Assembly: GCA_017506865.1 (NCBI GenBank)
Contig: JAFCMP010000123.1
Location: 1-64,000 of the forward strand
Length of the DNA stretch: 64,000 nucleotides
Source of the DNA: Tribonema minus
Lineage: Eukaryota > Sar > Xanthophyceae > Tribonematales > Tribonemataceae
Direction of reading: 5' to 3'
Shown: positions 1 through 64,000 of the stretch, one piece after another
How positions within the stretch are numbered: position 1 is the stretch's first letter
How the letters are laid out: every line of letters begins with the position of its first letter
Translations under genes and position numbers: made by a program
The notes under the pieces: model-generated
What the model was told of the DNA's origin: nothing
The model's input: the letters and a program-made list of their open reading frames with translations, nothing else
Database searches by the model: none

Positions 1-350
1 AAGTCGAAACGCCCGCCATACCCCAGAGGTAGAGCAGCATGCCCTAGATGCAATGCATCGTCTATGATCATAGTAATGGCATTGTAGCACGTACAAGACA
101 TTCTTTACGCGAAAGTCTTGTGCAGCAAACAGCAACATTTGATGGGTGCAGGGTTTCCAAGGCAGCGTATAATGTAGATACGCTTGAGTCAAATTAACAC
201 CAGCGCACTATCAAATCATGCAGTGGTATGCAATGACCATTGACTGTGCTGCTACACTCTGTACTAGCCATTGACTCATCACCGACATACGCGGTGCATC
301 CCAATTCCAAGCAAGGCACACCATCTAGGTGCCATGTAATATAGCTGCTG
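1..350. other. No gene recognised
   Basis: This is the 3' flank of the S-formylglutathione hydrolase gene. I see no coding signal, repeat array or RNA gene in it. Short open frames here carry no recognisable motif. Confidence 0.5.
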
Positions 351-3112
351 TTACAGGGTCGCAAGTGCGTCTGCGTGGAAGTTGATGTGCTCTTCGCCAA
401 ACGATGACACAAAGTAGTAACTGTGGTCGTAGCCTTCATGGATGCGCAACTGCATCGACTGCCCCTTCTTCTCACAAGCCTCTTGCAGCACATGCGGCGT
501 CAGTTGCTGCTGGTCCAGGAACTTGTCAGCCTTGCCCTGGTCCACAAAATTGTACCAAGACTTGGGAACGGCCCTTTCTCCAGCTGTGGCCAGAGCATGC
601 AGACGTGGCAGGGATAGCTGAGAAGCTGAGTGGTAGAATGCAGATCAAAAGTAACTGGCATCACACAATATGAACAGCAAAGGCACAAACAGTAAAGATT
701 CCAGCAAAGTTGAAACGGTGCACAAGCATCAATACTTGAAACACGAGCAATGAGAGCAGCGTCCAACTTTGTCTACCTGCAGTTGTTGTTTACTTCTGAT
801 GAATCAAGCCTGGACACTGTCATCTACTTTGGGGTATCAGAACTGGCAAGTGAGGATAACGCAAGAGCCCCATCATTGCATACAACGAAAGAGTATGGCA
901 TGCTGCACCACATTGGGCTTTAACGAAAGGTACATACATGCACTATACAACATATCAATTGCTCGACAAGGGCCTTCCACCTGTGCGCCAACCACACGAC
1001 AGGCATGAGCTCACACAGCAAAGCAGGAAGCCGGGCAGTTATGAAGGCTGTTCAGAGCACCAGGTACTGCTGAGGGGCAGCACAGTGAGTGCTTCTTCAG
1101 GCGTGAGCAACATCGTGAAGGCAACTCAGTTTTCGAAGACATGACAGCATGCATGGCTACTGGTCCATAACCATGCTATCGTGCTAGCATGATAACAGAG
1201 CTGCTATGGTACATCATCCTCACCATCAGGTTGGTGGCATCGTACTCTGCTCTTGTTGCCCTGTCATCACCAAGGTATCCTTTCAGTGCCTTGACACCCC
1301 ATGGCACTTCCAATGGGTTGCAGATGGGCGCAAACGCGCTCACACTTGCATACCTGAAACATACACATCGATGCATACACATCAGGGGAAACGCAGAGTC
1401 ACGACGAGCACGAGTACGCGAACGTGACTATTTGTCCTGGAGAGATCCAGATTTTGCACAGTAATTGAAGCGCTACGTACAGTAGTATCAATAATTCAGG
1501 TGATTCACAAAGGTAAGTCAAATACCACAACTGCAAACAGTGCAAATGTGCACAACAATTAAAATTACACAATTGCAAGCATTGTGCTTGAGTTGATGGC
1601 AAGAGCTGGAGTACAGCTAGTATTCAACGGGAACTAAGAATGCTCACCAAAAATCTTCAAAGACATAATGAAAGTGGACTGACTCTGCTCAGACATTTCA
1701 ATCAGGTTTTTTGTCTGACTTTGCTTTCACAATCTATGGCAAGATGCGGCGCTCAACAAGAGATTACAGGCAGGAAAGTAGGAGCGATTTGAGTCTTGCG
1801 ACAAAGGTACCTCTGTGCAGATCAGGCCTTGGCAAGTGTTGCATCATTTATGCTTACATAAATCCTGCAGCAATCGACTTTAAGCGTCATGCATCAGCAG
1901 AACTTGCAGAGCAGCACATGAAGGCAAACGTGGTACTGACCCTATAGAGCAAATACGCAATTAGTGGCTCGTCAGATGTACTGTAGTTACTCACTTGTCT
2001 GTGTTGCGCATAGCGAGGGTGAGTGCACCATGACCCCCCATGCTGTGCCCAAATATGCCTGCTTTGCCTTTGCGGATAGGCAGATGCTCCGTCACCAGTG
2101 CTGGCAGCTCCTCTCGAACATATGTATACATTCTGTAGTGCTTGGACCAGGGCTGTTGAGTGGCATCCACATAGAAGCCTGCAAGCACCACATGCGCAAT
2201 CAGCAACTGCATTCCATGAACTACTGGATGCAACACGGTTATCATTCAACATCGTTCCGGAGCTGTGTGTTAGCATTGACTGCAGATTAAAGAGGCAGTC
2301 AGTGACCACAGTGTGCCTTACAACACAGCCATGCATAGCATATCGGCGAACAGGTCACACCTGCTCCAGTGCCAAAGTCCCAATCATCGTCCTCTCCCGC
2401 AACTCCTGCGCCTCTGGGGCTGGTATCCGGGTAGACAATGGCGACACCGCGCTGCGCTGCTGCCTGCAGGAAATGGCAACAACAGTGTTGTTGCCATTTA
2501 AATGAATGAGCTGAGAACTTGACGACAAGATCTTGACATGCATGATCCCCAAAACACCCACTGCGCTGATGTTGTAGCACAATCCTGCTACTGGTCACAT
2601 GGTGGTGGTGCTGCTATCAATACTGCTCAGGATGTGCCTACAGACAGTTGTCAAGGCAGACCTTAGCAAAGTGGCCCTTCTGAGCCCCCGTCTCTCCAGT
2701 GCACGTGAGCCCAGCAAGATAGTAAATGACGGGCACTGGCCCTGTCTCCGCTTGAGGTGGGAGATAGACGTTGAAAGTCATCTTCAGACCGCCTACGGCG
2801 GCGCTCTGCACCGAGAGACGCGAACAGGAACAGCGCACAAAAATCAGAGAGAGATTTGTTCTTACCGAATACTTGGCAAGTTGAAAAAGCATAAATGCAA
2901 GGACATTGAGACAGACAAGTGCCTTGATGGCATGGCGAGCGCCGCGGCAGGGTTCAGGAAACAATACGATGAATCAACTACACTCACACTCACACCTCTC
3001 AGAATCTAGAATCTGGATTTATCATGAGCAGATCAATCACCTCGTGAGCGTACTGCCTCATCCAGCCTCCGAAGTGCCGCCATTCGCTGACGAGCTCCAA
3101 GTCGCCAGGCAT
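351..3112 (-). CDS. S-formylglutathione hydrolase (esterase D family), six exons, one frameshift
   Basis: This enzyme hydrolyses S-formylglutathione to formate and glutathione in formaldehyde detoxification and is normally cytosolic. Exons read on the minus strand are 3112-3041, 2805-2662, 2463-2361, 2178-1995, 1353-1224 and 583-351; all phases agree. Family signatures are present in order: YLPPQAETG and [26 protein letters not shown], the catalytic-serine elbow [17 protein letters not shown], then DQGKADKF and the catalytic-histidine stretch EGYDHSYYF near the C-terminus. The ATG at 3112 gives a normal N-terminus without a targeting peptide. In exon 6, about position 545, one base is missing just before VDQGKAD: the upstream frame reads GTIL and then shifts. 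This is a real lesion or an assembly error. Family assignment is very secure; integrity is not. It shares a short divergent promoter with the phosphatase gene at 3260. Confidence 0.92.
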
Positions 3113-3259
3113 ACTACTGCGTCTTTCGGGCGGCGGCACCTATTCTTTTTTACGCCGAGAAGAACTTCAAGTTCATGAGTTGAAGTTATGACTTAAAGTT
3201 CGGGAGGTTGAAGTTGCTCCCAATCTCGGTGCAGTGTTGAGTGAGTGTGGGGCCTCTCA
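3113..3259. promoter_or_regulatory. Divergent promoter region between the hydrolase and phosphatase genes
   Basis: Only 147 bp separate the two start codons, so both promoters must lie here or overlap the genes. The stretch 3166-3222 contains several copies of a TTGAAGTT / TTCAAGTT-like word in both orientations. No TATA box is obvious. The regulatory role is inferred from position. Confidence 0.4.
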
Positions 3260-4420
3260 ATGTTAGTCAGGGTTGCACTTGCTTCGCTGCAGCTTCTGGC
3301 TTGTTGTGCACCGATATACAGCTTCGCAGTGCCGACGATGAGTCAACAAGCCACAAAAAAGGTGTTGTTCGTGTGTCTAGGCAACATCTGCCGCTCCCCC
3401 TCAGCGGAAGCAGTTTTCAGGTCCGTTGTGGAGAAGGCAGAGAAAGCTGACAACTTTGTGATTGATTCTTGCGGCACCGGCGGCGGGATGCGAGGCTGGT
3501 ACCGAGATGGTGGGCGCAGTTATCATGAGGGCGACCCTGCAGACGCCCGCATGACGGAAGCCGCTGCACAGCGAGGTGTTCACTTAACATCCATTTCAAG
3601 GCCGATGAGGTGAGTTTTGGTTCGCAGTTCGCAGCAGAGAAGCAACAGTCGCTGCTGCTGAAAACTACATGGCATGTACCATATTCAACTGCTATGTGGG
3701 CATCGCATGTTATATGTCTGACATCATATTGTGATGTATGTACGCCAGCTTGCTCCCGTTGTTGAGATAATCTCATGCACCCCATCAGCTTGTGAAGTAC
3801 AGCGCCTGCATCATAGGTATATTCGCAGCGCAAGTGTGCGTGCCCGGCGTGAGTCTGGCAATTGCGGTATGTCAGGCTGCACATTAATTATCCCTACCGA
3901 TTGGAAACACAGCATGTGCGTTGGTATCGTCTGCTCGTAATTGTTGAATCCCAACTGGGACTGCAACAGCGATGAAATCTCGACCAGCTCAAACACTTCA
4001 CCAACAGCAAACAAGTGGTGTCTGCGGCAGCATGACCATGGGTGCATTCTTGTGCGATAACCTTTTGTTGGATGAATGTGTGTTTGTCTGTGCATGGCCT
4101 GCAATATCACACATGTGCACTAATACATGTTTCGCATGAATGATGCGCGCCTCAGGCCCTCCGACCTCGACGAGTTTGATTTAATCATTGGGATGGATGG
4201 CGCAAACAAGCAGGCGGTCATCGAGGCGGCTCACTACTGGGGCAAGAAGGAATTGGCAGAGGCAAAGCTGCGGAACATGACATCATACTGCACCAAGCAT
4301 AAGTCTGCCACTGTGCCTGACCCGTACTATGGTGGGCCCGAAGGCTTTGAAAAGGTCCTGGATTTGCTGGAAGATGCCTGTGAAGGGCTGCTTCTGTCCA
4401 TTGATGCAGGCACTGCGTGA
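3260..4420 (+). CDS. Low-molecular-weight protein tyrosine phosphatase with plastid-type presequence
   Basis: Two exons, 3260-3609 and 4156-4420, join in phase to give a 204-residue protein. The active-site loop [14 protein letters not shown] fits the family C-x5-R-S P-loop, and the general-acid motif DPYYGG lies near the C-terminus, so the catalytic set is complete. The family dephosphorylates phosphotyrosine and related small phosphoesters. The N-terminus, starting at the second candidate start (ATG 3260), is hydrophobic ([15 protein letters not shown]) and is followed at once by FAVPT. A signal peptide with phenylalanine at the cleavage site is typical of proteins imported into complex red plastids, so plastid delivery is likely though inferred. 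An upstream in-frame GTG at 3245 is not needed. Confidence 0.93.
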
Positions 4421-5377
4421 GACACTTGGTTCCACGCTATGCTGCATTGTAAGCCATCAATACTTGCAAGAAATGCAGCACGCACCACAGCTCTGTTGAA
4501 CTGTGCAGCTAAGCATGCATCAGCTCCTGGTGTCCGTTAGTGTGACTGTTGCAAGAGGGGCATAGAAGTGTTTCAGACGTTTAGACTATTCCTGCCTGCG
4601 CCACCTGATGGTACCCTCCCAAGTATCATGATCATAGTCGCAACAGTGGTGACAGTGGGCGCCATTGTTACGTTACCTGCTTGATCACATTCAAATGTAC
4701 ATTTTGTCTCAAAGGCAACTCTTACAAAATGCTGACGATTGCTGCGCAGGTGCTAAACCTCTGCATTGTCTCGAACTTGCATGCTTGCAAGCTTGCTACC
4801 ACAGCATGCCTCAACTCTTTGAAGTACGGCAGATATGTTTACATTGCTGCTCCTTCTCACATGCGGATCGTACTGCAGAAGCGCACTTACTCGCGCATGC
4901 ATCTGCTTCAATTCGCCGCGAAGGGTGCTTGCAAGCCTTTAGCCTTTCTTTTTTGCAAGTACATGTGTTGTAAATATGAGTGTACTTGACCACTCGATGC
5001 ATGTGGCCCGCTTGAAGCATTGCCGGCCTGAAATCGCAGCAGTAGGCCGCAAGACAGCAGCCACAGTAGCCTCTACAGTAAAAGCGCAGCAACCAAGAGC
5101 AGTCATGAAAGAATTGAGCAAGGTATGTTTGTTGAATGCCCAGACGAAAATAAATTCGGCAAAATTGAGGTGGCAAGTGACGTCAACAGAAACAGTCAGT
5201 CAGAGTCAACAAAAAGTGTGTGTGTCATTTTTTTTGTCAGCCCCACCCCCCTTCCACCCAAAGGAACGTCCCCACCTTGAAGTTTGAACTCGCTAGCTAA
5301 GGTGGCAGTTTAATTTGCCTGGCGCATGTGTGCAACCGTTCGAAGCACGAAAGACGGGGGCTCAACGAGTCAAAGCC
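4421..5377. other. Intergenic, no confident gene
   Basis: This holds the 3' flank of the phosphatase gene and the 5' flank of the FYVE gene. An open frame from ATG 4976 ends its plausible coding part at a good donor (AAG followed by GTATGT, near 5123). It might be a 5' exon of the FYVE gene, but nothing recognisable supports this. Confidence 0.4.
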
Positions 5378-8300
5378 ATGGGACAGGCGTTTGCCTGCTG
5401 CAAGGGGCTTGATTTCAGCCACATGCAGCATCATTTCGCCAAGGGAGCAAGGCAAAGCTTCGTGCTTGCTGCGGCTGCGCAGCAGCCTTCGTGGGTGGTG
5501 GACGACATGCAGGACTCTTGCTACGGTTGCGCCGCGGAGTTCAACTATCGCAATCGCAAACATCATTGCCGGCGGTGCCACAACATTTATTGCGATGCCT
5601 GCACGGCCTACAGAGAAAAGCTGCTCTTGTTTGGCTTTACTCAGGTAATGAACACCCTGCGGCACTTATTCAGTGCCATCTGCAATGGTGTGAGATGACT
5701 GATGGAGAAGAAGTGGCAGCTTGATGGCACTGGAATCTCAATCCTGTTCATCTCCCGCTTTGCAGGCTGTAAGGCTTTGCCAGATGTGCCTGACCGCGGC
5801 CAGGGAGGAAAATAGCTTCCTGGATGACCACCTGCCTTTGCTGCAGGTAACGTACTTACTCAGTCAGCTATTTATAAAGTGAGGATACATCAAGCAAAGT
5901 GCTGGATCATGCACTCATGGCAGTATTTCGAGCCATTGAGGGTTCACGCTTCCACAGCTGTCGTCATTGGCACATGGTCGAGCCATTCAGGTTTCACGCT
6001 TCTACAGCTGTCGTCATTGGCACATGGATTAGAGCGGCAAATCACAGAATGTGCGCATGTGAAGTTACACGAAAGCAGTTGCAGCCGATACACTGTGTGC
6101 CATGCTCACTTCTGCCTGCAGTGCCAATCTGAAGTGCTGCTTGATGCAAAGTTCGCCAGCATATGCGCACACGATGATCATACCAGATCCTCATTGACTG
6201 GGGCCTTCATATTTGCAGGAGGGCAGCACATTCTTACGACATCATGGGTACGGGAGGAAGGTCCCAATCTTTGTCAAACTTAGCCCTGACACAGCATCGC
6301 TGGTGTGCATGGAGCCTGGGCGCGGGGCAGCTGGGTCCTCCCTGGTGTTTTTGGCAGAAGTCAGGTGAACGACAGATTACGTAAACGCAACAAGTGCCGA
6401 CTATGCGTCAATGCAGTGTTTTCAACACAAAATCATCAGTTGCGGCAGTGCTCAGGCAATCTATACTTGCTGCAAATGAAAGAGCCACAGAGTATCGTGT
6501 CAGATGTGTGCGCCAGAGACGTACACAGCCAGAGGATCAGAGAATTCTGCCTTGTGCCAACGCAGTGCTGCGGCAGTCAAGTACATCAGCAGCTTTCATC
6601 ATGTTATCGGCATTGTTTGGTCTCAAGTTGAGACTTGCAGCACAACCAAGAAGTGCATGTTGCAATCTCGTAGTGTAAAGCTTGTATCTTCTTCAATACC
6701 AACTTCCCCAGTACCAACACCAGAGTTTGTTAGGCTGCAGCTAGCACCAAGTGCCATGCGCTTTCATTAAGATACTTGCCAGGTTTATGCTTTGGTGTAT
6801 TCCCAAACAGCACATATTTCTCATGTCGTGCATATGACTTGGTGTCAAACTTTCTCAGGTCTGTCAGCATGGAGCATGCCTCGACCCTGGTTCTGCAGCT
6901 GCAGGCGTCTTCAACAACCCTCAAGTTCGACGCGTGTTCAACCAATGAGTGCAGAGCATGGTTGGAGGCCCTCCAGGTGCACCACAACAATTCCTTCAAC
7001 AGGACATGTCACCGTCAGCGGTAGCATCGCGATGCATCTTGCTGTGAGAGGTTATGGTAGTCACTTGTGTGATTTGTCGAAGGGCTTCAAAGCCACCACG
7101 TCTCACAAGTGGCCAAAATGTGAAGGATGTCTATCAGCACAGCCTTTGATATGTGGCTCAGCACGGCGAGCCAGTGCACCTCATAGTGACTTTGCTTTGC
7201 GCATGGATGCAGAGCACAATGATGCAGAGCGGTGTTATGACTTGCTATCCCCAATCGTCTGAAATTGTGCACAACAGGCTGCGTGTGCATGGAGCCAACG
7301 GCCAGCTCTCAAACAAGCTGTGGAGGAAGCCAGGGCGGCACGATGGGAGCAGCTGCAGTATGCACAATATTCAAAGGTGGGTAGCACTTCATGTCAGCGC
7401 TTTGTTCCTGAGCAGAACGGCGCAGGTATCAGTAATAATCAACCTTAGCGATGCATTGATTTTTGAAGCAGGGACACACACAATTGGCATATGCTGGTCA
7501 GTACGTATATACCGCTTGCAGACAAGGTTCATTTGAACATTCCAAACTGTTTACTCTCCCAGCATTGTACTTAGTATACACATCACAGCAGCCACGTAGC
7601 GGCCTCAAGCCTTGCAGCAGTGGGAGTGCAAGCTCTGGGACATGCTTTGGTGTCAGCAAGCTGTGGCCCTTGAACTTCGTAGCGACACACTTTCTGGGCC
7701 TTTGGGCTGCCCAGCATACCTGTTGCTGTGCGATGTACTCTACGCGGACTAGATTTGATGGCACAGTGGACTTTGGATCCAAAGCTGACCAGAATGTCGG
7801 AGGGTGCAGCCCTGAAGGCTCTTCAAGAGCCACCTCTGAAGCCTCTTCATGAGGCGTAGTACGCGAGCGAGTGGGCTCATGTGCGACCGGGGAGGGTAGT
7901 GTTGGTTCAAGGCATATTTTCATAGTATTTGCTTGTTGCATTCTGGCAAAATCATTGCAGTCATTGCACTTTGAGGTATGAAGTCTGTGACCATGTCGTC
8001 ATTGTTACAGTCGGGCATCTGCCATGTGTGTGAGAACCTGGTTTCATGAATGGCGCTCTTGCCGCCGCACCAAGTCCAGCTGAACATTCGCCCTTCACAC
8101 AATATCGATGGTTAATCACGAGCGCATGAGCATAAACTTATGAGGGTTCGAGTTTTGGGTCTGGGGTGGATAGCTACTGTGAAAACTCTTGAAACGTGCC
8201 GGAACCTTTGCTACCACACTACATTGCAGGCCCAAACAGTCAACATATGCGCCTATTTGTATCGCAGCCTTTGCAGTTTGTAGTGTGCTGCATGCCCTGC

Positions 8301-9136
8301 TACCAGAATGAGCACCTCAGGCACTGCTCATCTGACCTAGCCCAATGTAGGTTTTGTGGAGACATATGTTGCCCTGAAAATAGCTCGTTCATCTGATGTC
8401 AGGGTTCGATCCATTTTTTATATTCAGCCTCGGATTTTGACCTTGAGTATGAGTGTGTATGCTGCTGCAGCCTGTCCTGGTGCCTGGAGCAGTGCTTTGA
8501 ACAACCTCATGACGTTCTGGTAGTGACTGAGGTTTGGCAGTTTCGGCTACTGCCCCAGCCTTAGCTTGCCTTGGAACTACTCTAAACTTCACCTGGAACC
8601 TCTTATGCCAGGACTTTGAGGTTCATGGGCGCACTTTGTCAATGGCAGCTACAACTGCATGTATCAAAGGCACTAGATTGAGATGATGACATGGGGCCGC
8701 AATTACCGTTGTTAAGACTATGCACTTGCTGACTGGCAACAGGAGTGCTCGATTGCCTATGGCCACTCTTGCACAGCATGACCTCAGTTGCACAGCACAT
8801 AGGTGGTTTGCTTGGCCTGCGCCGTGCTATTGCATTGTACATGCTTGTTGCGAGGTTCATTGCCTCATGTATGCTTGAGCATGCAGTGATTTTTGAGCTG
8901 CAGGCAGAATGTCAACTGAGCTTGAACAGAAAAAAATTGGCGTCACCAACCACGCTGAGTGATGGCTCTCTCACCTCATGACTTCACTGCTGATTCCATC
9001 TCTGCAGGCTGCTGCGGAAAATCGCAAGCAACGCCAAGCAGCACGGGAGCAAATGGCGGCCAAGTACAACATCAGCAGTTTCTCCAGCAGCTACGCGCAC
9101 CGAAGAGCGGTCAGCAATGGTTATGCAGTGTCATAG
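5378..9136 (+). CDS. FYVE zinc-finger protein with PH-like region, six exons
   Basis: Exons are 5378-5644, 5766-5846, 6219-6364, 6859-6976, 7278-7376 and 9008-9136, consistent in phase, encoding about 279 residues. The FYVE finger has the WVVDD start, CYGC, the basic RKHHCRRC signature and paired cysteines through exon 2 (CQMC), so PtdIns3P binding on endosomal membranes is the expected role. Exons 3 and 4 resemble a PH domain, ending in the typical CRAWLEAL helix. The N-terminus MGQAFACC has glycine at position 2 and nearby cysteines, a likely dual acylation site. The tail (exons 5 and 6) is charged and helical. The exon 4 donor (GTGCAC) is weak, and the 1.6-kb last intron could hide another exon. 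Confidence 0.75.
5929..6028. repeat. Two-copy tandem repeat, 50-bp unit, inside FYVE intron 2
   Basis: The unit beginning CGAGCCATT occurs at 5929-5978 and again at 5979-6028 with a few substitutions. It lies wholly within an intron and has no coding role. Confidence 0.8.
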
Positions 9137-10642
9137 CGGCCATTGTGGATGCGCCATTAGGGCCTTGCTCTTACAAGAGCTGGTGTGTACATATCCGCGG
9201 TGAACAGTGCCCGTTTGTGAATAAGAAGCAGGACTGCATGCTTGGATTGTACGCTTATCGCCGACCATTGCTTTTGCCTTCCAAGCTCACGTTGCCTGCC
9301 GCAGTGTGAGGTGCAGGCTCAGCTGTATGCTGACATGGGGATCATGTGTCGTATCAATCCGAGACACCTGCGAGTTGGTATGTATGCGCTCTTGGGATCA
9401 TAAATGGGGGCAGGCACTATTGTGCTTAGCACTGCTTACAGCACTGGCCTTCGAAAGCATGTCTCGCAGTCATAGCTGCCATGTATATTTGCAGGTACGT
9501 ATATCAATGCTTGGTTCCACCCAAGACACACTGTAGCTGTCTGCTGCTGGATGGCCCCAATTGGTGCCACTCGACATACCTTGCTATGAGGAGAAGCCCA
9601 TGTGCTCTGTGAATCATAGAATGGTGATTTCTGTCATACAAACTGCAAGTGCTCGACATCCCTTTTTTCAACCACCACCAATCTGGTGTCGCAACGGCAG
9701 TTGTGTGTTGTACCCCCTTTCGCATCCATTTTACATCAGATTTAACTGCAAGCCTAATGCCCCTAGCAGCACACATCAGCTTGCAGTGTATGCTTTTGAG
9801 TAATTGTATCTCATACAGAGCCTGGGCATGCAGCCATACAGGAGCCGTTGAGATTGCAGCAGTCCATGGGGTGCTGACATCAGACTCATTAGTGTGCATC
9901 CTGTTGAACGAAGCCAATGGGTGAGGTATGAAGTGACTCGACTGATTCTGTGAGGAGAAAGGCTCAGCCCCTCGAGTCCATCAGGCCCAGGCATGCATCT
10001 CTTTTTGATCCTCAAAGACATGGGTGCGTCACTCCATAGCTCGTCCGCTTGATTGACTCGGGCCGCTCAAGCCTTTTTCCCCACAGACATGGGCGAGGCA
10101 CTCCGTACCTCATCCATCGCAATCTCGTTTATGCTCAGCACCATACAAGGTACTGCAATGCCAGTACCATGGCTAGGCATTGATGCCCTCGAAGCATGTA
10201 GAGCGCATCATGTGACACAGTGTCACATGCAGGTGTGGGCAATGCTGAGGTGTGTACTACAACCATTGCTTGGCCCGGTGTCATTGCGCAGCTCAAGTGA
10301 AGTGTGTGCGCCTTGACTGCAGGCTGTGGCAAACAGCTCATCGCTTGGGGACACAGAGAGCTGTCATGTGTCGCATCATCTGGTATGTATTGGGGTCAGA
10401 GAAACCCTAAGGTTTGATCCTCGTGTTTGTAAGTTTTTTACATGCAACAAGCATCTTACTTGTGGTGAGAGTGGTGGTGATGTGATGTACGAGTGAGATA
10501 TATGGGTTTCTTGGAAAAGTCTGAGAGAGGGCAAGAGACACAAACAAAAGATAAACACCATGAGAATCAGAATGACATGCATGGATCACCTGTACTCGCT
10601 GCCACTAGCCTGCCTATTAGGACTGGCCAAGGGTGTAGGGGG
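9137..10642. other. Gene-poor spacer before the Mutator-like element
   Basis: I find no coding frame with a recognisable motif, no RNA gene and no long repeat between the FYVE stop codon and the left inverted repeat. Confidence 0.5.
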
Positions 10643-10792
10643 AGGGTCTCATCTTTGGGCCAGCCTGGCCCAATTAACTATTTGGGCCAGGGGGGTGAAC
10701 ACCCCCCAGCAAGTGCACATTTGAAGTGTGCGTGTTCGCAGCAGTCGCCCTTGCAGTTCTGGCGCTACGCACAGTGCGGAGGCCGTGTTGAC
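10643..10792 (+). repeat. Left terminal inverted repeat of the Mutator-like element
   Basis: This matches the reverse complement of 21446-21598 with only a few mismatches across roughly 145 bp. It contains the imperfect palindrome CTGGCCCAATTAAC/TATTTGGGCCAG and then a GGGGGG...CCCCCC hairpin. Similarity stops sharply after GTGTTGAC. Confidence 0.92.
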
Positions 10793-10838
10793 CGAGTAAG
10801 CAGCTAAGACAGCAATCAGTGGGCTTGGTGACGCACAG

Positions 10839-10889
10839 ATGGAGGGCTCGCCTCCGGCGAGCTCAGCTGCAACCGCTGGAGATGTCGAG
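10839..10889 (+). CDS. Possible first exon of the transposase
   Basis: An ATG just inside the left inverted repeat opens a 17-codon frame ending at a GTGACT donor. It is placed where a transposase initiator exon would be expected, but the phase link to the next exon could not be resolved. This is a tentative call. Confidence 0.25.
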
Positions 10890-13575
10890 GTGACTATGAA
10901 GCAACTGCCAAATTTCATTCATAACTTGCCATCTGCAGCGGTAGACCAATGTCCATGAGGGAGTCAGGTTCATGTTCCAAGCCATTTTGACATCGGCCTT
11001 GTAAGCTTCACAGCTTGAGTGGACCAGTCGCACTGCACATGTTGCGTACTCAAACTCAAAGACACACACCAACGGACAGCAGCGCTACCGCGGGCATGGC
11101 CAGTTTGGCTCAAGTTTGACTGTACTGTTAGCTCTCGCACTGCATGGCCACTGCGTTTTCTGAGTGCACGGCACAGCTCGACCTTAGATAGCAGATCGTG
11201 TCAAGCTGATCGCATTGTGCCCTGTTCGTTTGCATGCAGTTCGGTGCTGAGCTTCAGGGGAGCTGTTTGGGTCACCAACGAAGCTTTGGAGGTCGTGCAG
11301 ATGCAAGCTTCCACTGCTGGTTTTAAGGTGTACCTGAAGAAAAAAAACAGCTCGCTATACTGGCTAGTCTGCCATTGTGCAGGTGCCCTCCTCAGAAGGC
11401 CTCTGCACTGAAGCCCGATGCTGCACCACGGACAGTGGTAAATCAGTGCATCAAATGCAACTGCAGCTGGCGTGCAGTTCTAAAGCCTCACATGCCATCA
11501 GCGCGTCAGCCTCTTGCTGCGATCACTGATAGCCTGGAGCATACGGTCACTGCCACACCAGTGCCATGGACTCTGATCAGTGTCCCCTCGTCATTCAGCG
11601 AGGGTCACAACCATGCAATGGCTGTGAAGCAGCTACCTCGGCCTGATGGCATCGGCCGCATCATTGCCAAGAGCGAGCTCACAGCAGAAATCTTAGCTGA
11701 TGTCAGGAGCTGGTGCGTGGCGCCCAGCATGTGTGGAAAGATGCTGCGACAAACTGTCCTCGCTCACCACTTCGGCGGGGACCTGAAGGCTGTCTTCGAT
11801 GAGCAGGCAATCAATCAGCTCAACAATGTAGCGGCGGCTGTCAGGGCGAAGCTTGCATTCGTTGCTGGCGACAGCAAAGAGTTCATTGCTGAGCTCAACA
11901 ATGTGGTGGCGACAGGAGGGTAATGCTGCTCATGACCTTTCGGAGGACAGCACGTTTAAGCGAGCATTCTGGGCCACACGCGAGCAGGTGGAGCTGGCCA
12001 TGGAGTTTGGTCTGGATGTCATTCAACAGGTGACCCACAGTCGCTGAGCTCGCTTACTGCACGTAAGTTTGCTTTTGCCACAACTGTCGGTCGGTCTGCA
12101 CTGAGTGACAAAGGGTGATGCATGCAAAGCACGCAGTTGTCAGCTATCAGTGTGTGTGCTGAGGCCGGCCAACGCTTCCGTAGTGAGTGAACGTGCAGTC
12201 ACAAACCTGTCAATGTGCCATCCTTGCGTCCTTGGGGTATATTTTGCATTTAGGTCAGCTTGCAGGCTTTGTCATGATTGTGTCGTCGTGCCAATGCCTC
12301 AACTGCCGCTGGAGTGATCACTGTTGCATTTTCTGAAGCACCACTAATCTGAATCGTCTCTGTTGTCCACTTGCTTGGGTGTTTCACAGGACTGCACATT
12401 TGGCACAAACAAGTATGGCCTGCCGCTCAGCATTATCATTGGCGTGAACGGCGAGAGCAAGTGAGTCATGTCGCTGTTGCAGGAATGTCTGATGGTGATG
12501 AAGTACTGTATGCGCGAATGCATGGTTCTGATATGCGTATACCGTATACTGTCATGCTAATGGCTTCTATGCTATTGATTGCTGAGCATGTATCAGTCAA
12601 GTTTAAATCACAGCGGGCCATGAAACACAGATGTCTGACTCAGACTGTGCGAATCTCTCTGCAATATGTGCAGGACAAGACTGTTCTGCCAGGCAGTGTT
12701 GGATGGAGAGGGCACTGAAGAGTTCACGTGGTTCTTCGACCATTATGTGAAAATGGTGGACGGGCGATTCCCTCGAGTGTGCTTCACAGACAGGTATGAA
12801 GGCTTGCAGCATATCCTGTTTCTGCAAGAGTATCCTGTTTAACAAAACTGATATACATGTTGGTTATTAAATACTATAGCATACATATACGCCAACTCAA
12901 GTATCCTACCCGCTCTATATGCGTTATAAAGACGGCAGTTTAGCCATTGTGGCATGCGGCATACGGCGTACATGTCATGATCCTTTCTCACTAAGCAACA
13001 AGGTTTGCTTTCAGCTTGATTTCAGGGACATGAGCGAACAGCTGAAGGTAGTCACCCAGACATATGTACATAAACTGTTGTTTGAGCAGCTGCCACCATC
13101 GGCCGCACGTGCTTGCAGTGTTATGCTTGTGGTTGTGGTGTCATCAAATGCACAACTGCCTGCTGTCTGCAATAGCGCTACACTGCTGAACGAGAAATTG
13201 AAAGAAGTTGAAGTTCAGGTATCACCTACGTGGTATGTACGAAGAAGAAGCGAGGCTCTTAGTCATCCCTTGCACAGCCGTATATGTACGGTGCTATACG
13301 CTAGCGCACATCCCTTATCCTGTTACACATGCATCACTGTCAGGCTGGTGACCCAATCTTATCCTTACTTGTGTTATTGTGCAGAGATGCAGCTGCAGAG
13401 GCGGCCATGGAGTTGTCATGGCCGGAACGGTGCACCTGATCTGCGAGTGGCATTTCATCAAGAACGTGAAGGAGAAGTTGAAATCAAGACTGGGGACTGC
13501 ATGGAAGGCAAGTGCAACCCCGACGCCACGGAAGTTGACTGTCAAATGTATGTCTACAGCTGTTGGAAATTAGTA

Positions 13576-13660
13576 GCATGGCCCTTGTTTGCATGTGTAG
13601 AGCACCTAGCCATGAGTGCATGCCCCTTGTTTGCATGTGTAGAGCACCTAGCCATGAGTT
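13576..13660. repeat. Two-copy tandem repeat, about 42-bp unit
   Basis: A unit containing TTGTTTGCATGTGTAGAGCA occurs twice head to tail in an intron of the transposase gene. Confidence 0.8.
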
Positions 13661-13673
13661 GCATCACGTGAAC

Positions 13674-14143
13674 AAAATGACGTTGACAGGAACAATCTGA
13701 TTGCAATGTTGTCAGCCAGCATTGCTGTGCATCCCTATCTTGGCAAGCGAACTTCCGTGGCATTTTTTTTAGTCATCCGCTGCCAAATGCACGTTGTGAG
13801 ACATTGCATGTCAGGCTTGCACAAGTCTTTGGTGTTGAGCGCTGGCTAATCTGCAGTGATCATGATGGTATTTTTCCAGAATGTGCCAGCTGACACCCAA
13901 AGGTGACAAAAATGACGTTGACAGGAACAATCTGATCGCAATGTTGTCAGCCAGCATTGCTGTGCATCCCTATCTTGGCAAGCCAACTTCCGTGGCATTT
14001 TTTTTAGTCATCCGCTGCCAAATGCACGTTGTGAGACATTGCATGTCAGGCTTGCACAAGTCTTTGGTGTTGAGCGCTGGCTAGTCTGCAGTGATCAAGA
14101 TGGTATTTTTCCAGAATGTGCCAGCTGACACCCAAAGGTGACA
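13674..14143. repeat. Two-copy tandem duplication, 235-bp unit
   Basis: The unit starting AAAATGACGTTGACAGG is repeated head to tail with a period of 235 bp and very few differences, inside a transposase intron. Near identity points to a recent duplication. Confidence 0.9.
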
Positions 14144-15487
14144 TGTATGAAGCAACCATGATCTTCGTGCACTGCGTGTTCTGCGCCATCTTAAACAGTG
14201 ATGCTGCAACTCGCATACTCAGCCAGGGAAGTGCTGGGCAGCTGAATCACGTGCACAATGTTTTAACTCAAAAACAATTGATCTGACAGAATGCGCATAT
14301 AGGGTTGCAAAGTGCAGAGATGTGCTTGATACACTTACATCAGCTTGATAATGTGCGCGATTTACTAGGGTTTGCCTGGCAACAAGCAGCGATGGCAGAA
14401 AAATGTACTACTACAAGAGAAGTGAGAGCCTCATGTACTGTTTGTACCTTCCTGTATTTCATGTGCTTATTGGCCTGTGGACATGGCCAGGCTCGTCCGT
14501 GTATGCTAATGTCTATGCCAAGCATATCCATCACCGGTACTGTCCATTCTTGTTGACTGACAGGACTTCAAGCGGCATCTGCGGCTGGCGTCCAGAGCGC
14601 CCACGGAGCGCTGCTTCGAATCAGCGTGGCAAGCAATGCACCATTGCCTTGCACACGCTGGAAAAGCTGAGGCCGAGGTGGTGACATACCTCAACCGGAC
14701 CATCTACGCAATCCGCAGGCGGTGGGCTTTCTGTTTCCGGCTTGGCATCCTCACCCTCGGCATCAACTCTACCCAGCGCTGCGAGGGCTACTTTGCCAAG
14801 CTGAAGGCAGAGCTGGAGAAAATGGGCACGCTGTGCTCCCTCACCACTTCCATCAGCCGCATCACTGCAAGATACAGCGCGGAAGACCAGCTATACATGG
14901 AGGCCAGCACCCGCGCATTGGACGTGGCTGTGAAGGGCATCGATGCAGGGCTGCGCAGCATCTACGGGGCATTGCTGGAGGTAGCGAAGCATCATGGCAC
15001 TTTGCATTGCCTGAAGCACATCGCCCAGGAGGTGGTCGCTGCAGCGCGGTATCATGTGGCGGTTGCGGATGAAGGTCTCAATTCCAGTCCAGGTACGTTT
15101 TCTTGCGAAGTTCATCATGCACATGTAGCACACGCACCTGGTGACCTTACCGTACCGCTGTTGAATAATGACTTACTGCCCCCCATTCTAGACGCCCCCT
15201 CTCTTTGTGTGAGACCACGGGCGTCATTGCAAAGTCATAGCCCCCCTTTTGCCAAACGGCGACAACACCCACCTACAGAAATGTCGACAACAGCAACAGT
15301 GCTGCAGCAAATATTGCTGTTCCCATTATAGTACTGCATGTCCATGTGCCAAGCAAGTCGAGTACACTAAAGCCAGTAAGGTAACGGCATCCTCGATACC
15401 CTCAGCCTTTCTTATGCCCCTGCCCCCCCTCCCTCTCGACCCACTCGCCTGCCTCCTGGTTTATTCGGCTTGCCAATCTTGGACCTC

Positions 15488-15542
15488 TGCCCCCCCCCCC
15501 CCCCCCCCCCCCGCCCTGGTAAATGCCCCGGCCCCCCCCCCC
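15488..15542. repeat. Poly-C tracts in a transposase intron
   Basis: Two long C runs lie 5' of the SWIM exon. They are low-complexity sequence and prone to assembly error. Confidence 0.8.
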
Positions 15543-17271
15543 CTCAAAGGGGTGCTGTCAGACTCGCCTGACTGAGGGATCATGATCATCCGATGTAATT
15601 TAGTATATGCATACCCTGTATGAGTCCGTGCACTGCCGAATGAAGGCTAATGTCCACCAGTTCTTCAGCTTCATGTCCTCAGTGGTACACGTTTCCACTG
15701 CTGAGCTGGACTTGAAGTTCGATTGCATGCATTTTTCTCACCCCCTCTCACCTGTTCAGCCCGCTGCAACCAACACCAGAGCCTCGTTGAGACGCCGCAC
15801 CTGCCTTCTTCTCAATCTTCAGGTTGTCTGCCTGTGCAGCCCTGTACAATCAACGTGAGGTTCTCAATGAGGCGCCGTGCACTGCGGACTGCTGGGTGGT
15901 GGCAGCCCTGATGCGAGAGTCACCTGCACTTTCTTCTCATGTCTGGACGCATTCAAGCCCTTTCTAAAGCACCCTCTGACTTGATGCGCGTGTGTTGCTG
16001 CTTTCAGGACCAACCCCGGAGGACGACCCTGACGCAACATTAGATGACAATGATAGTCGGAGGGCAAGTGAGGGCATGTTGCAAGCGATCACGCGCAGCG
16101 CCCCAGTGTTTGCAAATCAGGAGTGGTTTGCAGCGACGGCTACTTCAGGGTGCTCGCAGCACTCGGTGGTGGTGGCGGCCTCAGGCGCTGCCCTGTGCAG
16201 CTGCCTGAACCCCATACGGACAGGCATGCTCTGCCGTCACATCATCGCTTGCCTGCCGCGAGTGACAGTCATCCCCGCTGGGGGGGTGGCAGAGGCGGCG
16301 GGGCCGGCGGCGGGGGAGGGACAGGGGGTGGGGGGGACAGCGGATAGCGAGCAGGGCTCTGGAGAATGCGCAGCTGGCACCGCCGCTGCCGATACAAGCG
16401 GTGCGGCGTCAGCAGCTCCGGCGTACGGCATGTTCGACGTGACGCTGCGCATGCGCAAGGGCGAGGGCCTCGGCGTCAAGCTCAAATTCGGCAACCGCAT
16501 GGTCGTCGTACAAGCGTTCACGCGCGCGGAGGACGGTGGCATGCTTGCTGCCGAGGCATCAGAGCTTGTAGCCATTGGCGACATCATCACTGCCATAGAT
16601 GGTTGCACTCTGCAAGGGCTGCCGCAGAGCACAGCAGAGCGGGTGCTCAAGGCTGCTCGCAAAGCAAGCCCTATGCAGAACACACTTACTCTGCGGAATG
16701 GTAAGGAGGGGGGGGTGGGGCGGGCACAAGTGCGCAGCAAATGGTGGCTGATGTACCTCTTCCATCAAATCCTGCAGCGCCTGGCCGGCCACAATGCTTA
16801 CGTGTCGCCATTGCAGCTGCCAATGCTGTATTCCGCAACACCAACCCTAGGTGGCTGCGTCCTTCCTCAGCCCAGGCAGCAGCTTGCGTCACCACTAGTG
16901 CTGGTCAGCAGGTAGCACTGGCCAAAGTGTTGGCTCTTGCTGCAATGCACTATGCTGCTGGCACAGATGTCACTCAACACGCATTCGACGGTGATTGGGC
17001 AGGGGCAGCAGCATTAGATGAGCCATTGCAGACTAATGTTGAGAAGGCTCATGCTGAGGTATGGGCGATTGCCAAGACCATTGTCGCAGACGCTAAGTCA
17101 TTGCCACCACAGCAGGCAGTAGACAAAATGAGGTATCTGGCTGAGGTAATGCGCGACATGGTTGCTGGCAATGTCCATGACCCTTTTGTCAGGAAACGGC
17201 GTACGCAGAACACGGTGGGAAAACGCATTAAGGGCAGCACAGGCGGAGCCCGCAAGAAGCCCAAATCGTAG

Positions 17272-20200
17272 ACATCAGCAGCCAGTTGTGATGCCTAATG
17301 TGTGTTTAAATCACATGATTATTCATGATGCATGTTGAAGTTCTACTGCTCCTGCTTTCGGCGTTCAGATCACACATCCTGACAACTTTATGCATGTACA
17401 AAAGTAAGCCGCTTGCAAGCATACATTGCGTTGTCATCTGCTGTGTAAGGTCAGCCTTGTCCTGCATAGTGAAAACTAAAGCCGCTCTGCTATTGTGACC
17501 GTGCTGCGGTGAGCCGCTTCACCTACTCTTGTAATGCAGATAATGACATGTCATGCTAGTACTTGTAAAGCAGAGTATGTATGCTTGTCTAGTGCTGTTG
17601 TTGCAACACGACATAACAGTGCATGGCATCTTGAGCGACGGATGATGACTTCACGAGCCAAGTGTTGTCAAGCTGGCTCTGCCAGAGCCACCTGATGTCG
17701 AATTCTGACAAAGTCATCTACCTTTATAATTTTTGCATACAGACCTGGATTGCAATTCCATGGCATGTGCTTGCCAGCTATATGGCATGTCTTTTGACAT
17801 CAGGTTCACGAGGACAACTCCAAGGTGCGTGCATGTACATGTGCCTGATGTACTGTTGATGCTTCACCACTGACAGGACCACAACTCAAACATGATGCAT
17901 GCATGCATGTGTGTTCACACTAAGGTCATGCGCGTAGGATCACAGCACCAACTGTAATGCGAGAAATACTGAAAGATGATCGAATCAGGTGTAGCAGAGC
18001 ACCCGTTCTCCAAACAACCTGCTGAACGGGCATGCACCCTCTCTTGCAGCCGCCTGTGCGTGTATGTGATGTTGGCCTCACAGTTTGAAACCGGTCAAGT
18101 GTGTCGCAAATTGAAATGGTAACACAAACTAATACTCAACACGGGGACGCACAACTCAGAAATGCATTTGTGCAGAAAAGAAAAGAAAGAGGGGCATTGA
18201 TGAGGTGCCTGTTGTAAAAAACGGTGTGCCTTGACATAACAGTGCGTGTGTACACATCTGGGCGCAATGCGCAAATCCGCTGTGCTGTAATCGCACGTTG
18301 CAGGTGGTATAAGTACTTGGGCGGATGGTTGCCTGGCACCATGCAGAATATGCAGCTGCAAAACACGCCATCTTGCTGCTGGAATCTCCACGACATCTGC
18401 GACGTCAGATAGAGATAACATCGATCAGGTAATTTGCTAAATGATCATGGTTCCTGCTTGCAGCACACGAATACTGATAATGCTACGAACCTGAAACACT
18501 CTAAAATCAGGCTGTGTGCTGGTGCTCGTATGGAAAGGACGCAGTTTGTGCCTGCAGCGTACTTGTACCACCTTCACTAGCACAGACCGCAGAGGTTCAG
18601 GACTTGTGCATCAGTCACAGAAAAACATCTCATCCGCAGCATACTCACATCAGGGGCCAGTGATGCCCTCTTCGCAAGCAGCGGCCATGCATGCACGCAC
18701 CTCATGCTAACTAGATCAACAGCAGCAGTTGAATAGCCTGATCATTTCAACAGCATGAATTTGATGGTCAGGACAAGGCATCGATTGCAATGCATATATC
18801 ATGACAGCAACTACTGCTGAATCATAACCCTTGCAGTTGAGCTGTATTGATGGGCATAGCATAATGCTTATCCACCCTGCACTTCTGCAGGTGCATAAAT
18901 CAAGCTCACCATTTGCAATGATGCCTTCAGCATGCGCAACATAAGCAACACCTGCCAGTGTTTATAATACACACAGGACAAAGGCTCCGGATAACTAACT
19001 TTGCAAGCAACATGAGCAGTTTCAAAACCACCTGCCTGTCTTGGAGCCAAGCATATAGCCAGGCCTGCTCGCTGCAAGTGGCGCACACCAGCTGCTTGGT
19101 ACTAGGGCGATTTGACAGTTCGTGAGGGTGCCTGCAGCTGTGCCTCGCTTGGAGCCGATCTCAGATGGTGGGCCTGCATAAGATTGCAATAGGATGGCCG
19201 TGAGGTGATAATGCGAACATGTTTTGAACACTGCATTGAGAACGCTATTGTGTTGTAAGACATTTAACAGTGCAACAAGTTCTTGAGTAGCGTATAGTGA
19301 TTGCATTTGCCTGAGTCGCAAATGTTGCTCGTTGCGCCGCTGCGATGTGTGGACAAGTCCAGTTATCCATTTGTGTTCATGCTGACGACAGCAATTTCAG
19401 CTGCCTGCAAGCATTTCACCATCTTCCAGCATTCCTTGACACTAGGCACAGTATACTACCACAACACATGATGGTCATTGTCACTTTCTTCGACGTTGGT
19501 TAACATCAATGCACATTGGAACATTTCAAGCATTTCACCTCAACGGGCATGCGCATTCAGCTTAGGATTGACTGAGGCAGGTGGGAATGTTTGACCGTCT
19601 CCAGCATGCGCAATCCTGTCAAACCCAACGGTCTCCGTGCAAATCAGTGGTCCTTCATCTTTCTATTGCTCGGGAGCGTGTCCAATCACATCAACATGCA
19701 CATGCATGACGCCACAACTCAGCCGCTCTGGCCTGCATTGATACATTTGAATTTTGCAGTATCTCTGGCACTTTTCAGCTTTGTCTTCACGTGTGGGATA
19801 CGCTTTCCAAAAAATCGTTTGTTGCTGTACCCCTAAATAACGACACGTGGTGTAGACTTGTACTAGATAATTGCCTTACGGTATGGTAGACCGCGTTGAC
19901 GGTAGTGACTGAACACATTAACAGTGGAACCATAACATTTAGTGGAACCATAACATGCAGTAAACGGAAGGTGCGTGTGTAAGCTGTCTCAATCACACTC
20001 TTCAACAGATAGCATCAGAACATCTGCCATGTGCCACCTTGAATGAGCACATGTGGTCGTCAGAATATTGCACTGAAGTCGAAAAAAACCATGCGTTCCT
20101 ATATTTATTTTGGCCCGCGCTTTCACTCTATTGTTGTACCGTATCCAGTGACCGTTGCGCTGCTACTGCTGCGACTCCTGCAGAGCAACTGCTAGTGCGC

Positions 20201-21141
20201 TTGGCATGCACTTGCGGGCGACTAAGGCCAGGAGCATATGGGAATTGCGCAGCAACCACAAAAAAACCTGCATGTAGCATGCTAACATCAGCAGCAGCAC
20301 GCACCAGCGGCTGCGTTTCAATTGCTGCTGTTGCTGCTGCTGCTGGTGGTGAGCCGATGCTTGCATCATTGCCTCCTTGTCTGCTTGACGTGGTAAACCA
20401 ACTCTGTTTGGAGCCTGGTTCAATGCAATGTTGCGCGAACGGAGAGGTATTCACACAGCGCCTCAGTAAAGCACACAAGCGAAAAAAGCCAGTTTGAGAG
20501 CCTTTAGTATACCGCTTTACCTGATCACTACACAACGCCGCTGTAATGCCGTTGGAGCGCTTTCGCCATTGCAACCAGTCTCCATGCCGCCATTGGCCTC
20601 CATTCGCCGCCCGCGCCTGTCTACAAAGTCCTTCTACTGCCTGTGAGACTGGGGCTGTCGCAGCAGCGGCCTCCCTTTGCCGCCAGCGCCTGCCACAGAG
20701 CCAGCCCTCCTACTGCCTGTTAGTTCTGGCGCTCACGTAGCAGCAGCAGCGAGGCGGCAGTGCTGAATGAATGGATGACGTGGCTCTGAGGCCTCAACAT
20801 TGAATGGGTGAGGCTGGCCCATATGCGGGATCCAACAAGTATGGGACAAGCACTCGCGCCGTGCACAAGCAGTAGCTCAGTCTCAAGTCATATCAAGGCA
20901 AGAGCCACAAAGCCTACAGCCTACAGGTCAGGTGCACATATGCTGCAGTTGTAAGCAGCTTTGAGCAACCACAGCTGCGTCACTGGCAGTGGTAAAGCAG
21001 CAACACACGAACGGCAAGCGCAACCTGAGCACAGCAGCCTGCTGCAGAAAGCTATCGTCGCCCTACAATGTCGCCAGCGATAATAACCATAGCCACTGGT
21101 CTCGCAGTTGTGGCAGTAATAGCAGCACCGCCAGCAGCAAT

Positions 21142-21182
<41 letters not shown>

Positions 21183-21445
21183 TGAGTGCTTGCTCTTTGT
21201 GCTGACTGCCAAATCTGGTTGCTGCTGCCGTGTATGCCGGTGCAGATTTCTACATGTTGACTGAAATACTCCAAATTCTTGCAAACCAAGCACTGCATTC
21301 GCCACAGCATAGACAGCGCACGAAGGATAAGAGCAACAGTTGCAGACTTTCGCTTCGAAACACTTGCCTATGACAGCTGCCCGCACCAGCCACGCCATTG
21401 CATCGCCAGACCACAGACCGCTGGTGTTTTACAACAGAATGAGCC
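17272..21445. other. Non-coding 3' part of the Mutator-like element
   Basis: No recognisable domain or long coding frame is present in this 4.2-kb stretch. It contains a CAG-type microsatellite at 21118-21180. It may be captured or filler DNA within the element. Confidence 0.5.
21118..21180. repeat. CAG/AGC microsatellite
   Basis: Imperfect then perfect AGC repeats; the perfect part is around 21152-21178. It translates to polyserine, polyglutamine or polyalanine in different frames and is not a gene. Confidence 0.85.
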
Positions 21446-21598
21446 GTCAACACGGCCTCCGCACTGTGCGTAGCGCCAGAAACGCAAGGGCGACTGCTGC
21501 GAACACGCACACTTCAAATGTGCACTTGCTGGGGGGTGTTCAACCCCCCTGGCCCAAATAGTTAATTGGGCCAGGCTGGCCCAAATATGGGATCCGCG
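21446..21598 (-). repeat. Right terminal inverted repeat of the Mutator-like element
   Basis: This is the inverted partner of 10643-10792. Its outer end lies only about six bases upstream of the helicase start codon at 21604, so the element directly abuts the neighbouring virus-like cassette. Confidence 0.92.
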
Positions 21599-21603
21599 GT
21601 CTG

Positions 21604-24263
21604 ATGACCCACGGTGACGTGCCCGAAGGGTTGGCAGAAACTCTGACCGCCGCCATACACAAGAGGACGGACTTCACGTCCGTGTCTGTCATCGAAAAGG
21701 AAATCCCATTCGTCGATCTGCATGCGGAGGCGGCGGCCGCGGGCATCACCCTCGTTGACCCCGCCGCGCAGGATGCGGTTGAAGACGAAGGTGAATACAT
21801 GGACCGCGACGCACTCATCCAGAAGGTAGGCGCAGCGATCTATATCATCCTGGACGCAGGCATGGGGTCGGGAAAGACGGAGGCGTGCGTCGAGCTCGTG
21901 AAGCACCTGAGGGGGCTTGGGTGGTCAGTTCTGTGGGTCACCATGAGATGCTCGCAGGTGGACAGCATCGGCGATCGACTCACCAGTGCGTGGGCCGCCA
22001 TGCCCGCCGAAGGGGGCACAGGCCGGCCCGTCGACTTCGCCAAGTACAACCAAGATAAGAGCTTCGGGGGGTGTGGGGATGGTCTCATCACCTCCGAGGA
22101 GTTCCCGCACGTCATCGTCGAGTGGGAGTCCATCCACCGTGTTCAAGGGTATTACGATCTGATCATATGCGACGAGATCCGCAGCACCATTGCTACGGTC
22201 AACTCGTCCACCAATGGCGTCAACGGGTCACATCGGCAGTTTCACCTCGATCACTTCGACGACCTGATGAGACACTGCAGGATGTTCGTGGCGATGGACG
22301 CAGATTGCGGCGTCGACGGCGCCGTCGACGACGTCATATTCCATGTTGCTCTCGACAGGGCGAAGAAGGAGGCCCTCGATGCCCTCAGAGATGCCAATGA
22401 GACCGAGGGCACGGCGCGAGAGGCGGCGCTGCAGAAGGCGATGGCCATGCAGCGCATCGCGGACTCAGGCGATGTGTCTTCACTGATCCACAAAGTCGTG
22501 CGCAAGACGCAGAAGATCAGCCGCGACGTCGTGCAGATGCAGGACCTGGCTGCCATCGACAGTGTGCTCAGCATGGCACGCGAGGGGAAGCGGCTGGGGC
22601 TGTTGTGCCTCGGAAAGGCGCGCGCCAAGGACCTCAAGAGCCTCCTGGAGGACCACGTGCAGGGCTCCATCGGCGTTTACCACAGGGGGTCCACCAATCT
22701 CGACGACGTCAAGAACATCAACGCAGCGTGGGACAAGCATCAGATCATCATCTTCACGTCGTGCATCACGGCGGGCCCCAGCTACGAGGGCGAGATTGAC
22801 GCGATCTTTCTCTTCCCATGCCTCAACGTCGCGACCGCCCGCGCAGCGCATCAAATGTGCGGTCGGTTCCGAAATGTCAAGAGCAATACCATCTTCGTCG
22901 GCGTGAGCGGTGTCGCCGAAGAAGATGTGGAGGGGGTCACGAGGCACGGTCTAGAAAAGGCATTCAAGCTCGAACTTCTCAAGCTCAGGTACGGCAACAA
23001 GGCGTTCGCCGTGTTCACGGATGAGGTGAAGGATCAGTTGGCAGCGAGCGGTTGCGCATACCCCGCAATGGTGCAGCGCAAGACTTTTTCATCTCCCCCT
23101 CTGCTGCAGAAGATCATCGCCTACGATCTCGTGGAGCGATCGTACACCCAGACCTCCGGCAAGTGGCTCTCATACTTCAAGTACATGGCAACCCTCAAAG
23201 GGTACAGCTGGGATGTGAACGAAGCCGGGCTCGAGGAGCAGGCGTCCATAGACCTCAAGACTGCGATCAAGGAAGTGGCTGAGGCGAGGAAGGACGCTCG
23301 AGAGACGCGCATCGCGGAGGTTGCCGTGGAGCCGTTCATGGACGACTCGGAGTGCTATGCCAACCTACAGAAGGTGGCTGCCGGGTGCAACGTCAAGGGG
23401 GGGAGGCGTTTCTCAAGGGCCTCGAGCACTGCGGTATCACGGTACACAACTTGGAGGACGCCGCGGCCAAGGTCGCGATCGCGCATGACATGCCGGACAC
23501 CAGCCCCAAAAAGATCACGGCGGTCGTGATCGACACGGTCGCTCGTAGCGGCACGGCCCTCACATGCCAGCGGATACTGGCGGCGTCCGGCGGCGACGCG
23601 GCCCTGCTGCAGGACACGTACGAGCTGTACACGCGGCAGGGCTCGGAGACGCTGCGTGTATCTCCCCACCACGCCATCATGTTGTGCGACATGCTCATCA
23701 AGGCAATGGGCCTCGAGGGCGTGCACGACCGCAAGACGCCCGTAGTGGAGGAGGACTTCGACAAGAAGGCGGTGGAGTCTGTGCTCAAAAAGATGGCTAC
23801 TGTCCGCATGTGCCGCAAAACGACATGTAGCCTAGACGCCGTCAAGGGTGTATTGGAGAGGGCGTTGGGCTACAACGTGCTCAAGAACAAACCTCTCCAT
23901 CTCACGAAGCCAATTGCGCAGACCCTTCAACTCTACCCCCCTCTAGACATGGATCGGTGGTTTCAGGCTCGCAATGGCGAGCCCGCGGGACGGATAGGCG
24001 AGTTTATACCGTCGACAATGCACAGCACTGTGTATCTGGGGAGGCTCAAGGCGCTGCTCGCAGTGCCCCCTCAGCTAGCGGAGGACGACCCTTGTGCGTG
24101 GGAGACGAAGGACTTGAGGGAGGAGGCGACCAACAAACGGTGGTGCAAGCGGCGTGCCGTGGTCAACGAGGTCATGCGAGAGCAGGACATGAGCGACTCA
24201 GAGTTCATAGACCCACCAATGGAATGGGAGGTGCCGGATGCAAAAAAGATCCGAGTCAATTAG
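21604..24263 (+). CDS. Origin-binding-protein-type SF2 helicase, frameshifted in a G7 run
   Basis: Residues 86-92 are a Walker A motif (GMGSGKT), a CDEI motif II lies near residue 190, and QMCGRFR near residue 417 fits motif VI. With the KVGAAIY lead-in and the overall order this matches the replication-origin-binding helicase family of large DNA viruses and related mobile elements, which unwinds DNA to start replication. The first frame runs 21604-23529, but sensible coding stops at about 23400, where GTCAAG meets a run of seven Gs; it resumes in the other frame as EAFLKGLEHCG and continues to 24263, giving about 887 residues overall. This could be a sequencing or assembly indel, a true mutation, or -1 slippage on the G run. 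The ATG sits only about six bases from a transposon end, so the N-terminus or promoter may be lost. Confidence 0.75.
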
Positions 24264-24355
24264 CACAGAGTAGAAATTCGGTACTTGGGGGCGGCCAACC
24301 CTCACTGACCCGTGTTTTCGAATGATTTTTATGTTGTTGTGTGTCACTTGCGATC

Positions 24356-24730
24356 ATGAGGAAGGCTCTCAACGTCAAGTACACTGAGAAGGATGCCGCG
24401 CGCGCCGCAGGCGCCAAGTGGGATTGCAAGACGAAGTCGTGGTACGCCGACACCCCGTATGCTCTCGTCAGCCTCACGGACGTGCAGCCAGACGCCCCCA
24501 GTCGTCTCTGGCTCAACATCGCCTATGACAAGCGCGACAGGGCGAAGCGCGCCGGCGGCGTGTTTGACGGCGACGCCAGATGCTGGTACGCGCGCGACGC
24601 GGCGGCGTTCCAGAAACTCATCAGGCTCGGCATCGCCGCCACGCCCAACCCCAAATTCATGGCGTACGCGGCGCCGCTGCTGCAGCGCGACGACGACGGG
24701 GGGTTCGCCGCTTTCGATACTGACTTGTAA
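24356..24730 (+). CDS. Small protein with two DUF5710-like repeats
   Basis: The 124-residue protein repeats one pattern twice: LNVKYTEKDAARAAGAKWD followed by KSWYA, then LNIAYDKRDRAKRAGGVFD followed by RCWYA. This is the DUF5710 signature (an aromatic-aspartate strand followed by a WY pair), found in plasmid, phage and virus primase- or topoisomerase-associated proteins, where it is thought to bind nucleic acid. The start is taken at ATG 24356 rather than the upstream in-frame GTG at 24341. It lies 92 bp after the helicase on the same strand, as expected of a compact viral gene set. Its precise function is unknown. Confidence 0.75.
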   Translation: MRKALNVKYTEKDAARAAGAKWDCKTKSWYADTPYALVSLTDVQPDAPSRLWLNIAYDKRDRAKRAGGVFDGDARCWYARDAAAFQKLIRLGIAATPNPKFMAYAAPLLQRDDDGGFAAFDTDL

Positions 24731-25054
24731 TCAAAGCGCTTGAAGTTTCATCATGTGTTTGCAGTGTTCTTTGCTGTAAACTCGTGCGCCGTGGTCTAGA
24801 AGGCATTGCAGCGCTGCTCGTTTGTTCATCCGTCGTGCCAATCCCAGCGGCGTTAACCCTCGCTTGTCATAGACATTGTAGTCGGCGCCCATCTCCAGCA
24901 ATGCCCTCACGCACGCCGCTTGCCGTCTGACGGCGTGATGGAGCGGGTAGCATCCATCACCGTCGGCCTCGTTCAAGCCATCTAACGACACAATCATGAG
25001 CTGGCGTGCGCCGTGTCCGAGTTGCATGCAATGAACGCTGCAGATCGCCGTCAT
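24731..25054 (-). CDS. Short ankyrin-repeat protein
   Basis: This 107-residue minus-strand protein contains about two ankyrin repeats: DGDGCYPLHHAVRR and ALLEMGADYNVYD, then GLTPLGLARR and CLLDHGARV. Its stop codon is immediately next to that of the DUF5710 gene, a convergent arrangement. Ankyrin proteins bind other proteins, and they are common accessory genes in large DNA viruses of protists. No catalytic domain is present. Confidence 0.8.
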   Translation of the reverse strand: MTAICSVHCMQLGHGARQLMIVSLDGLNEADGDGCYPLHHAVRRQAACVRALLEMGADYNVYDKRGLTPLGLARRMNKRAALQCLLDHGARVYSKEHCKHMMKLQAL

Positions 25055-25217
25055 GTCGGTTCAACACACGATATACATTTTAACGACGCCCGTTCAAAAC
25101 CGCGCGCAGCAGGCACGCCATCTCCAGCGCGGCATGAACTTTGATAGACGGGCGCGCTTGAGGACGTGCCGACTGCGCCACCATCGCGTACGCCGGGGCC
25201 TCGTTTTTATCTCATCC

Positions 25218-25229
25218 CATGGTTAAAGC
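25218..25229. repeat. CATGGTTAAAGC motif, copy 1 (upstream of recombinase)
   Basis: This 12-bp word lies 7 bp upstream of the recombinase start and recurs at 26489-26500, just after the stop. A shorter version, CATGGTTAAA, is at 26668. It could be a regulatory or recombination site. Confidence 0.5.
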
Positions 25230-25235
25230 ACAGAT

Positions 25236-26474
25236 ATGGTACTAAACAATCGAAAGATCGCGACCGGGGCCAGGATCACACCGCGCACGAGGTACATCGG
25301 TCAACAGTACGTCGATTATTGGTATAGCCTCCCCGTCGATGAGCGCAACCAACAGAACATGAACGAGTGGTGCCATCTCGTCGCCGAGGAGCAGTTCGAG
25401 CCGGACGCCGCGTTCGGCCCCATCTCGAGCGTGGGGTGCGTGGGACCAATGTTCAGCGGTGTCAAGCGATGGTTGAAGGACGAGTACGTCGGCGACCGTG
25501 CCGACGTACAGGCCATGAAGACACACTGCGCGGCGCCCGACTTCAGGAAGAGGTCTGACGCGCGACAGCAAGCCGCAATCGACCGACGCATCGGCCTCGG
25601 CTTCCTACAGATCGACACTGATCCCATCATCGACATGAGCGCGCAGACGGTGCGGACGACCACCCTGCAGCCGCCGGACGGCACGCTGCCGGCGCAGTGG
25701 TGGAACATCGTGCTGTGTCTGATGGTGGTGTCCATGAGGCGCCTGAGATGCCTCCACATCGGCGAGTTCAGCGTGGACCCGCTAAGGGCAGACACCCACG
25801 TCATAATCAGCAGCCTTTCGAAGAAACAGAACAACGGCGAGCCATTCGCATTCCCCGTTATCGGTGTGACGCCGCAGGAGTTCGTCGCAGCGGTCGCGCA
25901 GTTCAAGACGTGCTACACTGGCAGTTACTCTGCCCTGCAGAACGCCATGGATAAGGGCATCAAGACGTTACCGGAGTATACCGAGTTGCTCGCAGCGTAC
26001 CTCGACAAGTTTGACACCCCATACACCCCTCACCACAGCCGCGCCCTCGGTGCTGCCTGGTACTACTTCCACGTCGTTGAGAAGAAGTTAGTATTCCTCT
26101 TCGTCTTGAAGGAGTTGTTCTGCCACAAGAGCGCTGAGACGAGCGCGCATTACGCCGACATCGAGCATGTCCCTGACGGCGGAGCACCGGGGCCACAGCC
26201 AGCGGCAGAGCCAGAGCCACAGCCAGTGGCTCAGCCAGCGGCCGAGCCACAGCTGGAGTCAGCGGCAGAGCAGGGGCCAGAGCCAGAGTCAGAGGCCGAG
26301 CCAGCGGTCGAGCTATCAGAGCCTTCGAGAAAGCGTCCCAGAGATGAATCTGACCTGGAGCTCATGGTTCAGAACAAGGTGGCCGGTCTCAGGGCCATCA
26401 TCGACAGAGCTCGCGAAATGGAGGCCGGCGCAGTTGCCGAGATGCAACGTTGGCAGAACATGTTCAATTTTTAA
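25236..26474 (+). CDS. Tyrosine recombinase (integrase-like)
   Basis: A single-exon protein of 412 residues. The catalytic pattern of tyrosine recombinases can be followed: arginine in MRRLRCLHIGEF (residues 168-171), H-x-x-R in HHSRALGAAW (266-269), and HKSAETSAHY with His297 and the nucleophile candidate Tyr306. The region after residue 315 is a low-complexity Pro/Gln/Glu tail followed by a basic SRKRPRD stretch that may act as a nuclear signal, then a helical end. The protein would cut and join DNA to integrate or resolve the element. It is upstream of no transposon repeat that I could identify; a repeated 12-bp word flanks it. Confidence 0.75.
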   Translation: MVLNNRKIATGARITPRTRYIGQQYVDYWYSLPVDERNQQNMNEWCHLVAEEQFEPDAAFGPISSVGCVGPMFSGVKRWLKDEYVGDRADVQAMKTHCAAPDFRKRSDARQQAAIDRRIGLGFLQIDTDPIIDMSAQTVRTTTLQPPDGTLPAQWWNIVLCLMVVSMRRLRCLHIGEFSVDPLRADTHVIISSLSKKQNNGEPFAFPVIGVTPQEFVAAVAQFKTCYTGSYSALQNAMDKGIKTLPEYTELLAAYLDKFDTPYTPHHSRALGAAWYYFHVVEKKLVFLFVLKELFCHKSAETSAHYADIEHVPDGGAPGPQPAAEPEPQPVAQPAAEPQLESAAEQGPEPESEAEPAVELSEPSRKRPRDESDLELMVQNKVAGLRAIIDRAREMEAGAVAEMQRWQNMFNF

Positions 26475-26488
26475 TAGCAACCCAATGG

Positions 26489-26500
26489 CATGGTTAAAGC
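26489..26500. repeat. CATGGTTAAAGC motif, copy 2 (downstream of recombinase)
   Basis: Identical in all 12 bases to 25218-25229 and in the same orientation, 1271 bp apart, bracketing the recombinase gene. Confidence 0.5.
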
Positions 26501-26728
26501 ATCATCCGCTCCCTTGTACCCCATGTCGAGCCGTGTCAACAGGGATCGTGGGGGTATCTCCACTTTGTGACGAAATTGATTTCACCCCCTCTAACCTCAG
26601 TCTATCCCATGGATAAGCGAACAATGTGAAAGGTCAGTTTGGGGGTAAAAAGGGGGAATCGTCAGTTCATGGTTAAATGTGAATTCACCCCCTCTATGCC
26701 CATTGTTAACCCCCCGGATTAACCCTAT

Positions 26729-26756
26729 GAAGTGGGTAAGACGTCTTACCCACTTC
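26729..26756. repeat. Perfect 28-bp palindrome
   Basis: GAAGTGGGTAAGAC is followed at once by its exact reverse complement. It lies about 250 bp downstream of the recombinase, at or near the end of the virus-like cassette, and could be a recombination or attachment site. Confidence 0.9.
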
Positions 26757-26760
26757 AAGC

Positions 26761-28636
26761 TCTTGAAAAGCTGAACTTGGGTTGGAACTTGTATGAGACC
26801 TGTCACCAATGTGTGTACTCTTGCAGTCAGGCTCAGGCACTGGTAGCTGCCTTTACCATGTCACACATGAATGTGGCATGTGCTCAAGTGTTGCCATTCA
26901 GGGCAGTAAAGCAGATTTCAGGACAACAGTCGCCCTTCTCACACATGAGGTCATGCACGACAACTGGTTCGATGGCAACACTGGCGGATTCTCTGCACAG
27001 CTTGAAGGAGTGTTTTACAATATGTTGCTGGCCTGTAACTCATAGTGCAGGCAACGCTGCTGCCAGGTAGCAGGAGCGGCGGCGCTTTAGCATCCGCAAG
27101 ACTCAGTTTACTGGCTGCTGTTAGGTGCACGGGCATCAGGCCCCGTGGCAGCTGCAGCATGCAATGCAAGACTTCCATAGTTCATACTGCCGTGGCAGTT
27201 GTGATGACAGCGTCAGCGGCAGCGGCAACAATGCGGCGGTCGCAGCATCCACAACTGCATCAACAGCCTGCCAAACCTTGGAGCCTTGGCAAGGCGGCTA
27301 GCAAGACTCAGTGTCATCACCGATGACGCTGGCGCCAGGCAGTTGTACGCACGCGCTACAGACACTGTCAGACCAAGCACGTGCGCACGTGGACTTGGCC
27401 TATTTACAGCGCGAAGGCCTGCGCCAATGTTCATCATCCTGAGGAACGGTTGCATGTGTTGTAGCTGGGCATTAGCACGTGCATGAGAGCAGCTGTCAAA
27501 GTGCAAGGTCCTGCAATCATGGTAGCTACCCGCGCAAGCAGCTGGAATTAGATGAATGCTGCCTGCTATAAGGCTACAAAGCCGGTTTTGGTGGTAGGTA
27601 CTGCCCACCTTCAGGGCCACTGCGCCGCCTGCTCTCAAGTGCACGCGTGACAATGAAGATGCACAACTTAAGTGATGCCATTCAGGCCACAAAACTGCAG
27701 CTTCCATATGAGTGCTCTGCACAATTGAGATCCGCATGCGAATCGATCAACAGTCAAGTTGCATGTTAGCTGCATCGCGTGAGGGCGCTGTTTCACAAGT
27801 GCTGTGCGTGCAGCACTTGACACATGACACATTGCGCAGCGCCGCGGGCAGCTCGAGCGGCGGCACTTAGGCATTTGCTGACTCTGTAGCGCTCAGGCAG
27901 GGGTCGCCCTTCATGTTGAAGTTGAATCCAGCATGAGTACGGGCTGCTGCAGCAAGGAACGCAAGACGTCATGCGAACGCATCACAGTGATGACAGCGCA
28001 AGCGGCACCGACATAGGCAGGCGCGGCAGCAGCGGCGGCAGCGGCGGTGGCAGCGGCGGTGGCAGCAGCGTTGTAGCAGCAGCAACGGCTGCGGCAGCAG
28101 TGGCAATGGCGGCAGCGGCAGCAGCGTTGCGGCAGCAGCGTTGGCGGCGGAAAATGTAGCATCCACAACAACGCCGCATACCACAACTGCGCAGAGGGCG
28201 TTTGCAGGCACCGCATAACAACAATACTAATAATTATGGGCCAGTGTGCCCCTGCCAAGCAATGTGCACCGCCACTGGAATACAAAAAAATGACTCACCA
28301 TTGACATCAACTAAGCAGAGGCATCAGCAATCAACAGACTGGCACCAGGGACATGTGGGCATCACCGCAGCACAGAGCCCAAGACTGTCAATCAGCAACA
28401 CCAGCACAGTCACAGTCAAAAGCAGCAGCAACAGCGAGATCTTGAACGAGTACTCTGCGCCAACCCATGTACATCAAGTGTCATGCATGTATCGCAAGCA
28501 GGGTAGGAGGATACTACATAATACTTAGAGAACAGGCGATGCGGCAGTACACGCGCTCCGCATACACCTGCTATTCACCATCGGAACTATTGTCTTCTGC
28601 CTCCGAGTGATCAGCACTCGCCTCAGAAGCTGACCC
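26761..28636. other. Gene-poor spacer with trinucleotide repeats
   Basis: No recognisable coding frame. A GGC/GCA-rich repeat patch covers 28015-28150 and generates long but meaningless frames on both strands. Confidence 0.55.
28015..28150. repeat. GGC/GCA/GCG trinucleotide repeat patch
   Basis: Degenerate trinucleotide repeats in intergenic DNA. Confidence 0.8.
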
Positions 28637-29934
28637 CTAGGGATCAAAAAACTGCGCATAGTAGAAGAACCCATCATCTACTAAGCTATCCTCTGACTCC
28701 GAACTGTCGTTAAACTGTGGACACCCGTGGGCAAGTGCCCACTCAACCACGTGGTAGTGACCCCAAAATTTGGCATATGTCAAGGTCATAGAGTCCCAGG
28801 GGCAGCCTTGTGAGCGGAGCCACTGCAGCATGTGCAAGTCTCCGTACGCGGCCACATGCATGCACACGTCCTTGTTCCAGGGGCATCCGTTATTGAGTGC
28901 CCACTTTAGCAACTCGAAGTTACCTGCTCGAGCTAGCTCCGCACAGGTTCTCTCGTCCCAGGGGCACCCACTGGCATGCGCCCAGCGCAGCACCTCGAGG
29001 TGCCGGTTCGCCGCCGCCGCCTCGCACGTCCCTGCGTCCCAGGGGCAGCCGCTGGCGTGCGCCCACTGCAGCGCATGAAGATCGCCACGCTGCGCCAGCC
29101 TCTGCACGTCCCTGCGTCCCAGGGGCAGCCGTTTGCCTGGGCCCACTGCAGCGCATGAAGGTCGCCACGCTGCGCCAGCTCTCTGCATGTCTGCTCGTCC
29201 CAGGGGCACCCGTTTGCCTGGGCCCACTGCAGCGCACGAAGGTCGCCACGCTTCGCCAGCTCGCTGCATGTCTCCTCGTCGCAGGGGCACCCGTTCGCCT
29301 GGGCCCACTGCAGCACCGCTAGGTGCCCCCCTACCGCGGCGTTCCTGCAGGTGCTCGTGTCCCAGCACGCGCCATGCGCTCGCGCCCACTGCAGCACAGG
29401 GAGGTGCCCCCCTGCAGCCGCTGATGAGCAGACGGCTACGCCCCCATACTCCCAGGGGCAGTCCCATTTGCAGCCATTGGCGCACGCCCACTGCAGCACC
29501 TCGAGATGCCCGGCCGCAGCGGCAGCGTTGCATGTGGCATAATCCCAGCCGCAGCCGGTCTGACGCAGCCACTGCAGCACCTCGAGATGTCCGCCTGCTG
29601 CAGCGGCCTCGCATACCTCCTTGTCTGAGTTGTCGAAGATGATGCCGTTCTGCCGCAGCCACTGCAACAGCTGCAGGTTTCCTCTCGCTGCAGCTATAGT
29701 GGCGTACTCTCGTTGCGGCAGCAGAGCGTGCAAGCGGTGCAGGACAAGCAGCCCGTCCAGGTCTCGGTGACGTACGCACAACTTTTGCGCCAAGGCCGCG
29801 TCCAAGCCGCTCTGCACCGCCCATTCTATGAGGCTAACGCTGGCCACGGCATCTGCCGCCACCGTCTGGTGCTTCCGTGGGGCCTCGCGCTTCTCGATCT
29901 CAGCGTGAAAAGCGATGCAGGTGGATCTAGTCAT
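28637..29934 (-). pseudogene. Ankyrin-repeat protein of the 'WA..NGCPWD' type, one frameshift
   Basis: The protein is built from about ten repeats of roughly 27-34 residues with the pattern LxxLQWAxxNGCPWDxxTCxxAAxxGH, the F-box/ankyrin-associated repeat abundant in giant viruses and in algal and amoebal genomes. The start is taken at ATG 29934 (MTRSTCIAFHAEIEKRE). The frame is open from there to about 29100, where AGAGAGCTGG of the neighbouring repeat reads AGAGGCTGG; one base is lost and the rest (to 28637, ending YYAQFFDP) continues in another frame. Sequence identity between repeats makes both true slippage and misassembly plausible. Function is protein binding at most. It is annotated as a pseudogene only because of the shift. 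Confidence 0.8.
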
Positions 29935-32308
29935 GAGCGACGGTGGGAGAAAAGCCAGGACGTGCGGTGCAGTAGTCAAGACTGGGTGCACTTGCCGCCC
30001 TCACTCTCATGTATCTGACGGAGACCTCGGCGTCTACCATGGCTACCTCCCCTCTCGCTGAGTGTGCTTGGCGTCAATCGTACTTGAAGTCGATGTATGT
30101 TTTATCAGCCTCATTTTGTTGTGCAGCCACCGGTACTACGACGAGGTTGCACCATTGATGAGCACACGCTCGCCGTACAGAAGCCGTAAACGACCCATAA
30201 TGATAAACTCACGTATTCTAAGGCGCGTACACAATTGGCACTGCAAACTTGGGGTTCTTGGAGAGGTGTTGGGGGTTCCAGAGTGCGGCAGGGCGATGTG
30301 AGTCCATATGGTGCTTTCAATCCGTTCCACAGCCACCAGGACTACTGTACGCTAGCTGCATTGAGCAAACTGCCACTTCCCACCAGATGAGGAATTTTTC
30401 ACCCAGGCCCACATGAGGTTACCGCAACAACAAGCGACACTGTGATTGCGACTTGAAAAGACGAGTGCATATGACATGGCACAAACACTCTATTGGGGAG
30501 AACTTTTGGCGATGAGCGAGGACCAGGCCTCGCCTTCATGATACATGCAGCGACACAATGTAACATGTGCTTCGCATCGAGCAAGTCAGCCAAACAGTTA
30601 ACAATGCCTGTGTCATCGGAAGTCCGTCAACAGCACCGCGCGAGCGCAGCACCGCAAGTCTGCAGTCTTCGGTTGCGGGCTTGCATGCACAGCGGTTCAT
30701 GCCAAGAATGCACACCTTGGACGACGCGAGAGCGCCCAGACGATGGAGTCGTGCGTGTCGGAGTCGCGCTGGCCCGTCGCAGATGGCCAACGATAACTTC
30801 GTTGCGGCACAGGCATGTCGCCTTGCCGTCACTGCATGATTTCGCCGCACAAGGCGGTTGCTCTGCCGTGTCTGCAAGGCTCTGTCGTCATTATTATTGT
30901 CAGCAGCTGCTCCGGCTACCATCATGATCACTGCAGCCAGAGCCTTGGCCAATGTTAAATGCTAATCTACTACTTGACCCGGGAACCTGGGCATTGAGAA
31001 TGCAGCAGGGGGCACTGTAAGTCTATGTGACGCGTGCCTTCCTTTGATGGCAACATGCTGGCGCAACAACAACCTGAAGGCTGTGGAGGCAATGAGGGGC
31101 AAGCGGGTGCACATTGACTTGTGGAGTTTGCCATGAATCGCCATGCCTTTTAAAGTCCGTTCATGATTGTCACTCCATTCACTCATGCGGTAAATCGTCG
31201 GTGATTCATACAACAATCAGCAACACAGTGCGCATCATAAAACAGGTGAGGGCACTACCGCAGTATACACATTCGCCTTTGGCAGCGCACGCCTTTGAGC
31301 TATTGGTTGCAAGGCCCACCTTGCACACTTTTTTCCATACGAAGTTGTCTGTAATCACTTGTCGTAATGGGTGAATGCATCATTGGTACAGAGCCAGCAT
31401 GCACGATGGCATGAACTACGGCTTGCAATCTTTGTTACTCAGTCTATAGGAACGAAACTATGCACAGCGGTGTACCATACATGCATGCACGAGCGAAGGC
31501 GCTGTACTTTTATTATATTCCACTTGTGGCTGTGGAAATGCCATGTTGTAGGTGTGTCGCCTTGTTCTCACTCTTGGATGTAGCATGCAAAGCTTGCACG
31601 CCACACCCCGCCCCCCAGTGCTGTACCTATGTATTGTGAATGCAAGTGAAAGGCGCCCACGTGTGTGGACACAGTGCGCACAGCAAGCGGTCCGCACATG
31701 TTAGGGCAGGGTGGTGCTGAGCGCTGGTGTGTCTGCTCAAGCAGGTTCTGCGTCCTGGTCATCAATGAGCACGCTTGCATCACCACAAGCACCGAAGGCA
31801 ACAGGCCAACAGGCAAGACAATAAGAAAAAACAATGGCCCAAGACTGTGACATTGTCAATGTGAAGCATGGTTCTATTTGTGAAAAAAGCGTGCCGGCTG
31901 CTGGTAGCAAGGCTGATGCGCATCAACAGCAAAGCGCCTACTTTCTTCTGCGGCGCCTTGTCGTAAAAAGCATCTGCGGGAGAAGGAAGTTAATAAGCCA
32001 CTTGTGGCGTGCCGCAGCTCAGCGCAACGCGTACGTACATGCCCGTTATGGCAAAGGGGGATAGGAGGGGTCCCAAGAGCGCTGCTTCTGTTCCCTGAGG
32101 CTCCAGACCCAAATCTACTACTTTGAAGTACAAACAATTGAAAACCAACTGGCCGTAGTCAGCCTCTACGCCAACTGGCGGATTATACACATGATCCTAG
32201 GGCGGCAGGCGGGACACTTCGCACGCATGCCTTTGCGCTGGCGACTTCAACTTGAAGCTGCGTGGGCCGACGGCGACACACCTCCACTACCAACAACCCC
32301 CACCCCCC
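29935..32308. other. Gene-poor spacer
   Basis: No convincing coding frame. It contains one end of a 115-bp repeat pair at 31503-31617. Confidence 0.5.
31503..31617 (+). repeat. Dispersed 115-bp repeat, copy 1
   Basis: Identical in all 115 bases to the reverse complement of 51839-51953. Perfect identity 20 kb apart indicates a recently mobile or homogenised family, possibly a fragment of a transposon. Confidence 0.9.
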
Positions 32309-33409
32309 TCAGGGCTTGGCCTTGTACGTGGGCGCGCCGCCCGACAGCACGGTCGTCCCCGCCAGGTAGTGCGCGGGGCCGAAGCGCCGCCCCACCCCCT
32401 TGTGCGCGCCCCCATCGTCCTCGCGCCAGCGCGCCGCGTCGGCGGCGCTCGGCATGCGCAGCCGCGTCGCGCCGCCCTCGAACGAGCCCACGCGCCCCCA
32501 GCGCTCCTCGCCGCGCGTGCCGGGTTTGCAGCGCGCGGCGCCGCTGAGATCTGGCGTCAGGCGCTCGCAGCTCGACAGCACGCGGCCGCGGTCGGGGACG
32601 TCATCGTCGTCGTCGGCGTCGTCGCCCTCAGGCGGCGGCAGCAGCGGCAGCGACGCGCGCGCGGGGCCGCCCGCGAGGATGCGGCTGCCCGGCGTGAAGC
32701 TGCCGCGCGCGCCGCGCCGCTCCGTGGGGCGCCCGCCGACGACGTTCATGCCGGCATCAGCGGCGGCGGGCTGCAGGTGCGGCCACTCGCCGAGCACGGT
32801 GCCGCGGTCCGGTGCAGCGGCAGCGGCGGCGGCGGCGGCGGAGGCGGCGTCGGCGCTGTGCGAGCGCGCGTGGCGGTGCGGCTGCGAGCCGCTGCGGCCA
32901 ACGCGCTCCCCGGGCCAGCCCGGCTTGGTGAGGGGTACGGAGGAGAGGTCGGGTCTGAGCGTTTCGCTGGTGAAGAGGACTGTGCCGCTGTTGACGACGG
33001 TGTCGAAGGGCGGGCGCATGTCGTGAGGCGCGCCGCCGGCGAATACGGTCACGCCGTGCTGCCAGGAGCCTCGCGTGCCGGCGCCGGAGGTTGCAGTGGC
33101 GGCTGTGGATGGTATGGCGGCGGCGGCTGCATGGTTGGAGGGGCAGAACGAGTGGGAGGGTACAAGTTCAACAACAGTTGAGAGCGCGCGTGACGTGAAT
33201 GTGAGAGTGTAAGCAGTACATGCACACACAGTTTGCAGCACTGAAAGTACACAGATGCGTGTGAGGTTCAAGGCTTGCTGTGGTTTTGCTTGAAAATCTT
33301 GTTGAGCCGTATTGTGAGGCAGCCACACCACCGGCTGCACACACAACCTCCTCTTACCTGTCTTCGCCCTCGTATCCCGAGACCCATCGAAGGTTTCCAG
33401 AGGTGCCAT
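32309..33409 (-). CDS. Unknown low-complexity protein with an internal repeated motif
   Basis: Two exons, 33409-33358 (donor GTAAGA) and 33126-32309, join in phase to give 289 residues. It is rich in Gly, Ala, Arg and Pro. A motif occurs twice: VLFTSETLRPDLS...KPGWPGERVGRSGS and VLSSCERLTPDLS...KPGTRGEERWGRVGS, with shorter related pieces (SRILAGGP, TTVLSGGAP). The regular spacing suggests a structural or cytoskeletal repeat protein, but I do not recognise the family. A long plus-strand frame opposite it is a shadow. Confidence 0.6.
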   Translation of the reverse strand: MAPLETFDGSRDTRAKTGKRRLCVQPVVWLPHNTAQQDFQAKPQQALNLTRICVLSVLQTVCACTAYTLTFTSRALSTVVELVPSHSFCPSNHAAAAAIPSTAATATSGAGTRGSWQHGVTVFAGGAPHDMRPPFDTVVNSGTVLFTSETLRPDLSSVPLTKPGWPGERVGRSGSQPHRHARSHSADAASAAAAAAAAAPDRGTVLGEWPHLQPAAADAGMNVVGGRPTERRGARGSFTPGSRILAGGPARASLPLLPPPEGDDADDDDDVPDRGRVLSSCERLTPDLSGAARCKPGTRGEERWGRVGSFEGGATRLRMPSAADAARWREDDGGAHKGVGRRFGPAHYLAGTTVLSGGAPTYKAKP

Positions 33410-34281
33410 CGTGAAGGTGCTGCTGACGCTATGGCCAATCGATTTCTGCTGCTACTTTACTTGCGCGTTGTCGCCAATACTGCCGGAAGGGGAGAGATGA
33501 TAGGCGAACAAGATACTAGCGCAGAAGTGGCCAGGTTTGCCGCACTCGTGCCTTGCGTACTTGCAATGCATGTGCAAACGCAAGCTCGCACTTGCATCGC
33601 GCTTCCAGAGCATGTTCGCTGCTGTGCTTGCACCTGCTGTGCTTGCATCGGCATGCAAGTGCAGTTCGCATATTCGCGAAAGTCAATTCGGGACGGTTCT
33701 CGGGCACGTTCTACTTCAAGGTCTACTTGAGAAAAAACGAGAAACATGCGCAACAGTCAGCGGGGGAGCGATGCATCTGAGCTGAGCGAGCTGCAATCGC
33801 TAAGAGGGCAGATGCCTGGAAAAGCACACCAGCAGCGTCCAGCACACAAGCAACACACACACGGCGGCAGAAGAAGGAAGAGCCGGCCGCACTTCGCCTC
33901 CGGCCAGAGTATACAAAACATTATACAATAAAGATGTGTGTCGTCGTAAACGGCTTCCTCATCGCTGTGTGCTATCGCTGTGTGTTCTGGTACGCTGTTT
34001 CGGTCGCGTCAGCCCGCATCGAATGATCGCATGTCTAACCGGCCCAGCGGCAATCAACATTCTAGCTGGCGCCGCTGCCGCTGCCGCCACCGCTGCCGCC
34101 GCAGCCGCCGCTGCCGCGGCCGGCGCTGCTGCCGCCACGGCCGCCGCTGCTGCCGTCGCCGCTGCTGCCGCCGCCGCCGCTGCTGCCGCCGCCGCCGCCG
34201 CCGTCGCCGCCGCTGCTGCCGCCGCCGCCGCCGTCGCCGCCGCCGTCGCCGCCGCTGCTGCCGCCGCCGCCGCCGCCGCCG

Positions 34282-34330
<49 letters not shown>

Positions 34331-34357
34331 ACTGCGCGCGCCCCTGCGCCGCGTGTC
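33410..34357. other. Spacer with a long GCC repeat
   Basis: No gene recognised. GCC/GCT repeats at 34064-34336 open frames of polyalanine and polyarginine in several phases. Confidence 0.6.
34064..34336. repeat. GCC-rich trinucleotide repeat, about 270 bp
   Basis: Nearly uninterrupted GCC/GCT triplets lying just downstream of the elongase stop codon, probably in its 3' untranslated region. Confidence 0.9.
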
Positions 34358-37300
34358 TCAGTGCGCCTTCTCCAACTGCTGCTCCTGCTGCACCGCATCA
34401 TCGCTCAGCAGCGGCGCAACCCCCGCGCCAGCCCCCCGCGCCGCCGCCCCCCCCGCGCCCCCCTTGCCCCCCCCCCCGCCGTACGCCTTGAAGTAGAACT
34501 GGCAGAAGAGCGCGACCATGACGATGTGGTAGCCGAGCTGCAGCATGCTGCTCGTGGGGTTGACCGTCTCGACGTAGCAGAACGCGACGGCGTGCAGGAT
34601 GCACGACAGGAACTGCGCGATCTGCGCGCTCGTTAGGTAGCGCTTGAGCGGGTTGTGGGCGCCGAAGGACGTCGCCAGGTAGTGCGAGTACATGAGGCAG
34701 TGGATGAGCGAGTTGATGAACGCGCCGTACGACACCGTGCCGAAGGCGTAGCCGTTCTGCAGCAGGTACGCCCACGGCAGGGGTATTGTCGCCTGTGCGC
34801 GCGGGGGAGGGGGGGGGAGGGGGGACGATGTGCGTGTCAGCTGCAAGCAAATGTGTGTCTCATGAAGGAGAGAGCACTGTGCACAGGAGGAATCATGAAG
34901 GAGAGAGCACTGCACGCCGGAGGAAACATTTGTTGGAGGGTTCTGCTGCTGCCGGCGACAGCGCATGTAAACTGCATCACGATCGAAGCGCGCCGTGCGC
35001 GACAGAGTAGCTAGTGATAACACTTCGGAATCAGTGAGAGCGGTGAGAGGCGGTGTCAGCTGCTGATCGGCAGCTGCACCTGCACTAATGCACAGCACAA
35101 GCGGCTATCAGTTGCCGCCGCAGCAAGTGCGAGCACATCATCAAGCGCGCAAGCGCGAAGCGCGCGGCGCCGGCCCTTCGCAAATGCCGCCATCCACCGC
35201 CGCCTCAAAACCTCACAATTGAATTCAGCGCACGCGGTATGCACAGAGTGCCAGGCGCACGCTCGGCTAGTGCCGTTGCACGCTGCGCACAGCAGCGCTC
35301 GATGCGCACGTGTGGTCACACCAAGCACGGGCAAGCCGCACAGCGTTGAAAACAGCGGCTGCGTGTGCAGCGCGCGCTGAACGCCCGGCGTCGCGGTGCG
35401 CATACCGCTGTTGTGTACGAATGACTGAGCAATGACGCGCGATAAAGAGGGCAGATGCAACTTGTTCACGTTTGTGATTTGGCGTGCCGGCTGCCTTCTT
35501 TAACGGCCACGCCACAAAAAACAGCGGCGGCAGGGGTGCCTTAGGGTTAGGGTCAGCCTAATGCTAACCCTAACCCTAATCGTAAAACGTAAACCAGCAC
35601 CACGCGCTACTGACAGAAGCACGCAGCCACTTGCTGTCAGCATTAACACCAGCCGGCATCTTTGCCGCACAGTGGCACTTCCTAGTGTACGCCACATCAC
35701 TGCGGGATAAGTCAAGATCATGGATGCGGGGAGGGCTGCGATCTGATTACGGTCCTGCTGTGGCTGTAAGTTGCTCAGTCGCTCTCACACGAATGGCATG
35801 GGCCTACATGTCAGTTTGGCAAATTCCAGTTGTTGTCGAGATGATTTGGTGCTAAAGAAAACAGCTGCTGTTCACCTCAAGCTACAGAGCAGAACAAGCA
35901 CTCTGGTATGAGGAAAGAATGCCCTAATGGCAGGCGCAGCGAACCCAATCACAACGGCTACACTTTGTAACGCCAGCCAACCCCTCTATACCATGAACCA
36001 TACTTTGGCCTGACGTTGACGCGCGGCGATACAGAGTGCAAGAGGTGACACTCCCCCGCGCACGCACTTATCCCGCACACGCTGGGGGCTGTGCGGAGCT
36101 GAGGCGTGCTGCTGCGGCAGCCGTGCTGTGCGCGCAATGACGAACAGCGTGGCACGCACGCACAATCCTGCCAGCGCTGCCTGGCAGAGTATGCATGTAA
36201 CGTGGCCTTGGGGGCTACCTGCCAGGGGTGAAGCCAGCTTCGCTACCACTGAAGTGTATTACTGAAGTACACTTATTTGACCAATACTTACTTCCCAATG
36301 GATGTACATAAGATATACATGTAAAGTAACGATGAAGTATTACTTGCTCCGAGGCGCGCGTCATTTTTGATATACTTGCTCCTTGTCACATAAAACTGTT
36401 GCCAAGGTGATGAGCTCTAGAGCTCTGGCTTCTGCTGCAGGGTTCAAAAAGTGACCGTCATATGTTGCTCCCTGACCAATCTAAAGCATACTCCACAGTA
36501 CAACAGTGCAGGCTCCCTCGTGCTGATTCCTGCTGCACCGTCACAGCGGCAAGCTGTAAATAGCATAACTGTTACGCAGTATACTGATGTTGAGGTTGGC
36601 CAGCAAAGCATTGTCTGACACGGCAACTACAGCTTGAAATTACATAATTGCTGCTTCAGTACATCAACTATTTCATGAGTATGAGAAAGTATGATGGTAC
36701 TCAAATTTTGGTGTGCACTTCACGCCAGTATGCTAATCCTAGCCCACATTCATATTCTGGCCCGGCCTCGGAGACATTACTGCACAACATGCACGACACA
36801 GGCTTCAAAGCTACTTTGACATCAAACAACAACATTGCGTGACTGTTGGCAATTGTTCAGGGCACTCACGTGGTGAAATACGTGCAGGAAGCTCAGCTGG
36901 CTGTCCTTCCTTCGCAGCACAATAAGAGCAGTGTCCACCCAATCCAGGAATTTGCTCCAGTAGTGCACCTTGACGAAGTACTCCGTCCTCGCATCCCTCG
37001 CCACGTTGAACCCATAGGGGTTGCTGATGCTGAAGTTCGCCGACAGCCCCCACACCATGTAGGCGTTGAGCACTACTTGGCATGCATTGTACACCCTGGG
37101 GAAGGCGAGTGGGTGGAAAGCCTTCCTCCCCGACATCGCCAGCCGGCCCGCTAGCGTCGCGCCTACATATAATGCTGCCAGAGCTGATGCTAGCACCAGA
37201 TCGGGCTCTAATAAGCTAAAGGCGGCGCCATGAATGCGTCCTCCTGCCTCGCAGATGTCACTGGCGCGGGGAGGCAATGCGCAGCCTTGTCTTTGCAGCC

Positions 37301-37400
37301 AGCACAGGCACGCCACGCAGACCAGGCAGGCTCCCACTATCCCAGAGGCACATGCAACCACTGGGACAGAGCCTGCTGGGTGCTGTGGTGGCCTGCACAT
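34358..37400 (-). CDS. ELO-family fatty-acid elongase
   Basis: The protein is a membrane condensing enzyme (3-ketoacyl-CoA synthase) of the endoplasmic reticulum that extends fatty acids, often polyunsaturated ones in algae. Exon 1 (37400-36870) holds the first membrane segments, KFLDWVDTALIVLRRK and the diagnostic histidine box LHVFHH, directly at the donor (GTGAGT). Exon 2 (34792-34358) continues in phase with TIPLPWAYLLQ, GAFINSLIHCLMYSHY and later membrane segments. Total is about 321 residues, a usual size. The C-terminal tail is Gly/Ala-rich and lacks a clear lysine retrieval signal. The 2-kb intron contains telomere-like repeats near 35540. The start at 37400 is the first in-frame ATG; an upstream exon cannot be excluded. 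Confidence 0.9.
35538..35582. repeat. Telomere-like TTAGGG/CCCTAA run in the elongase intron
   Basis: TTAGGGTTAGGG is followed within a few bases by CTAACCCTAACCCTAA, so the two orientations meet head to head and could fold back. Confidence 0.85.
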
Positions 37401-37637
37401 GGCGTGCAGGATTTGCCTGCGAACGTCGAGCGTCGGTCATCATCAGAAGTTGAGCTTTGGTGTGAACTTTGTTGGTGGAGTGAAGGCGTGCGTGCGGGTG
37501 TGAATTAGGAGCTTCTGGTAGCAAGTCAGGCGCAGCGATTTCGTCACGTACGATGTGTTTGCGCAGGTAGCGGCGAAGGGATCTTCAAAAGCAATTTTGG
37601 GGTGTCGCTAGCTGGGTCTGGTTGATCCCAGACAACC
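37401..37637. promoter_or_regulatory. Divergent promoter region, elongase and Mediator-like gene
   Basis: About 240 bp separate the two inferred start codons. No recognisable core motif is seen; the role is inferred from position. Confidence 0.35.
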
Positions 37638-38917
37638 ATGCAGAGCATAGAGGATGCCCGCGCCACTGGAGTGGCAGACCTGCCAATGAACCCTGCTGCG
37701 CAGCAGACCACGAGTCTGCTGAGGGAGCTGGACGATGCTGAGGATAAGGTTGCACGCATGTTGGAGCTGGCCGCTGAAGTCACAGATCAGCTCGCTGCTT
37801 TTGACTCCGTGGATGCCTCTGCGGTGCAAGCCACGAGTCGTGCGTTCCTACAGGTGAGCTGCTTGAAAAGGGACTCTGTTAGGGCGCCAGCTTGGCCAAG
37901 GATCCGGCCCTTTGTTCCTGGCACAAAACTTGACTGATCGATCTTTCAGTCGGCTCTGCAGCACTCAGAGCTTGATGGTTGCTGCACACTTTAAATCCTT
38001 CTTTGAGCCTCTTTGTAGGAACCTGTTGCCGGCGCTCACGCACGTCTTTTGCAGACGAGGTGTAAGGCTAACCTGAACTGGCACTTGACACAGCCTTCAA
38101 GCAAGGTGCAGCATTGTGCTGCACGCTGCCATCATCCGGACAGTTGCATGTGTGCGCCACTGCCCGCTCAGCATCGTTCGCCGCAACCGTCAGCAGCAGG
38201 CATGCCACCGCACAGGCAACAGCACTCCCCTTCAACCCACCCTTCATCGATCCCGTGCGTGTGTGAACGCAGCTAGCCGGCGAGGTGCACTCGTGCCTCG
38301 CGACGAAGGCGCACATGATCAGGGACTACCGCCACTACGAGCGCAGCGGCTACGGCGCGCGGCAGGGCGAGGCGCTGCTGCGCGGCAAGGCGGCGCTGCT
38401 GCGGGAGGAGCTGCGCAGGCTGCAGGGGGGAGGGTCCCCCAACGCTGGGGCAGCAGCTCTGGCGGCAGCAGCGGCGCCGCCGCGCCACCGCAGCAGCCTG
38501 GACGACATGCAGGAGAGCGACGTTACGCCAGGGCACGATCGCCAGCCGAGCGCACGAGACGCGGTGTCAGGTCAAGGGTTGCTGCCGGTGCGGCAGAGCA
38601 GCCTGGACCAGCAGCTGCTCATGGCGGACGAAACCGGCGGCATGCCCACGGTGAAGAAGAGCAGCATCGATCAGCAGCTGCACGCCGCAGCGGGGGGCTC
38701 CACCTCAGAGCCGCAGCCCGCAGGCGGCGGCGGCGGGGGCGGTCCGAGCGCCGCGGAGGAAAGGCTGCAAATGAACGTGCTGAGCGCTGATATTGCAGCG
38801 CAACTGGGGCAAGTAGGTGCGGCTGCAGCGGACGCTGCAGCGCCGCCAGCAGCCGAACCCGGTGCCGGCGACGAGCCCGCAGTTGAAGATGTAAATATGG
38901 ATGTACAGCAGGCATGA
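37638..38917 (+). CDS. Putative Mediator subunit 11-like protein
   Basis: Exons 37638-37853 and 38273-38917 join in phase to give 286 residues. Residues 28-125 are helical, with LLRELDDAEDKVARMLELA in exon 1 and then, in exon 2, RSGYGARQGEALLRGKAALL, which resembles the second half of Mediator subunit 11 (a tail-end SYSSRKD-type motif and a long helix). Mediator links transcription factors to RNA polymerase II. The remainder is low-complexity, with three repeated SSLDDM / SSLDQQL / SSIDQQL motifs that could be phosphorylation sites, and an acidic end. The match is by eye and moderate only. Confidence 0.5.
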
Positions 38918-39493
38918 CGAAAATCAAAAGATATGGTATACCGATGCAGCCATATACTGTGCCACTACTGAAGTATCAGTTTCGGGCTGCGCAGCCACAG
39001 CTGCATGCGATGATTGTTGCTTGCGACGCTGCATCATGTGGCGATCGTGTGCGCGTGGTGAACAACAGCGGATGCTGCATCTACTCGAAGTACCTGTTAC
39101 GACAACATCATCACAGCATGCACACGCGCAAAGCCCCTCTGAAGTCAGTGACGATCACACGCACGCACAGCAGCGGCGCCTGCAATTTGTGCCTGCGCAG
39201 ATTAAGCCTTCCATGTGTACTTGCCAGTGCTCCTCAATCAAACTGTGCACGAATGTCGGTGAATGGCGCATGCAGTCGACACATATTCCACCTTAGCAGC
39301 TGCGCCCGGAGAGCATGTGACGCGTTGCATTGCTGTCAAATCATGTGCTCTAACCACTGACAAGCTTGTGGTATGGGGGCTGCATGCGCACAAGGAAAGA
39401 CGCCTCAAAAAGAATCACGCAACAACAATGAGCTAATTCTTCTTCAGCAAGCATGGACAAGACGTGCACCGTGATAACATTAACTCCACGCAT
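38918..39493. other. Intergenic, no gene recognised
   Basis: Lies between the convergent ends of the Mediator-like and tetratricopeptide-like genes; probably 3' untranslated sequence. Short frames have no motif. Confidence 0.5.
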
Positions 39494-40846
39494 TCAGTCC
39501 TCCAGCTCGCTGCCGTCGTCGTCGCCATCACTACCGTCGCCGCCATCACTACCTTCTGCGCTGTCAGCGCCGCTCTGCGCACCGATGCCGCTGCCGCCGT
39601 CGCTGGCGCCGCCACCGCCGCCATCGCTGCCGCTGCCGCCGCCGCTGCTGCCGCAGTCCACGAGCATCGGAGCCTCCTCCCCTTCGCTGTCGCCGCCGCT
39701 GCCACCGTCCTCGCTGCCGCCGCCGCTGCCGCCGTCTTCCGCGCGGTCCGCCGCCTCCGCCTCCAGCTGCTCCATCGCCATGCCCACGGCCGTCTCGAAC
39801 ATGCGCAGGTACATGTCCCCCACGCCCTCCGCGCCGCCGCCGACGGGCTGCGGCGCCGGCGCCGCGCGTGCAATCAGCCAGCCCGCTATCCACTCCGCCG
39901 CGCCCTCCAGGTCCTGCCAGAGCGCGGCCTCCCAGCTGCAGTACTGGAAGGCCTCCTCAACGGTGGACGGCGCGGGGTCCCGGATGTCGTCGACGTACTC
40001 GAGGACGTCCGCGAACTCGTCTGCGAAGGCGAGCTGCCACGCGACGAACGGGTTCGCGGCGTACGCCGCCTCGAGCGCCGCCGCCGCGACCGCCTCGTCG
40101 CTGCCGTCCTCGCCCAGCAGCCGCCACGAGATGTACTCGATGGCCACGAGGGACCACGACAGGACGGCGCCGGTGTCCGTGTCCCGGAAGCGCTCTATTA
40201 GCGCGCGGGCGCGGTCTGCGAGGCTCCTGTCCATGAGGGCGCGAACGAGGCCGCGTCGCGCTCTGACGGCGTCGCTGGGGTCGAGCACCAGGCAGCGTTC
40301 GAAGTGTTGGATGGCATCCTTGGACTTGCCCGCTGCTAGGCAGGCGCCGCCCAGTTGGCACTTGAGGTCGAGGTACGTTCTGCAGGCGGGGTGGGATGAG
40401 AAGGCCTCCCCTTTCAGTGCAAAGAGGTCTTCGCCCTGCTCTTGCCAGTGTGGATTTTCTGGCTCTGCTCCTATGATCGGTGCTGGTCTCGCAGCCCCTC
40501 TCAGCTGCCACTTGCTGGTGTCCAGGTCGTAGAAGTCTTGCCTTCGCCGCCGGCGCCTGGATTCGGGGCACTCGGGAGTGGTCACTTTAGGCGGTATGTA
40601 ATTTCGCAGCAGCTCCTCTTGCTTAGCCGCTGCTCTTTTCAGCCTGCTAACTTCTAGCTTGCGCTTGAGGTCGGCTTTACGAGGTGCTTTATCGTGCCCG
40701 GCGAAGGTCTCCAAGCGAGGTTTGGCCCTGTCCTCACGGCCGCGCTTTTCAGCCTTCTTGAGCTGCTTCTTGGCCGACTTGACGCTGTTGACAACTAACT
40801 TGTCCTCTCTTCTTTGAAAAGAGCCACTGCCCTTGCTCTTCGCCAT
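39494..40846 (-). CDS. Conserved-looking TPR-like protein with acidic low-complexity tail
   Basis: Single exon of 450 residues. The N-terminal 100 residues are strongly basic (KSAKKQLKKAEKRGRED), suggesting nucleic-acid or nucleolar association. Residues about 160-320 form paired helices of TPR type, for example GGACLAAGKSKDAIQHFERC followed by LVLDPSDAVRARRGLVRALM and ALEAAYAANPFVAWQL. The C-terminal 100 residues are Gly/Ser/Asp/Glu repeats. I do not recognise a named family. The start at 40846 lies close to that of the divergent methyltransferase gene. The plus-strand frames opposite are shadows of the repeat-rich tail. Confidence 0.75.
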   Translation of the reverse strand: MAKSKGSGSFQRREDKLVVNSVKSAKKQLKKAEKRGREDRAKPRLETFAGHDKAPRKADLKRKLEVSRLKRAAAKQEELLRNYIPPKVTTPECPESRRRRRRQDFYDLDTSKWQLRGAARPAPIIGAEPENPHWQEQGEDLFALKGEAFSSHPACRTYLDLKCQLGGACLAAGKSKDAIQHFERCLVLDPSDAVRARRGLVRALMDRSLADRARALIERFRDTDTGAVLSWSLVAIEYISWRLLGEDGSDEAVAAAALEAAYAANPFVAWQLAFADEFADVLEYVDDIRDPAPSTVEEAFQYCSWEAALWQDLEGAAEWIAGWLIARAAPAPQPVGGGAEGVGDMYLRMFETAVGMAMEQLEAEAADRAEDGGSGGGSEDGGSGGDSEGEEAPMLVDCGSSGGGSGSDGGGGGASDGGSGIGAQSGADSAEGSDGGDGSDGDDDGSELED

Positions 40847-40935
40847 ATTGACTGTAAAGGCTGCCAGTGCAGCCAGGAATTGGGTTGAAGATGATATTTC
40901 GCTTGAAGTTGTATGTCTCTGCAGCTGCCGTCAGC
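40847..40935. promoter_or_regulatory. Very short divergent promoter
   Basis: Only 44-89 bp (depending on the methyltransferase start used) separate two divergent genes, so the promoters must overlap transcribed sequence. Confidence 0.4.
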
Positions 40936-42624
40936 ATGCGGACGGCAATGCATGTTTGGGGGAGCATCTGCATCTTGCACCTCGTACAGGCATTCTTGCC
41001 GCCGCAGCCTCTGGCCTTCAGAGGTCAGGCACTCCCGCAGGCCGCATCGCTGCAGGAGAGTGCCATAACATCGCACGAAGTCGCTGACATCATCAACACT
41101 CTCTTTCCTGTGGACCAGTCGCAAGGAGGAGTTGTGCCCGAGTACAGTGAGAGACTCAGAGTGGGCAGAGAAGCACAGGGCTACTGCAGTGAAGGCGCAT
41201 TTCAGGCGCTGGCATCCTCTGCCGTGGCGGGCGAGCTTACGTATGGGGAGTTCCCGTGGGATTTCGCAAGCGCACTGATCGACGAGTGCCTGGAATTGAG
41301 TGGACGGCATGCCTCGGAGCTGACTTTCCTTGACATCGGGTCAGGCGTGGGTCGTCTGGTAAGTCTTTGCCCAAGCTGCCAGCTCTCTTTGCATTGGCCG
41401 GCATGGTTAGCACACACAATTTGTGCCAGAAGCGTGTGGCACATGCATGTTCTCAGAAGGCTCAGGCGCATTCGGAGGTTCTGCTGCGGTATGTGAGGCA
41501 TCTGCTGCTCCATGAATGCGATTTAAGTGTAGTAGAAGTACTACCTGTTTGAGCGCTTGGGCGACTGGTCCGCTAAGCTTGCACAGACACAGCATGGTCT
41601 TCTTTGTGCGGAACGGGGCATTCGGCATCGTATGGCTTTTAATGAGGCGAGCGCTCGAGCGCTGATGGCGCCTGGACAGAGTGCATGAATTCCATGTGTG
41701 AACTGCAAACGTGCACTCCCTGGGATCATGGCCTCTGCATGTTTGATGATCGCTCAATGGAGAACAACGGCAGTGAGCATTGTGACAGCACACAAACATC
41801 GACGAGGTCATTCGGCGGTCCAGCCAGTAGCAGTCTGACCGCCCGGACCTTATGTTCAAGAGAATCTCTCACTGCGCATGGGCCGCCACTCATCGAGCAT
41901 CCATTCAAAATACACCTGTGTCGGAAGCTGCAAACACGACTTCTGGTGACCGTGCGCACGCCACCACCGCCGCGCGCCCTGCGCACGATGCGGCCCTGAA
42001 GCCTGCACGACCATCACTGCGCTCACTCTGCTGAAGGTGCCCTGCGCAAAACGCGGCTCTGAAAGTCTGCATCATCACCGCTGCGTTCGCTCCGGTCTCC
42101 TGCCGAAGGTCATCGGCCAGGCGCTGCGCCACCCGTGGAAGGAGTGCGCGGGCGTCGAGATCGTGCCCGCGCTTCACGACATCGCCGCCGCGGCGCTCGC
42201 GGAAGCGCAGCGCGCCGCCGCCGCCGCCGCCTCGGCGCCTCACAGCGCCGCCGCCGCCGCGTTCACGCCTCAGCAGGCGGCGGCGCTGCGCGCGCTGGCG
42301 CCGTGCGCGCTGCACCTCGGCGACATTTTAACCCCCTGTAGGGGGACGCCGCCGACGGACGCCGCCGCGCGCGCGGACGTCGTCTTCTGCTACTGCAGCA
42401 CGTGGCCCGCCGCGGGCGACCTGCTCACGGGGCTGTCGTTCGCGCTGGCGGCAGTGCTCAGGAAGGGGGCGCTCGTGGTGACGACGGACCGGCGCCTCGC
42501 GAGCGAGCCGGGGGCGTGGGAGTTTGCACTGCGCGCTACGCGTGAGGGGGTGAACGCGGAGACGGGGGGGGCGAGCGTTGCGTACATCTGGGAGGTTACG
42601 CAGAACGGCGTGGGGCTGATTTGA
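40936..42624 (+). CDS. SAM-dependent methyltransferase (DOT1-like fold) with plastid-type presequence
   Basis: Exons 40936-41358 and 42109-42624 join in phase for about 312 residues. Motif I is clear (FLDIGSGVGRL), preceded by YGEFPWDFASALIDE. After the splice comes VIGQALRHPWKECAGVEIVP (motif II with the acidic ribose-binding Glu), then a low-complexity insert, DVVFCYCSTW and GALVVTTDRRL. The order resembles DOT1-like methyltransferases, but the usual histone-specific features cannot be confirmed. The N-terminus has a hydrophobic stretch (HVWGSICILHLVQA) followed directly by FLPPQ, a signal peptide plus phenylalanine pattern seen in complex-plastid proteins. An alternative upstream ATG at 40891 would bury this. 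The intron ends in a two-copy echo of its own acceptor. Confidence 0.72.
41978..42110 (+). repeat. Acceptor echo in the methyltransferase intron
   Basis: Two diverged tandem copies: 41978-42039 ends CTGCTGAAGGT and 42040-42110 ends CTGCCGAAGGT. The second copy contains the real acceptor (AAG before GTCATC); the first carries the same candidate splice site. Confidence 0.8.
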
Positions 42625-43556
42625 TGTAGCTGCGCAGATGTGTGGTACCGTCATGCTGGACGGACGGTGCGGGTCTGTCTGGTGGTGCTGCGAGCACATT
42701 GTTTCTGTGCGCGACGCTTTACAGTCCTTTCTAACAGCATTTACTTATTTATACTGAGGAAATGACATTTTACAGCATTTCATGTTTCAAACGCTTTCAG
42801 TTTCACAACAAATAAAAGCTCACATCGTGCTCACATCGATCACGGCGAGTGCTGCCATCGTTTTCCCTTGCTTGCCCGCAGCGTGCCTCGCTCAATGTGG
42901 TATGCATTGTGCATGCACTACTTCCGCAGTGATTTCAGTAAGAGCCGACGGCAGCTGCAGGCTCTGCAACAAGCACAAAGAATATACTTCCACCACATAT
43001 TTATACCGAGGCTGACCTCCACATTACCTAAATGTCTTCGTGTGAGCCAAACGGCGGTTGTGGTGCATGCGCGTGCTTGGCATCGCCCTGTGCATCTGTC
43101 AGCACCGCAGCATGTTGCATGTGCACTGTTGAGCACAAGCGCTCACTAGGAAAAATAGTGTGAGCTCAGAATGACCCTATAAGCGCTGCGATCTGCACAG
43201 GCATTTCATTGCCCATATAAGATAGAGCACCAGCACTCGTCGCGCAGATCTCTGGAGTGCATGAGCTCAAAATGACACTGTGATTGGCACAGCGTGCTTG
43301 TGCACAAGCCACAGGCTCCTCAATAACGCAGACCCTGTCGTGCGCCAGAACAGCAAGTGCACACGTGCAAATCCGACTGCACTCAAGGGCGATCGCGCAC
43401 CACCTCAGTCGTGCAACATACACACAGGCCCGGAGTGCCACAACCAACAAGCAAGACGCTGCAAGGGGCGTGCGCGCGCGCGTATGTGGTAGAGCAGCAC
43501 GTTGTCATTTAGCCATGGTCGCCAGCAACCGCCGCCGCGGTTGCCGCAGCAGCAGC
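42625..43556. other. Intergenic, no gene recognised
   Basis: Lies between the convergent methyltransferase and ribosomal protein genes. No coding or RNA motif is visible. Confidence 0.5.
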
Positions 43557-44481
43557 TTAACGGTACGACTTCTGGTAGCGCGCGCGCGCGCTGGGGCCGC
43601 CGAACTTCTTGGGCTCGCAGCGGCGCGCGTCCGCGACGAGGAGGTTGCGATCGTAGTTGAGCAGGATCTCCTTGATCTCGCGCTTGGACGCCTCGTCGAC
43701 GTACTTCTGGTAGAAGGCGACGATGGCCTTGGCGATCGCCTGGCGGATGGCGTAGATCTGCGACGTGTAGCCGCCGCCGCGCACGCGGATGCGGATGTCG
43801 ACCGTCGCGAAGCGCGCCTGGCCGAGGAGGAGCACGGGCTCGAAGGTCTTGACGCGCAGGATCTCGGGCTCCAGGAGCTCGATGGGGCAGCCGTTGACCT
43901 TGATGAGGCCGCGCCCGCGCTTGCAGTAGGCCACCGCGGTGGCGGTCTTCTGCTCTCGTGGGAGAGGCGAGGGGAAAAGGGGAGGGGGGATGAGGGCAGC
44001 AGCATGGCGGGGGCAGCTTCGGGCGCAAGACGCGGCATTAGCCGGTGCATGAGGGGGGACTGGACTGCTGCGCAGAGACAAAGAGGGTGCACTTAGCATT
44101 GGGTGTGCTAAAAGCAACAGCGGTGATGCAGGACTGGACTGAGCTTCTGTCATCGTGCATCCATCCTGCTGCTCTGTTGCAAGAGACCGTGCGCCTGGCT
44201 GCACCCGAGTTGCAAGCCTTGCAACCCTCTTTGGGCCTTCCCGGTCTCAGTGCCTCCCCCAGCTGCATCAGGACCAGTAATGCCGCCCAGTCTCACCGTA
44301 ATGCGCTTCTACCACAAGCCGTGCCACCGCCACTCAAGGGCACTCAGCGAACTGGGACAAATGTGACCGAGCACTCTCACCCCTCCGAGCGGAGGGGGCC
44401 GCCTGTGGGTGCCGTAGCAGCACGCACGCGCTTACTAACCTTGCGGCCAAAGACCTGGACAGACTCGATCTCAGTCGTCAT
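43557..44481 (-). CDS. RPS16: 40S ribosomal protein S16 (uS9)
   Basis: Exon 1 (44481-44440) encodes [14 protein letters not shown] and exon 2 (43949-43557) continues with [14 protein letters not shown], in phase 0 with donor GTTAGT and acceptor AGCAG. The 144-residue product has the family landmarks [50 protein letters not shown] and the C-terminus [17 protein letters not shown] that reaches the decoding site. Length and ends are normal. This is the firmest host-gene call in the window and shows the DNA to be eukaryotic nuclear. Confidence 0.97.
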
Positions 44482-45746
44482 GGCTGCTGCCCTGTGTGCT
44501 GCTGAACAACAAAAAGCCTGTGCCACTAGACCGACCACAAATGGAAGCTCAACTTTGAAGTTTGCAGAAAGGTTGAAGAAAGGTTGCAAATGGTTGCAAA
44601 CCTCGTTGTTAGAGCACCAAATCAACACCTGCAACATGATCAGGCATGCAAGCTGATTTCAAACCTCCCTGGCATCAACTGAAAATGACATGTCTGATCA
44701 TCAGCATGGTGGTGAGACGAACAAATGGGCCACAAGACAATGAGTGCATCGATGTTGGCGTGGCTGGAGTGTGGTTTGCATCGAATGGTCGAAAAAAAGT
44801 CCCAACGGTTGATGTCAAGCTTGCTACCAGAATATATATGTACCTTGTGAGAAGGTGTCTCAGTGCGCATTGTATTATAATCACCACCGACATCGCCCCT
44901 CCACTACATTCTCGTAGATCTGTCCGGGACGAGTACTTCAGCTGGCTTGGCCATGAAGGCCCACGTTTGCTGAGTGTGCGGTGCTGATGCTGATCACTGG
45001 TGCTGCCGTTGCCAGCTAGAGCACTATGGTGCTTCTATTGCGCGCCAGAGTCGCTCATTATCGTCGGCAGCAGCACATTCCATAGCCGGTAAGCGGTGGT
45101 GGCAGCTCTGGGTGTCGTTGGCAGCATGGGCTGGTTCTATCGATCAGCTGCCCCGGTAAAGAAGCGGATATGACAGTGTGAAGGACCCCAACGTGGCCTG
45201 CCAATCCACCATCTCTGAACTGAGCCACACGGCACTTTGCAATCAGCAGCACAATTCGGGCCCAGCATCAGTCGTGCGGTAACTGCCGATGGGTGTGCCG
45301 CTACAGCGACCACGCAGCGCCTGCGCCCACTGCACGATGTGAGCCTCCGCCTGGCAGCGCGCGAAGTGAATGCGGCGCCTCGCATGAGAACGCTCAGCCC
45401 GCCGCCAGCTTGCCGTTTGCGCCAGTTGCGTTGCCGCCGTGCTGCCGCGCGCAATGCTGCTGCTGCATGCGCACTTGCATGACACAACTAGGTAAACACC
45501 GCTGTGTCCAACCAGACCGCGCGAAGGAAGCAAAGCAGCTCACAGCTAGGCGCGACGTGCAGGGCTGCGGCTTGCGCGAGGTGCACGGCAGCAGCGGCGG
45601 AAGGCACAGGCGCATGTCCGCAGTGCTGCAGCGATGGCATGGCTCCACGCCAGAGTCAGCGCTGCTGCGTCAGATCCACGGCAAGCCCGCTGCCGACGCG
45701 CACAGGCGTGCATGCCGCAGCGGCCGCAGCGGCAGCGGCAGCGGCC
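44482..45746. other. Intergenic, no gene recognised
   Basis: Contains the promoter of the ribosomal protein gene and the 3' flank of the transporter gene. No other coding signal was found. Confidence 0.5.
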
Positions 45747-48737
45747 TCACCCCGCGGAGCCCGTGGCGACGAGCAGCACGCCGAACGACGCGAGCGCGCC
45801 CGCCAGCAGCCCGAGCATGAGGAAGAGCACCATGGCGGTGCCGGCGAGCTCGCGCAGCCGCGGCGGCGCCGCAGCGGGCGCCGCCATCATGCAGCGGCTG
45901 CCCAGGTACCCGTTGCTGACGCCGAGCGCCGCCACGAGCAGAACCGGCCACGCGTCGGAAGACGCCAGCGGCGGGCGGCGCCAGCGCGAGCGGCGCGCGC
46001 CGCACGCCAGCAGCAGCGGCAGCAGCGCGGCGCGCGCGGCGGCGGCGGCGGGGAGGCGGGCGGCGCGCACGAGCGGCGCGCGCGCGCACAGGCGCCCCGC
46101 GAGGTCCGCCGCGTTGAAGAGGATGAAGGACGCGGGGACGAAGAGGCCGCGGCGCCAGCGCGGCGCGGCGGCGTCGCAAGCGCGCGTCGATTGCAGGCGC
46201 GCCGTCGTGCTCGGGAACACGGCGAGCGTCACCGCGAAGACGCCGCACACGGACAGCGCCAGCGGCAGCACGGCGCGCACCGCCGCGAGCGCCGCGCCCG
46301 CGCCTTTGTCGCCGCTGCCGCCGCCGCCGTCGCCGTCGAAGGAGACGTCGTACAGGTGCGCCTCCGGAGCGCCATCTACCAGAGGCGAAACCAGCGTGTA
46401 CCGGTGCTCGTCGCTGCCGCTGCCGCCGCCACTGCCGTCCACGCCGGCGTCACCGCGGCGGTGGCGGCGGCGGTGGCCGCTGTCGTTGAGCTCGCACATG
46501 CCGCCGCCGCCGCCGCCGACGCCGCTGCCGCCGCGCCGTGCCTCCAGCAGCAGGTAGCCGCCCACGCACGCCACGAGCGTCGCAGTTGCCACTGCGAAAT
46601 AGGCAGCAGTGCCGCCGTCAAACTTGTATGGGACGCAATCATCGGCGCCGCCGGAAGTGGCTGCGGGCAGCGGCGCCGAGAGCGCGCGGCGCGCGGGGTC
46701 GGCGCAGTCTGCGGGCAGCGGCGGCTCCGGCTGCGACGCCACCGCAATGTAGTTGGTGACGGCCACGATGAGGCCTGCCACGCCCTGCCCCGACATCATG
46801 GCCTGCGCAAGGGGGGGGGGGGGGGGGGGTGGGGTGGGGGGGGGGGTGACTCATAAACGAAACAACACATGATGACATCGGCGAATGATGAGTCATTGTA
46901 GGTGGAAGTGCATCTGGTTGTTCGGCACTCTATTTGATAGTGATGCAAAGGACGCGTGCCACGGAATGCAAGGAGTCGAGAAGTGCGATTTGCTGACAGT
47001 TTGCGCAGGGGCCCCGCCGTCGTGGGCTGCACCTCAGAAACGAGAATGCGCCGCACGCTTCGCCTTGATGCGTCGACGTGCAGCAGCAGCGTGTGACAGT
47101 CGTTGCTCGCTTCAAGTCGCACTGCTTCTAGCGGAGCGTGCCTTGCCGAGCGCGCGCGCGTCACGGCAGCGCCGTCTGCTCTTGCGGACTGCAGAGCTGA
47201 CGCTATCTCTCCCGTCAGCGCGGGGACCACCTGCACGGAGTATGCACCGTCGTCGGCCGAGTGTGCGCCGCGCGTAGGCTGAGTTGGGAAGCCACAAATA
47301 CGCCGCTCTGCACCGAGCCAACCTCCGACGACATGAGCCCGCAATATCCACATCCATACACCAGCATGTAGCACGAGTCACCAAGAGTCACGAGTCAGCG
47401 GCGCGGAGTCACGAGTGCACAACGCGACTCACCGAGGGAACCGCGTCATCCTTGCAAGTCGTTCTGCAACTATGTGACACGAGTTCATTGAGGTTCATGA
47501 GTACAGGTATATATGTTACTTCTTGAAGTACTGCGGAAGTACGCATCACCGAGTGCGCGGTGCACCTGCGTGTACAGGTATATGCTATACTGTTTGAAAA
47601 TACTTGTTGAAGTACTGCAGATGTACGCGACACAGAGTGCGCGGCACACCTGCGTGTGCTCCGGCGGGTAGCCGCTGGCGAGCCCGAACAGGCCGCTCTG
47701 CGCGAACGCCACGGCGACGGCGCTCGCGCACACGAGCGCCATCGTCAGCGCAAACAGCACCGCGCCGTCCATGGCGGCGTCGAAGACGAGCAGCACGCAC
47801 GCGCCGAAGACGAGCGCTGACACACTCAAGCCGCCCAGAATTTTCAGGCGCTGCGGCAGTGCGTAGCGAAGCGCTATGATGAGGCCCGCGACGGCGGCGA
47901 CGTTGTAGCCGACGCCGAACCAGCTCTCGAAGTTGGCCGCGAAGGGCGTGCCGCAGAGGCGCCGCGCATAGTAGGCCTGTGCGTTGATGAAGACGTTTAA
48001 AAAAAAGTGAAATTGAAGTTCCCTTGTCGTCTAATCACCGCCATAGTCCAGTGATGTCTCAGGCAATAGTCCATCAAGCCTTGCTGGCAGTTGCTTCATC
48101 TGTTTTGATATCGATTTCACTGCACTTGCCATGCATTCTTGAAGCATTGCTTGCAATTGCGTGACCTGTGTTGTTATCGCTTTTGGTGTTGTGGCATTGC
48201 TCTGCATTGTTCGCTCACTGCTAGAGCCACACGATGGCGCAAGTCTGCATGTTGCGAATGATTGGACAACTTGTGGCTGTTCAGGCAGTCTGATTCAGTT
48301 TGTTGAACTGAGCATGCGTGCATACCTCTGATACGGCTTGGGGGTGTATTCAGACAGACAGTTACCGACAGTTACACCTCATACGTCAGCACAGGTCGCG
48401 GCATCACATGGTAGCCTGCTTCACTTCTGTGCAGAAGAGGTGAGTCGTACTGCAACTTCAACTCATAGAGTGACACTCCCCACAATCGCCGTTGAACCCG
48501 CATACACGTGCACGGCAAGGCATCGTGCATACACCAGACACAACACCACCCGTGTCATGCACACGTACATGGGTTAGGGTTAGGGTAAGGGTTAGGTTAG
48601 CACAGCACATGATGCACATACCTCCGCGTTGATGAAGACGTTCCACGGAAACAGCTGCCCAACGCCTTGGAGGAAGAATACCGACAGAACCAGCCAGTCC
48701 GTGGGCACGTCGGCATCGCCGCTGCGAGCGGCGACTC
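45747..48737 (-). CDS. Equilibrative nucleoside transporter (SLC29/ENT family), 5' end incomplete
   Basis: Three exons are clear: 48737-48622 (LFPWNVFINAE), 47976-47650 (FESWFGVGYNVAAVAGLI ... FGLASGYPPEHTQ) and 46802-45747 (MMSGQGVAGLIVAV ... ASFILFNAADLAGRL ... ALGVSNGYLGSRCMM ... GLLAGALASFGVLL). These are the ENT landmarks in order, including the PWN motif, FNxxDxxGR and the GxSNGY segment, and would give about 11 membrane segments moving nucleosides down their gradient. Phase is 0 at both internal junctions. Exon 48737 begins in phase 1, so an initiator exon lies further upstream and was not found. A large loop rich in Gly/Ser/Asp follows the sixth membrane segment. All introns show copies of their splice junctions. 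Confidence 0.9.
46811..46850. repeat. Poly-G (poly-C on the gene strand) tract before the last transporter exon
   Basis: On the coding strand this is a run of C serving as the polypyrimidine tract a few bases from the acceptor. Similar C runs precede three ARF-GEF exons. Confidence 0.85.
47502..47672 (-). repeat. Donor echo in the second transporter intron
   Basis: The end of the middle exon plus its donor and first 70 bases of intron (around 47574-47670) is repeated at 47502-47573 with a period of about 84 bp. The shared word on the plus strand is GAGTGCGCGG..CACCTGCGTGT. Confidence 0.8.
47981..47998 (-). repeat. Exon-end copy at the 3' end of the first transporter intron
   Basis: AACGTCTTCATCAACGC, the last coding bases before the donor (48626-48642), is copied next to the acceptor of the same intron, so the intron is bracketed by a 17-bp direct repeat like a target-site duplication. 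Confidence 0.85.
48571..48599. repeat. Telomere-like TTAGGG run in the first transporter intron
   Basis: GGGTTAGGGTTAGGG and related units lie about 25 bp from the donor of the same intron. Confidence 0.85.
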
Positions 48738-48827
48738 CTGCAGCAGAGGCAGCAGTAGAAGGCAATGTCAACAGTGATCGCACTTGCAGCAGATGCAGCA
48801 GTAGAGCGCATCGCCAACAGCGATGGC
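48732..48827 (-). repeat. Acceptor echo upstream of the first transporter exon seen
   Basis: A unit of about 47 bp containing the acceptor (CTGCAGCAG on the plus strand) occurs at 48732-48779 and again at 48780-48827. Confidence 0.75.
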
Positions 48828-50127
48828 TGTAGTTGCGTGGGCATGCGAGCCAGCGCCAGCGCCTTGTTATCTGTGATTGCTGGGGTTTATGGAGAGGAAA
48901 TATATTTTTACACTTATGCCTTGGATTAATGCTGATTTTTTTATGGCACTTGGGGTTTTCTGTCTGATATTTTAAGGGTTCCTGGCGTCTGATATTTTAA
49001 GGGTTCCTGGCGTCGGCACAGGGGGGGCACTGCTCGCTGGCGATTGTGTACATAGGTACAGCAGCTTCAGCGCAGACAGCGTGTGCGGTGTGCCGCATCA
49101 GGGTCGGCAGGTGGCGGGCGTGAAGCGCGCCTGGCCTGCCTAATGTAGCTAGTGTTGCTGGCTTAAGAGCAAGAAATGCTACTGGCCATTCGCGCAATAC
49201 GTGATGAAAGGCTTGCGCAAGATCGTGAGAGTCATCTGGCAGCATATTGGCAGCAGATACATGATACGTGTAGCAGCCAGCCTTGATGAACTTGAATGCA
49301 AAATGCAGGGTCACGGTGCGCCTGGCAAAACGGGGACACGCTTTCCGATGTTATGCACGTCAGTCAACCGAGGGGCACCTGCAGATCACATGTGACATGG
49401 CTAGAAGGAGTGCAGCTGCGCACAGTGAAATGCCCTAGAGGAGCGGCCCTGACAACTTGAAGCTCGCGAGCGTATCTTGGTGGCAGGCTGACATCACAAC
49501 AACGTACGCAACGCAGACTGCCAGACAATGTGGCAACATCTTGAAGGGCTATGCAGCATCAAGCATTCCAGGGGCTACTAGCTGCCATCAGCCCTCTGTC
49601 ACCAGACTTACAGGACTCTCTAGAGTGGTGTGTGCACAAGCGCATTTGCAGAGATCAGGTGTGATTTTTTTGTTGTCAAAAAACAGCCCCCAAAGTCTTG
49701 AAGTTGAAGTTTTGAGTGATGTTCCAAGCACTGAAGGTAGCGCATCAAAGCCACTCAGACTCGCATCATTTCATGTATCCTCAAAAGGATAATCAACAAC
49801 AGTCTCAGTCATTGTGCTCACCCGCAAAAGAAGCATCCAGCGCCGTCGTGTCCTCCTCTAACGCTTTTATCTCTTTTCGGGTGTCATCTGGCGCGTCCTC
49901 GGTGGTGACGGCAATTGGTAGCATACAAGCCTTAAAAACTTGCCCAGCGTAAGAAACACTCTCCTCTTCCCACCAAACGCCTATTCTCTTCTCGCTTCTG
50001 GAACAACCTCAACTTTGGCTTGAACTTCGACGCTGAGATGAAACCACTCGCGAAACAGCCAACGAGCTCGGCGAACAAGTGGCTGTGAGATCGAGACATG
50101 TTGAAGGGAGACAACTGATAGGCAAAT
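48828..50127. other. Gap between two genes, missing transporter 5' exon expected here
   Basis: Contains a two-copy tandem repeat at 48961-49014 (unit TCTGATATTTTAAGGGTTCC...) and nothing else recognisable. The transporter initiator exon should lie in this stretch or in a longer intron. Confidence 0.45.
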
Positions 50128-53100
50128 ATGACGACCGCTGCCGCGGGCAACAATGGTAGCATGGAGGTGCTCTTCATGGAGAGCTTCAAGAAAGTGCGCA
50201 AGGCCTCCAGCAGGAAGCACAAGGAGCTGAGGGCCGCCTGCGATGCTGCCATTGAGCAGCTCAACAAGGCCAAGTACCTGGGCTTTGGCATAGAGCGGTA
50301 CTGGGACGTCTTTGACCTCGCCCTGGTCGCAGGTTCAAATGATGTCACCGAGGCAGCTCTGGAGGCTCTAGCGCGCATTACTCAGGACGGCTATATAAAA
50401 CCCGAGGCGACTGTGGAGAGAGGGGGGAGGGTGATGGAGCTGGGGGCAGCGGTGCTGGACGTAATCTGCGAGAGCAAGCTGGGCACCGACGTTGCGCGCC
50501 TGTGGTCGGCCAAGGCCCTACTGGCCTGCATCACCCACGCAGAGGTCCAGATTCACGGGGAGGCCCTGGTGAAGGCGCTCCGCGTGCTGCGCGGCTCCGC
50601 GCTGGAGGCGAAGTCCGCACCCACCAAGGCGGCGGCGCGCAGCGCGCTGCAGGACGTCGTCATGAGCACGTTCGCGCGCATGGAGGCCGCGGAGGTGCGC
50701 CGCAGCCAGGAGCCCCCCCCTCCCCCGCCGCCGCCGCCCCCCGTCTCTGCGGCGCACGCGTCCGCCGCGGCGGCCAGCCCCACCGCGTCCTTGTCGCAGG
50801 CGGCGACGGCGTCCGTCTCGCCCGCGACGTCGGCCCCGGTGAGCCCCACGGCGGCGGCGGTTACAGCGGGCGTAACCGCGGCGGTGCTCGCGCGCCGCGT
50901 CGTGGTCGCGCTGCCGCGCAGCATCGAGGCCATGTACCCCGAGGTCTTCGAGCACCTGGACTACGCGCTGGACTTTGAGGTTGACGCGGCGCGGGGCGCG
51001 GCCGCGGCGGGCGCGCTGGTCGGGGGCGCGGCGGCGGCGGCGGCGGCGGGCAGCGGCGCCACGTCCGGGGGGAAGGCGGCGGCGGGGACGTTCAGGCAGG
51101 GGGGGTTCCGGTTCCCGACCATGCAGCACAGGTGAGCGGCGGTTGCTGTTGCTGTGCGCTGTCTTTTCACTGGCGCGCCGCTGTTGACACCAGTGCCGCA
51201 CCGCTCTGTATCGGCGTCTAGGGGTGGAGACTATATGATAGGGCATGAGTGCTGCCGGGGAGGGCTTTCGGGTTCTGTGTCACTTTAGTGGCAGAGGCGC
51301 AGCCAGCGGCCACGATGATGCCGAGGCTGCTGCAGCGATGGGGAAGGAGTCAGAGCAGAGGTCTGGTGCAGCAACCGATAATGTTTCTGAATGCCTTTCC
51401 AGCTGACTTTGAATGGCACATCAGCTGGCAGCCCGTCTAATCAATATCAGCGGCATGCAGAGGGTGGGGTTATTGGGTCGCTGGCTCCCGTTGGTGCACC
51501 TTTGAGTACATAGGGTAGGTATGGATTATTGACGATTACGAGCGTTACTGAGCTGCCACCAATCCCGCAGCGGTCTGTGTTGAGGTAAGTAGTCCACGTT
51601 GCAGTGATGCTCAGCGGCAGTACTACTACTGCTGGGAATACTGAAGATATGCAGAAGTGATTATTGAAGCTCATCAGAAAAAACACTCACACAGGTCGGA
51701 GCATTGCTGATGTGTGAAGTTGGTGACGCTCCGCCACCAACATACTTCAAGAAGTACATCACAGTCTTGTAGCTTTGTTTGGTATCCCTGCTAGTATGTG
51801 GGGGACAGTCGCTTGCGGGTGCTTTGTTGGGGGTGATGTGGGGGGCGGGGTGTGGCGTGCAAGCTTTGCATGCTACATCCAAGAGTGAGAACAAGGCGAC
51901 ACACCTACAACATGGCATTTCCACAGCCACAAGTGGAATATAATAAAAGTACATCACACAAATGATTTTCTGTGCACGCAACGTCATGCCCTGGGCCCGC
52001 ATAGGGTTTTGTGCCACTCTACCCGAAAGCCTGACCCTGCCGGCAGCAGCTAGCAATGGTCATTAGCGTGCCTTCAACCTGAATGGGGAGACATAAGTGT
52101 CAACCTGCATGGGTATGTAAGTAGGTCAGGGCATAGTCGGTTACATGCTACTCTACTGCGAAGCCTGGCCCTAGTGGCAGCAGCTTTCGAAACTTTTAAA
52201 ATAATGTGCCATGCAATACTTCAACCTGTATTGTTGGTTGGTGATGAGGGCATTGTTTGAGGGTATGGATATGTATCTATCAGTACACACACATGCCGCA
52301 AAGTACAGCTGAGCGTTGTGGCTAGTGCCTCAGACAATGAGGTGGTGTAGCGGTGGCAACGAGCAGACGTTTGTTGAAGCACATACCAAGACACACATCC
52401 GATACAGCTCGAGGTTTCCCGTGGGATCGCACTCATTCAGAATTCTGCAGAAGCAGTTCCTGGAAGCGTTGCACACTGCACCAGCGCGTGCCATCTCTAG
52501 TCTACCCGTATCGTAGCCGCATGGACTCGCGCTTAAGAGTGTCGCGGATCGCAAGCCGCACACGGCAGACGTATCCAAGCACCAACACTACACTGCAAGA
52601 GCTGAGGGCTCGAGGCAGGGTTAAACCAGGTGTTCAAGTCACATGCGCATGCACCTCGCACTACCCACTCGCGGCACTGTGGTGCAAGGGTCGCTGCGCT
52701 GAATATGCTAGGACTTGTGAGACACCATGGTGCAGTTCGCACCCGACCTTGTTGAGGCACTCCATTGTCAATGAGCACTGCTGTGCACGCTGGTAGGGTT
52801 AGGTCACGCAAACCCCACCTTCAGTTGTAGATAGTAGATGGTCGCTCATGCAGATGTCGCTTTGCGCTGTCTGGGCTGTGGCGCTTGGTGTGCATTGGCA
52901 CACGCGCCTATACTTGGCCCGCCGCAACTTTGAATGCGGAGACGAGGTCGCCATGCCCTACTAGTGCTTAGGGTTAGGGTTAGGGTGAGGACTAGGGCTA
53001 GGGTTACCGTGGACCACGCCGAAGCGTGCGCGGCCCGGCCACAATGCTCCAAACAAAGTTATTGTGGAGCCACTGGTATCAAGTTGAAGTACGAGTTGAA

Positions 53101-56100
53101 GTATTGCTGTGGTGGTTGCGAACTTGACGCGTCGTGATGAAAATGTGACCGTTGTGTCTGCTTGGTGTGCCATATGCCGACGCCGCCACCGCATGCGCGG
53201 CGTCACGGAGACGTGTGGGTGTGCCTGCGCGAGCGCTGCGCTCTCAAAAAGAGGCCAGATGACAACCACGCATCACTAACATGATGAACTCGGACCTCGT
53301 GTGATGAAACACTGTCGCCGACGCTTACCCCTGTCACAATGAACTTGAACTTCACACTTAGTCATTGACGTCGTCTCGAAAGTTTAGTTCAAAACAAAAA
53401 GTTCTAATTAGGTATTAATCGTGAAACAGAAGCTGTTTTATCACCCATCCGTGTGCTAGCAAACCGCCGCAGGGACGCGTGGATGTGCCTGCGCCAGCTC
53501 TGCACCCCCACGGAGAGGCCAGACGATCAACCAGTATTACTGCGACAATGAACTTGAACCTTGTGTGGTGAAAACCTGACGCCGCCTGCGCTCGCCCGTG
53601 TGCCGCGCAGGGACGCGTGGATGTGCCTGCGCGAGCTCTGCACGCCCACGGAGGACCAGGCGGCGACGCTGCTGCGCCTTGAGCTCGTGCTCGAGCTGCT
53701 CGAGAAGAGCGGTCCCGCGTTCCGCAGCGGCGAGCCCTTCGTCGACTGCGTGCGCACGGGGCTGTGCGCGGAGCTCCTCAAGAACTGCACGAGCAGCGTG
53801 ATGCCGGTCGTGTCGCTGTCGCTGCGCATCTTCGTGGCGCTCACGCGGCACTTCAAGGACCACCTGAAGTCGGAGGTTGAAGTCTTCGTCACGCGCATCT
53901 TCCTGCGCATCCTCGAAAGCGAGAACCGCTCACACGAGCAGAAGGTGGGTAGCCCTAACCTAACCATAACCCTGACCCTAATTCAACTGTCAGGACCTTG
54001 GTGTATGCTGCGAAGAAGCATCAGTTGATCATTGAGAGCAAGAGAGTCATCTGGATAAATGCGGGGGTGGGGGAGGGGAGGGGGGGGGGGGAGGTTGTAC
54101 ACTCAATCCGGCTTGCCCCCTGTGGTTGGTTTGCATGGTAAGGCAGGCGCAACTTTGGGTTAGCATCAGGGTTAGTATTCTCGCAAATGGCCCTGCAGCG
54201 TCTTCTATGCTGCTGCGCTATAGGCATTACGTTGCGCGCCCTGCACGGAGATGCTCCTCCCCAGCAAGCCACAGGGGACAATTGCATGCCTCTCTGGTTT
54301 GACGCGCGCCGCCCCCTGCCTCTTTGACTTACCTGCCAACGTCGCTCATCCCCCCCCCCCCCCCCCCCCCCAGATGTTCTACGACCTCTGCACCTCTGCA
54401 CGAACTCGCGCGCATCATCACGACGCTCCGTTGCGTGGCAAGGTCGCCGGCTCATGCGCACATTGGCGAGATTCTGGGCTGCTGCGTGTCAATTGCGCCC
54501 GCCTGCTGCCTCTTGACACACCTGCCTGCGCCGCTCCCCCCCCCCCCCCCCCCCTTTTCATGCCCCCCCCCTCAGATGCTGGTGCTGGAGGTGTTCTACG
54601 ACCTCTGCACGGACCCGCGCGCGCTCGTTGAGATCTTCCTCAACTACGACTGCGACCTCTACGCCATCGACCTCTTCAAGCGCATCGTCGCGTCCATGGC
54701 CAAGGTCGCTAAGACGGCGCAGAAGCCCGCGTCCGGTGAGAAGCGGAGAGAGCGGTTTTGGGGGGTCAGGTCCCCCGCTAGCTGTTCTTGGCCGTTCTTT
54801 GCACAGGACGTTGTACCCCCAGCTCATCTCAGTGAAGCTATATTGTCCCCCCCTGCGCACACACTCCATTCCACTGGATCACGTGTGCTCCGGTGTTCGC
54901 TGGGAGGGTGAGCACTGGCGTGCAGGTGGTTGGCCAGCAGCGCCCGCCGCTGATCGCTGCTGCACATCGGGCCGCGCGCGTTGAAGGCATCATACCGCTC
55001 AGCACGACTGCGTCTGCCGGAACCGCACCAATCGAGGGTTAGGCTAGGGTTAGGGTTAGGGTCAGGGTTAGATGAATGAGCAGCGCTCATGCCTTGACCA
55101 TCACATTCTTTCAATTGTTGGTGCGTGGAGGTGTGTCAAGGATGGGGGCGACGGCGCCAGCAAAGTGTGCCGCACCAGCCGTAGACGCTGGCTGTTTCTT
55201 GTAACTGCCCGTAACTGCCACGACTGGAGTGATGCGCGAGCGCCGCGGTGCTGCCCATGTACGTGGCGTGCGCCGCTCTCAACTTGACCTCCTTGCGCCC
55301 CCGCGCAGCGCGCGCGGCGCCGTCGCAGCGGCGCCTGCCGCAGTAGCAGGCGCGGTGTCGTGCTGCCTCGAAGCACCACTGCTGTTCCTGGCAACCTGCC
55401 AGAGGGTTAGTAGAAGGGTCAGCGGAGCTAGGGCTAGGGTTTGAACGAGCACCTCCTCTCCCCCGGCGCTGCACCTGCTGTAACCGTTCCGAAGCTGCCG
55501 CGCGCGTAACCGCTCGCTGCTCTCCACGCAGGCGGCTCTGCGTCCGCGGGATTTCGCAAGCACCCACGCGCCTCCTCTCCACCGGTGCTGCGCAAGCGGC
55601 GCTGCGTCACCGTTGCAAAGCTGCCGCGCATGACCGCTCTGCAAAAATGCCGCGCGCGTGACCGCTCGCGCTGCTCTGCGCGCACGCGGGTCCGCGTCCG
55701 CGGCGACGCCTTGCAGAGCGCGCTGCCGCTCCCACCAACGCCTCGCAGAGCGCGAGCAAATCGCCCTGAAAAGCTCTGCATGCGCGCGCGCGAGAGCGCT
55801 TCTTTCTGTTGCGCGCATAATCGCTCGCTGTGCGCAGGCGGGTCCGTGTCCGCGGAGCGCGCGGCGCGCAACGACGACGCGCTGCGCGAAATCACCCCGA
55901 ACCGCCGCCCGCGCGTGCAACAGTTTCAAAATCGCTGCCGCAGTAGCACTCTATCGTACGCTCCGCGAGCGACGCTCCGTAACCACAACTGCCGCGCGTA
56001 CCCGCTCTTCGCGCCGGCGGCTCCGCGTCCGCGGGTGCTCGCGAGCGCCCACGCGCCTCCTTCTCACTGGTGCTGCACGTATAGTCCGTTTTGAAATTGT

Positions 56101-59100
56101 AACGAAACTGCCGCGCGCGTGACCGTTGCGGTCTGTCTGCGCAGGCGGCTCGGCGTCCGCGGAGCGCGCGGCGCGCGACGACGACGCGCTGCGCGCCTTC
56201 GGCCTCGAGGGCCTCGCCGCCGTCGTCGCGAGCCTCCACAAGGTGGCACGGCTCGACGAGCTAGACTCCATCGACCCCTACCACGGCGGCGGCGGTGGCG
56301 CCAGTTTCGGCGGCGGTGGCGGCAGCGGCAGCGGCGTCGGCGGCTCGCTGCACGAGTCGGAGAGCGACGATGCGCTGCAGGAGCTGCTCGCGCAGCAGCG
56401 GCGCGCGGCGAGCGGCGGCTCGCACGGCATCCACCACCACCCCGTGACGCCGCCGCCGCAGCCACGCGCGCTGGCCTCTCCCGGCTTTGCGGCAGGTGAC
56501 GCAGACGGCCCTCGCGGCGGGCGAGGCAGAGGCTGGGCGTAGAACAAACTAGGCATCGCACAGGACAGATGTAGTGAATACTGGGTGCATGCGCCGATAA
56601 CCTCTGACCAGATTTCGGCCCCGTGACGCCGCCGCAGCCGCGCGCGCTGGCCTCTCCCCGGCTTTGCGGCGGGTGAGGCGGAGAGTGGGCGCCGAGCACA
56701 CCGAGCAATGCGTAGGACAAATGCAGTTTTGATGCTGGATGCGTACACCAATAACCTCTGACCAGACTTCGGCCCCTTGACGTCGCCGCCGTGCATGCCG
56801 GCCGCCCCGGCCCAAGCGGCAGGTGCGGCAGTTATACTTTGAGGTAACGTGAGCGCTGGCCTGAATGGGCGTGAAACAGACCAGGCATTGCATAGGACAC
56901 ATGTAGTTAATGCTAGGTGCGTACGCCAATAACCTCTGACCAGACCTCGGCGTCAGAGGCGTCCACCCTCGGCATCCACCACCGCCCCGTGACGCCGCCG
57001 CCGCAGCAGCGCGCGCCGACCGCGCCCTCGGGCTTCGCGGCAGGTGAGGCAGGACAGTGTCTTGGGTGGCGCCAGCGCAGGGCTCAGTATTGAGCGCTGC
57101 TGTCGTCTTGCCCCTCTCGCCCTGCGTCTTATGATGTGGCAGTGCTCAGCGACGGCATTTGCCGCCACCACCCCGTGACGCCGCCGCCGCAGCGCGCGCC
57201 GGCCGCCGCCCCGGGCTTCGCGGCAGGTGAGGCGGAGCGGACAGGCCCTGAACCGCATGCACAGCTTAGGGCTAGGGTTAAGGGTGATTTAAAAGGTTGG
57301 GGTTCGCTTAGGGGACCTAACCCTAACCCTGACCTAACCCTAACGCCACGGGCATCGAAAGCATCTTGTGATACAATACGTGTAGCATCCCTCAGGAAAC
57401 ACCGTACAAGTGCCAGGCCTTGCTATCCGACTCACCCGCAGCCATATGCTCCTCCCCCCCCCCCCGCCCCGCGCGCGCAGCGACCCCCCCCGGCGCCACC
57501 ACCCCCGCTGCCGCCGCCGCGAACGGCGGCGCGCCGTCGCCGCACTCGGCCTTCGACATGAAGAAACGCATGCAGGAGGAGCTCGAGACGGGCATCGCGG
57601 CGTTCAACCTCAAGCCCGACAAGGGCCTCGCGTACCTGGCGGCGTGCGGGCACCTCGACGCCGCCGACGCGCGCGCCGTCGCCGTCTTCTTTCACGAGCA
57701 CGCCGCGAGGCTCAACAAGACGGTCGTCGGGGAGTACATGGGCAGGTAGGTCACGCGCGCTTTTGCGCTGAGCGTTGATGACGATGATGCGGCGTGTCAC
57801 CTGAGTGCTTGAGGCAGCGGATTGAATACTAGTATTTCCTCAGCGTACGTCAACAGTGCTAAGACGGTATCGGCCAGTGTTCTTTCACAAGCACGCCGCG
57901 AGGCTCAACAAGACGGTCGTCGGCGAGTACATGGGCAGGTGCGCTGAGCGGTGCGCGCACTTTTGTGCTGAGCGTTGATGACGACGTGTCGTCTGAGTGC
58001 TTGAAGCAGCAGACTGAATACTTGTATTTCATCAGCGTATGTCAACAGTGGTGGGACGCGCGCGCCGTCGCTGTCTTCTTTCACGAGCACGCCGTGAGGG
58101 TCAACACGACGGTTGTCGGCGAGTACATGGGCAGGTACGCGCTGCGCGCTGAGCGTTGCTGACGATGATGAGTGCTCAGGGCAGCGAATCAATATGCCAT
58201 CAAAGTGCGTTGACAGTGGGAAGGCAGTCAGCGGCAAATACATGCGCGCCGTCGCCGTGTTCTTTCACCAGCACGCCGCGAGGCTCAACAAGACGGTCGT
58301 CGGCGAGTACATGGGCAGGTGCGCTGAGCGGTGCGCGCGCGCGCTCTTGTGCTGAGCGTTGATGTGCGTTGGAAGTGGTGGTGATGCTCAGGCGTGGCAC
58401 GCGTCGCGCGTGGGCCAGACTTTAGTCGGCGAGTACATGAGCAGGCGCACTGAGCGTTGGTGTTGGTGACGACGCGTGCTGAGCGTGATGAGGCGCGGCA
58501 CCTGAGAGCTCGAGGCAGCGAATTGAAGTCCTCATCAGCGTACGTTTGCAGTGGTCAGACAATATCAGCCTGTGGTCTTCCTTGAGCACGCGGCGTGCCT
58601 AACAAGACGGTCGTCGGCGACTACATGGGCAGGTGCGCGCGCAGTGCGCTGACCTCTGCTGACAAATACATGTGCTTGAAGCAGCAAATTGAAAGTCTCA
58701 TCAGCGCACGTCAAAGCAGTGGGAAGACGGTCGGCGGCGGCGAGTAGTACATGGGCAGGTGTGCATGCGCGGTGTGCGTGCGCGGACCGCTGATGAGGCT
58801 GGCGGTGATGATGCTCAGGCGTGGCGTGCGCGATTGCGCGAGGCGGTAGCAGAGCGCAATCGCGCACGCCACGCCTGAGCATCACCGTCGTGCGCACCTC
58901 GACCTTGATGCCTTCAACCACTGCGTCGATTGCTGCATCACCGCCTCTCACGTGACCCTCCATCTTCAACCCCCTCCCTGCGCCTCACATCCTTCCTCTA
59001 CTGCTGCCGCCTCCGCCACCGCCGACGCCATTTCCGCCGCCATTTCCGCCGCCGCTGCTGCCGCCGCTGCCGCCACCACCGCCGCCACATCCGCTGCCGC

Positions 59101-62100
59101 CGCTGCCGCCGCCGCCGCTGCCGCCGCCGCCGCCAGGGGGCGCGACGACCACGGCGGCTTCGGCGTCGCGGTGCTGCACGCGTACGTGGACCTCATGTCG
59201 TTCCGCGGCCTGGCCTTTGACGAGGCGATCCGCCACTTCCTCGCGGGCTTCCGCCTGCCCGGCGAGGCGCAGAAGATCGACCGCGTCATGGAGAAGTTCG
59301 CAGAGCGCTACTGCCTCGACAACGCGGGCGTCTTCCCGAACCCCGACACGGCATTCATCCTCGCCTTCAGCGTCATCATGCTCAACACGGACCTGCACAA
59401 CCCCGCGATCCGCGAGGACCGCCGCATGACCAAGGCGGGCTTCATCGGCAACTCGCGCGGCATCAGCGCCGGCGGCACGGACCTGCCCGAAGAGCTGCTC
59501 GGCGCGATCTTCGACCGCATCGCTGCGGCTCCCATCAGCCTCAAGGTGAGCGCGGAGCACATACGCAAATCTAGCAGCGCTAGGTCCAGGGTTAGGGTTA
59601 AGGTTAGGGTTAGGGTGAGCGTTAGGCTTGTTCGAGAGATCTTTGACCGCATCGCCGTTGCGCCCATCAGCCTCAAGGTGAGCTCGGCACAAGCTGGCAG
59701 CGCTAGGGTTAGGGTTAGGTTCAAAGTCAAGTTAGGGTAAGGCTCATTAGCGAGATCTTGGACCGCATCGCCGCCGCGCCCATCAGCCTCAGGGTGAGCG
59801 CGCCTAGCACTGCTGCGGGTGACGACGTGTGCAACGGGCAGGGCAGGGGCGGCGCGGCGCAATGAGCGGCGAGGATGTGCACTAAACTAAACCTTGAGAG
59901 TTCAAGTCTTATGACTTCAAGCGGCCTTCAGCCTCAAATTGAGCGCTGAGCGCTGCTGCGGGCGACGGAGGTGCAATGAGCAAGGGGGCAACGGCAGCGC
60001 GGTCGTCGGCGGCGGCGCGTCAACACTTGCAGTTGGTTATGTGTGCTCTCCTGCACGCGTACGCCGCTGCTGATACTCACCGTCGTGTTACAAACGGCGT
60101 GCGCGTTGCATGCAGGAGGACGACGACAGACGCACCAAGCAGGGCAAGGGCAGCGCGGCGCTGGGCGGCGGCGCAGCCAACCTGCAGGACATGCTCGGGG
60201 GCGCCGCCGCCAAGCGGCGCGCGCGCGACGAGGCGCTCGAGCGCGAACGCGAGGACATGCTCAAGGTGAATACATATCTGAAAGTATTCGCTGAAGCGTG
60301 TGTGCAGATGTGATTGTTGGTTTCAATAATTTCAAGGTGGATATGTTGTGCATGACAAGGCTTGTAATAATATGCGCAAATAGAGCCATTTACCTCTTGT
60401 ACTTGTATATGCCGCCAAGAGGCGCGCGCGCGATGAGGCGCTCGAGCGAGAGCGCGAGGACCTACTCAAGGTGAGTGAGTTGTTTTACTAGATTGTTTTG
60501 GTATAATGGAAAAGATTCAAAATATCGCTGAGCTCTAGGTGACGAGGTGTGGTTAGCCGCCAGTGCCTTCCACAGATCACAGCGGTCACCGCTGTATGTC
60601 ATGTTACTTCCGAAGTGTATGTATGCAGACTCGCATCGGCATCCGCTTTCCCACGCCACTGCAACACAGCTCGGCAGCGCTGTCCCGGCGCGCGTAGTCC
60701 TGTGCAAGCACCACGCTGCCGGGCGCCGCTTTTTAACTTGAAGTGTGGCAGTCATCGCCGAGTTGCATCGATGCTCGCTCTCCCGTGCCACATCGAAGCA
60801 CAGCTCAGTCGCCTGCGTAAGCCTCACGGCACATTTGAGTTGTGTGTTGTCCTACCGCGCGCGGTTCCGCACGGACGCGCTGCGGTCGCACAACGCCGTC
60901 ATATATTCGCTGTATAGACACGTACACTGAAATAGAAGTATTGTGTAGAGTGTTAGTGTGTCGGAGCGCGATTAAGACGTGATGACGCACCATACTTTCC
61001 CGCCGCGCGCAGTCTGGCGCGAAGGCGCTGCGCTCGCAGAACTATGATACTGCTTCAAGCACTTGAAGTGGCATGACAGTCTCGGAGGGGAATCTAATGC
61101 GTAACCCCCGCCCCCCTCATGCTTCCCTGCCGCGCGCAGTCCGGCGCGGAGGCGCTGCGCTCGCAGAACGCCGCCAAGCGCCGCGGCAGCGCGCGCTACA
61201 TCAACGCGGACGACGCGCCGTCTCTGGCGCCGCACGCGCAGCCCATGTTCGAGGTCGCCTGGGGCCCGGCGTTCGGCGCGTTCAGCCAGGTCAGGGCTAG
61301 GGTTAGGATTAGGGTTAAGGTTATGGTTAGTAGTATGGTTAGGGTTAGGGCTAGGGCGCCGCATGCGCAGCCCATGTTCGAGGTCGCGCGTTCAGCCAGG
61401 TCAGGGTTGGGATTAGGGTTACGGTTAGGTGGTTTAGGTTTAGACGTGGCGGTTTCTTGAGATTTGTGCGGTGCGCCTCATGAGGCAAAGGCGCGCTGAG
61501 GGCCTGCAAGCAGCCCGTGGTCGAGGCCGTCTGGCGCCCGGCGTTCGGCGCGTTCAGCCAGGTCAGTTTGCGGTTTCTGAAGTGCGCGGTCAGTGAGGTG
61601 AACTCACGGTTTCTGATGCGCGCGCGGTGCGAGGGTTGGGGTTAGCGTCAGGGTTGGGGTCAGGGTTAAAGGTAGGGTAGGGGCGCCTGGGGGCCGGCGA
61701 TCGGCGCGTCCAGCCGGGCCAGTCTGCGGTTTCTGATGTGTGCGAGACACGAGGCGTCAATGTTTGTTTGAGCTGCACCAAGCAAGGCGCATCGAAGCCT
61801 GCGAGAGTGCTGAGCGTTGACGCGCCGTTCACGGTGCGTGCAAGGCGCGATAAAGCTTGCACACAGAAGTGTGTTTGTCTACTGTGGTTATGGTGGCACT
61901 GTTTGACTCATGGCCAATGACTGCAGCAGCGGCGACCACGGTTATTGGTGGAAGGCACTTGCGGCTAACCATCCCTTGTCACCTAGAGCTCAACGATCTT
62001 TTTTATTCGTTTTTCATTTGGGTCAGGGCTAGGGAATTGGGTCAAGGTTGAGGTGAGGGCGCTATCCCTGAGTCAAATGCGCGCGGCGTGCCTGCCGTGT

Positions 62101-64000
62101 GAGGCAACCCGCTCCCAGAGAGCTGAGCCTCATGTGGTCGAGTGCGGCCCTTAGTATTAGGGTTAAATTTAGGATTACTGCATCACCGTGCCTGTGAGGT
62201 CGCGCAGCTTATGGTTAGGGTTAGTGTTTAGGGTCAGCTAACCCTAAACCCGTATCCTAACGCAGCTTGCCAGAGCCCGCCCACCACCGTACAACCAAAC
62301 CACAGTGCGTGTGCCTTTTCGTGCGCGGAGGCCTGCGACCGCGCTGAGCGCTACTGCGTCGTTTGCGCCTTGGGGTTAGGGTTAGGGTTAGCGAGCGGCA
62401 GCGCTCGTCGACACGGTCGCTGCGCCAGAGGCGCTGCTCAGCTGTGTACGCATCCACATTTGTCTGGCGTTGCATGACCACTGCATGTTTTGGTGAGGTG
62501 CGCTTCGATGACGAGACGAGAGAAGCTTGACCAGCAATTCACCGAAAGTACTGATTCGCGGAGCACCTGGGGCGGTGGCGCGAACTTCAAAGTCAAACTC
62601 AACATCTTGCGAGGCGAATGGTAAAAGCACTGTACCGCAGCCATCGGCATACACCACAGACTACCACACATTCATTGAAGCTGAGCATTGCTGAGCGTTG
62701 CGTACCTGCAGCACTCCCCCCCTCCCCCGCTTGCTGCCTGAAACTTCAATCTGACCCCCCTCCCTCTCCCCCTGTGCGCAGGTCCTGGAGTTCGCCGAAG
62801 AGCCCAAGACGGTGGCGCTGTGCCTGCGCGGCCTGCGCCAGGGCGTGCGCCTCGCAGGCGCGCTCGACATGTCAACAGCGCGCGAGGCCTTCGTCAATGC
62901 CATCGCCAAGTACGTTCCCCCTTTCCCTTCGGCCCAACCCGCTGCTGTCACGGTAGCAGCTAATCCTAAACCTAATCCTAACTTTAAGCCAAGAAGCAGT
63001 ATGACATGAAGCGTTCGTTGCAAGCGAGGCCTTTGTCAACGCAGGTGCCCTCTCCCCCCCTCCTGGCCCTTCCAGTAAAGGATTTGATACGCGAGAGCTA
63101 AGCCATTAAATAGATGCTACAGTTTGCCGCAAATAAGGCCTGCATCAACACGATTGCAAAGTCACAGCTCACCCTGCTCTACTTCCAGATGGCCAGGTTT
63201 GCTCGCATAATGCCATCGTACGACAGCACGCTCCGCGTGCGACAGTAGCCGCCTTCCAACAGCTTGCCTTGCTTGAAATTTATCAGCGGCCACTACACCT
63301 GCATTCAGGGTGCGAGTTGCCAGCATAGCGTGCGCACAGTAATCGACAGGCGCTGGACGAAGGCCAAACGTAGCTGAAGCAGGGGGATCAACAGGGTACG
63401 CCAGGTTGCGCGACGGGCGAGTACTCGACCTGCGAAGTACGATTTATCTTACGGGTGAACCGGGTCGCTGTTAGGATTACGATCTATCATAATCGAACGT
63501 TATAATCGAACGCTGTATCAATCAGCTAACCGTCCTTAACAATGTGACTTTGATATAAGTCACGTACACTTCGAAGCATGGAGTTTTGCGTACACGAGTG
63601 ACCCCCCCCCCCCCCCCATGCGCACCCCCACCCCTCCCCCCCTCATCGTCCCCCCCCCCCCACGCAGGTACACGGTCGTCGACAGCGCGCGCGACCTGCG
63701 TCCCAAGTCCGTCGCGTGCATCAACGCGCTGCTCGCGGTGGCGCTCTCCGACGGCAACCTGCTGCGCGAGTCCTGGTCCGCAGTGCTCAACTGCGCGTCG
63801 CGCCTCGCGCGCCTCCAGCTCTCCGCGAGCGGCCTCGCCACCGACGACGCCTTCTTCTCCGCGGACCCTATCGTCGACGCGTCCGTCGCCGACGGCGCTG
63901 CTGCTGCCGGCCGCGGCGGCGGCAACGCGCAGTGGGACTGGGTCGCGGACCTCAAGCGCACGTTCGACAGCGGCGCCGCGGCGGCGGCGGCGGGGTTCGG
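50128..64000 (+). CDS. BIG-type ARF guanine-nucleotide exchange factor (Sec7), 3' end outside window
   Basis: Ten exons with consistent phase: 50128-51131, 53611-53944, 54576-54735, 56145-56495, 57481-57745, 59137-59545, 60116-60265, 61140-61289, 62782-62909 and 63668 onward. Exon 1 is the DCB domain (FMESFKKVRKASSRKHKELR, dimer interface). Exons 2-3 are the HUS box with the FLNYDCDLY motif. The Sec7 domain starts in exon 5 (KKRMQEELETGIAAFNLKP) and ends in exon 6, with the catalytic glutamate loop FRLPGEAQKI, FAERYC and FSVIMLNTDLHNP. Exons 8-10 are HDS repeats (RESWSAVLNCASRL). It activates ARF GTPases at the trans-Golgi or endosome for vesicle budding. About 1,150 residues are read, roughly two thirds of the family length. 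Low-complexity Gly/Ala/Pro stretches in exons 1 and 4 are unusual. All nine introns contain copies of splice junctions; several also have telomere-like runs. Confidence 0.93.
51839..51953 (-). repeat. Dispersed 115-bp repeat, copy 2
   Basis: Exact reverse complement of 31503-31617. It lies in ARF-GEF intron 1. Confidence 0.9.
52969..53006. repeat. Telomere-like run in ARF-GEF intron 1
   Basis: TTAGGGTTAGGGTTAGGG followed by degenerate AGGGCTAGGGTTA units. Confidence 0.85.
53205..53658 (+). repeat. Echo of exon 2 start in intron 1 (two copies)
   Basis: The acceptor plus first 50 bases of exon 2 (53605-53658) recurs at 53465-53518 (period about 138) and more diverged at 53205-53260. The following 60 bases of each unit also match, so the unit carries exon and intron sequence. 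Confidence 0.85.
53950..53986. repeat. Telomere-like CCCTAA run in ARF-GEF intron 2
   Basis: CCCTAACCTAACCATAACCCTGACCCTAA begins six bases after the donor of exon 2. Confidence 0.85.
54230..54610 (+). repeat. Echo of exon 3 start in intron 2, with poly-C tracts
   Basis: A C22 tract ends at an acceptor at 54373; the exon-like text TTCTACGACCTCTGCAC follows it at 54377 and again inside exon 3 at 54594. The preceding intron sequence is also duplicated. Confidence 0.85.
55035..55070. repeat. Telomere-like run in ARF-GEF intron 3
   Basis: GGGTTAGGCTAGGGTTAGGG and similar units; a shorter one lies at 55428-55441. Confidence 0.85.
55531..56190 (+). repeat. Echo of exon 4 start in intron 3 (four copies)
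   Basis: Copies of the acceptor and exon start GGCGGCTCGGCGTCCGCG begin at 55531, 55685, 55837 and 56013, before the real exon at 56145. Spacings are 154, 152, 176 and 131 bp. The third copy also matches further into the exon (GCGCGGCGCGCAACGACGAC). Confidence 0.85.
56443..57225 (+). repeat. Echo of exon 4 end in intron 4 (four copies)
   Basis: The exon end ending GGCTTTGCGGCAG, with donor, recurs at 56621-56671, 56775-56822, 56970-57042 and 57151-57225. Three copies keep a donor-like GGTGAGG. About 100 bases of intron between the copies are also repeated (for example AACCTCTGACCAGA at three places). Confidence 0.9.
57265..57345. repeat. Telomere-like runs in both orientations, ARF-GEF intron 4
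   Basis: TAGGGCTAGGGTTAAGGG lies at 57267-57284, and CCTAACCCTAACCCTGACC follows at about 57318-57345. Confidence 0.85.
57685..58759 (+). repeat. Echo of exon 5 end in intron 5 (six copies)
   Basis: The exon end CTCAACAAGACGGTCGTCGG...TACATGGGCAG and donor recur at 57879-57939, 58061-58134, 58246-58319, 58424-58445 (partial), 58573-58632 and 58723-58759. The third copy is almost unchanged for 75 bases and still reads as Sec7-domain protein. This is the longest such array in the window. Confidence 0.92.
58810..58883. repeat. Perfect 30-bp inverted repeat with 14-nt loop
   Basis: The arm starting GATGCTCAGGCGTGGCGTGC at 58810-58839 is exactly complementary to 58854-58883. It lies in ARF-GEF intron 5, just after the echo array, and would form a strong stem in the pre-mRNA or a cruciform in DNA. 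Confidence 0.92.
59500..60180 (+). repeat. Echoes of exon 6 end and exon 7 start in intron 6
   Basis: The exon 6 end (GACCGCATCGC...CCCATCAGCCTCAAG) recurs at 59634-59685 and 59749-59800, each with a GGTGAGC donor. Diverged copies of the exon 7 start (GCAAGGGCAGCGCGG-like) are at 59815-59870 and 59957-60030. Both edges of one intron are echoed. Confidence 0.8.
59583..59740. repeat. Telomere-like runs in ARF-GEF intron 6
   Basis: Two blocks of AGGGTTAGGG-type units at 59588-59625 and 59703-59740, each following an exon 6 echo. Confidence 0.85.
60200..61170 (+). repeat. Echoes of exon 7 end and exon 8 start in intron 7
   Basis: The exon 7 end (GCGCGCGCGACGAGGCGCTC and onwards to CTCAAG) recurs at 60410-60475 with its donor. 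The exon 8 start (CGCGCAGTCCGGCGCGG) recurs at 60858-60905 and 61001-61050. Confidence 0.85.
61240..61725 (+). repeat. Echo of exon 8 end in intron 8 (three copies)
   Basis: The exon 8 end (CCATGTTCGAGGTCGC ... GTTCAGCCAG with GTCAGG donor) recurs at 61352-61410, 61510-61570 and 61680-61725, increasingly diverged. Confidence 0.85.
61294..61445. repeat. Telomere-like run beginning at the exon 8 donor
   Basis: GTCAGGGCTAGGGTTAGG starts at the donor and continues as degenerate AGGGTTA units; a second block follows the echo at about 61400. Further blocks are at 61636-61680, 62155-62250 and 62370-62392. Confidence 0.85.
62870..63165 (+). repeat. Echo of exon 9 end in intron 9 (two short copies)
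   Basis: The exon 9 end GAGGCCTTCGTCAATGCC recurs as GAGGCCTTTGTCAACGC at 63026-63043 and as AAGGCCTGCATCAACACGAT at about 63135. Telomere-like CCTAAACCTAATCCTAA lies between, near 62964. Confidence 0.65.

Follow-up and report, generated by a model that had tools for sequence, protein, structure and literature searches.

The window, 64,000 nucleotides of DNA (C123:1-64000) from a genome assembly of 158 Mb in 554 contigs, ends in a gene for an ARF-GEF of the BIG/Sec7 type on the forward strand. Our gene model has 10 exons and nine GT-AG introns and stays open for 1094 amino acids without a stop codon. It comprises exon 1 (50128 to 51131), exon 2 (53611 to 53944), exon 3 (54576 to 54735), exon 4 (56145 to 56495), exon 5 (57481 to 57745), exon 6 (59137 to 59545), exon 7 (60116 to 60265), exon 8 (61140 to 61289), exon 9 (62782 to 62909), and the first part of exon 10 (63668 to 64000), which runs past the end of the window. 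Pfam recognizes DCB, HUS, and Sec7 domains in the model, with matches in exon 1 and, for the Sec7 core, in exon 6. The protein of a relative, P0001 (1875 amino acids), is 67% identical to the ARF-GEF and also supports exon 1. Its alignment covers all nine junctions, unambiguously at seven (junctions 3 and 4 sit in weakly conserved sequence), and has zero echo segments, that is, copies of exon edges, inserted. The ARF-GEF protein matches listed number 120, the majority without an organism name; the named proteins among the nearest ones come from Chrysoparadoxa, Ochromonadaceae, Pelagophyceae, Triparma, oomycetes, and diatoms, all of them stramenopiles, and the source of this DNA is therefore most likely a stramenopile too.

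The introns of this gene contain echoes of its own exon edges. We compared 18 exon edges of 60 bp each with their own introns and with 300 shuffled versions of every intron, and in each of the nine introns the best own-edge match exceeded 300 of 300 shuffles, marginally so in intron 9. The claim of the earlier note that every intron carries such copies is thus borne out for this gene, which was, like the window, selected for the echo pattern itself. Self-BLAST of 50-64 kb, with filtered rows read by eye, revealed direct-repeat arrays at exon edges in introns 1 and 3 to 8. Intron 1 (51132 to 53610) has acceptor echoes at about 53210-53320 and 53468-53525 (best acceptor-edge score 79 versus a shuffle maximum of 35). 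Intron 2 (53945 to 54575; acceptor edge, 39 versus 28) contains a copy of exon 3 bases 14-35 at 54372-54393, and self-BLAST found there a pair of similar pyrimidine-rich stretches (54304-54367 and 54495-54554) rather than an edge-tied array. Four acceptor echoes lie in intron 3 (54736 to 56144; 82 versus 46), at 55490-55549, 55648-55703, 55831-55888, and 56004-56076, and four donor echoes in intron 4 (56496 to 57480; donor edge, 83 versus 38), at 56619-56683, 56773-56829, 56970-57052, and 57152-57236. The longest array, of six donor echoes, occupies intron 5 (57746 to 59136; 108 versus 31), with starts near 57877, 58055, 58244, 58417, 58575, and 58724. Intron 6 (59546 to 60115; donor edge, 59 versus 26) has donor echoes near 59638 and at 59750-59802, a weak one at 59921, and, at 59986-60018, a weaker match to bases 27-59 of exon 7. 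Both edges recur in intron 7 (60266 to 61139; donor edge, 90 versus 28), the donor at 60411-60474 and the acceptor at 60851-60901 and 60991-61042. Intron 8 (61290 to 62781; donor edge, 79 versus 31) has donor echoes at 61355-61427, 61510-61566, and 61681-61722, and the shuffle test assigns to intron 9 (62910 to 63667) a single marginal donor-side echo of 19 bp at 63024-63042 (28 versus 24).

Two further properties had been ascribed to these copies. Inclusion of the splice site is seen in seven of the nine introns and not in introns 2 and 9, where the match stops 13 and 9 bp, respectively, from the junction. The spacing, given as 80-210 bp, does not stand: the nearest copies are 63-463 bp apart across all boundary and intron-only arrays of 98 sampled introns. 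Whole-unit adjacency is visible in part of the arrays only. The strict array pipeline used below counts only introns 1, 4, 5, and 6 of this gene, the others being lost to short matches or to the low-complexity filter, which removes GC-rich edges; it is therefore conservative.

Other repeats share this DNA. Telomere-like TTAGGG/CCCTAA hexamers occur at 1.03/kb in predicted introns, 0.41 in intergenic DNA, and 0.03 in exons, with 164 in 147 kb of intron versus 23 in one dinucleotide-based resampling; examples in introns of the window are at 59588-59626 and 61289-61356. Intron 8 harbors a dispersed repeat of about 75-160 bp (approximately 61852-62018, inverted at 60519-60594), copies of which, about 79-91% identical and in both orientations, lie in introns on contigs C1, C2, and C60 and at other sites of C123; we guess that it is a MITE-like or short interspersed element. 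Intron 5 contains, at 58809-58884, an imperfect palindrome of 76 bp with 87% complementarity, upstream of the GC-rich acceptor tract. In DNA without a gene call, 13668-14143 holds a young tandem duplication, two copies of 235 bp with 97.5% identity and up to 6 bp shared at the break.

The ARF-GEF gene had been put forward as a special case, which it is not: boundary arrays are also present at sampled loci and in 13 of 31 introns of kinesin genes. Our de novo set covers 297.7 kb (the window and further stretches of the genome) annotated with a home-made gene finder, which skips exons and takes some echoes for exons, and which broke the ARF-GEF gene apart in the latter way. We excluded introns shorter than 150 bp and retained 98 of the 105 sampled. 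Outside the ARF-GEF gene, 60-bp edges had copies in their own introns at 11/76 donors and 9/82 acceptors, compared with 1/89 and 0/95 in unrelated introns. The second set consists of seven kinesin genes found by a Pfam scan and chosen for several exons in a short span, with echoes disregarded. First exons shorter than 40 bp and the last exon on C520 were removed as probable false calls; the junctions are predictions, and those on C101 look doubtful. The kinesin genes on C246 and C511 were left out of the set, an echo having already been noticed there. At these two loci (G000:C246:700950-701488 and C511:561699-562092) a second, shorter kinesin hit covers again the end of what the preceding exon had matched, so some donor echoes are detectable by family search alone. 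Next to the window, a multi-exon prediction at C123:79-101 kb (L003-L005) has junction echoes in many introns (12/22 junctions), and C123:97921-98160 within it is an exon for a P-type ATPase domain (PF00122).

Over the 98 sampled and 31 kinesin introns (129 in total), an exon edge matched its own intron in the forward direction in 44 of 246 comparisons and in the reverse direction in none of 246, and exon ends had no match in the intron on the wrong side (0/120). The direct orientation and the correct side claimed for the copies are therefore confirmed. Any surviving duplication that crosses a boundary places copies of an exon end downstream of it and copies of an exon start upstream of it, so this arrangement is expected in any case. 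A more sensitive search found at least one copy at 56 of 258 junctions, 96 copies in total; the ends of genes at start and stop codons have a few echoes too (3/54). Genes differ strongly, from 0/14 to 7/8 junctions spanned (chi-square of 72, 17 degrees of freedom), so that genes rather than introns are the effective sampling units; in three of the seven kinesin genes, no junction or a single one is spanned. We considered exon GC content as a driver and rejected it, junctions with and without an echo being alike (Mann-Whitney P of 0.95); the two kinesin genes of lowest exon GC have no echoes.

Do duplications prefer splice boundaries? The earlier note said so and set the pattern apart from random duplication, which would also strike exon interiors and intergenic DNA. 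Tandem arrays are found in intron interiors and intergenic DNA as well; the preference holds against several null models in the kinesin genes and is near the null in de novo models outside C123. In the kinesin introns, boundary arrays outnumber intron-only arrays 18 to 7 after strict filtering of low-complexity and telomere-like pairs, 20 to 13 with a milder filter, and 20 to 15 without a filter. The main competing explanation holds that tandem duplication is uniform, that selection purges exon-internal events, and that exon conservation keeps boundary copies recognizable, with no preference for boundaries. In its favor, both intron interiors and intergenic DNA hold many arrays, and exon parts diverge at half the rate of intronic parts, which favors their detection. 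Because a conserved exon makes boundary copies easier to detect, we modeled tandem duplication at a uniform rate, placed exons under constraint, allowed indels, and applied the detection used on the real introns; the nine parameter settings had duplication and indel rates chosen by hand and unfitted. The simulated kinesin introns had a pooled boundary/intron-only ratio of 0.28-0.55, against an observed 2.6 (strict) and 1.5 (mild). The largest number of boundary arrays in any of the 153 simulated sets was 13, short of the observed 18; individual sets with few arrays had ratios as high as 1.75. Furthermore, the exon part of arrays is shorter than uniform duplication predicts, exceeding 93 bp in 2 of 71 extents compared with 17-43% in the simulation. 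A simulation-free comparison of the kinesin genes gave 18/62 junctions spanned versus 3.2% of intron bases in intron-only arrays under the strict filter, a junction/interior ratio of 9.0 (gene bootstrap, 3.6-19.5); with the mild filter the ratio was 5.4 (2.0-12.4). Halving 5.4-9.0 for visibility leaves about 2.7-4.5.

The de novo set outside C123 also speaks for the uniform process. In the whole de novo set the junction/interior ratio is 1.8-2.0, with bootstrap intervals that include 1, and boundary and intron-only arrays number 17 and 25 (11 and 9 on C123, 6 and 16 on other contigs) where the simulated null ratio is 0.21-0.33, so that the 6 versus 16 outside C123 is near the null. Repeats equally common away from junctions, which the earlier note had named as evidence against boundary specificity, are thus nearly what the models outside C123 show and not what the kinesin genes show. 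The weak excess of the de novo set is owed in part to misannotation: the gene finder missed the ATPase exon at C123:97921-98160, which lies inside a predicted intron holding two pairs misfiled as intron-only. In the de novo models, arrays cover 11.7% of intron edges, 10.6% of intron interiors, 14.1% of exon edges, 4.8% of exon interiors, and 6.1% of intergenic DNA. Detection bias alone as the cause of the boundary preference had rested on this near-flat coverage and was dropped after the kinesin set. Taken together, the boundary preference is likely real, short of proof, and uniform duplication appears unlikely as the whole explanation.

Are the copies retained because they work, as alternative exons or as alternative or decoy splice sites? 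The earlier note had proposed a functional reservoir of alternative splice sites, and many copies do keep an exon edge plus GT or AG. A free copy compared with a constrained exon should differ by some amount d at the first two codon positions and by roughly twice as much (2d) at the third and in the intronic part of the unit, whereas coding constraint on the copy should give much less change at positions 1 and 2. Over 49 partly nonindependent pairs (arrays reuse one exon edge; pairs with exon on both sides were excluded from the codon counts), we counted 54/753 (7.2%), 56/753 (7.4%), and 116/756 (15.3%) differences at positions 1, 2, and 3 and 500/3296 (15.2%) in the intronic part. A replicate with 28 kinesin pairs gave 38/482 (7.9%), 33/482 (6.8%), and 75/474 (15.8%) and, for the intronic part, 554/3194 (17.3%). 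Positions 1 and 2 hence differ equally, and position 3 and the intronic part differ about twice as often, which fits a free copy set against a constrained exon; the coding constraint expected of a duplicated alternative exon is absent from both sets of counts. In copies aligned through the junction, splice dinucleotides are retained at 29/34 donors and 12/18 acceptors, 41/52 overall, close to the neutral expectation of about 80% at the 10-11% divergence of the exon part. The protein P0001 lacks echoes at all nine junctions. By these sequence comparisons we see no sign of a coding or splicing function maintained in the copies, and because they appear to drift neutrally, a reservoir of splice sites, or any other use that would preserve them, is very unlikely.

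Equally hard to sustain is an origin of these introns from introner-like mobile elements or from duplication of exonic AGGT segments. Tandem duplication is an accepted route of intron gain (PMC3443670, PMC4974935), and in 14 of the 129 introns a repeat recurs in introns of other genes, in three cases coming within 30 bp of one end. However, the shared repeat reached both intron ends in 0/14 (a small sample of predicted introns), so that among the 129 introns we found none from different genes that are alike to near both splice sites. Donor and acceptor regions, which an AGGT duplication should leave homologous, were alike in 2 of the 44 introns tested, scoring over the 99th percentile of mismatched pairs, which is not beyond chance; both are ARF-GEF introns (7 and 9). 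The echoes, moreover, originate from the intron's own edge, and we regard either origin as highly improbable. Tandem arrays are difficult to assemble and the sequence here is the assembly alone, but an assembly artefact is hardly credible for copies in multicopy arrays that are about 1-26% off their exon edge, carry the codon-position signature, and lie on several contigs.

The echoes are probably neutral remains of short tandem duplications across the exon-intron boundary, with units mostly of 60-300 bp. After a duplication crosses the boundary, the outermost junction would stay in use and the inner copy would turn into intron, and therefore the protein would be unchanged while the intron grows. 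The intron growth suggested in the earlier note fits the rise of echo frequency with intron length, from 1/38 junctions in introns of 150-400 bp through 11/88 and 22/68 to 24/64 in introns longer than 1300 bp; this trend is as expected if arrays lengthen introns, and longer introns also give more room. New copies may arise mainly at the junction and displace older ones inward. In arrays of at least two copies, the farthest copy was more diverged in 16, less in 7, and tied in 3 (sign test P of 0.09, permutation P of 0.03), which points weakly to the junction as the place where new copies form. Four two-copy tandems with at least 90% identity, one of which touches a junction, share 0-6 bp at the break, and any microhomology was no longer than that. 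Slippage and end-joining repair are both compatible with so little shared sequence.

Why junctions? Duplications may start more often near them, or junction-spanning ones may be better kept. One idea is initiation there, for which paused polymerase, R-loops, and nucleosome edges are candidate triggers. Break repair at paused transcription, which the earlier note raised, may contribute. Another is that exons are prone to duplication and that selection spares only boundary-crossing events, against which the short exon extents speak somewhat. A third is that long exon-like copies are removed since mis-splicing would result. Our best reading is that duplications are focused on, or best tolerated at, junctions, that introns lengthen, and that copies decay. 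A stronger version, that a mutational process of this lineage duplicates DNA in place at junctions, with splicing or transcription marking the sites of growth, introns lengthening as the junction in use is copied again and again, and the newest copy nearest the exon, is possible, and we put it forward tentatively.

Transposons and anonymous small insertions are the usual explanation for intron lengthening. The echoes seem to be a footprint of intron growth and not a working device, and the copies look functionless. The exon fragment in every copy can serve as an internal clock, since it changes freely whereas the exon itself is conserved. With this clock one could date episodes of intron growth and ask directly whether mutation is concentrated at splice junctions. 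The echoes are also a warning to annotators, because they resemble exons.

How does this compare with known systems? In tandem exon duplication and mutually exclusive exons, exon sequence is duplicated into the neighboring intron; the echoes share the presence of exon sequence in the adjacent intron and differ in consisting mostly of one edge and one splice site that decay neutrally. Introners (PMC9860276) form dispersed families whose members resemble one another almost up to both splice sites; in both cases intron content grows across many genes, with echoes deriving from each intron's own edge instead of from dispersed families. Direct repeats at exon-intron borders are common to the echoes and to the system of Rogers and Bendich (2025; PMC11782384), whose repeats measure 4-30 bp and match one end of an intron with its other end; the echoes place about 20-110 bp of exon edge inside the same intron, the two ends of which are unlike. 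Tandem duplication across a splice boundary giving rise to a new intron is already known (PMC4974935, PMC3443670). The echoes agree with it in being direct copies with a unit that crosses the junction and depart from it in that no new intron is created: each copy falls within one intron of the ARF-GEF model, and P0001 has no extra segment at the nine junctions. We found no earlier description of repeated in-place copying of an intron's own edges as a common mode of intron lengthening in the literature searched, which excluded most subscription journals. A close likeness is a potato gene, described in PMC3443670, in which the duplicated unit crosses the intron-exon boundary with its splice signals and which also has an 83-bp tandem duplication within an intron. 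Both cases involve tandem duplication across an intron-exon boundary; in the potato gene it produced a new intron and extra exon sequence, whereas here the intron lengthens only, the copy seems unused, and the same event recurs at many junctions.
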